From positions 1-35,474 of the forward strand of contig JAUXXQ010000155.1 of NCBI GenBank assembly GCA_030684815.1: DNA of 35,474 nt, written 5' to 3'. The notes under the pieces were generated by a model that worked only from the letters and a program-made list of their open reading frames with translations, ran no database searches and had not been told where the DNA came from. This stretch comes from Methylobacter sp. Lineage in GTDB: Bacteria; Pseudomonadota; Gammaproteobacteria; Methylococcales; Methylomonadaceae. The translations under genes and the position numbers were made by a program. Below are positions 1 through 35,474 of the stretch, in pieces (within the stretch, counting starts at the first letter, position 1; every line of letters begins with the position of its first letter).

Positions 1-335
1 AGTCATTCAAAAGTTTCTTAACAAACAAGTTGGGAGTAAAACAGCTTTAGCTGTTTTACCGCCAATAGCTAAAGCTATTGGACTCCAATGTAAATGTTAA
101 AAGAAATAGGCTTACCTACTTACCAGTGCTTTATCACTCAATGTTCAAGTTTTTAATTCTTGAGTTTAAAGAATCCTGATAAATCAGGTTCTGCAATTAT
201 TAAGAACTATTACCGGTTATCCAAATCTGTTGATGAACGCTAATCGCGACTATAGCCATAATAAATTGAACATCAATTATCAGTGATTATCCGTCTGATC
301 TGTTCTTTCCGTGTTCTATTTTTTTCACTGAGTAA
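1..335. repeat. Gene-free left edge with two tandem palindromes
   Basis: No credible gene is visible in this stretch. Two adjacent perfect palindromes stand out. The first has 10-base arms at 36-45 and 50-59 (GTAAAACAGC and GCTGTTTTAC). The second has 9-base arms at 62-70 and 73-81 (CCAATAGCT and AGCTATTGG). They share an AGCTTTAGCT-like core. Neither is followed by a clear T-tract, so they look more like a dispersed palindromic repeat than a standard terminator. From about 271 the DNA belongs to the MITE-2 family, listed separately. Confidence 0.5.
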
Positions 336-339
336 TTAC
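271..339 (+). repeat. MITE-2 copy 1 (right part)
   Basis: The segment ends GTGTTCTATTT...CACTGAGTAATTAC and matches the right ends near 8330, 12327 and 30680. No matching left terminus (GTAACTACTC) is seen upstream, so this is a partial copy. The last bases contain the TAA stop codon of the adjacent minus-strand GrpE-like gene. Confidence 0.6.
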
Positions 340-986
340 GTTATTAGTTTATTGACTTTGACTTCGGCTAGGCGCAGCACCTGATCGCCGAACAGAAAAC
401 CTTTGCGCAGTTCCTCAATGACGATGCCGTTATCGAGTTTGGCATCATGGGCGATTTCAACCGCCGTCATGGTATGCGGGTCGAGCATTTTGCCGGCACA
501 GTCTATCGGCACCACACGATGCCGCTGCAACAGTTGCTCAAAACGCCGTAGGGTCATGGATTGGCCTTGCTTAAAGGCGTCGATAAAATCGACGTCCTGT
601 TTTTTAGAATGGTTAAACAGCGAGGACACCGGATGATAGCTTTGCAATACGCCAAAACCTACGCTCAAGCGGTCATAAATATCGACCAGTTCCAACAATA
701 CAGCGCGCAAAATTTCATCACGCTGTTGTTGTAACTGTACCTGATGCCCGGCGAGCACATCGCTAAGCGCTTTGTTATCCGACTGAATGGCGCTGAGTGC
801 CTCGCCTAGCGTATCTAGCGTGGTTTTAAAATGCCGCGACTCGGCTTTGACTTCGGCTTTTAAACCGGCCATTTCGCCAAGCAAAGTCACCAAATCCGGT
901 GGCGCCTCGCCGTGCGCCTGCTCCAGATCGGTCTGTTCCAAATAGCTTTGGAACTCTTCCAGCAAGCGTTTTTTTGTATCACTCAT
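336..986 (-). CDS. GrpE-like nucleotide exchange factor of the alternative Hsp70 locus
   Basis: This 216-residue protein is probably the nucleotide exchange factor for the Hsp70-like protein encoded upstream, releasing ADP so that the chaperone can cycle. The N-terminal half is a long helical, charged stretch. The C-terminal part (about residues 165-210) has GrpE beta-domain features: a conserved HDAK-like turn, then VIEELRKGFLFGDQVLRLAEVKV, read here only as a family signature ending in a VxVNK-like strand. The chosen ATG at 986 lies 2 bases after the J-gene stop and has an AAGG ribosome site; an upstream ATG at 1004 would overlap the J gene. The stop codon lies in a MITE-2 terminus. It is divergent from housekeeping GrpE and is not linked to dnaK/dnaJ. 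Confidence 0.8.
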   Translation of the reverse strand: MSDTKKRLLEEFQSYLEQTDLEQAHGEAPPDLVTLLGEMAGLKAEVKAESRHFKTTLDTLGEALSAIQSDNKALSDVLAGHQVQLQQQRDEILRAVLLELVDIYDRLSVGFGVLQSYHPVSSLFNHSKKQDVDFIDAFKQGQSMTLRRFEQLLQRHRVVPIDCAGKMLDPHTMTAVEIAHDAKLDNGIVIEELRKGFLFGDQVLRLAEVKVNKLIT

Positions 987-988
987 TG

Positions 989-1327
989 TCAGGCCTTTAT
1001 CCATTCAGGCGCGGCGATGATGCATGTTTCATCATCAATGCTGGCGCACAATAATTTATTAAATTGCCCGGCGCTGACTGATGGCAAAGGCCCTGCACTA
1101 AAAGCATGGTCGAGCAGGCTATCAAAATCGGCTTCCGGCAGTGTAAACAACGCATAGCGGGTACGGCAGCCCAGGTCTTTAATGGTCTCATAAGCCAGCT
1201 GTATCTGCTGGAATTGCTCATGATAATGATCCGGCGGAAACTGCTTAACTTTTTGCAAATAAGCCTGTTTGATCTCGACATCGGTTGCCAGTTCGTCAAC
1301 ATCGAGAAGGGTGTAAGGAGTTTTCAT
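989..1327 (-). CDS. Small J-domain-like protein lacking the HPD histidine
   Basis: This is a 112-residue protein whose first 65 residues follow the J-domain pattern: helix I with YTLLDV, helix II with QAYLQKVKQF, then helix III with FQQIQLAYETIKD. J proteins normally stimulate Hsp70 ATPase through an invariant HPD loop. Here the loop reads F-P-P-D (residues 30-33), so the histidine is replaced by proline. The remaining 45 residues are unassigned. The ATG at 1327 is preferred over 1333 because AAGG sits nine bases upstream. The gene lies between the TPR and GrpE-like genes in the same orientation, with 2-base and 15-base gaps, so co-translation is likely. It may be a regulatory or partner-specific J-like protein. 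Confidence 0.75.
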   Translation of the reverse strand: MKTPYTLLDVDELATDVEIKQAYLQKVKQFPPDHYHEQFQQIQLAYETIKDLGCRTRYALFTLPEADFDSLLDHAFSAGPLPSVSAGQFNKLLCASIDDETCIIAAPEWIKA

Positions 1328-1342
1328 CAGCATTAACCTTGA

Positions 1343-3928
1343 TTAAAAAAATGGAAAAGGCGGCGTTTTCGCACTCGGTTCAAAACCGCACTCCTTAAGG
1401 ATTTTCTCGGCGGTAAGCCCAATATCTATGCCCAATTCATTAGCGGCATGTAACATTAAAATGCCAAATAATGCGTTCGGATTTAAAAAAAGATTAATGG
1501 CATCTACATTGGGTGGCAGTAATTTACCCAGTATTTTCATTGATTTTTCGGGCGAGTTTTTGCCCATAAAGTCCTCTATTCTTCGTTGCAATTTTTCGAT
1601 CAGGTCTGCAGGTAAATGGCCGAATAAATCCATCGGCGATTTGTCATACATATCAAAATCGTCTTCGTCTTCATCCTCGTATTCGTCATCAAAAAAACCG
1701 CCACCAAAGGCTTGCTGTGCTTGATAAGCGCTGTTAATAAATTTACTAATCAGCATCGCCGCACGATGATCGGATTGATCGGATTGATTGGTTTTTTTAA
1801 ACTGCTCTTCAAGCTGATAAATATTAAAACTTGAGCATTGCTCGGCTTCTCCATCGACTTCCGCGTAAATCTTATAAAACACCCAAATCGGCTTAGGCCA
1901 TTTGGGCAACGCAATTTTCACGCAATGGCGCAACAATTCAAAATGTCCGATGCTGTCTAAACATTCGCACAGTGTCAACATCAGCTCTTCTGCGTAATTT
2001 TGCTGTTTAACCGATTGTTTGAGTGCCGACTTTATTTTTTCCAGCGCCTTATGCAAGATTGCCTGACTGCTCTGCGCATCGCCTTGGTATTGCAAAATCA
2101 GCTGAACCAAGCGGCTTATTTCCTGAGCCGTCAATAGATGCTTTTTTTCCAGCGGCGGCAATTCTTTGATAATAGACGGTAGCGTCAAACCCAGCAGCAA
2201 GGCTTCCATGATCACGCAAAAATGTGTGCATACCGTGCCCTCACCCATGCTTTGTGCGCTGCTCACGATTTGCTGCAAGCCTTGTTGCTTATCTTCTGCC
2301 TGCATCACAAAAAAACCGCGTACCAGTTGCGCCTGGATTTGATAGCGTTTGCCGATCAGCAACTTTTCCGCCTGCTGAATTTCCTTGTCGACCAGATGGA
2401 ATTTTTTGGTTTTAATCAGTTTTCGCGCATGAGCCAAATGGCTGGTAAATAAAACCTGTTTGGCAAAGGTATTAACCGGGTCGATTGCCAATATCGCCTG
2501 TGCAGATTGGGTTGCCTTTTTAAAGGCTTTACTGGCGGTTGCCGCCTTAATCGCCAACGTCAAGAAATCAATATCCTGCGGAAATTTTTTAAGGCCTTGC
2601 TCCAGCCAATGCTTATGAACATCAGTTTGCCCCCCTTCATTGTCGCAATGCTGAAGAATACTTAAGTAGACGTCGCGGTCGGTCGGGTCATAATTCAAGC
2701 TATCTATCAGCCATTGCATGCCTTTTTTGGGCGTCTCTTGATATTTGGCGATATGGCGCATAATCAAGGCAATCTTAAATGCACCGGGTTCACCTTGTTT
2801 TTTCAGCAACGGAATGGCTTGTTTCCAATAATACTCAGCGCCATAATAATCACGCTGCTGTTCGCAATTTAATGCCTGCAAACGGAGCGGCTCAAACCCA
2901 TCCAATACGCCAAAGTGCTTGGTAAAATCACGCTGTCCGGCTTCGTATTTGACTAACCCCAGTGCGCAGTAAGCCTTAGTTGATTCCAATCCAAACAGCT
3001 CACGATATTGAATGGCGCAGTTAAACTTGATTTTGTCGGATAAATGCCCTTTTTGTTTAGCCAACAGCTCCAGCAGTTCCGCCTGTTTTTTACTGAATTT
3101 TTTGATGTCAACGACAATGTGCCGCTGTTTATAGTCGTATTGCAGCAGCTCATTGACCAGCGCCGCGCCGCTATATGTCGTTGCAAGCAATAAGGCGGCC
3201 GCTTGCTGATACGGGGAACTGGCGGGGATTTTTGCTAACAGCGCTTGCGCCTGTTCTGGCGATTTGGGCAAAATCAGCGCGGCCTTCAATAAGGTGCGGA
3301 AATCCCGGAACGCTGAGCGAAATGGCAGTTGTTTTAAAGCCTGCTCAATGTCTTCCATTTGGTCATGTTGATGAGCCCCAAATGCCGCCTTGACTTGCTC
3401 AATAATCGGCACATGGCTGATCTTTTGATAAGCTGCTAACGCCGACCTGACTAAACCTAAATGCGTTATGAAAACCGACTCTTTCGGCAGCAATGCCTCA
3501 AATTCTGGCTTTTCGCTAATAATCAGCAATCCCAACAAGCTGGCAAGATCAGGGTAAAGTTCGTCCAACTGCTGCGCCGATAACTGGCTTAAGCAGCTTT
3601 TAACCTTGACCATGTTATTGGTTTGCAACAGCCAACTGATATAAGAGTCATAACCTTGATACGGCGGCTGGGCATTTTGCGCATAATTTTCCCACAACAC
3701 CACTGCCTCTTTAAACATGCCCTTGTCTACAAACGACAGCGCCCGCTGGTAATAACAGAACGCCAAAGCCTGTTGCCAATTCTTATTGTCGCTCTGTTTT
3801 AACAACTGCTTATACAGTTCAATGGCCTCCTTATATTGCCCGGCTTCTTGCTTAGCCAGCGCCTGCGCAGCAACAGAAGCACTGTCGGCGTTTTCAAGCT
3901 TAGATTTGACGGGTATTTTTTTCTTCAT
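1343..3928 (-). CDS. Large TPR-repeat protein with acidic patch
   Basis: This 861-residue protein has no signal peptide or membrane segment. The first half shows tandem TPR-like helical pairs (for example GQYKEAIELYKQLLKQ near residue 35 and KGMFKEAVVLWENYAQ near 70), and further repeats appear around residues 350-500. A glycine and aspartate/glutamate run near residues 740-760 (GGGFFDDEYEDEDEDD) separates the helical array from a C-terminal region ending in PFPFF. TPR arrays usually bind peptide tails of partners, including Hsp70/Hsp90-type tails. It sits 32 bases after ubiX and 9 bases before the J-like gene, so it is probably part of the chaperone locus. I do not recognise a named family, and client binding is inferred. 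Confidence 0.7.
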   Translation of the reverse strand: MKKKIPVKSKLENADSASVAAQALAKQEAGQYKEAIELYKQLLKQSDNKNWQQALAFCYYQRALSFVDKGMFKEAVVLWENYAQNAQPPYQGYDSYISWLLQTNNMVKVKSCLSQLSAQQLDELYPDLASLLGLLIISEKPEFEALLPKESVFITHLGLVRSALAAYQKISHVPIIEQVKAAFGAHQHDQMEDIEQALKQLPFRSAFRDFRTLLKAALILPKSPEQAQALLAKIPASSPYQQAAALLLATTYSGAALVNELLQYDYKQRHIVVDIKKFSKKQAELLELLAKQKGHLSDKIKFNCAIQYRELFGLESTKAYCALGLVKYEAGQRDFTKHFGVLDGFEPLRLQALNCEQQRDYYGAEYYWKQAIPLLKKQGEPGAFKIALIMRHIAKYQETPKKGMQWLIDSLNYDPTDRDVYLSILQHCDNEGGQTDVHKHWLEQGLKKFPQDIDFLTLAIKAATASKAFKKATQSAQAILAIDPVNTFAKQVLFTSHLAHARKLIKTKKFHLVDKEIQQAEKLLIGKRYQIQAQLVRGFFVMQAEDKQQGLQQIVSSAQSMGEGTVCTHFCVIMEALLLGLTLPSIIKELPPLEKKHLLTAQEISRLVQLILQYQGDAQSSQAILHKALEKIKSALKQSVKQQNYAEELMLTLCECLDSIGHFELLRHCVKIALPKWPKPIWVFYKIYAEVDGEAEQCSSFNIYQLEEQFKKTNQSDQSDHRAAMLISKFINSAYQAQQAFGGGFFDDEYEDEDEDDFDMYDKSPMDLFGHLPADLIEKLQRRIEDFMGKNSPEKSMKILGKLLPPNVDAINLFLNPNALFGILMLHAANELGIDIGLTAEKILKECGFEPSAKTPPFPFF

Positions 3929-3960
3929 AACAAACAGTTTCCTGCGCTCAGTGTAAATAA

Positions 3961-4554
3961 TTAAGGTTTAGGCTGTTCCGACAGACCTTCCCAAGGCGTG
4001 TACAAGCCCTCGACATTGACCCCAAACATGTCCAAAACCCGGCCCACAGTTTCATCGACCATCGCCGCCACCGAATCCGATTTGCTGTAAAAAGCAGGCA
4101 TCGGCGGGAACATGATGCCGCCCATTTCGGTCACGCTCGCCATATTGCGGATATGTATCAGGTTTAACGGCGTTTCGCGGGGCATGACGACCAAACGGCG
4201 GCGTTCTTTTAACACTACATCGGCCGCACGCGAAATCAGGTTATCGCCAAAACCGTGCGCCACCGCCGATAAGGTTTTCATCGAACACGGCGCGATAATC
4301 ATGCCTTCGGTCTTGAAGCCGCCGCTGGAAATGCTCGCGGCAATGTCATCAATGCCGTGGGTGACATCGGCCAATGTTTTTAATTGCGCCCGGGTCATAT
4401 CCATTTCATGTTTTAAATTCACCAAACCTGCCGATGAAATCACCAAATGCGTTTCCCATTGTTCCTGCGCCTGCAAAACCTGCAGCATCCTGATGCCATA
4501 AACCGCGCCGGTCGCCCCGGTCATCGCGATGATCAAGCGTTTTTTTTGATTCAT
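3961..4554 (-). CDS. ubiX: Flavin prenyltransferase UbiX
   Basis: UbiX attaches a dimethylallyl group to FMN to make prenylated FMN, the cofactor of the UbiD decarboxylase in ubiquinone synthesis. The 197-residue product starts MNQKKRLIIAMTGATGAVYG, giving the FMN-binding glycine-rich N-terminus. It also contains ASISSGGFKTEGMIIAPCS, the RAADVVLKERR segment and RETPLNLIHIRNM, all hallmarks of the family. The frame stays open to 4662, but that extension is encoded by a repeat and is not conserved, so the ATG at 4554 is used. No clear ribosome site precedes it. UbiX has no known tie to chaperones, so its place between hsp70 and the TPR gene looks like an interruption of the locus or simple co-transcription. 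Confidence 0.93.
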   Translation of the reverse strand: MNQKKRLIIAMTGATGAVYGIRMLQVLQAQEQWETHLVISSAGLVNLKHEMDMTRAQLKTLADVTHGIDDIAASISSGGFKTEGMIIAPCSMKTLSAVAHGFGDNLISRAADVVLKERRRLVVMPRETPLNLIHIRNMASVTEMGGIMFPPMPAFYSKSDSVAAMVDETVGRVLDMFGVNVEGLYTPWEGLSEQPKP

Positions 4555-4572
4555 GTCTATTATTTTATATTG

Positions 4573-4790
4573 CACCACGAAGGACACGAAGAAAAACAAG
4601 CTAAGGCCATTTCCTGAAAAGAATAGTCCTAAATAATTGTCCACGAAAGGCACGAAAGCCACGAAAAAAACAAAATTTTCGTGGCTTTCGTGATAAGCGC
4701 GGACTCTAGTTTTCTACAGACCAAGATCATCTGGGGCATTCTTTCTCGGAAATCACCTAAAAATTTCGTACCCTTCGTGCCTTCGTGGTG
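4573..4790. repeat. Outer inverted repeat (CACCACGAAGG type) enclosing MITE-1 copy A
   Basis: Arms at 4573-4591 (CACCACGAAGGACACGAAG) and 4773-4790 (CTTCGTGCCTTCGTGGTG) are reverse complements with one extra base. They enclose a complete MITE-1 copy. The nesting suggests that an older palindromic repeat was split by the MITE insertion. Confidence 0.65.
4602..4760. mobile_element. MITE-1 copy A
   Basis: This non-coding element of about 159 bp has terminal inverted repeats TAAGGCCATTTCCTGAAAAG (left) and, reading inward from the right, TTAGGTGATTTCCGAGAAAG. An inner 17-base palindrome at 4651-4667/4676-4692 (CACGAAAGCCACGAAAA) would form a strong hairpin. It lies between the hsp70-like gene and ubiX. 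Outer bases are TA, suggesting TA target-site use as in IS630/Tc1-mariner-driven MITEs; that link is an inference. Confidence 0.75.
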
Positions 4791-4822
4791 ATATGTTTTA
4801 AATTAATCTGCGTTGAACGAGA

Positions 4823-6787
4823 TTACTCCCCTGCCCTGACATCAAACTCAATCTTCCAGCGGCCCTGATCTTTTTGCGATACCGCCTGCAATTCCAGTGT
4901 ACCGACTTCAGTGACGGCGGCGCACAAATGCACCGGCACTACTTCGCCGGGGCGGCGGCCTTCTTCCGGCAGGGTAATTTCAATCTCGTCCAGTTCGTCC
5001 AGTTCTTCGTCCGTCCAATAATCCAGCCGGGTGCCGACTTTATCTTCACGCCGGGTATTGGACGCGAAAAAACGAAAGCGCACCGGCTCGCCAATCACCA
5101 GACCAAATTCATCATCGGGCAATTCTTGCTGAGTGCCTTCTTCCATGCCGAACGGGGCAATGCACAAGGCTTGGATTTCCGGCGCCATGCCGGGTACGGC
5201 GGGCATCGCGCTTTCTATGCCGACATAATAAGAGGCAGCTGTGCCGCCTTTAATGCGCACACCTTTGCCTTTACGCACATAGCCATAATAGGCAGCGCCA
5301 CGGGCAACCGCCAAATCCAAATCGGCGCCAGCCAATAAGCGGGCATCGGGCGCTTGCTCGGCTCCCAACCATGAATTTAACGCCGCCATTAAACGCTCGG
5401 ACAAGGCGTCGGCTTTTAACACGCCACCGTTAAATAACACCGCCGAAGGATGCAAAAAAGTCGCATGTTCGGGCAGGTTAATGTCGTCAAGCTCATCAGT
5501 CGCGCCTTGCTGTTTCGACAAAAACGCCGCCAAATGGCGGGTAATGGCGGCATCCTGGGCATACGGCAAACCGGCGGTTCTCAAGCCGGTGCGCGGACGG
5601 CTGACCGGTTTGTCGCTGACTGACACTTTCGGCAAGAAACCTTCAACCAAGACGCGGTTGACTTCTTCGCGGGTCAATTCGCTGCGCAAAGTGCCGCCGA
5701 TTAACGACGATCCCCGGCTCGCAACCACCAGCGGAATGGTGTCTAGCTCGTTATTAGTAAACAGCTTTTCTTTGGCATCGCGGCAACTGTGGGTCAGTGC
5801 CTGAATCTGCCACGGCTCCAAACGCTTGCCGCCTTGTTCCAGCTTGGCTTTGACGGTATAGGCCAAGGCCAAGTCCATGTTGTCGCCGCCCAATAAAATA
5901 TGTTCGCCAACCGCAACGCGGGTCAGTTCGAGATTGCCGTCTTGCTGGGTGACCGCAATCAACGACAAATCGGTGGTGCCGCCGCCGACATCGATGACCA
6001 GGATAATATCGCCGACTTTGGCATCATTACGCCAATCGCCGTGGCTTTTTTCTATCCAGCTGTATAGCGCCGCTTGCGGTTCCTCCAGCAAAATGGCCTG
6101 CCCCAGACCGACAGCGCGCGCCGCTTCAACGGTCAATTCGCGTGCCGCCGGATCGAATGACGCCGGCACAGTAATGACCACGTCCTGTTCGGCTAACGGC
6201 GCATTCGGGTGGAGGCTTTTCCAGGCGTCGCACAGATGTTGCAAATAAGCGGTGGTGGCCTGAAATGGCGAAACGCGCTCGACTTCTTCAGGCGCTTCAG
6301 CCGGTAAAATAGGCGCTTTGCAATCGACACCGGCATGACATAACCAGCTTTTGGCGCTGGAAACCAGGCGTATCGGCGTTTTACTGCCCATATTGCGGGC
6401 GATTTCGCCGACCAGAAAATCCGGTTTTGCCGTCCAGGGTAAAGACGTCGAATCTGCCGCCAGTTCCGCTTCATGCGCTTGGTATAAAAACGATGGCAAT
6501 TGCTGTTTGTCCTCGACCGAACCGGGCGAAGTCAGTTGCGGTATCGCCATCACTTCCGGCGAAAAACCGTCATCATCGATATGGTCAAGGTCGGCGTAAG
6601 ACAGCACGCAATGCGTGGTGCCCAAATCGATGCCGACCGAAAAGCGTGTGCCCGATTGCGCGGGTTCAGCCGCAACCGTCTGCTCTGGCTGGGCTTCCTG
6701 CGGGGCTTCTTCCTGTTGATCTTTCGGCTCCTCTACTACGGCCACCTCTTCTTTCTTGGCTGATTGCAAACCAAATAAATCTTTCAT
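4823..6787 (-). CDS. Hsp70-family chaperone with acidic N-terminal tail and no lid
   Basis: This 654-residue protein is an Hsp70-type ATPase distinct from DnaK, HscA and HscC. Residues 1-48 are a Glu/Pro/Gln-rich tail absent from DnaK. The nucleotide-binding domain then starts with VGIDLGTTHC (phosphate 1, residues 51-60), carries VIDVGGGTTDLSL (phosphate 2, about 264-276), and has the late FNGGVLKAD and DLAVARGAAYYG motifs near 452-502. Only about 135 residues follow, mostly predicted beta strands, so the helical lid of DnaK is missing. The gene overlaps the DUF2760 gene by 4 bases, implying translational coupling. ATP binding is well supported by motifs; substrate and partners are unknown. 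Confidence 0.88.
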   Translation of the reverse strand: MKDLFGLQSAKKEEVAVVEEPKDQQEEAPQEAQPEQTVAAEPAQSGTRFSVGIDLGTTHCVLSYADLDHIDDDGFSPEVMAIPQLTSPGSVEDKQQLPSFLYQAHEAELAADSTSLPWTAKPDFLVGEIARNMGSKTPIRLVSSAKSWLCHAGVDCKAPILPAEAPEEVERVSPFQATTAYLQHLCDAWKSLHPNAPLAEQDVVITVPASFDPAARELTVEAARAVGLGQAILLEEPQAALYSWIEKSHGDWRNDAKVGDIILVIDVGGGTTDLSLIAVTQQDGNLELTRVAVGEHILLGGDNMDLALAYTVKAKLEQGGKRLEPWQIQALTHSCRDAKEKLFTNNELDTIPLVVASRGSSLIGGTLRSELTREEVNRVLVEGFLPKVSVSDKPVSRPRTGLRTAGLPYAQDAAITRHLAAFLSKQQGATDELDDINLPEHATFLHPSAVLFNGGVLKADALSERLMAALNSWLGAEQAPDARLLAGADLDLAVARGAAYYGYVRKGKGVRIKGGTAASYYVGIESAMPAVPGMAPEIQALCIAPFGMEEGTQQELPDDEFGLVIGEPVRFRFFASNTRREDKVGTRLDYWTDEELDELDEIEITLPEEGRRPGEVVPVHLCAAVTEVGTLELQAVSQKDQGRWKIEFDVRAGE

Positions 6788-7431
6788 AATTCCACCTCGG
6801 CTGGTGCCACAATTGCGGCATTATGCCCTGAAGTCAGTTTGGGCAATCTGATGCCGGTCACTTGCCAGCCCTTATGCACCAACGTGCCGGTGAACGGCGC
6901 TTGGCCAACGATGTTGCCGGTCAGGCGCACGGCCGCCGCGTCAAAACCCGCCAGCAAGGTAATTTTGCTGCCTTCGTGTTCGCTACGCACCGTCGCCAGC
7001 GTAAAATGTTCATCAAGCGCTTTTTTGCAACCTTCATGCACGACACGCGCCGCCACGCCAATATCGGCATCGCTGAACGCGGCAATATCTTCTTTAATAA
7101 AATCGATAAAGCGCGCTTCTTTTTGCAGCAAGCCCAGCAACTGTAAAGCCGCATCCGGCGTGGCCTCTTTTAACACCACCGGCTCCGGTGCCGGCGCCTG
7201 CACGATTTTTTCAACCTCGACAATTTTCTCGACGACTTTAATAATCGGCTCAGGCGCCGGTGCGGCAGGCTGAATGGCCGGTTTTTTCCGGCAACGCATC
7301 AGGCTAATCACCATGGTCAGCAACAGCACAATCAGCAGCAGCGACAACAGCGCGACCGTGCCCGCCAAACACACATGCCACAAATCGAACGTAGTCGGTT
7401 TTAAGGATAAATCAATTGCATAAGTATTCAT
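6784..7431 (-). CDS. DUF2760 membrane-anchored protein
   Basis: This 215-residue protein has one strong membrane segment (about residues 19-45, a leucine/valine/isoleucine run) followed by basic RCRKK, which predicts a cytoplasmic C-terminus. A Pro/Glu-rich linker (about 51-90) leads to a conserved globular domain (about 93-213) with ALQLLGLLQKEARFIDFI and VHKGWQVTGIRLP, which I recognise as the DUF2760 family. As I recall, DUF2760 genes are often next to Hsp70-like genes, and here they overlap. The simplest reading is a membrane anchor or adaptor that places the Hsp70-like ATPase at the inner membrane. No biochemical function is established that I know of. Confidence 0.8.
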   Translation of the reverse strand: MNTYAIDLSLKPTTFDLWHVCLAGTVALLSLLLIVLLLTMVISLMRCRKKPAIQPAAPAPEPIIKVVEKIVEVEKIVQAPAPEPVVLKEATPDAALQLLGLLQKEARFIDFIKEDIAAFSDADIGVAARVVHEGCKKALDEHFTLATVRSEHEGSKITLLAGFDAAAVRLTGNIVGQAPFTGTLVHKGWQVTGIRLPKLTSGHNAAIVAPAEVEL

Positions 7432-7450
7432 GTCAAAACTCTTTTAGTTA

Positions 7451-7828
7451 TTATTGGCCGGACTTACGTGCGGCTTCGTCAAACATCATGCTTTGCAGCA
7501 CATTACGGGTGGTTTGCATGCGCATCTGTTTTAAATGGCGGTCGGCGACAACTTCAGGCACTTTTTCCGCCAAATAAATATCACGCATCTTTGATAACAC
7601 CGCTTCACATTGTTTTATGATGGCCTCGGTTGCCTGACGGCTGCCCTGCCCGCGATAAACCGGCTTTTGCATTTCATCACTGACGCACTTTTTATATTGA
7701 TAGCCGCCGTCTTGAATTTTCTTAATAGTGGCATCGGATAAGGTGGTATTTTGCCATTCATTTTTGGCTTCATCGGCAAACGCTGCAGTGGCCGTTAATA
7801 AAACCGTTAACAAAAGAATTTTTTTCAT
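7451..7828 (-). CDS. Small secreted protein opening the chaperone operon
   Basis: This 125-residue protein has a clear Sec signal peptide: MKK, a hydrophobic ILLLTVLLTATAAFA core, and likely cleavage after the alanine at residue 18. The mature part is about 107 residues, helical and charged, with two cysteines (CVSDEM and QCEAVL) that could form a disulfide in the periplasm. I do not recognise the family. It is the first gene of the minus-strand series and lies 19 bases before the DUF2760 gene, so it is likely co-transcribed. A periplasmic partner or sensor for the membrane complex is a guess based only on context. Confidence 0.75.
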   Translation of the reverse strand: MKKILLLTVLLTATAAFADEAKNEWQNTTLSDATIKKIQDGGYQYKKCVSDEMQKPVYRGQGSRQATEAIIKQCEAVLSKMRDIYLAEKVPEVVADRHLKQMRMQTTRNVLQSMMFDEAARKSGQ

Positions 7829-7908
7829 GGTATGTCCCGATAGAGGTTAATGAAACGCTGATAATACGCGAACGGTTGAACAATAAATAACCGCAGACCG
7901 TGAAATTG

Positions 7909-7937
7909 ACAATGCGCCCGATTTTTTAAGTTTCAAG
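7909..7937 (-). promoter_or_regulatory. Candidate heat-shock-type or sigma70 promoter for the chaperone locus
   Basis: On the minus strand CTTGAAA (7931-7937) matches a sigma32 -35 box. About 14 bases on, CGCATTGT (7909-7916) resembles a weak sigma32 -10 box. Overlapping it, TTGTCA (7907-7912) is followed after 17 bases by TATTTA (7884-7889), a sigma70-like pair. Either would start transcription roughly 50-80 bases upstream of the secreted-protein gene. This is pattern matching only. Confidence 0.35.
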
Positions 7938-7978
7938 GGGATGGCTAAAAGCTGATGATTTGAAGCACTCAATTTAAA

Positions 7979-8004
7979 TAAGGCTATTTCCTGAAAAGAA
8001 TAGC
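7979..8004. repeat. Solitary left end of MITE-1 (copy D)
   Basis: The bases TAAGGCTATTTCCTGAAAAG and the next few match the left terminus of the full MITE-1 copies. The inner palindrome and right terminus are missing. The left terminus of a MITE-2 copy starts immediately afterwards at 8006, suggesting that MITE-2 entered or replaced the rest. Confidence 0.6.
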
Positions 8005-8005
8005 C

Positions 8006-8330
8006 GTAACTACTCGCCCTATGCTAAAAATAATTGGGCTATCAACTTAACGCGGGACAGACCTTCTAGGTTTTTACTGGAGCCGCTCCCGACTGCTCCA
8101 GCACTTCCGCCATCCATGGCAGTCGAAAAACCTGGAAGGTCTACTTCGACATGCTTGTCCCGCTTTAAATGGGAAGCCAATAATTGAATGGAACACGGAC
8201 ACCAACAGTAGGCGCTTTAGGCGACACAGATGGGACGGGTTTACACAGATTTTTTATACTGTGCTTTTATCGGTGATTATCCGTTTAATCCGTACCATCC
8301 GAGTTCTATTCTTTTTTGCTGAGTAGTTAC
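8006..8330. mobile_element. MITE-2 copy 2 (composite, with nested palindrome)
   Basis: The ends are perfect 10-base inverted repeats, GTAACTACTC at 8006-8015 and GAGTAGTTAC at 8321-8330. The right half carries the family signature GTGATTATCCGT...GTTCTATTCTTTTTTGCTGAG. At 325 bp it is longer than copy 4 (179 bp) because a separate palindromic element (8045-8168) sits inside it. No coding region is seen. It fills most of the gap between serS and the chaperone locus. Confidence 0.65.
8045..8168. repeat. Nested palindromic element with GCGGGACA ends
   Basis: The outer arms are GCGGGACA (8052-8059) and TGTCCCGC (8156-8163). The inner arms are ACCTTCTAGGTTTTT (8061-8075) and AAAAACCTGGAAGGT (8126-8140), complementary at 14 of 15 positions. 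The flanks read TTAA on both sides. It could fold into one long hairpin or be another small mobile repeat inserted in MITE-2. Confidence 0.55.
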
Positions 8331-8351
8331 AGTAGATTCAAACGCAGCAAA

Positions 8352-9644
<1,293 letters not shown>

Positions 9645-9661
9645 TTAAAAATATGTAGGGC

Positions 9662-9703
9662 ACGCTGTGCGTACCATTAACCACCGAAAGGTACGCACAG
9701 CGT
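9662..9703. repeat. Perfect inverted repeat between serS and hicA
   Basis: ACGCTGTGCGTACC (9662-9675) and GGTACGCACAGCGT (9690-9703) are exact reverse complements with a 14-base spacer. A related GCTACGCATAGCGTACC occurs at about 9735-9752. It probably belongs to a dispersed REP-like family. It lies upstream of serS and downstream of hicA, so it could also end hicA transcription, but it lacks a T-tract. Confidence 0.5.
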
Positions 9704-9766
9704 ATCTATCGGGTTGCCGCGACAGTTGAAAAGCGCTACGCATAGCGTACCTACTGGAATGCTGGG

Positions 9767-9946
9767 CTAGACGTTTTTTAGCTTTTTGATTATGGATTTT
9801 GCCAAATTTTCGTTGATTTCATTATGTCGTGGTACGGGTTGTGATTGTTTGGTTTGCGGATTAGTGTACCAATCATGCCGTCCGCCATTACGAACAAGAA
9901 CACAGCCCATCTTTTCAAGAGTCTTAATTAAATCGCGTCTATTCAC
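9767..9946 (-). CDS. hicA: HicA-family mRNA interferase toxin
   Basis: This 59-residue protein fits HicA, a double-stranded RNA-binding-fold toxin that cleaves mRNA and stops growth until bound by HicB. It reads MNRRDLIKTLEKMGCVLVRN, then GGRHDWYTNPQTKQ and PVPRHNEINENLAKSI. The family has a catalytic histidine in the GG-x-H turn, here His24, and a PVPRH-x-E motif. Translation uses a GTG start placed directly after the hicB stop codon, so expression is probably coupled to the antitoxin. The order antitoxin-then-toxin is one of the two known arrangements for this family. The pair appears intact. Confidence 0.85.
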   Translation of the reverse strand: MNRRDLIKTLEKMGCVLVRNGGRHDWYTNPQTKQSQPVPRHNEINENLAKSIIKKLKNV

Positions 9947-10138
9947 TCAAGCAACCAACAGCTCTTCAACTTTGCGAATATAAGGAATTTGGGCCGACTC
10001 AATATCATTTAACAAATCTTTCAAATTTTCGATAAGCTCTTGTTTAGTCATACCCTGAGTTTGATAATCAGGATATTCGTTTAGAAAACCAACAAAAAAA
10101 GAATCGTCTTGCCAAAAGGTAAATTTAATTGTTTTCAT
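9947..10138 (-). CDS. hicB: HicB-like antitoxin
   Basis: This 63-residue protein has the HicB-like core: a beta strand MKTIKFTFWQDDSFFVGFLN, then YPDYQTQGMTKQELIENLKDLLNDI. It lacks the C-terminal DNA-binding domain of longer HicB proteins, so it should bind HicA but may not autoregulate by itself. The downstream hicA start codon abuts its TGA stop. An AGAGAG stretch lies about 9 bases upstream of the ATG as a ribosome site. The pair sits between serS and an antiporter gene, bounded by inverted repeats, a common setting for mobile toxin-antitoxin cassettes. Confidence 0.82.
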   Translation of the reverse strand: MKTIKFTFWQDDSFFVGFLNEYPDYQTQGMTKQELIENLKDLLNDIESAQIPYIRKVEELLVA

Positions 10139-10247
10139 AAATAAACTCTCTAAATAAACATACCAGCGATACGTGATTGCCGTGCCGCCTTCAGGGCACG
10201 GTATAGCAGTTTGCTCTGTACACGATCACCTTCGACCACATAGATTG

Positions 10248-11918
10248 TCAATCTGTTCTGTATTGCTCAGAGTTTGTTGACCAATTATGAGCTAAAGCTA
10301 GCTCATCCTCCACGACCAAAACCGGTATCGCACTGCTTTCCAGCACTGCTTGGGACACTGACCCGACCAATACTTCATCCAGCGGACGATGACCGCGTTT
10401 GCCGATGACGATCTCCGCCGCATCATTATCTTGAGCGCTGCGTATAATTTCCTCAGGCACAGAACCATTAGCTATGACAAATCGATAACGGATATCTGCC
10501 AGAATTCGTGTCGCCTGATGGCGGAGTTGCTCACTCCCTTCAGGATCATCTATCCGAATAACATGAAGTACGACCACCTCGGCATCGCTGCGCCGGGCTA
10601 ACTCCGCCGCTTTGGTCAGCACTTGGGTCGCCAAGGCAGAGGTGTCGACGGCTGCCAGCAATACAATCCGCCGCAACACCGAAACTTTGGTAGGGTCAAC
10701 CTCACCCCGCTCCAAAAGTTTTGGTGCCAATAAAGGGGTCGACCAAGCCCCAAGCGGGGCTGTTACCAAAATCGAGAGCGCTGCTATGGCAAGAATCGTT
10801 TCACCCCCGTCTATGCCTAGGGCCAAAGGAATTGCACCGATCGCTGCCTGCACCGTTGCCTTAGCGGAATTCCCAGGGAGCAAAAATAGCCGCTCTTTCC
10901 ACGTCCAGTTACTGCCTAGAGTTGAGAGATACCAGCCAATGGAACGCCCGGCCAAAAGACCTATTGCCAGTACGGCTAACCCAATCAGAAAGGTATTACC
11001 GAGTACTTCAAGCTGAATACTAGCCCCCAACAGCACAAAGAGAATGATCTCAGCAACCACCCATAAACTGTCAAAGCCACTGCGTAATCGTCGCGCTAAC
11101 GGCGCATCCATCTCAATCATGAAAAAGCCAGTCATCATGACCGCCAAATAACCAGAAAACACAGGAAAATCTTCCGCCATGACGACCAGCAACAGGGCAA
11201 AACTTGCGGCAACCAACGCATCCTGCACTGCATTTTGCGTCCAGTTTTGCTTGGCTAATAATGAGACCAACAGGCGAGCCGCAAACCATCCCAGCAAGAC
11301 CCCTAAACCAATTTGGAGAATGATTTGAAGCGGCAGCAATTGCAATGGGGTTAGGGTTAATCCACCCGGCAAGGTTATTCCCACCGCAGCACTTTGAGAC
11401 AAAAATGCCACCAGTAAACTAAAGACCAGTAGCAGCAAGACATCGGACAGCGCACTTCCGGTTAATATGGCATCAGGAATCCCTTTCTTAACTCCCCATC
11501 CTAGACTCTTTAAGCGCAACATCCCAGGCACGATAACGGCGGGAGATTCCGCACCAATAATGCAACCCAGCAAAAGCCCCGTGGCAAAGTCAAACTGAAG
11601 CAGCCACATCGAAGCAAACGCAATGGCGATCGCCTCACAAGCTCCAGGAAAAAAGCCCAATCGCAATGCTACGGTACCTTGCTGAGCCAGCTTTTCCCGA
11701 TCAAGCCCTAAACCAGCCTTCATTAAAATCACCATGACGGCGATCATGCGCAGGGAATCTGCTGCGCCTAAAACCTCTGGCGCAATCACATTTCCCACAT
11801 GGGGGCCCAGCACAACGCCAACCAACGCCATACCTACCAGTGCAGGAACTCGAAGTCGTCGGGCAATTTGCCCAACAAAAAAGCCCATCAACAAAATCCA
11901 GATAATACTTTCTAACAT
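10248..11918 (-). CDS. CPA2-type cation/proton antiporter fused to a universal stress domain
   Basis: The 556-residue inner membrane protein has about 11-12 hydrophobic segments across residues 1-390, with features of the monovalent cation:proton antiporter-2 fold (VPALVGMALVGVVLGP near 24-39, GAESPAVIVPGML near 122-134, and LSDV near 157-160). From about residue 412 there is a cytoplasmic UspA-like domain beginning VLRRIVLLAAVDTS. It carries the ATP-binding signature G-2x-G-9x-G-S at 506-520 (GKRGHRPLDEVLVGS). The fusion suggests transport gated by ATP or another nucleotide. The ion (Na+ or K+) cannot be told from sequence. It is a single gene; its codon use and a GCGATCGC octamer could hint at transfer, weakly. 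Confidence 0.85.
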   Translation of the reverse strand: MLESIIWILLMGFFVGQIARRLRVPALVGMALVGVVLGPHVGNVIAPEVLGAADSLRMIAVMVILMKAGLGLDREKLAQQGTVALRLGFFPGACEAIAIAFASMWLLQFDFATGLLLGCIIGAESPAVIVPGMLRLKSLGWGVKKGIPDAILTGSALSDVLLLLVFSLLVAFLSQSAAVGITLPGGLTLTPLQLLPLQIILQIGLGVLLGWFAARLLVSLLAKQNWTQNAVQDALVAASFALLLVVMAEDFPVFSGYLAVMMTGFFMIEMDAPLARRLRSGFDSLWVVAEIILFVLLGASIQLEVLGNTFLIGLAVLAIGLLAGRSIGWYLSTLGSNWTWKERLFLLPGNSAKATVQAAIGAIPLALGIDGGETILAIAALSILVTAPLGAWSTPLLAPKLLERGEVDPTKVSVLRRIVLLAAVDTSALATQVLTKAAELARRSDAEVVVLHVIRIDDPEGSEQLRHQATRILADIRYRFVIANGSVPEEIIRSAQDNDAAEIVIGKRGHRPLDEVLVGSVSQAVLESSAIPVLVVEDELALAHNWSTNSEQYRTD

Positions 11919-11954
11919 AACGTCATATTGTGATTGAATTGGTTAATCAACGTG

Positions 11955-12015
11955 ACTTGTAGCGATAGATTTGCGTCAATCCATGCATGTACACCCTTAA
12001 CCTTGCGCTACAAGT
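11955..12015. repeat. Perfect 10-base inverted repeat upstream of the antiporter
   Basis: ACTTGTAGCG (11955-11964) and CGCTACAAGT (12006-12015) are exact reverse complements separated by 41 bases. The structure lies 37 bases upstream of the antiporter start codon, so it could be an operator, a leader RNA stem or a repeat remnant. The rest of the 11919-12333 gap is MITE-1 and MITE-2 DNA, with no gene seen. Confidence 0.45.
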
Positions 12016-12114
12016 CGGAACAGTAAGAGCCATCGCCATCATTTTTTTCTTAAATCATCCCTGTGCCGACAGTGGGAAGAACTTGGCATCTATTTAAAAT
12101 AGATGCACATGCTA

Positions 12115-12327
12115 AAAAAATCTGTGTAAATTTGTCTTAGGCTATTTCCTGAAAAAGAAATACCAAAAATTGTCCACGCTTAGCGCTTAGCACGAAAAAA
12201 CACGAAAATTTCGTGGCTTTCGTGTTAAGCGTGGACTCTATTTTTTACAGACCATGATTATCAAGGAATGTTATTTCTCGGAAATCGCCTTATCCGTGTT
12301 CTATTTCTATTTTCGCTGAGCAATTAC
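12115..12327. repeat. MITE-2 copy 3, split by MITE-1
   Basis: The left fragment (AAATCTGTGTAAATTTGTC, ending near 12136) and the right fragment (TCCGTGTTCTATTTC...GAGCAATTAC, 12293-12327) line up as one continuous MITE-2 right half when compared with the copy at 30502-30680. They are separated by a full MITE-1. The right end lies 6 bases from the orn stop codon. No left terminus is found. Confidence 0.6.
12137..12292. mobile_element. MITE-1 copy B, inserted in MITE-2
   Basis: It starts TTAGGCTATTTCCTGAAAAA and ends TTATTTCTCGGAAATCGCCTTA-like, with an inner palindrome around CACGAAAATTTTCGTG. At about 156 bp it matches copies A and C over its whole length. Its position inside MITE-2 copy 3 shows that MITE-1 moved later than MITE-2 at this site. 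Confidence 0.72.
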
Positions 12328-12333
12328 CATAAT

Positions 12334-12879
12334 CTAAAATTTAATGAAGTACTCGCGGTAATAACGCAGCTCTTCGATAGATTCGACAATGTCGTTCAAG
12401 GCCTGATGCGAGGATGCCTTTTTAAAGCCTTCTTTGACTTCAGGCGCCCATCTCGCGGCCAATTCTTTCAGCGTGGAGACATCAATATTGCGGTAGTGAA
12501 AATAGGCTTCCAGCGCTGGCATATAGCGGTATAAAAAACGCCTATCCTGACCGATGCTGTTGCCGCACAGTGGAGAGGCATTTTCGGGAATCCATTGTTT
12601 GATAAACGCCAGCGTTTGCCGTTCGGCTTCCGCATCGTCAATAGTCGATGCCTTGACCCGTTCGATCAAGCCGGATTGTCCGTGGTGCTGCTGGTTCCAG
12701 CCATCCATTGCCGCTAACGCCGCATCAGGTTGATGCACAGCCAAAACCGGGCCTTGAGCCAGAATATTCAAATCTTTATCGGTAACAATCGTAGCAATCT
12801 CGATAATCAAATCGGTGTCGGGATTAAGCCCGGTCATTTCAAGATCTATCCAGATTAAATGCGATGAATCCTGCGCCAT
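12334..12879 (-). CDS. orn: Oligoribonuclease
   Basis: Orn is a 3'-5' exoribonuclease that degrades the shortest RNAs, including pGpG from cyclic-di-GMP turnover, to mononucleotides in the cytoplasm. The 181-residue product matches the family length. It shows the DEDDh motifs: ExoI as [20 protein letters not shown], ExoII as [20 protein letters not shown], and the C-terminal [19 protein letters not shown] with the catalytic histidine and aspartate. It starts at an ATG at 12879, transcribed away from the M48 protease gene; the 88-base gap should hold both promoters. The MITE-2 right end follows its stop codon closely. Confidence 0.97.
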
Positions 12880-12967
12880 TTATCGATTCCGTTGTATTGA
12901 AGAGGGCGGTTAGTGTAGCATTGGCTCATGTGTACGTCTAACTCTTAAACTTTGAACAATACCGCTT

Positions 12968-14215
12968 ATGAATAGCTTTACCGTCGTCTTTTTAATCGCA
13001 CTAACCCTTTCTTTTTCGGTGCAGTTTTGGCTGGCCAAACGACATGCCGCTTACGTCGCCAAACATCGTGACACGGTGCCCGACGCCTTTAAAAACACCG
13101 TGTCTTTAGACGCGCACCAAAAAGCCGCCGACTACACGCTGGAAAAAGCCAAATTGGGCAATATCGACAGCATCGTCGGTCTTGTCCTGTTGTTATTATT
13201 GACGGTCGGCGGCGGCATTAACGCGGCGTTTGAATTTTGGACAGCCACAGTGCAATCGCCTTTGATAGGCGGTTTGGCCGCAGTCGCCAGCGTTTTTCTG
13301 GTGATGACGTTGTTTGAAATCCCCTCTAGCGTTTACCAGACCTTTGTCATTGAAGAAAAATACGGCTTCAACAAAAGTACCCCAGAGCAATTCATCAAAG
13401 ACCAACTGCTGCAACTGGTTTTGGTCGCCGCCATCGGCCTGCCCTTGCTGGCGTTAATCTTGTGGGTCATGGACAGTATCGGCTCATTGTGGTGGTTATG
13501 GGCCTGGGCCATATTGATCGGCTTTTCGCTGCTGATGAGCTGGCTTTACCCTACCATGATCGCGCCCTTATTCAACAAATTCACACCGATGGAGGAAGGT
13601 TCGTTAAAAGACCGGATTCAAGGCCTGCTGGCGCGTTGCGGCTTTAGCAGCCAGGGCATTTTCATTATGGACGGCTCCAAACGCTCAGGTCACGGCAATG
13701 CTTATTTCACCGGCCTTGGCAACAACAAACGCATCGTGTTTTTCGACACCTTAATCAACTCGCTAGATGACGAAGAACTGGAAGCGATACTGGCGCACGA
13801 ACTGGGTCATTTCAAATGCAAACACACGATTAAAATGCTGATTGCCAATGCCGTAATGACCTTGGTCAGTTTCGCAGTGTTAGGCTGGCTGATTGGCGAA
13901 CAATGGTTCTATAACGGGCTGGGCGTCGCACAGCCGTCCCATGCCGCCGCCTTGTTGCTGTTTATGCTGGTATCATCGGCCTTCACCTTTTTCATCCAGC
14001 CTGTCATCGCCTATTTTCAGCGCAAATTTGAATTTGAAGCCGATAACTTCGCCTCAAACCATGCTAAAGCCGAAAAACTGATTAGCTCACTGGTCAAGCT
14101 GTATGAAGAAAATGCCAACACCCTGACGCCGGACCCGTTATATTCCGCCTTCCATTACAGCCACCCGCCTGCGGCCATTCGTATCGCCAACCTGGAAAGC
14201 CAAATACGTGTCTGA
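12968..14215 (+). CDS. M48-family (Ste24-type) membrane metalloprotease
   Basis: This 415-residue inner membrane protein belongs to the M48 zinc metalloproteases of the Ste24/CAAX protease 1 type, longer than HtpX (about 290). It has about seven hydrophobic segments starting at the N-terminus (SFTVVFLIALTLSFSVQFWLA). The zinc motif HELGH is at residues 277-281 in ILAHELGHFKCKHT, and the third ligand lies in FEFEADNFA near residue 357. The segment NKFTPMEEGSLKDRI is typical of Ste24 homologues. Bacterial members are thought to act in membrane protein quality control, since CAAX prenylation is absent. It overlaps rsgA by 8 bases and may be co-transcribed with it. Confidence 0.9.
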   Translation: MNSFTVVFLIALTLSFSVQFWLAKRHAAYVAKHRDTVPDAFKNTVSLDAHQKAADYTLEKAKLGNIDSIVGLVLLLLLTVGGGINAAFEFWTATVQSPLIGGLAAVASVFLVMTLFEIPSSVYQTFVIEEKYGFNKSTPEQFIKDQLLQLVLVAAIGLPLLALILWVMDSIGSLWWLWAWAILIGFSLLMSWLYPTMIAPLFNKFTPMEEGSLKDRIQGLLARCGFSSQGIFIMDGSKRSGHGNAYFTGLGNNKRIVFFDTLINSLDDEELEAILAHELGHFKCKHTIKMLIANAVMTLVSFAVLGWLIGEQWFYNGLGVAQPSHAAALLLFMLVSSAFTFFIQPVIAYFQRKFEFEADNFASNHAKAEKLISSLVKLYEENANTLTPDPLYSAFHYSHPPAAIRIANLESQIRV

Positions 14216-15089
14216 GTTAATGGAAGGCCTGGTTATTTCCCATTTAGGTCAGGGTATTGCGGTTGAACACGGCGAAAAAATTGTGTTATGCCAAACGCTA
14301 CGCAAACTTGACACCGTCGCCGTCGGCGACCGGGTGTTATGGACGCAATCTTCACCTGACCAAGGCCGCATAGAAGAAATCCTGCCCCGGCGTTCGCTGT
14401 TAATGCGCCCGTCCAGAAACGGCAAAATCCGCCCGGTTGCCGCTAACATCGACACCGTTTTTGTGGTCTTTGCCACTGAACCTTATTGCGATTTTTTGCT
14501 GGTCGACCAATATCTGGCGATTTGCGAAAACCGCAATATCGACGCGGCGCTGGTGCTGAACAAAACCGATCTGGCGCAATCGGCAGGCATTGAAAAAGAG
14601 CTGCAAGATTACACCCAGCTCGGCTACGCACTGTACCGGGTCAGTGCCACCGGGGCCTCGGGATTGGACGATCTGAAACGTGCGTTAAAAGATCAGGTCA
14701 GCATTTTGGCGGGACAATCCGGCGTCGGTAAATCCTCGTTGACCAACGCCATCATTCCCGATAAGGAACTGAAAACCAACACCATTTCGGAAACTACCAA
14801 ACATGGCCGCCACACCACCACGGCGGCAACGCTGTATCACCTGAATGATGGCGGCGATTTGATCGACAGCCCCGGCGTGGCCATTTTCGGTCTGGCGGGA
14901 CTATCGGAACAGCAGCTAGCTTACGGCTACCGCGAATTCCAGCCCTTAATTGAGCAATGCCAGTTTAAAAACTGCCGCCACCTGGTTGATAAAGGCTGCG
15001 CGGTGCGTCCCGCCGCCGAAAACGGCGACATTTCGATGACCCGTTATCAGCGCTTTTTAAAACTTAGGGAAAAAATGCCGACGGCATAA
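14208..15089 (+). CDS. rsgA: Ribosome small-subunit GTPase RsgA
   Basis: RsgA is a circularly permuted GTPase that helps mature the 30S subunit. The 293-residue product has an N-terminal OB-fold, then permuted GTPase motifs: G4 LNKTD at 117-121, the P-loop GQSGVGKSS at 169-177, and G3 DSPG at 220-223. A zinc knuckle follows, C-x4-C-x-H-x5-C at 251, 256, 258 and 264. The GTG at 14208, which overlaps the protease stop codon and follows GGAAAG, is used; the ATG at 14220 is an alternative. RsgA genes often adjoin orn in gammaproteobacteria, and here orn is close but divergent. Confidence 0.96.
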   Translation: MSELMEGLVISHLGQGIAVEHGEKIVLCQTLRKLDTVAVGDRVLWTQSSPDQGRIEEILPRRSLLMRPSRNGKIRPVAANIDTVFVVFATEPYCDFLLVDQYLAICENRNIDAALVLNKTDLAQSAGIEKELQDYTQLGYALYRVSATGASGLDDLKRALKDQVSILAGQSGVGKSSLTNAIIPDKELKTNTISETTKHGRHTTTAATLYHLNDGGDLIDSPGVAIFGLAGLSEQQLAYGYREFQPLIEQCQFKNCRHLVDKGCAVRPAAENGDISMTRYQRFLKLREKMPTA

Positions 15090-15097
15090 AGAACGGC

Positions 15098-15249
15098 TTA
15101 GGCTATTTCCTGAAAAGAACAGTTCTAAATAATTGTCCACGAAAGCCACGAAAAAACACGAAATTTTCGTGGCTTTCGTGATTTTCGTGGACTTTGTTTT
15201 TTTATAGCCCAAGATTATCAGGGGGCATTCTTTCGCAGAAATCAGCTTA
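15098..15249. mobile_element. MITE-1 copy C
   Basis: The termini are TTAGGCTATTTCCTGAAAAG on the left and, reading inward from the right, TAAGCTGATTTCTGCGAAAG. The inner 17-base arms at 15138-15154 and 15164-15180 (CACGAAAGCCACGAAAA) are perfect. Its length is about 152 bp. It fills the gap between the converging rsgA and fcl genes, and its right terminus supplies the TAA stop codon of fcl. Confidence 0.77.
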
Positions 15250-16212
15250 TGCCCAACTATCCGCAAACGCCTGATAGGTTAGCTGAATACCCGTTTTTAG
15301 CGGCATGCGCGCCGCCCAGCCCAATTGGCGAATTCTGGAAACATCCAGAACCTTGCGCGGCGTGCCGTCAGGTTTGCTCGTGTCCTGTACGAAACGTCCA
15401 GAATAGCCGATGACCTCGGCAATCATGTCCGCCAGCGTACGAATAGTCAGGTCTTCGCCGGTGCCGACATTAATTAACGGACATTGCTCGGCCTGAGTCA
15501 GCGCGTGATAACGCGGCTCATCCAACGCCGCCAAAAACACCAAGGCATTGGCCAAATCATCGACATACAAAAATTCGCGTTTGGGCGTACCGCTTCCCCA
15601 CAGCACCACTTCGGCAGCAGCGGCCATTTTTGCTTCGTGTATTTTGCGTACCAACGCGGGCAGCACGTGCGAGTTATTCAGATCATAATTGTCGCCCTGC
15701 CCGTAAAGGTTGGTGGGCATTGCCGCCAGCCATCTGGTGCCGTATTGCCGGTTGTATGACCAGCACATTTCAATACCGGCAATTTTGGCCAACGCGTAGG
15801 CGCGGTTGGTCGGCTCCAGCGCGCCGGTAAGCAAATAGTCTTCTTTGATCGGTTGCGGACAATCGCGCGGGTAGATGCAGGAACTGCCCAAAAATATCAG
15901 GCGCTTAACATTAGCGGCGTAAGCGGCACGGCAGACATTGGTTTCAATCAGCAGGTTGCTCATTAAAAAATCCACCGGATAGCTGTTGTTGGCATGAATG
16001 CCGCCGACTTTAGCCGCCGCCAGGAACACTATGTCAGGGCGTTGTTGCTGAAAAAACTGCAAGGTGGCGGCCGCATCTTCCAGGTCTAATTCGGCATGAC
16101 TGCGCCACACCAGATTGGCGTAACCTTGCCGTTGCAGTTCGCGCACAATGGCGCTACCTGCTAGACCTTGATGGCCTGCAATATAAATTTTGCTGTGCTT
16201 ATCTATTTTCAT
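15247..16212 (-). CDS. fcl: GDP-L-fucose synthase
   Basis: This NADPH-dependent epimerase/reductase converts GDP-4-keto-6-deoxymannose to GDP-L-fucose for surface polysaccharides. The 321-residue product is an extended short-chain dehydrogenase. It has the cofactor motif GHQGLAG at residues 13-19, FLGSSCIYP with the catalytic serine near 110, and the Y-x3-K pair at Tyr139 and Lys143. PTNLYGQGDNYDLNNSHVLPALVRK is a family signature. The usual partner gmd is not in the window. It overlaps lnt by 14 bases and is probably translated with it. The stop codon lies within MITE-1 copy C, so the last residues may differ from the ancestral C-terminus. Confidence 0.92.
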   Translation of the reverse strand: MKIDKHSKIYIAGHQGLAGSAIVRELQRQGYANLVWRSHAELDLEDAAATLQFFQQQRPDIVFLAAAKVGGIHANNSYPVDFLMSNLLIETNVCRAAYAANVKRLIFLGSSCIYPRDCPQPIKEDYLLTGALEPTNRAYALAKIAGIEMCWSYNRQYGTRWLAAMPTNLYGQGDNYDLNNSHVLPALVRKIHEAKMAAAAEVVLWGSGTPKREFLYVDDLANALVFLAALDEPRYHALTQAEQCPLINVGTGEDLTIRTLADMIAEVIGYSGRFVQDTSKPDGTPRKVLDVSRIRQLGWAARMPLKTGIQLTYQAFADSWA

Positions 16213-17797
16213 ACTTTTCAGCTCGTTTTAGGATGCCAATACCCAGCAATAAAACCAGCGCGCCCCACAATAAACTTGGCACCAGCCAAAACCAGTTTTG
16301 GTAAAAAGTTGCGGGAGGATTTTTCAAGTAAGGCACTTCGTATAAGCCTGTCCAAGCCTGATGTATCGGCGAACGCTCCAAGATTTCTCCCGATGCCAGC
16401 GAGACCGTGGAAATGCCGGTATTGGTGACACGCAACACCGGACGCCTAAATTCGACGCCACGCGCCAGGGTCATGTACATGTGCTGGTAGGGTTCCTGCC
16501 AAGTGCCGTACCAGGAATCATTAGTGACATTGACGATAAACTGCGCGCCGAGCTGCGCCAGTGAACGCGAAAATTTCGGGAACAGGCTTTCGTAACAGAT
16601 TTGAGCGCCCATTTTATAGCCGTTCAGGTTCAGTAATTCACTCGGGCCGTGGCCTCGGGCGAAATGTCCGGTAGGTGGCAGCCAGTTGCGGATTTCGGGG
16701 AACCATTGTTCGCCGGGGATGTATTCGCCGAACGCCAGCAAAATCGATTTGCTGTAATGCGGCGGCACGATGTCGCCATCTTTATTTAACACAAACAGGG
16801 AGTTGGTGATTAAGCGGGTGGCTTCATCGATGCTGTAAGCGCCGGTAATCAGCGGCAGTTGGCGCTCGCGCAAAAATTGCGCCAGCGCGACGGGGTATTC
16901 ATCGGCTTTAAATTGCTCGCCCAGCAAGGCTGGGAATGCGGTTTCTGGCCACAACGCGAAGTCGATTTTTTCATTTTCATGAGCTTTGAGCGCGTTATCG
17001 GTCAGCGTCAGATGGCGGCTGGCTATTTCATTGCCGTAGCCTTTGCCTAATTCGGCGGCGAGTTTTTCTGAGTTTTCAATATAAGCCTGAATCATCAGCG
17101 TTTTAAACGACGCATCGGGTTGCGGCAAGCGGTTTTTAAGCCATAAGCCGCCGACATTCAGCAGCACAAAGCCGGCCACCACGGCGGCTAAGATGATTTT
17201 CCCTGAGTTTTGTTTGCGTTGTTCCCAGGCGTGGTAAAGCGGCAGGTTGCATAGCAATGTGGCAGCGCTAAGGCCGCTAAAACCGATGATTTCAGCCCAA
17301 TGGTAAACCGGAATATTGGAACCGTACCACGAATAACCGAAATTCCAGTCGAACAGGGTCAGCGAGTAGGCTTCGCACAGGATGGTGATCAACGCCATTA
17401 ATCCTAGCGAAAGCCGCTTTGACCAGTTGAATTTTTGCTGCCCCCAAAACCACAATACACCGGCTATCGGTACAAACAAATGGGCAATCAAGCCGTAAAC
17501 TATCATGCCGATGACCGCTATCGGCCAATCCAGATGGGCAAACTCATGCAGCAGGTAAGTGACCCAATTAAAGCCGATCAGCGTGAACACGAACGCCGTG
17601 ACCATACCGCCCAGCAACACGTCTTTTAAGCGGGTTTGCCGGCTCCAAAAAAGCCATAATGGAATGAAGCAGAATAAAGAGGCCCACGGCGGGAATGGGA
17701 TGTAGCTGGTGCCGATGAAGATGCCGGATAAAATGGGCAGTCGGTAGGCTTTAATTATGTTGAGAATGCTGTTCATGTTGTATGCGGGGTGATTCAT
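16199..17797 (-). CDS. lnt: Apolipoprotein N-acyltransferase
   Basis: Lnt adds the third acyl chain to the N-terminal cysteine of lipoproteins at the periplasmic face of the inner membrane, the step before sorting by Lol. The 532-residue product has about six N-terminal membrane segments and one near the C-terminus, with a nitrilase-fold periplasmic domain between. The catalytic triad contexts are visible: Glu in LWPETAFPALL, Lys in HYSKSILLAFGEY, and Cys in GAQICYESLFP. The start at 17797 is uncertain because an ATG at 17776 (MNSILNIIKAYR) also fits. CorC, often beside lnt, is absent, and fcl follows instead. Confidence 0.95.
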   Translation of the reverse strand: MNHPAYNMNSILNIIKAYRLPILSGIFIGTSYIPFPPWASLFCFIPLWLFWSRQTRLKDVLLGGMVTAFVFTLIGFNWVTYLLHEFAHLDWPIAVIGMIVYGLIAHLFVPIAGVLWFWGQQKFNWSKRLSLGLMALITILCEAYSLTLFDWNFGYSWYGSNIPVYHWAEIIGFSGLSAATLLCNLPLYHAWEQRKQNSGKIILAAVVAGFVLLNVGGLWLKNRLPQPDASFKTLMIQAYIENSEKLAAELGKGYGNEIASRHLTLTDNALKAHENEKIDFALWPETAFPALLGEQFKADEYPVALAQFLRERQLPLITGAYSIDEATRLITNSLFVLNKDGDIVPPHYSKSILLAFGEYIPGEQWFPEIRNWLPPTGHFARGHGPSELLNLNGYKMGAQICYESLFPKFSRSLAQLGAQFIVNVTNDSWYGTWQEPYQHMYMTLARGVEFRRPVLRVTNTGISTVSLASGEILERSPIHQAWTGLYEVPYLKNPPATFYQNWFWLVPSLLWGALVLLLGIGILKRAEKYENR

Positions 17798-17870
17798 ACC
17801 GCTGGAGCGGTACGGGATGCATTCCCACGCTGGAACGTGGGAACGATAATGAGCTGAAGCGCTTGAACGA
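17798..17870. repeat. Palindromic repeat upstream of lnt
   Basis: CCGCTGGAGCGG and then TTCCCACGCTGGAACGTGGGAA (8-base arms around CTGGAA) form two adjacent hairpins. The second resembles a CCCACGCTGGAGCGTGGG repeat that I recall from several proteobacterial genomes. The whole 17798-17969 gap holds no gene that I can see. Confidence 0.45.
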
Positions 17871-17969
17871 TAATGACGCTGAAATGTGAGTGCGATGATT
17901 TATGTGCTGGAATGTGAAAGCAATGGCAAGTTATATATTGGAGAGCTTTCTGGGCGAGGGAACACTCGT

Positions 17970-18752
17970 TTAACTACCATGAATTTCCGCATGTAAGGCG
18001 CGGTATTCGTCGCTTAACTTATGGTTGGGCACATAATGTACCAGCGGTTTTGATTCAGAATGTGATTCTCTGACTTTAACCGAAGGCGAGATCATTGCAG
18101 CCAGTACCGGCAGGCCTTCGGCAATCAGTTCTTCAACCAATTGACGCGGTAAGTTAGCTTGTCGTTGATACTGGTTGACGATGATACCTTCAATCTCAAG
18201 CGCTTGATTATGGTCGGCTTTAACTTCGGCGACGACCTGCATCAGTGAATACAGAGCTTCTCTGGCGAAGGTGTCGCAATCGAAAGGAATCAGGCATTTT
18301 TCGGCGGCGATTAATGCGGACTGGCTGTAAAAATTCAGAATCGGCGGCGTGTCCATGTAAATTTCATCGAAGCCTTCCAGTTTTTCCAGCGCTTCTTTTA
18401 ATTTAAAGATTTTCATCCGCGATTCCAAGCGTCCTTGCAAAGGTTCAAGCTCAGGATGCGATGGGATGACAAACAGGTTGGGAAACTGGGTTTCGTGAAT
18501 GGCGCCTTCAAGACCCGATCCGGTTGTGCCGCCGCCAAACAGGGACAAGCTGAGGCAATCCTTAAAGAAGTGGGCAATGGTTTTGTCGCTGTCACTGACC
18601 TTGCTACCCAGCAAATATTGCGTTGAATTGCCCTGAATATCGAGGTCGATGACTAAGGTACGCTTGCCTTCAACTGCGCTGATGGCGGCCAAGTTGCAGG
18701 TAATAGTCGATTTGCCGACGCCGCCTTTCTGGTTGAAAATGACTCTGCGCAT
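17970..18752 (-). CDS. Orphan ParA/Soj-family ATPase
   Basis: This 260-residue deviant-Walker ATPase has the signature KGGVGKST at residues 9-16 near its N-terminus, Walker A' LVIDLDIQGNSTQYLL, and MDTPPILNFYSQSAL as Walker B. ParA proteins bind DNA nonspecifically when ATP-bound and position chromosomes, plasmids or protein clusters. No parB or parS-like repeat is adjacent, and the chromosomal parAB normally lies near the origin with rsmG and mnmG. This is therefore an orphan ParA, perhaps positioning a cellular structure or left from a mobile replicon. GGGGA lies a suitable distance before the ATG. The neighbours, lnt and a zinc-ribbon gene, give no function. Confidence 0.85.
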   Translation of the reverse strand: MRRVIFNQKGGVGKSTITCNLAAISAVEGKRTLVIDLDIQGNSTQYLLGSKVSDSDKTIAHFFKDCLSLSLFGGGTTGSGLEGAIHETQFPNLFVIPSHPELEPLQGRLESRMKIFKLKEALEKLEGFDEIYMDTPPILNFYSQSALIAAEKCLIPFDCDTFAREALYSLMQVVAEVKADHNQALEIEGIIVNQYQRQANLPRQLVEELIAEGLPVLAAMISPSVKVRESHSESKPLVHYVPNHKLSDEYRALHAEIHGS

Positions 18753-18810
18753 GTTATCCCCGTTAAATCAAATAGTTGAAAATCGCATTATAAGGCTTGG
18801 TCTAACAATA

Positions 18811-19296
18811 TCAAATGCGGATAAAAGTTTTGCCGTGGCATTTAGGGCAATCGGGAATTTCACTGGGCGATTTAAAGGCGATTTCTTTGCCGCAATCGTC
18901 ACAGGTAAACGTGCCCGGCACAGTGATGTCGCCGCTATGGTAGGTATGCGCTTCGGCTATTTGTCCAAGTCTTGCCAATTCCAGACGGGTCTTGTCGGCC
19001 AGGCTTAAAAAAGCATCCAAGGTGAAGTTTTCAATCAATTCGATGTCGAATTTAAACCATTCCGATAATGAATCGTTATCTTCCTGAGCGGATAAACCTT
19101 GAGCCGCATGCTCAATATCGCGTTTAACAAAACCCGACACTTTATCCAGTTCGTCGCGGGTCAAATCGCTGTCTTTGCCGGTTTTTTCTTTGGATATTTC
19201 CAGCGCTTCGGCAAAAGAATGCAGCGTGTCTTCCATGGTTTCATGAAGATGCCGCATAAAGTCGGAATAGGCAGCGATAAGTTTGTTTTTATTCAT
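18811..19296 (-). CDS. YbeL-like zinc-ribbon protein (DUF1451)
   Basis: The 161-residue protein is helical and acidic for about 120 residues and ends with a zinc ribbon: C-D-D-C followed about 20 residues later by C-P-K-C, then KTFIRI. This matches the DUF1451/YbeL family, whose function is unknown. In Escherichia coli ybeL also lies in the leuS neighbourhood, which supports the assignment by synteny. It is divergent from leuS, with an 85-base gap that must carry both promoters. There is no signal peptide, so it is cytoplasmic; nucleic acid binding through the ribbon is only a possibility. Confidence 0.85.
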   Translation of the reverse strand: MNKNKLIAAYSDFMRHLHETMEDTLHSFAEALEISKEKTGKDSDLTRDELDKVSGFVKRDIEHAAQGLSAQEDNDSLSEWFKFDIELIENFTLDAFLSLADKTRLELARLGQIAEAHTYHSGDITVPGTFTCDDCGKEIAFKSPSEIPDCPKCHGKTFIRI

Positions 19297-19381
19297 AGGG
19301 TTTAGGCTCCTGAAAATGGCGCTTTAGATTTAAGCAACTGTACGGTATTCTAACGCTTTTGACTGGTAAAAGACGAGAAGG

Positions 19382-21880
19382 ATGCAAGAAAATTATAAGC
19401 CGCTGGCAATCGAGCAAGAAGTACAGGCCGCCTGGGATGAATCAGGTGTATTTATCGCCAGGGATGGTGTGTATGCCGCAAACCTGCCGGGAGCAGATGC
19501 GGCGAATGCGTCGGAATCTTCTACACAGGACAAGTATTATTGCTTGTCGATGTTCCCGTATCCCAGCGGCAAGCTGCACATGGGACACGTCCGCAATTAC
19601 ACCATCGGCGATGTAATCAGCCGCTATCAGCGCATGTTGGGCAAAAATGTGATGCAACCGATGGGTTGGGATGCATTCGGTTTGCCGGCAGAAAATGCGG
19701 CGATGGAGCGCGGCGTGCATCCTGCCGACTGGACTTACAGCAATATTGACTATATGCGCGACCAGCTCAAGCGCTTAGGGTTCGGCTATGACTGGAGCCG
19801 CGAACTGGCCACCTGCGACCCGTCTTATTTTAAGTGGGAACAATGGTTTTTTCTAAAGCTGCTGGAAAAAGGTTTGGTTTATAAAAAAACGGCGCCGGTC
19901 AACTGGTGCCCGAATGACATGACGGTTTTAGCCAATGAGCAGGTCATCGACGGCTGCTGCTGGCGTTGCGACACTCAAGTTGAGCGCAAGGAAATCGCCC
20001 AGTGGTTCTTGAAAATCACCGCCTATGCCGATGAATTGCTTGCGTCGCTGGAAACGCTGGACGGTTGGCCGGAACAGGTCAAGACCATGCAGGCCAATTG
20101 GATAGGCCGTTCCGAAGGTGTGGAGATGGATTTTGCTGTGCCCGGTTCAGAACCTGTCAGCATTTATACCACGCGCCCCGATACCTTGATGGGCGTGACT
20201 TATCTGGCGGTAGCGGCGGAACATCCGTTGGCGCTAAAAGCTGCCGAAACGAATGCCGACATCCGCGCTTTTATCGATGACTGCAAAATGATGGAAACGT
20301 CGGAAGCGGCGATGGAAACCATGGAAAAACGCGGCATCGATTCCGGCATCAAAGCGCTGCATCCGATTACTAGAGAACAGGTTCCGGTATGGATTGCCAA
20401 TTTCGTATTGATGGGCTACGGCACCGGCGCGGTAATGTCGGTTCCGGCACACGACCAGCGCGATTATGAGTTTGCACTTAAGTATGGCATCGCGATTAAG
20501 CAAGTGATTTTTGCTAAAGACGGTCAGGGAGATGATTGTTCGGAGCAGGCTTACACCGTAAAAGGCGTATTGAAAAATTCCGGCGCATTTGACGGCTTGA
20601 CCTCGGAACAGGCATTTTCTGCGATTGCCGAAGCGCTGGAAAAAGAGCAAAAAGGCCAACGCAAAACCAATTTCAGACTGCGCGACTGGGGCGTTTCCCG
20701 TCAGCGTTATTGGGGCGCGCCGATTCCGGTGATTTATTGCGACGACTGCGGTACGGTGCCGGTTCCTGAACAGGACTTGCCGGTGGAATTGCCCAGAGAC
20801 GTGGTGCTGGACGGTTCGCAATCGCCGCTGGTTGCGCATCCGACTTTCTCCCATACCACCTGCCCTAAATGCGGTAAAGCGGCGCGCCGGGAAACCGATA
20901 CCTTCGATACCTTTATGGAATCGTCCTGGTATTTTGCGCGTTTCGCCGGCAACAACCCGGACAAGATGATTGATGAAAGCGCCAAATACTGGCTGCCGGT
21001 CGACCATTATATCGGTGGCATAGAACACGCGATTTTGCATTTGTTGTATGCGCGCTTTTATACCAAACTGCTGCGCGATGAAGGCCTAATAGTCTGCGAT
21101 GAGCCGTTCAAGAAGCTGCTGACCCAAGGCATGGTGCTGAAAGATGGCAGTAAAATGTCCAAATCCAAAGGCAACACGGTTGACCCGCAAGGCCTGATTG
21201 ACCAATACGGCGCCGATACCGTGCGCTTGTTCATCATGTTTGCCGCGCCGCCTGAGCAATCTTTAGAATGGTCGGACAGTGGCGTAGAAGGCGCGTTCCG
21301 ATTTTTGAAACGGTTGTGGAAACAGGCTTATCTTCATAATGAGGCCGGTGGTTCAACTAAGCCGCTGGATAAACAGTCATTAACTACCGAGCAACAAGCG
21401 GTGCGCCGTCAACTGCATCTGGCGATTCAAAAAGCCACCGACGATTTCGGCAGACGTTTCACTTTTAATACGGTCATCGCCTCGAATATGGAGCTGATCA
21501 ACACACTATCCAAATTCACTGATGAATCCGACAACGGCAAGGCAATCCGGCAGGAAGTACTGGAAGCCATTGTGTTGATGCTGTCGCCTATCGTGCCGCA
21601 CATTTGCCATCAATTGTGGCTGGATTTGGGGCATCAGCAAGCGGTAGTCGGCGCGTCATGGCCGAAAGTTGACGAAACGGCTTTGGAGCAGGACACGCTG
21701 GAACTGGTGCTGCAAGTCAACGGCAAATTGCGCGGTAAGATGTCGGTGTCGATAAGCGCATCTAAAGATGAAATAGAGGCAATGGCGCTGGCAGATGAAC
21801 AAGTCCAGCGTTTCATTGACGGCCAGCCGGTCAAAAAAGTGATCGTGGTGCCGAAAAAATTGGTTAATATCGTCGTTTAG
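19382..21880 (+). CDS. leuS: Leucyl-tRNA synthetase
   Basis: LeuRS charges tRNA-Leu and edits misactivated amino acids. The 832-residue product has the class I HIGH-type motif HMGH at 66-69 ([14 protein letters not shown]) and KMSKS at 591-595. The CP1 editing domain lies between them, with [20 protein letters not shown]. Compared with the Escherichia coli enzyme the region before HMGH has a short insert rich in alanine and serine (residues 31-49). The ATG at 19382 is preceded by GAGAAGG. The downstream order leuS, lptE, holA is the conserved gammaproteobacterial arrangement. Confidence 0.98.
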
Positions 21881-21888
21881 ATCAATCG

Positions 21889-21916
21889 GGCTCAAGGGCT
21901 ACTTGAACCTTGAGCC
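21889..21916 (+). terminator. Hairpin between leuS and lptE
   Basis: GGCTCAAGG (21889-21897) and CCTTGAGCC (21908-21916) form a perfect 9-pair stem with a 10-base loop. No run of T follows, so it may act as a partial terminator or a processing or stability stem within the operon rather than a strong stop. Confidence 0.45.
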
Positions 21917-21942
21917 AGTTTATCATCACTAGAGGAGATTGT

Positions 21943-22440
21943 GTGTTAGCAAAAAAAGCAGCCATATTGGTTATGGCTTTGTTAGTGGGTTCTTGCGGCT
22001 ATCATTTGCGCGGCGCTTTCCAATTGCCAGAAAATATGAAGTCTGTTTATGTCGAAGGCGGCTCGCCGCAGCTGCGTGAACAATTCAAACGGGTGATGAC
22101 GTCATCTTCCGGCCAGCTTGTCGACTCCCGTAGTGGCGCAGGCATTGTTATCAAGATATTCGATGAAGATTTTAACCGGCGCGTTTTGTCGCTGAGCTCC
22201 AGAGGCAAAACCAACGAATTTGAGCTTTATTACCGCCTGGATTATGAACTTGCCAATGTCGGCGATGCTTTGCTGATGGAACGGCAACCGGTTGAAATAA
22301 GACGCGATTATTACAACGACCAGCAGTTTATGATCGCCAAAGATAATGAGGAAACGATGATACGTAACGAAATGTATCAGCAGGCGGTACATACTATTGT
22401 GAACCGCGCCAGGGTGGTGTTGGAAGCGGGCGCGAAATAA
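21943..22440 (+). CDS. lptE: LPS-assembly lipoprotein LptE
   Basis: LptE plugs the LptD barrel and helps deliver lipopolysaccharide to the outer leaflet. Starting at the GTG at 21943 gives a 165-residue lipoprotein with signal MLAKKAAILVMALLVGSC, the lipidated cysteine being residue 18, followed by GYHLRGAFQLPENMKSVYVEG, the family hallmark. AGGAG five bases before the GTG decides this start over an in-frame codon at 21910, which would put extra residues ahead of the signal. It ends one base before the holA start codon, so coupling is likely. Confidence 0.93.
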   Translation: MLAKKAAILVMALLVGSCGYHLRGAFQLPENMKSVYVEGGSPQLREQFKRVMTSSSGQLVDSRSGAGIVIKIFDEDFNRRVLSLSSRGKTNEFELYYRLDYELANVGDALLMERQPVEIRRDYYNDQQFMIAKDNEETMIRNEMYQQAVHTIVNRARVVLEAGAK

Positions 22441-22441
22441 C

Positions 22442-23449
22442 ATGCGGCTTAAGCCCGATCAGCTGGCGGCGGCATTACAAAAAGGCTTAGCGCCGGTTTA
22501 TTTTATTAGCGGCGACGAGCCCTTGCAGCAAGGCGAAGTCGCCGATGCTATCAGGGCGGCAGCACGCAAAGCGGATTACGGCAGCCGCGAGGTGCTGGTT
22601 GCGGACAGCCATTTTTCATGGAACGAATTGACCGAATCGGCCAGCTCTTTGTCCATTTTTGCCGATAAAAAAATCATCGATTTAAGATGGCCGACCGGTT
22701 CGCCGGGCACTGAAGGCGCCAAGGCCTTAATCGCTTATTGCGGGCACCTGCCGGAAGATACTGTATTGCTGATCACTGCGGCCAAGACGGCCAGTAGCTC
22801 ATTAAAAACTCAGTGGTTTCAGGCACTGGATAAAGTGGGCTGCGTGATTCAAGTATGGCCGCTAGACGGACACGACTTAATACGCTGGCTGCAACAACGG
22901 ATGCAGCGGCGCGGATTGCAGGCCGAAACTGAAGGCATCAAAATACTGGCGTCCCGTATTGAAGGCAATCTGCTGGCGGCGGCTCAGGAAATCGAAAAGC
23001 TGTATGTGTTATACGGCGAAGGCTTCTTAAGCAACCAGCAGATTTTCGATGTGGTGGCCGATAGCTCACGCTTCGATGTGTTTAAGTTAATGGACGCTGC
23101 GCTGGAGGCGAGGACTGATCGTCTGTTAAAGATATTGTCAGCGCTGAAAGCCGAAGGCGTGGCGGCTCCGGTGGTATTATGGGCGCTGACTCGGGAAGCG
23201 CGTGTCTTCATCAAAATCAAGCAGGCATTGGCGCAAGGACAAAATAGAGCGCTGGCATTCAAAAATAACCAAATCTGGGACAAGCGCCGTCAATTAGTCA
23301 GTGACGTACTGAACCGGCTAAATGATAACGATCTCAATACGATAATGACTTTAAGCGCAAAGGCAGACCGGCAGGTTAAAGGCCAGCAGTCAGGCGAGGC
23401 TTGGGAAACCTTGTTGGCTGTGTGCCTGCTGTTTGCCAAGCGAAAGTAA
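22442..23449 (+). CDS. holA: DNA polymerase III delta subunit
   Basis: HolA is the clamp-loader subunit that opens the beta sliding clamp. The 335-residue product matches the family length. It begins with KPDQLAAALQKGLAPVYFISGDEPLQQGE, containing the LxGDEPLL-type clamp-binding element, and continues with AAA+-like domains that lack a working P-loop, as expected for delta. Late segments include FKLMDAALEARTDRLLKILSALKAEG and the C-terminal collar helices. It follows lptE directly. It converges on ypjD with only 3 bases between the two stop codons and no clear terminator. nadD, often next in gammaproteobacteria, is not here. Confidence 0.95.
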   Translation: MRLKPDQLAAALQKGLAPVYFISGDEPLQQGEVADAIRAAARKADYGSREVLVADSHFSWNELTESASSLSIFADKKIIDLRWPTGSPGTEGAKALIAYCGHLPEDTVLLITAAKTASSSLKTQWFQALDKVGCVIQVWPLDGHDLIRWLQQRMQRRGLQAETEGIKILASRIEGNLLAAAQEIEKLYVLYGEGFLSNQQIFDVVADSSRFDVFKLMDAALEARTDRLLKILSALKAEGVAAPVVLWALTREARVFIKIKQALAQGQNRALAFKNNQIWDKRRQLVSDVLNRLNDNDLNTIMTLSAKADRQVKGQQSGEAWETLLAVCLLFAKRK

Positions 23450-23452
23450 TTT

Positions 23453-24247
23453 TCAGCGCTGTAAAATAATTTCCAACACCAGCTTGCTGCCAAAATAAGC
23501 CAGCAACAGCAAGACAAAGCCGGTCAAAGTCCAGCGAACAGCAGTTCTTCCGCGCCATCCGTAACGTAATCTGCCTATCAGCAAACTGGAAAAAATAATC
23601 CAGGCGATAATCGATAATACGGTCTTGTGCGCCAGATGCTGGGCAAATAAATCCTCAATAAAAATAAAGCCGCTAATCAAGGACAGAGTCAGGAAAAACA
23701 GCCCGGTACCGAGCATTTGAAATAACAGCGCCTCCATTGCCTGCAAGGACGGCAGTGACTGGATAAAGCGTTTGGGCGGATGGCTTTTAAGCTGCTGGTC
23801 TTGAATGGCCAGCAAAATAGCTTGCAACGCTGCAATGTTCAACAGACTGAAAGCAATAATTGAGGCCAATATATGGACATTCATCTGCCAATTGCCGGTG
23901 TGTTGCAGCAAGTGTTCTTTTTCAGGCAGATTCAGATCAAGTGCCAGCATGATGGCGGCAATCGGAAAGATAACGATGCCGAGCTTTTCGACAGGCTTAT
24001 TTAATGTTGCCATCAGCAGCAACAAGGCGACAATTAATGAAACCAAAGTGGCGGTGCTGATAAAACTAAAATTAAAGCCATTGTTCTGTTGAAAATTGGC
24101 GGCAACATAGCTAATGTGCGCGGCCACCGCTAGCCATGCCAGATAAAGCGGTGTGCGCTGCTTTTTGTTGTGCTGGGCGTCCCGGATAATCAGCAGGGTG
24201 CTGGCCAGATAGGTACAAATTGACAGAGTAGCGAGGATGGCGTTCAT
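23453..24247 (-). CDS. ypjD: YpjD-type CcsA-like inner membrane protein
   Basis: The 264-residue protein is almost entirely membrane-embedded, with about eight hydrophobic segments. It belongs to the CcsA/CcmF-like cytochrome c assembly superfamily, of which YpjD (also called CorE/HemX-like) is the usual neighbour of ffh in gammaproteobacteria. Conserved features include LHILAS-like NVHILASIIAFSLLNIAALQAILLA and the late AQHLAHKTVLSIIAWIIFSSLLIGRLRYGWRGR. The tryptophan-rich haem-handling WWD loop of true CcsA is not evident, so a haem role is uncertain. It is divergent from ffh, as in other species. Confidence 0.85.
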   Translation of the reverse strand: MNAILATLSICTYLASTLLIIRDAQHNKKQRTPLYLAWLAVAAHISYVAANFQQNNGFNFSFISTATLVSLIVALLLLMATLNKPVEKLGIVIFPIAAIMLALDLNLPEKEHLLQHTGNWQMNVHILASIIAFSLLNIAALQAILLAIQDQQLKSHPPKRFIQSLPSLQAMEALLFQMLGTGLFFLTLSLISGFIFIEDLFAQHLAHKTVLSIIAWIIFSSLLIGRLRYGWRGRTAVRWTLTGFVLLLLAYFGSKLVLEIILQR

Positions 24248-24435
24248 TAGCTATTTTATTAGTTTGCGAGCAATAGATAACACCGCAGTCTGGTGTGGGC
24301 TTGTTGTCGGTAGGGTATAAATTGCCTTGAGTTTAATGCAAAGGCTTCAATGGCTATGTTAATATATCCGGCTAAATAGTCCTAACGCATTTGTGTTAGC
24401 GAGTGGTTTCCTTACGATTTAATAAAGACACTGAT

Positions 24436-25797
24436 ATGTTTGATAATTTAACCGATCGATTAAGTAGCACGCTGAAAAAAATTAAGGGTCAGGGGCGCTT
24501 GACTGAAGACAATGTCAAAGAAACGCTGCGCGAAGTGCGCATGGCTTTGCTTGAGGCCGATGTTGCTTTGCCGGTTGTTACAGACTTTATTGAACGCATT
24601 AAAGCCGGTGCATTAGGTCAGGAAGTTCAGGCCAGTCTTTCGCCCGGCCAGTCGCTAATCAAGCTGGTCCAGGCCGAATTAATTTCGGTGATGGGCGAAG
24701 CTAACGAAAAGCTGAACCTGAATGCGGTGCCGCCGGCAGTTATTTTAATGGCCGGTTTGCAGGGCGCCGGTAAAACCACCACGGTGGCTAAACTGGGTCG
24801 CTGGCTGAAAGAAAACCAAAAGAAAAAAGTCGGCGTGGTCAGTGCTGACGTTTATCGCCCTGCCGCCATCAAGCAATTGCAGATGCTGGCAGGCGAGCTT
24901 TCGCTGGAATTTTTTGACAGCGACATTTCACAAAAACCGGTCGATATTGCCAAAAACGCGATTGACGCAGCCAAAAGAAAATTTCTTGATGTCATCATTA
25001 TCGATACCGCAGGTCGTTTGCATATCGATGATGAAATGATGGGCGAAATCAAGGAACTGCATGCGGCAATCAATCCGGTCGAAACCTTGTTTGTGGTCGA
25101 CAGCATGACCGGGCAGGATGCGGCGATTACCGCCAAAGCCTTTAATGATGCCTTGCCGTTGACCGGGATTATCCTGACCAAAGCCGACGGCGATGCGCGC
25201 GGCGGCGCGGCGCTGTCAATACGGCATATTACCGGCAAGCCGATCAAGTTTATTGGCATGGGCGAAAAGACCGATGCGCTAGAACCGTTCTACCCAGACC
25301 GTATTGCTTCGCGTATTTTAGGCATGGGCGATGTGCTCGGTCTGATTGAAGAGATTGAGCAAAAAGTCGATAAGGAAAAAGCCGAAAAACTGGTCAAAAA
25401 GCTGCAAAAAGGCAAATCATTCGATCTGGAGGATTTTCGCGAGCAGTTGCAGCAAATGCTGGAAATGGGTGGCGTCGGTTCGATGCTGGATAAGTTACCG
25501 GGCATGAGCAGCATCCCACAGGAAATGAAAGACAAGGTTAATGATAAAGAATTATCGCGCCAGATTGGCGTGATTAATTCCATGACCATGAAAGAAAGGC
25601 GCTACCCCGATTTAATTAAAGGCAGACGGAAACAGCGTATTGCTGACGGCTGCGGACAACAATTGTCTGATGTTAACCGCATTTTGAAACAGTTTCTGAT
25701 GATGCAAAAAATGATGAAGCGCTTCAAAGGCGGCAACATGACCAACATGATGCGCGGCATAAAAAATAATGTACGCGGCATGGGCATGAGGCGGTAA
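24436..25797 (+). CDS. ffh: Signal recognition particle protein Ffh
   Basis: Ffh binds 4.5S RNA and signal sequences to target membrane proteins to FtsY and SecYEG. Taking the ATG at 24436 gives 453 residues beginning MFDNLTDRLSSTLKKIKGQG, identical in length to the Escherichia coli protein; the frame is open to 24403 but that extension is not conserved. The N domain is followed by the G domain with P-loop GLQGAGKTTT near residue 107, DTAGRLHID, and TKADGDARGGAALS. A methionine-rich M domain ends with MMQKMMKRFKGGNMTNMMRG. It is transcribed just ahead of rpsP. Confidence 0.98.
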   Translation: MFDNLTDRLSSTLKKIKGQGRLTEDNVKETLREVRMALLEADVALPVVTDFIERIKAGALGQEVQASLSPGQSLIKLVQAELISVMGEANEKLNLNAVPPAVILMAGLQGAGKTTTVAKLGRWLKENQKKKVGVVSADVYRPAAIKQLQMLAGELSLEFFDSDISQKPVDIAKNAIDAAKRKFLDVIIIDTAGRLHIDDEMMGEIKELHAAINPVETLFVVDSMTGQDAAITAKAFNDALPLTGIILTKADGDARGGAALSIRHITGKPIKFIGMGEKTDALEPFYPDRIASRILGMGDVLGLIEEIEQKVDKEKAEKLVKKLQKGKSFDLEDFREQLQQMLEMGGVGSMLDKLPGMSSIPQEMKDKVNDKELSRQIGVINSMTMKERRYPDLIKGRRKQRIADGCGQQLSDVNRILKQFLMMQKMMKRFKGGNMTNMMRGIKNNVRGMGMRR

Positions 25798-25851
25798 TTT
25801 TTTGCACGATGGCGGCTTGTTCGATACCTAAAGCGAATGAATGTGTTGTTC

Positions 25852-25879
25852 TTTACTTATATGAAAAATTGCGTAAAAT
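25852..25879 (+). promoter_or_regulatory. Putative sigma70 promoter of the rpsP operon
   Basis: TTTACT (25852-25857) and TAAAAT (25874-25879) are spaced by 16 bases, close to the sigma70 consensus, and lie about 43 bases upstream of the rpsP ATG. The GAGGA ribosome site follows at about 25912. Confidence 0.5.
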
Positions 25880-25922
25880 AGTCCGATTAACAAACAATGA
25901 CTAATTTTTTTGAGGATCTTAG

Positions 25923-26174
25923 ATGGTAACCATTCGTCTTTCTAGAGGCGGCGCTAAAAATCGCCCTTTCTATCATGTTGTTGTAACCGATAGCAGAAGC
26001 GGTCGTGACGGTCGTTATATTGAACGTCTTGGCTTTTTTAATCCGCTGGCACGTGGCAATGAAGAAAAGTTGCGTTTGGACTGCGAACGTGTTGATTATT
26101 GGAAATCCAATGGCGCACAGCCTTCTGAGCGCGTTGTAAAGCTGATTAAAGACGCTCGCAAAGCAGCGGCATAA
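25923..26174 (+). CDS. rpsP: Ribosomal protein S16
   Basis: S16 is a primary 30S subunit protein needed for assembly of the 5' domain of 16S rRNA. The 83-residue product begins [31 protein letters not shown], the classic S16 N-terminus, and includes [11 protein letters not shown] and [17 protein letters not shown]. The length is normal. A GAGGA site precedes the ATG. It is the first gene of the conserved rpsP-rimM-trmD-rplS operon, which couples a ribosomal protein, a maturation factor and a tRNA methyltransferase. Confidence 0.98.
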
Positions 26175-26180
26175 GCCGAG

Positions 26181-26684
26181 TTGACTGAGCAGCAGATAAG
26201 CGTTGGAAAAATTTCCGGCGTTTTTGGTATAAAAGGATGGGTTAAGGTATTTTCCTTTACTGATCCAAGGGAAAATATTTTAACTTATTCTCCTTGGTTA
26301 TTGAAAAAAGGCGACGAAAGCAAAATACTCAATGTTGTTGATGGCCAGTTGCAGGGCAAGACCATCGTCGCCCAGCTCGACGGCATTAATGACAGGGATC
26401 GGGCGGCAAGCTTGATGGGTTGGGATGTTTTTATACGCCAGGATCAATTACCGAAAACCGGAAAAAACGAGTATTACTGGTCTGAATTAATCGGCCTGAA
26501 AGTTGAAACCATTGATGGCATTCAATTAGGCGTTGTCGATAGCTTGTTGGAAACAGGCGCTAATGATGTGATTATTGTTCAGGGCGAACGGGAACGGGTG
26601 ATTCCGTTTTTACAAGGACAAACGATAACAACGATTGACCTCAATGCCGGCATCATTATTGTCGACTGGGATCCCGAGTTTTAA
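26181..26684 (+). CDS. rimM: 16S rRNA processing protein RimM
   Basis: RimM binds S19 and assists maturation of the 30S head. The 167-residue product shows the N-terminal [31 protein letters not shown] block and the PRC-barrel C-terminal half with [36 protein letters not shown]. Translation appears to start at a TTG at 26181, 6 bases after the rpsP stop, with no strong ribosome site, so it may depend on translation of rpsP. The stop codon shares one base with the trmD ATG (TAATG), giving further coupling. Confidence 0.95.
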
Positions 26685-27433
26685 TGACGCTGATGCGCTT
26701 TGACGTAGTCACTTTGTTTCCGGACATGGTAACAACAGCGGCAAGTTGCGGTGTAACCGGCAGGGCAATCGAACGCAGCATTGTCAGTTTGTCGACCTGG
26801 AATCCACGGGATTACACGCACGACAAACACCGTACAGTTGATGACCGCCCTTACGGTGGCGGCCCCGGCATGGTGATGAAGTACCAGCCGCTGCATGATG
26901 CAGTTAGCAATGCCAGGCAGGCGGGCTCTGGAAACGCGAAAGTGATTTATTTGAGCCCGCAAGGCAAGCCGATTACGCAGGCTTTGTTATCGGAAACCTG
27001 CAGCAGCGCCTCGCAGTTGATTTTAATCGCGGGGCGTTATGAAGGCATTGATGAACGCTTTGTCGAGCTGGATTGCGATGACGAATGGTCTATCGGCGAC
27101 TATGTCATCAGCGGCGGCGAATTGGCGGCATTGGTCGTCATTGACGCAGTGACCCGGTTACTGCCCGGCGTGCTCGGTGATGACAATTCAGCGCAGCAGG
27201 ATTCGCACAGCGATGGTTTGCTTGATTGCCCGCACTATACCCGTCCTGAACAAATTGACGGACATACGGTGCCGGATGTTTTATTAGGCGGCAATCATGC
27301 GGATATAAAACGCTGGCGGATGAAACAGGCACTAGGACGAACTTGGCAGAAACGGCCGGATTTGTTAAAAAAAAAGAATTTGAGCGCAGAGCAGGAACAT
27401 TTGCTTAAAGAATTTATTGTGGAGTTGGTTTAA
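26684..27433 (+). CDS. trmD: tRNA (guanine-N1)-methyltransferase TrmD
   Basis: TrmD makes m1G37 in tRNAs that read codons starting with C or with proline, preventing frameshifts. The 249-residue product has [18 protein letters not shown] and the trefoil-knot SAM-binding region [11 protein letters not shown] plus [21 protein letters not shown]. The C-terminal DCPHYTRPE and [13 protein letters not shown] segments are also typical. The ATG at 26684 overlaps the rimM stop; an in-frame ATG at 26693 gives [12 protein letters not shown], the more conserved beginning, and is a possible alternative. Confidence 0.97.
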
Positions 27434-27449
27434 AAATTAAGGTGTGGTA

Positions 27450-27791
27450 ATGAGCAATATTATTGATGAATTGGAAGCGGAACAACTGAAACAGATTCCT
27501 GACTTTGGTCCGGGCGACACGGTTGTTGTACAAGTTAAAGTAAAAGAAGGCGAGCGTGAAAGAATTCAGGCTTTTGAGGGTATCGTAATTGCTAAACGTA
27601 ATCGCGGCTTAAACTCGGCTTTCACCGTCAGAAAAATTTCTCACGGTACCGGCGTTGAGCGTGTATTTCAAACGCACAGCCCCATCATCAGCGAGATCAA
27701 TGTTAAGCGTCGCGGTGATGTGCGTCGCGCCAAGTTGTATTACTTGCGTGACTTGACCGGTAAAGCGGCACGTATTAAAGAAAAACTTTAA
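27450..27791 (+). CDS. rplS: Ribosomal protein L19
   Basis: L19 sits at the 30S-50S interface of the large subunit. The 113-residue product starts [34 protein letters not shown] and contains [27 protein letters not shown] and [14 protein letters not shown], all typical of the family. The ATG at 27450 is preferred over an upstream GTG at 27444 because it gives the conserved MSNII start. It ends the rpsP operon and is followed by a strong intrinsic terminator. Confidence 0.98.
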
Positions 27792-27811
27792 TACGGCTGT
27801 TTTCACGACAC

Positions 27812-27840
27812 AAAAAAGGCAGCTTTGGGCTGCCTTTTTT
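27812..27840 (+). terminator. Intrinsic terminator after rplS
   Basis: GGCAGC (27818-27823) and GCTGCC (27829-27834) form the stem, extended by AAAAAA on the left and TTTTTT on the right, with loop TTTGG. It lies 20 bases after the rplS stop codon and ends the rpsP operon. The A-run also lets it act on the opposite strand. Confidence 0.92.
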
Positions 27841-27922
27841 GTGTCTGGTTAATCAGCGCTTGAGTTTCATTTTTAGCAATCGCTGAGCAGTTGCATAAGC
27901 AACCATTACAGGGCTTGATTGA

Positions 27923-28408
27923 ATGCCGTTTATCATTGAGTGGGTGGAAAAGTGCGAAGGCACCGAGGACGTGGCAAGACTGCAAACCCCGGCCGGACTG
28001 TTTGCTGTCCATAGCCGCCAGGGCGTAATCTACCAAACAGACTGGGAGCTGGGCGATTGCCAGCCGCCATCAACTGAACATGAATTAAACCGCTATTGGC
28101 AACATCCCGACCCCCCTTTCCGCATCAAACTGCTAAAACAAGGCAGCCTCTACAGAAACCGGGTTTGGGCTGCGCTTTGCCAAATACCCTTTGGCGAAAC
28201 CATGACCTATTCGGCCCTGGCCAAAAGCATCGGCTCATCGCCCAGAGCAGTCGGCAACGCTTGCCGGGACAATCCTTATGCGTTGTTTATTCCCTGCCAC
28301 CGGGTCGTTTCCGTATCCGGTATGGGCGGCTATTGCGGTAAAACAGACGGCGATTTAATCGCAGTCAAACATAAATTATTAGCCTTTGAAGCACAGCATA
28401 AAACATGA
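27923..28408 (+). CDS. ogt: Methylated-DNA--protein-cysteine methyltransferase
   Basis: This suicide DNA repair enzyme transfers the alkyl group from O6-alkylguanine or O4-alkylthymine to its own cysteine. The 161-residue product has the active-site motif FIPCHRVV with Cys125, the DNA-binding helix SSPRAVGNACRDNP around 105-118 with the arginine finger, and FGETMTYSALAKSIG before it. It is the single-domain Ogt form without an Ada N-terminal domain. Its stop codon overlaps the xerD start (ATGA), indicating coupled translation. The upstream ribosome site is weak (AGGG). Confidence 0.94.
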   Translation: MPFIIEWVEKCEGTEDVARLQTPAGLFAVHSRQGVIYQTDWELGDCQPPSTEHELNRYWQHPDPPFRIKLLKQGSLYRNRVWAALCQIPFGETMTYSALAKSIGSSPRAVGNACRDNPYALFIPCHRVVSVSGMGGYCGKTDGDLIAVKHKLLAFEAQHKT

Positions 28409-29289
28409 ATGCAACTGTTTTGATCGACCAATTTCTCGATGCAGTGTGGGCGGAACAAGGCCTGAGTGAAAACACACTGTCGGCCTACGGCAGCGATTTA
28501 AGGATTTTCGCCAAATGGCTGGCAGAAAAACCGATGCTGGACGTTGATGGCGCTGATTTATCGAGCTTCCTGGCCAGCCGCTACGAAAACGGCATAGGCA
28601 GCCGGTCTTCCGCACGCATCCTGAGCACATTACGCCGTTTCTACCGTTATTACATCCGCGAAAACAGCATAAAAATTGACCCGACCGCCCTGATAGAAGC
28701 GCCACATATTGGCCGACCATTACCCTCATCGCTATCGGAACATGATGTCGAGTTATTGCTGAGTGCGCCCGAAGTGACGAATACACTGGGATTCAGAGAC
28801 AGAACCATGCTGGAAATGCTCTACGCGACCGGGCTTAGAGTTTCGGAGCTGGTCAACTTAAAATTTGAACAAATCAGCTTTAGGCAGGGCGTGGTCAGGA
28901 TTACCGGCAAAGGCAACAAAGAGCGCCTAGTACCGGTTGGCGAAGAAGCCATGGCCTGGCTGGGCAACTACATGATACAAGCCAGAAAAAGCATTCTCGG
29001 CGAGCGCCAATGCGATTATCTGTTTGTCACCAATCGCGGCGACAGCATGACCCGCCAGGCTTTTTGGCATATCATCAAACGCCATGCCAAAAAAGCAGGC
29101 ATCGACAAAGAACTGTCACCACACACCTTAAGGCACGCTTTCGCCACCCATTTGTTAAATCATGGCGCCGATTTACGCGTCGTGCAATTATTGCTCGGGC
29201 ATTCAGACTTGTCGACCACACAAATCTACACCCACATTGCCCGCGAAAGGCTCAAAGATTTACACTCAAAATTTCATCCAAGAGGATAG
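28405..29289 (+). CDS. xerD: Tyrosine recombinase XerD
   Basis: XerD works with XerC at dif to resolve chromosome dimers, activated by FtsK at the septum. The 294-residue product matches XerD from start (IDQFLDAVWAEQGLSENTLSAYGSDL) to end. The catalytic residues are all visible: Arg145 (ATGLRVSEL), Lys169 (GKGNKERLVP), His240 and Arg243 (SPHTLRHAFATHLL), His266 (LLGHSDLSTTQIYTH) and Tyr275. No phage genes or attachment repeats flank it, which supports a housekeeping role. lpxA begins 5 bases after its stop codon. Confidence 0.95.
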   Translation: MNATVLIDQFLDAVWAEQGLSENTLSAYGSDLRIFAKWLAEKPMLDVDGADLSSFLASRYENGIGSRSSARILSTLRRFYRYYIRENSIKIDPTALIEAPHIGRPLPSSLSEHDVELLLSAPEVTNTLGFRDRTMLEMLYATGLRVSELVNLKFEQISFRQGVVRITGKGNKERLVPVGEEAMAWLGNYMIQARKSILGERQCDYLFVTNRGDSMTRQAFWHIIKRHAKKAGIDKELSPHTLRHAFATHLLNHGADLRVVQLLLGHSDLSTTQIYTHIARERLKDLHSKFHPRG

Positions 29290-29294
29290 CCGAG

Positions 29295-30074
29295 ATGACC
29301 CAAAACATTCACCCAACCGCATTCATAGCGCCTGATGTATCGCTGGGCGACAACGTGATAGTAGGGCCTTTTGCCGTGATAGAAAACGGTGCCGAAATAG
29401 GCGCTGATTGCCAGATAGGCGCCCATGCCGTCGTACATGGCCATGTCAAAATGGGCAGCGGCAATATTTTGCATCCCCATGCGGTCTTGGGCGGCTTACC
29501 GCAAGATACCAGCTTTAACGCCGAAACGGTTTCCTGGCTGATCTGCGGCGACAACAACGTATTTAGGGAGGGCTTTACCGCGCACCGGGCGTCCAAAGAA
29601 AACGCCGAAACGTGCATCGGCTCCGGCTGTTTCTTCATGAACAACAGCCATGTCGCACATGATTGCAGCATCGGCAACAACACCATCTTCGCCAACAATG
29701 TCGCCATTGGCGGCCATGTTGAAGTCGGCAATAACGTGTTCATTGGCGGTGCCGTGGTCGCCCACCAGTTTTGCCGTATCGGTTCTTATGCCATCGTGCA
29801 AGGCACCACCGGACTTAATATGGATGTCATTCCTTTCATGCTGATAGGCGGCCGCCCTGCCCGCCATTACAAATTGAATACCGTAGGACTCAGGCGCGCA
29901 GGCATTACCGGCGAACGCTACAAAGTGTTGTCAGCGGCATTCCGGCTGTTAAAAAACAAACAAAGTCTGGACGATCTGGAAGAAACGGAAGAATTAAGGC
30001 AACTGAAAGACTGGCTGGCAGTTAAATCCAAACGCGGCTTGCATGGTTTTGTTGATGTCTCCATCATCAATTGA
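29295..30074 (+). CDS. LpxA-like UDP-GlcNAc acyltransferase
   Basis: LpxA adds an R-3-hydroxyacyl chain to UDP-GlcNAc, the first step of lipid A synthesis. The 259-residue product is a left-handed beta-helix with many hexapeptide repeats, a GGLPQD segment near residue 66, NSHVAHDCSIGNN with the expected catalytic His122, and the C-terminal helical bundle. The segment equivalent to RESVTIHRGT in Escherichia coli reads FREGFTAHRAS, and the gene is not in an lpxD-fabZ-lpxA-lpxB cluster, so it may be a second, divergent copy. The ATG at 29295 gives HPTA early in the protein as in LpxA. The TGA stop lies exactly at the TTGAC boundary of an inserted element. Confidence 0.85.
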   Translation: MTQNIHPTAFIAPDVSLGDNVIVGPFAVIENGAEIGADCQIGAHAVVHGHVKMGSGNILHPHAVLGGLPQDTSFNAETVSWLICGDNNVFREGFTAHRASKENAETCIGSGCFFMNNSHVAHDCSIGNNTIFANNVAIGGHVEVGNNVFIGGAVVAHQFCRIGSYAIVQGTTGLNMDVIPFMLIGGRPARHYKLNTVGLRRAGITGERYKVLSAAFRLLKNKQSLDDLEETEELRQLKDWLAVKSKRGLHGFVDVSIIN

Positions 30075-30466
30075 CATCCTCCCCCAGCTAAAGCACGGGG
30101 ATACCTGATTACTCAGGAGTGAGTATGTATCTCGCTACTGCCCACTGGTTTCTGCTACTGGCGACATTGTTGCATCGCTCACTTCACAGACTAGCCCCGT
30201 CAGCCCGACGGTTGTTTTATACTTTTTAAGCGGTTATTCAAGACCTCGCACTTGTTGCTTGGTTATCGCTGAAAGTGAATTTGAAGCCTTTTAAATCTTA
30301 AGTTGCCGTCATGGAGAGAGCCGACAGCGTCCCCTGGTAGCGGTTTTGAGCATAACTAAAAGCGTCGCACTAAACAACAAGCTAAACCATTTTGGGGTTC
30401 AGTCTGTTGCCGTGCGAGTCGCTTACATCCCCGCACTAAAGAGACGGGTTTTTTCGCTCATCGGGT
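30071..30466 (+). mobile_element. ORF-less IS200/IS605-like element, copy 1 (possible structured RNA)
   Basis: The element of about 395 bp starts TTGACATCCTCCCCC with a CCCC/GGGG hairpin and a CCTGA/TCAGG hairpin, and ends near CATCCCCGCACTAAAGAGACGGG followed by TTTTTTCGCTCAT. Such ends are typical of the IS200/IS605 group. No transposase, TnpB or IscB is encoded. The roughly 300-base interior aligns with the element at 34741 and keeps stems, for example GCGA/TCGC at 30161-30164 and 30175-30178, plus CCGTC/GACGG about 30196-30210. The exact ends are approximate. Confidence 0.65.
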
Positions 30467-30501
30467 AAAACACGAATGCACTGCGCCGGTTTTGAACAAA
30501 T

Positions 30502-30680
30502 GTAACTGCTCAGTGGTTGTTAAAAATAATGAATTAGAACGCGGATGGCACTGATACCCTCTGGGGCACAAGTAAAACGGATAATCACTGATTAAAAGCG
30601 CAGCCTATTTTAAAAAATCCATGTAAATCCGCCTGATCTGTATTTTCCGCGTTCTATTTCTTTTTTCGTTGAGTAGTTAC
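30502..30680. mobile_element. MITE-2 copy 4 (complete)
   Basis: The left end GTAACTGCTCAGTG (30502-30515) and right end GAGTAGTTAC (30671-30680) are inverted repeats, and inner arms AGAACGCGGA and CCGCGTTCTA extend the pairing. At 179 bp this is the simplest full copy and defines the family. It contains repeated GGAT/ATCC words and no ORF. It lies 30 bases behind the SemiSWEET stop codon. Confidence 0.7.
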
Positions 30681-30710
30681 GAACAAATTAAAATGTTTAC
30701 CGGCCAGCAT

Positions 30711-30986
30711 TCAGTCTTTTTTCTTGTACAGCATATTGTAAACCTTAAAAAAAAGTATTGAGGCGGCCAGCAACAACGTAATGCCATTGGCAAAAATAAT
30801 GGCCTTATCGTCCAAATGAATGCCATAAATAAGCCAACACAGCACACCCAGCGTAAAGCTAATGTACATGCCCAATGAAAGCGATTCCGTATCCCTGGTT
30901 TTAATCGTCAACATCGCCTGAGGCACAAACGAAGCGGTAGTAAGAGTTGCGGCTAAATAGCCAATTATTTCAGCGCTGATTGTCAT
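30711..30986 (-). CDS. SemiSWEET-type PQ-loop transporter
   Basis: SemiSWEETs are the smallest known sugar carriers: three membrane helices that dimerise to form one transport path. The 91-residue product starts MTISAEIIGYLAATLTTASFVPQ, has the PQ motif in helix 1, then KTRDTESLSLGMYISFTLGVLCWLIYG and a third hydrophobic helix, ending KKKD. Starting at the ATG at 30986 is preferred over a TTG at 31016 that would overlap glyA. It follows glyA by 26 bases and may share its transcript, which is odd for a serine-cycle cluster; the substrate is unknown. Confidence 0.88.
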   Translation of the reverse strand: MTISAEIIGYLAATLTTASFVPQAMLTIKTRDTESLSLGMYISFTLGVLCWLIYGIHLDDKAIIFANGITLLLAASILFFKVYNMLYKKKD

Positions 30987-31012
30987 AAATAAGGTGGCCT
31001 TTAAGGGGCAAC

Positions 31013-32266
31013 TCAACTATAAACCGGGAACCGCGCACACAGGTTGCTGACTTTGTCGCGGACGGTGGCAATGACACTTTCGTCTTCGATGTTTTCCATC
31101 ACATCACACATCATGTGTGCAATATCAATCACTTCCGCTTCTTTAAAACCGCGCGTGGTGGGTGCTGGCGTGCCGACACGGATGCCGCTAGTCACAAACG
31201 GCGATTGCGGGTCGTTCGGCACGGCGTTTTTGTTGACGGTGATATGCGCTTTGCCTAAAGCTGCGTCGGCCGCTTTGCCGGTGATGCCCTTGGCAATCAA
31301 CGAAACCAGCATTAAATGGTCATCGGTGCCGCCGGAAACCACGTCGAAACCGCGTTTCATAAACACCGCAGCCATGGCTTGGGCGTTTTTAATAACTTGT
31401 TGCTGATAAGTGCGGAATTCAGGTTGCATGGCTTCTTTAAAGGCAACCGCTTTTGCCGCGATCACATGCATTAACGGGCCGCCCTGAATGCCGGGGAAGA
31501 TATTGGAGTCGAATTTTTTCTCCAGTTCCGGGTTGCTTTTGCACAAAATCAAGCCGCCGCGCGGGCCGCGCAAGGATTTGTGCGTGGTGCTGGTGACTAC
31601 GTCGGCAATAGGCACGGGATTGGGGTACAAACCGGCGGCAACAAGACCTGCAACATGCGCCATATCGACAAACAAATAAGCGCCCACAAGGTCTGCAATG
31701 TCGCGGAAGCGTTGCCAATCCCAGATACGCGAGTAGGCAGAAAAACCGGCGACGATGACTTTGGGCTTGTGTTCCAGCGCCAGCGCTTCAACTTGCGCAT
31801 AATCGATTTCGCCGGTTTCAGGGTGCAGGCCGTATTGGATGGCGTTATAGATTTTGCCTGAAAAGTTGGGTTTTGCGCCGTGGGTTAAATGGCCGCCATC
31901 GGCAAGGCTCAAGCCTAAAATGGTGTCGCCCGGTTGAATCAGGGCCATGAACACCGCCATGTTGGCTTGCGAACCCGAATGCGGTTGCACGTTGGCATAA
32001 TCGGCGCCGAACAGTTCTTTGGCACGGTCGATGGCCAATTGCTCGGCCTTATCGACGAATTCGCAGCCGCCGTAATAACGCTTGCCGGGGTAGCCTTCGG
32101 CGTACTTGTTGGTCAATTGCGAGCCTTGCGCTTCCATAACGCGTGGGCTGCAATAGTTTTCGGAAGCGATCAGTTCGATGTGGTCTTCCTGGCGTTGACG
32201 TTCTTGTTCAAGCGCCTGGAACAATTCATCGTCGAAACCTTGGATAGTCATTGATTTTTTAAACAT
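31013..32266 (-). CDS. glyA: Serine hydroxymethyltransferase
   Basis: GlyA interconverts serine and glycine using tetrahydrofolate. In serine-cycle methylotrophs it condenses glycine with methylene-H4F, the entry point of C1 units. The 417-residue product has the PLP lysine Lys230 in [14 protein letters not shown], the [19 protein letters not shown] start, [15 protein letters not shown] and [16 protein letters not shown]. The ATG at 32266 is used; another methionine (residue 6) is possible. It lies downstream of the glycerate kinase gene with a 165-base repeat-rich gap. Its neighbours, mtdA and gck, suggest it serves C1 assimilation, though it could also be the only housekeeping copy. Confidence 0.97.
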
Positions 32267-32289
32267 AGTGCTCTCTCCTGGATTAATAG

Positions 32290-32425
32290 TATTTAGTCGA
32301 TCTGATAGGACGCGGATAGTACAGATTAGACGGATTTACACGGATTTTTTAGGTTGCAGATTCCAAAATAATCCGCTTTATCCGTACCTATCAGTTAAAT
32401 CCGTGTCATCCGTGTTCCTTTTTAT
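32290..32425. repeat. Degenerate ATCCGTGT-type repeat between glyA and glycerate kinase
   Basis: Words such as GACGCGGATAG, ACGGATTTACACGGATTTTTT, AATCCGTGT and CATCCGTGTTC recur in both orientations. They resemble the interior of MITE-2 but lack its termini, so this is perhaps an older relative. No gene is seen in the gap, and the glyA promoter must lie here. Confidence 0.4.
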
Positions 32426-32431
32426 TCAAAG

Positions 32432-33760
32432 TTATGGCCGAATCAACAAGATTTGCAAATCGGCGACATTGGTGCCGGTTGCGCCGGTCATTACTAAGTC
32501 GCCGGATGCTGTTAACGCGCTGTAAGAATCGTTATTTTTAAGTAGTTCAGTTGGATTGATACCCGCTTGCTTCATGCGTTTTAGCGTATTGGGATCAACG
32601 ATGCCGCCGGCCGCATCGGTGGGGCCGTCGCGGCCATCGGTGCCGCCGCTTAGAAATACCCAGTCACCGCTTAAGCCCTGTTGTTCAGCGGCAATCGCAA
32701 ACGCCAGCGCCATTTCCTGATTGCGTCCGCCGCACCCGTTGCCGTTTAAGGTTACCGTGGTTTCGCCGCCTGCCAGTAAAGCTAGCGGCTTATTGACGGG
32801 CAACGCTTTGGCGTAACTAAGCCATTTTTCGGCTTCTGCTCTGGCCTCGCCGGTTAAATGCTCGCTGTACAAATTTGTTTCGTAACCTAATTTTCGGGCG
32901 GCTTCCAGCATTGCGTTGACGCTGATGGTGTTGCTGCCGACCAAGGTATGTCCTGTGGCTTTAAAAATGTCGTCGCCGGGCTTGGGCGTTTCGGCGATAG
33001 CGCCCAGCTGGCCTTGTTGCAGGTGTTGCCTGACGGTGTCCGGCACTTGCTGCCAAATGCCTTTGGCTTGTAAAACGCCAATTGCATCGGCGTAAGTCGT
33101 ATCGTCGGCTATGGTCGGGCCGCTGGCAATGGCGCTTAAATCGTCGCCTACAGGACGTAGGCGAGGGGCGTGAGCAGGAGCGGAAGCTTCGCCTAATACG
33201 TCGGATAAAATGAACGCGTGTAAATGGGCGGGAGCCGCAAGCTTAGCCAAACCACCGCCTTTGAGGTGCGATAAATGTTTGCGCACACAGTTAATCTGGT
33301 TAATGGTCGCGCCTGAGGCCAGCAGCAAATCGGTGGTGGCTATTTTTTCCTGCAGGCTGATTTGGCCGGCAGGATAGGGAATGAGCGCCGAACCGCCGCC
33401 ACTAACCAACACTAAAACCAGTTCATTTTGTTGTGCCAGTTGCACCCGTTCGGCAATCCGTTGCGCCGCTTCCAATCCGGCGGCATCGGGCAAGGGATGC
33501 CCTGCGCCGATGACATCAACATTATCGACGTTAGTTACATTTTCATAATTGGTAATGGCTATGCCTTTGCCCGCGAGCTTGTCGGCCGGAATCATGTCTT
33601 GCGCCGCTTGTGCCATGGCGCAAGCGGCTTTGCCGAATGCGATCAGGTGAACTTTTGCATAACCGTCGAACAGCGCTGGCTCAAGATGGCGCTTAACTGC
33701 CCGATACGGGTCGGCAGCCGCTATGCCTGCCTGAAAAATGCTGAGGGCGTCTTGTCTCAT
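32432..33760 (-). CDS. gck: Glycerate 2-kinase (MOFRL family)
   Basis: This enzyme phosphorylates glycerate to 2-phosphoglycerate, which in the serine cycle feeds carbon toward phosphoenolpyruvate. The 442-residue product (start at the second of two adjacent methionines, 33760) has the GckA/TtuD two-domain layout. The N-terminal domain contains LIAFGKAACAMAQAAQ, VSGGGSALIPYPAG and GATINQINCVRKHLSHLKGGGLA; the C-terminal MOFRL domain carries LLAGGETTVTLNGNGCGGRNQEMALA and FLSGGTDGRDGPTDAAGG. It lies 31 bases after mtdA in the same direction. The pathway assignment rests on the neighbouring glyA and mtdA. Confidence 0.92.
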   Translation of the reverse strand: MRQDALSIFQAGIAAADPYRAVKRHLEPALFDGYAKVHLIAFGKAACAMAQAAQDMIPADKLAGKGIAITNYENVTNVDNVDVIGAGHPLPDAAGLEAAQRIAERVQLAQQNELVLVLVSGGGSALIPYPAGQISLQEKIATTDLLLASGATINQINCVRKHLSHLKGGGLAKLAAPAHLHAFILSDVLGEASAPAHAPRLRPVGDDLSAIASGPTIADDTTYADAIGVLQAKGIWQQVPDTVRQHLQQGQLGAIAETPKPGDDIFKATGHTLVGSNTISVNAMLEAARKLGYETNLYSEHLTGEARAEAEKWLSYAKALPVNKPLALLAGGETTVTLNGNGCGGRNQEMALAFAIAAEQQGLSGDWVFLSGGTDGRDGPTDAAGGIVDPNTLKRMKQAGINPTELLKNNDSYSALTASGDLVMTGATGTNVADLQILLIRP

Positions 33761-33791
33761 CAAGGCTCCAATAGCCCAATGTTACGGCGGT

Positions 33792-34649
33792 TCAGGCCAT
33801 GTCCTTGGCCAACGCAAAGATGTTTTCGGCATCAAAAACCTGTTTGTTATCTTCAAACAATTTGGCGATACAGGCGCGGTGCAAGGCCAATTTTAACGAG
33901 CCGAAACCGATAGCGCCCCAGATAATTTTGCCGCTGCGCAAATTGCCTTTGTCCATCACGTCGGTGCCGCCGATACCGAGAGGCGGCGTGGCGTTGGCGT
34001 CGGCCATCATTTCAATGTGGCTGTTGTGTTGCCATTGTTCGGCGCTAAGCAGTTCTATGCCGGCCGCGCCGGTGGCGAAAACGATGTGGGCGTGTTCAAT
34101 GGCTTTGGCGCGCGCCGCGTTATCGACCGCTTCAACCGGAGTCAGTTCTACACCAAAACGTGCTTTCATATTGTTGCAGGCATGAATGACGCGCTCTATT
34201 TTGCGCCCGGTGATGGACACTTCCGCGCCTTCCATCGCCAGCATGGCGGCGGCGCGCTGACCGACCGGGCCGGTGCCGGCAAGCACGACGGCGTTTTTAC
34301 CGGCCAAAGTGCTGCTTGAGGCCATTTTGGCAACAGCGGCGGCGGCGGTAGTGTTGCTGCCGTTGCTGTCGAGCATCACCGACACTTGAAAGCCGGGGAA
34401 AAAATGTTTTTGCACCGCAATAAATAAGGCTTGCCCTGCCACCATATCACTGCCGCCGACAAAAATGGCGGTATTTTTTTTATCCTTGGGCGCACGGGTA
34501 AATATGGTGCCTTCTACCAAAGCGGTAATATTTTCCGGTGTTAATCCGCCATGCCCGATGACATGATCGGCGCCGCCATCATAGGCGACAACGGTATCGA
34601 AAACTGAGGGGTGCATGTCGGTATCAAATTGGAACAACAGTTTTTTCAT
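33792..34649 (-). CDS. mtdA: NADP-dependent methylene-H4F/H4MPT dehydrogenase MtdA
   Basis: MtdA oxidises or reduces methylene-tetrahydrofolate (and methylene-tetrahydromethanopterin) with NADP(H), linking formaldehyde or formate metabolism to assimilation in methylotrophs. The 285-residue product closely follows the MtdA pattern: KKLLFQFDTDMHPSVFDTVVAYDGGADHV, MLDSNGSNTTAAAAV, the Rossmann turn VVLAGTGPVGQRAAAML, PPLGIGGTDVMDKG and the end KLALHRACIAKLFE...IFALAKDMA. The homologous MtdB is a possible confusion, but the length and motifs favour MtdA. It is the first gene of the mtdA-gck-glyA set, and its promoter lies in 34650-34740. Confidence 0.9.
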   Translation of the reverse strand: MKKLLFQFDTDMHPSVFDTVVAYDGGADHVIGHGGLTPENITALVEGTIFTRAPKDKKNTAIFVGGSDMVAGQALFIAVQKHFFPGFQVSVMLDSNGSNTTAAAAVAKMASSSTLAGKNAVVLAGTGPVGQRAAAMLAMEGAEVSITGRKIERVIHACNNMKARFGVELTPVEAVDNAARAKAIEHAHIVFATGAAGIELLSAEQWQHNSHIEMMADANATPPLGIGGTDVMDKGNLRSGKIIWGAIGFGSLKLALHRACIAKLFEDNKQVFDAENIFALAKDMA

Positions 34650-34740
34650 TAACTCACTCGTGATGGATTAGTTTGCTAGAAATACGGGCATCAAACCGAT
34701 CCATTATACTGGATCTCTGTACATGACAAAAATCAAACCT

Positions 34741-35108
34741 TTGACATCCTCCCCAGCTAAATCAAGGGGATTCCTGATGTGAATCAGGAGTGGGACTGTA
34801 TCGCTACTGCCCACTGGTTTCTGCTGCTGACGGCATTATTGCACCGTTCACTTCACAGACTAACCCCGTCAGACCGACGCTTTTTAAGCGGTTATTCAAG
34901 ACCCCACACTGGTTGCCTGGTTATCTCACTGAAAGCGAATTTGAAGTCTTTTTAAAACGTTAAACTGCCGTCATGGAGAGAACCGATAGCCTCCTCTGGT
35001 AGCAAGAGTCGATTTTAGCACGATGGAACAATTTAACACGATGAGAAATACGAAACTGAGCCACTTACATCCCCACCCTGAACAGCGGGATTTTACGCTA
35101 CTCGTGGA
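34741..35108 (+). mobile_element. ORF-less IS200/IS605-like element, copy 2 (possible structured RNA)
   Basis: It begins TTGACATCCTCCCC, with TCCTGAT/ATCAGGA and CCCC/GGGG hairpins, and ends near CATCCCCACCCTGAACAGCGGG with ATTTTACGCTACTC. It aligns along its length with copy 1 at 30071, including CTACTGCCCACTGGTTTCTGCT and GCCGTCATGGAGAGA. The stem at 34830-34833/34844-34847 is ACGG/CCGT where copy 1 has GCGA/TCGC, so two base pairs changed in a compensatory way. No ORF is present. It occupies most of the 34650-35202 gap. Confidence 0.65.
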
Positions 35109-35202
35109 TAAATAGATTCAATATTATCAATTACTTGCAAAAACGACTGGTAACTTCTCATTAGTCACAGGTAACACCTTGGAAATCGGTTAAAATACGC
35201 GA

Positions 35203-35336
35203 ATGGATTCACTCAAGCCACAATTGCCCAAGATTAACGATGAAGACCGTACAGCGCGGGTCGATGTACTGTTGGAAATACTTGCGGAAAAACAGATAGA
35301 CCGGTTAGAGCAGGAAATACTTAAACTCAAGCCCTG
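35203..35336 (+). pseudogene. 5' fragment of an ORF broken by a group II intron (transposase-like?)
   Basis: An ATG at 35203, after GGTTAAAATACGCGA, opens a frame of about 44 residues: MDSLKPQLPKINDEDRTARV, then VLLEILAEKQIDRLEQEILKLK. The heptad pattern predicts a coiled coil, and the style resembles the N-terminus of IS66-type transposases, though the fragment is too short to prove it. At 35337 the sequence changes to the 3' end of a group II intron in the opposite direction, so the frame that continues to 35451 is an artefact. The remaining part of the gene should lie beyond the window. Confidence 0.45.
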
Positions 35337-35474
35337 GTCGAGTCGCCCGAGGGAACTTCCCCCTCAGGCGCTCACAGAACCGTACGTGAGACTCTCGCCT
35401 CATACGGCTCTTCATGTCCCTTGCAAATTACCAAGTTTGCGTAAATCTTAAGTTCCTCCCATTTCTGGTTGACC
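35337..35474 (-). mobile_element. Group II intron, 3' end (domains V and VI)
   Basis: On the minus strand, 35410 down to 35377 gives a canonical 34-base domain V: it begins GAGCCG (catalytic AGC triad at its positions 2-4), has a GAGA tetraloop, a two-base bulge, and closes with ACGGTTC. Domain VI follows as a 10-pair hairpin with a bulged A at 35343, seven bases from the inferred 3' splice site, so the intron ends in GAC at 35337. The intron body and any reverse transcriptase lie beyond the right edge. It is antisense to the ORF it interrupts. Confidence 0.85.

Follow-up and report, generated by a model that had tools for sequence, protein, structure and literature searches.

J domains are taken to be unable to act without the histidine of the HPD motif. 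Type IV pseudo-JDPs, such as Pam16 and DNAJB13, carry a clear J domain in which the HPD is non-conservatively replaced, and whether such departures are accidents or selected has been called enigmatic in a 2026 review, which also describes a de-novo J analogue able to stimulate Hsp70 without an HPD, so that loss of the histidine need not mean loss of stimulation (PMC13254874). Bacterial J proteins were the subject of a study by Barriot et al. (2020, as cited in PMC8215388). In E. coli, HscC, which is paired with DjlB and DjlC, lacks the segment corresponding to DnaK 76-101 and carries inserted residues in the first loop of its substrate domain (PMC8215388). The atcJABC operon of Shewanella encodes a short J protein, the J domain of which is functional and works with DnaK, together with AtcA, AtcB and AtcC (PMC6715715). 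Myxococcus has a GrpE-DnaK2 bicistron (MXAN_6672-6671), and the genes of its 15 predicted J proteins all lie away from the dnaK genes (PMC11019930). In Nostoc, a specialised DnaK1/DnaJ3/GrpE system encoded beside grpE is linked to the motors of type IV pili; dnaK1 is flanked by grpE and dnaJ11, yet DnaJ3 is the working partner, and there is one GrpE per cell (the available part of the article does not mention the HPD; PMC9239167).

The stretch of DNA analysed here (the window) is a whole contig (C39; 35,474 nucleotides) from what looks like a methane-eating bacterium (Methylobacter sp.). Two independent Hsp70 modules probably lie next to each other in it, with ubiX in between; genome comparison identifies the two as separate conserved units. 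One of them, module B, encodes a small J-like protein without an HPD that most likely serves a DnaK-like Hsp70 encoded past the contig end, as judged from gene order and residues.

Organisation of the locus

In the window, all ORFs of both modules are on the minus strand. In the window, module A comprises SECR (a signal-peptide protein), a DUF2760 protein and a lidless Hsp70 (Hsp70S), and module B comprises TPR, J-like and GrpE-like genes; elsewhere, module B is a five-gene cassette, TPR-J-GrpE-Hsp70B-zinc-ribbon-like (ZnR). The modules are separated by a 268-base gap with inverted repeats (4555..4822, no strand) and by ubiX, encoding a flavin prenyltransferase (3961..4554, minus strand; NF004685 at 271 bits, cut-off 188), the ORF of which opens at 4662 whereas relatives start at 4554. 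The dN/dS ratios range from 0.04 to 0.30 across all nine genes. An earlier, sequence-only reading had assigned six of these genes to one strand; the ORFs and the strand are as it described, with ubiX as a seventh gene that it missed. Its structural observations hold, namely the 4-base overlap of the DUF2760 and hsp70 genes (6784-6787), the packing of the TPR, J-like and GrpE-like genes within 15 bases (15 bases for TPR-J and 2 for J-GrpE with the starts of relatives; the J-like ORF opens at 1333 and the GrpE-like ORF at 1004), and the lack of a lid on the Hsp70 and of an HPD in the J-like protein. The membrane anchor that it proposed would correspond to the single strongly hydrophobic helix of the DUF2760 protein.

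Module A: a putative membrane-linked Hsp70

SECR (7451..7828, minus strand; 125 aa) is the first gene of module A in the family, where it lies upstream of DUF2760 in 19/19 loci (L038-L056); a search of 20 other-family loci did not find it. Its alignment shows a signal-peptide-like start and two cysteines. The DUF2760 protein (6784..7431, minus strand) matches PF10816 at 181.9 bits against a cut-off of 25 (E 4.7e-54), and Hsp70S (4823..6787, minus strand) matches PF00012 (E 5e-18). Matches to DUF2760 and to Hsp70S, the latter counted at E <= 1e-60, a limit chosen to exclude DnaK, fall in one and the same set of 28 genomes out of 398 of the phylum and are neighbours in all 28, on the same strand and at most 520 bases apart, which bears out the earlier pairing of these two genes as a unit. 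Around module A, the remaining recurrent gene clusters reach at most 7 of 20 loci from other families. No mention of DUF2760 or DUF3731 was found in the open-licence papers searched.

The predicted structure of the DUF2760 protein (mean pLDDT 79.7, pTM 0.52; helix 17-47) combines an alpha/beta domain with a flexible stretch and a single hydrophobic helix, and a Foldseek search of the model against the PDB gave no match (best E 1.5). A strongly hydrophobic segment is present in 18/18 DUF2760 rows of this family but in only 5/15 of other families, the remaining 10 falling below the hydrophobicity threshold. The protein is likely an inner-membrane anchor, with its domain predicted to lie in the cytoplasm by the positive-inside rule. 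A membrane-linked Hsp70S, putatively bound to DUF2760, is plausible from the sequences of this family.

The Hsp70S model (pLDDT 81.1, pTM 0.78) and alignment end with the beta substrate domain, without an alpha-helical lid, and the best PDB match is a truncated DnaK (7kru, E 2.6e-28). At the J-contact sites of 40 aligned rows, Arg167 is found in 2/40, Glu occupies position 170 in 40/40 and Thr173 is retained in 0/40, being replaced by Gln (38/40) or Leu (2/40), which sets Hsp70S apart from DnaK-type J-regulated Hsp70s. The canonical linker, hydrophobic and followed by Asp393 in DnaK-type proteins, is replaced by a YYVGIES-type sequence in the four rows compared. Hsp70S and a long Hsp70 with DUF3731 (Hsp70L) form one clade (support 100/100) far from DnaK, HscA, HscC and Hsp70B. 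Since Hsp70L keeps Arg167 in 3/4 rows and Hsp70S keeps Pro419 in 4/4, some J binding by these proteins could still occur. The Hsp70L gene either adjoins DUF2760-Hsp70S or sits elsewhere. Module A is otherwise a plain member of the DUF2760 (PF10816)/DUF3731 (PF12531) Hsp70 cluster, from which it differs here in that Hsp70L of the source genome is on a separate contig (C87).

It is proposed that DUF2760 would hold a lidless, J-independent Hsp70S at the inner membrane, where Hsp70S may hold client segments in an ATP-gated manner, with Hsp70L perhaps as an Hsp110-like partner. A rival reading, in which Hsp70S and Hsp70L form an Hsp110-like or Ssz1-like pair with one partner as a non-cycling exchange factor or scaffold, is possible if somewhat unlikely: their common clade, their shared lack of the canonical linker and of N170/T173 in the rows compared, and the contiguity of their genes in 19/20 other-family loci point that way, whereas the catalytic residues D8, T11, K70, E171, D194, T199 and D201 are kept in all four Hsp70S and four Hsp70L rows compared.

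Module B: a cassette with its own DnaK-like Hsp70

The TPR protein (1343..3928, minus strand; 861 aa), the first gene product of module B, has one N-terminal TPR_19 stretch over the cut-off (E 3.1e-7), and relatives occur in 30/61 family genomes. It is followed by the J-like protein (989..1327, minus strand; 112 aa; PF00226 at 39.3 bits, cut-off 27.8, E 7.1e-10) and the GrpE-like protein (336..986, minus strand; 216 aa; PF01025 at 77.6 bits, cut-off 25.8, E 1.2e-21); a second GrpE match in the genome lies beside DnaK on contig C99. All five cassette genes are present in 52/63 named loci. The other 11 comprise four in which the contig ends in TPR, five in which it ends within Hsp70B or immediately downstream, and two without Hsp70B. 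The cassette is complete in 12/19 loci of other families, and neither GrpE nor Hsp70B was found beside TPR in the other 7. When 20 loci were searched for genes flanking module B, no family other than the five of the cassette formed a cluster in three or more of them. The fifth, zinc-ribbon-like protein has two CxxC pairs and sub-cut-off matches to Zn_ribbon_3 (14.7 bits, cut-off 27) and TPR_14 (19 bits, cut-off 23.5). No description of the five-gene cassette was found among the titles and abstract openings of the open-licence papers screened; one may exist elsewhere.

The window ends 335 bases past the GrpE-like gene, within a dispersed repeat (1..141, no strand) that recurs unchanged at the ends of contigs C15 and C11, and the module-B Hsp70 is very likely cut off by this end. 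Genes for Hsp70B and the zinc-ribbon-like protein are found at the end of C15, which has 141 exact bases in common with the window start. As C11 also ends in these 141 bases, the C39-C15 join is not unique in sequence, and the first 122 bases of the window belong to a repeat present at least 40 times; the join is made because of synteny and of the unrelated genes at the C11 end. Since the cassette has its own Hsp70B elsewhere and Hsp70B lies at the C15 end, the J-like and GrpE-like proteins most likely serve Hsp70B. Assignment of the C15 Hsp70 to HscA was ruled out by alignment and gene order, which show the module-B Hsp70. An Hsp70 match on C51 (360-aa frame) was rejected as a part of the system, being MreB, and an Hsp70B match in L134 reads by eye as an MreB-like protein.

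Hsp70B is a second, DnaK-like Hsp70, with genes for about 580 aa across the loci. As in the DnaK-DnaJ-GrpE system, to which it is tied by 39.8% to E. coli DnaK (507 columns), it keeps the linker and the J-contact residues (Arg167, Asn170, Thr173 and linker Asp393 in 21/21 rows, Gln378 in the six rows compared) as well as the length of the GrpE signature loop (six rows), and it has its own GrpE; unlike that system, Hsp70B lacks DnaK 76-101 and has a shortened end, the J protein is without HPD, and TPR and zinc-ribbon-like genes are added. HscC shares with Hsp70B the 76-101 deletion and the substrate-domain insertion, but Hsp70B retains the GrpE loop length and a GrpE gene, is nearer to DnaK than to HscC (33.2%), and has a J partner with PPD or PPE rather than HPE. 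Module B resembles AtcJABC in that a short J protein is encoded in a dedicated operon, and the Myxococcus bicistron in combining a second DnaK with its own GrpE; it differs from the former in its other genes and J domain, and from the latter in having a J gene in the neighbourhood of the Hsp70 gene. The Nostoc system is likewise specialised, with its single GrpE and its non-adjacent working J partner as the differences.

A J-like protein without the HPD histidine

The J-like protein carries PPD in place of HPD. His33 is present in 0/82 distinct J-like ORFs (76 Pro, 6 Ser), Asp or Glu occupies position 35 in 78/82, Lys26 is replaced by Leu in 78/82, and PP is found in 27/27 aligned sequences. 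The 82 include L125, where a real J-like domain with PQE lies behind an over-long start, and L120, L121 and L124, which lack even the proline (SKT/SKA) and have no GrpE or Hsp70B match beside them. In named loci the gene is mostly beside its own GrpE and Hsp70, and dN/dS values of 0.177 and 0.185 (about 0.18) indicate purifying selection. By its sequence, with a J domain in which the HPD is non-conservatively replaced, the protein is a type IV pseudo-JDP; unlike members such as Pam16 and DNAJB13, it is bacterial, stands alone and has a dedicated Hsp70 and GrpE as judged from gene order.

In the mechanism considered here, Hsp70B would cycle at the expense of ATP, its own GrpE serving for exchange. 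In most J-like sequences the protein retains the Pro and the Asp/Glu predicted to touch the Hsp70B beta domain and Arg167/Gln378, and lacks the His that fixes the linker; because of this combination, it may recruit Hsp70B to a TPR-held client more than trigger hydrolysis, and the trigger may come from the HPD-bearing DnaJ of the cell or from the client. We tentatively suggest that an obligate His-less J protein recruits and orients Hsp70B via Pro34 and Asp35, with the TPR protein, the client or another factor as the trigger, a reading that could well be wrong. If true, J-dependent recruitment and J-dependent ATPase stimulation would be split into different proteins. A Pam16-type inhibitor, blocking the J site of Hsp70B or pairing with a true J protein so as to keep hydrolysis low until release, appears unlikely: the loss of His33 throughout and of Lys26 in most sequences would suit it, as would the review of Pam16 and pseudo-JDPs as competitors (PMC13254874), but no second J gene was found in the cassette among matches to the J-like profile, and the acidic residue at position 35 is largely kept. 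Whether recruiter or inhibitor, the family offers a bacterial case of the open 'pseudo-J' question, with the histidine gone in all 82 ORFs examined, purifying selection and, in most loci, its own Hsp70 and GrpE. The question is made testable here because the gene is mostly kept beside Hsp70 and GrpE, also in strains that we take to be cultured, such as Methylotuvimicrobium buryatense 5G (L172) and Methylomonas sp. LW13 (L185).

Relationship between the two modules

Of the 63 named TPR loci, 44 have at least 4.5 kb upstream; modules A and B adjoin in 3 of these 44, as they do in the window. L136 and L145 have an unbroken SECR-DUF2760-Hsp70S-ubiX-TPR-J-GrpE-Hsp70B-ZnR order, and L143 has the same as far as TPR, so that in one Methylobacter group the modules do lie together. 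DUF2760 was found upstream of TPR in 0/28 family loci, a set with genomes that overlap the named one and some stretches that are short upstream. Either module is often present without the other; DUF2760 and TPR co-occur in only 5/398 phylum genomes, and in the same-genus genomes G015 and G042 module A and ubiX are present with no TPR match.

Two machines that cooperate, encoded on one transcript in the Methylobacter group, with Hsp70B handing clients to a DUF2760-Hsp70S station, seem improbable. The order common to the window and three other genomes and the low dN/dS of all nine genes would fit such a relay; ubiX and the gap with inverted repeats between the modules, the placement of Hsp70L elsewhere in this genome and the rarity of DUF2760 and TPR together in the phylum speak against it. 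A single inner-membrane machine of six genes, with the J-like and GrpE-like proteins serving the DUF2760-linked Hsp70, is very improbable in spite of the common strand, the tight spacing and the A-ubiX-B order in L136, L145 and (to TPR) L143, given that module B has its own Hsp70 in 57/63 named, 27/28 family and 12/19 other-family loci, that DUF2760 is absent upstream in 41/44, that module A and ubiX occur without TPR in G015 and G042, and that Hsp70S lacks most J-contact residues.

The sequence-only reading had taken the six genes as one unit encoding a complete Hsp70 cycle in an inner-membrane complex. The set is not conserved as such; ubiX and 268 bases separate Hsp70S from TPR, and the set is incomplete in the window, the next cassette genes being on another contig. 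The J-like and GrpE-like proteins were most likely credited to the wrong Hsp70 because the gene order is cut by the contig end, and a membrane-linked Hsp70 survives from that proposal as plausible, less its J-like, GrpE and TPR partners. The co-occurrence suggested for DUF2760 is borne out with Hsp70S; DUF2760 and TPR seldom occur together. Truncation of gene order at contig ends can therefore misassign co-chaperones to an Hsp70, which calls for caution. The ubiX gene is at the equivalent place in the same-genus loci L098 and L099, and also in L136, L143 and L145.

Gene row and host genome

On the minus strand, from 7828 down to 336, the window encodes SECR (a protein with a signal-peptide-like start), DUF2760, Hsp70S (654 aa), UbiX, a TPR protein (861 aa), a J-domain protein and GrpE, in that order. 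The six genes which a sequence-only reading had joined into one possibly membrane-tethered machine are all present, but UbiX, between Hsp70S and TPR, had been left out. The contig (C39) belongs to a genome of 4.29 Mb, 99% complete, in which contig C99 carries canonical DnaK together with an HPD-bearing DnaJ and a second GrpE. The source is taken to be a methanotroph of the Methylobacter/Methylococcales group, since the genome encodes what we take, from the ORF by eye, to be a XoxF-type PQQ dehydrogenase, and the nearest named TPR relatives are from Methylobacter and other Methylococcales. Genes at 31013-34649, presumably serine hydroxymethyltransferase, glycerate kinase and methylene-H4MPT dehydrogenase as read by eye, are in keeping with C1 metabolism.

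The window stops 335 bases past GrpE. In its genome, Hsp70B (a DnaK-like Hsp70, 583 aa) and a zinc-ribbon-like gene lie at the end of contig C15, which finishes in a 141-base stretch matching window 1-141 exactly. Contig C11 ends in the same 141 bases; a dispersed repeat of ~122 bases, with at least 40 copies in the genome and inverted repeats inside it (window 30-86), ends C39 within this stretch. Synteny decides for C15 as the continuation; the genes at the end of C11 are unrelated. The row SECR-DUF2760-Hsp70S-ubiX-TPR-J-GrpE-Hsp70B-ZnR (ZnR being the zinc-ribbon-like gene) runs without break in Methylobacter sp. E2_concoct.bin.55 (L136) and E6_concoct.bin.28 (L145), and locus L143 follows it as far as a contig end inside TPR.

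Two Hsp70 modules

Within the family Methylomonadaceae, DUF2760 was found in 57 of the 61 genomes, and across the phylum Pseudomonadota in 28 of 398; the Hsp70S profile (E <= 1e-60, a limit chosen to exclude DnaK) matches exactly the same 28 phylum genomes and none besides. By coordinates, both genes lie on the same strand and at most 520 bases apart in 28/28, which bears out the proposed DUF2760-Hsp70 association. The co-occurrence suggested by the sequence-only reading thus holds for this pair, whereas DUF2760 and TPR occur together in just 5 of the 398 genomes. DUF2760 lies upstream of TPR in 3/44 named loci (those of 63 with at least 4.5 kb present upstream of TPR) and in 0/28 family loci, several of which have little upstream sequence; the two sets overlap in some genomes. 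The same-genus genomes G015 and G042 carry SECR-DUF2760-Hsp70S-ubiX and no TPR match, with differing sequence after ubiX. Taken together, these counts and genomes argue that the full row is a gene order confined to one Methylobacter group and does not itself constitute the unit; the idea of six genes as one conserved set gives way to module A (SECR, DUF2760, Hsp70S) and module B (TPR, J-like, GrpE, Hsp70B, ZnR). In genome G023, both modules share one contig, about 14 kb apart.

Module A

Twenty loci from other families all contain DUF2760, Hsp70S and Hsp70L (a long Hsp70 with DUF3731), contiguous in 19/20. Hsp70L falls within the fetched stretch in 7/19 family loci (L038-L056), and in the window's genome lies on contig C87 (921 aa, DUF3731 at the C-terminus). 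SECR is found in 19/19 of these family loci and was detected in 0/20 loci of other families. The Hsp70S frame at G121:C53:3192-5039 (genome, contig, positions) holds one internal TAA stop.

The Hsp70S model (40 sequences, pLDDT 81.1) comprises an ATPase domain and a beta substrate domain and is missing the lid, as the sequence-only reading had noted. Its closest PDB entries are DnaK (first 7kru, a truncated form, E 2.6e-28), and all rows compared retain the catalytic residues D8, T11, K70, E171, D194, T199 and D201 (DnaK numbering). A tree of 26 Hsp70s, with long branches flagged, joins Hsp70S and Hsp70L in a single clade (100/100) separate from DnaK, HscA, HscC and Hsp70B. DUF2760, whose model gave no match in a PDB search, has one strongly hydrophobic 19-residue stretch in 18/18 family rows, consistent with a membrane tether, but in just 5/15 rows of other families, so that outside the family tethering either does not apply throughout or relies on some other means.

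Module B and its J-like protein

TPR relatives occur in 30/61 family genomes, and the profile matches 27/398 phylum genomes, 26 of the 27 outside the window's class. TPR, J-like and GrpE stand side by side in 28/28 family loci fetched, followed by Hsp70B (~580 aa) in 27/28 (the exception being L096; L078 has one extra ORF before Hsp70B) and in 24 of 28 by a ~130-aa protein termed zinc-ribbon-like for its two CxxC pairs (Pfam matches are below cut-offs). Among 63 loci from a scan of named genomes, the five genes are in order in 52; in five the contig stops in or just past Hsp70B, in four within TPR, and two are without Hsp70B, both with a shortened TPR. Median gaps in named loci are 9, -4, 9 and -1 bases. 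Of 19 loci in other families, 12 have all five genes, 4 TPR and J-like only and 3 TPR only.

The J domain is supported by profiles and PDB sequence matches, yet HPD, whose absence from the window's protein the sequence-only reading had noticed, has kept its His33 in 0/82 distinct ORFs: the motif is PPD in 59, PPE in 15, SPD in 2, SKA/SKT in 3 and PPA, PQE and SPE in one each. Lys26 is replaced by Leu in 78/82. Against L136 or L145, the window's J gene gives dN/dS of 0.177 and 0.185, so the gene is being maintained and is not in decay; values for DUF2760, Hsp70S and Hsp70B are 0.04-0.07. In PMC13254874, such proteins are termed type IV or pseudo-JDPs, HPE is the sole HPD change that seems tolerated, and whether HPD changes are selected is left open.

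According to PMC8215388, DnaJ contacts DnaK through His33 with linker L391, Pro34 with P419, and Asp35 with R167 and Q378. Hsp70B retains R167, N170, T173 and D393 in 21/21 rows, and Gln378 and Pro419 in six rows compared. In Hsp70S, by comparison, Arg167 is found in 2/40 rows, Asn170 in 0/40 (Glu in all 40) and Thr173 in 0/40 (38 Gln, 2 Leu); the VLLLDVTP linker is lost in 4/4 rows compared, and D393 and Q378 are missing and Pro419 retained in four. Hsp70L has Arg167 in 3/4 rows and is without Asn170, Thr173 and the linker. These residues and the gene order point to Hsp70B as the probable partner of J-like and GrpE, and not to the DUF2760-linked Hsp70 they had been thought to serve.

Proposed actions

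The component families of both modules are already known; no publications on either module were found among the open-licence papers searched. From the gene sets and residues, which are established here, we infer partnerships and actions for both. In module B, the TPR protein would hold the client, J-like would recruit and orient Hsp70B, which would cycle with GrpE assistance, and DnaJ or the client may supply the trigger. In module A, DUF2760 would position Hsp70S at the inner membrane; this Hsp70, which has no lid, would work without a J protein, with Hsp70L perhaps an Hsp110-like partner.

Variant loci and ubiX

The methane-oxidising endosymbiont of Gigantopelta and a MAG related to it (L194, L195, L096; L096 and L194 may be one genome) have a shortened module B, with a TPR protein of ~480 aa and no Hsp70B found next to it, which looks like decay. 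Genome G097 has two TPR loci (L125, L126), one with the full cassette, the other with TPR and a J-like domain with PQE and no GrpE or Hsp70B matches. In L120, L121 and L124 (family f61), TPR and a J-like protein with loop SKT/SKA, where even Pro is lost, have no GrpE or Hsp70B match beside them, a further degenerate form. In a Methyloprofundus MAG, Hsp70L (L162:11918-14485) adjoins module B in opposite orientation, by chance or meaningfully.

ubiX (window 3961-4554) also follows Hsp70S in L098, L099, L136, L143 and L145; no match was present in the fetched stretch of the 18 family loci of L038-L056 other than L051, the same genome as L098. The Hsp70S-ubiX gap holds inverted repeats at window 4647-4783, with a perfect 17-bp hairpin (4651-4692) and a wider 20-bp pair, and is shorter in the relatives L098 and L099.
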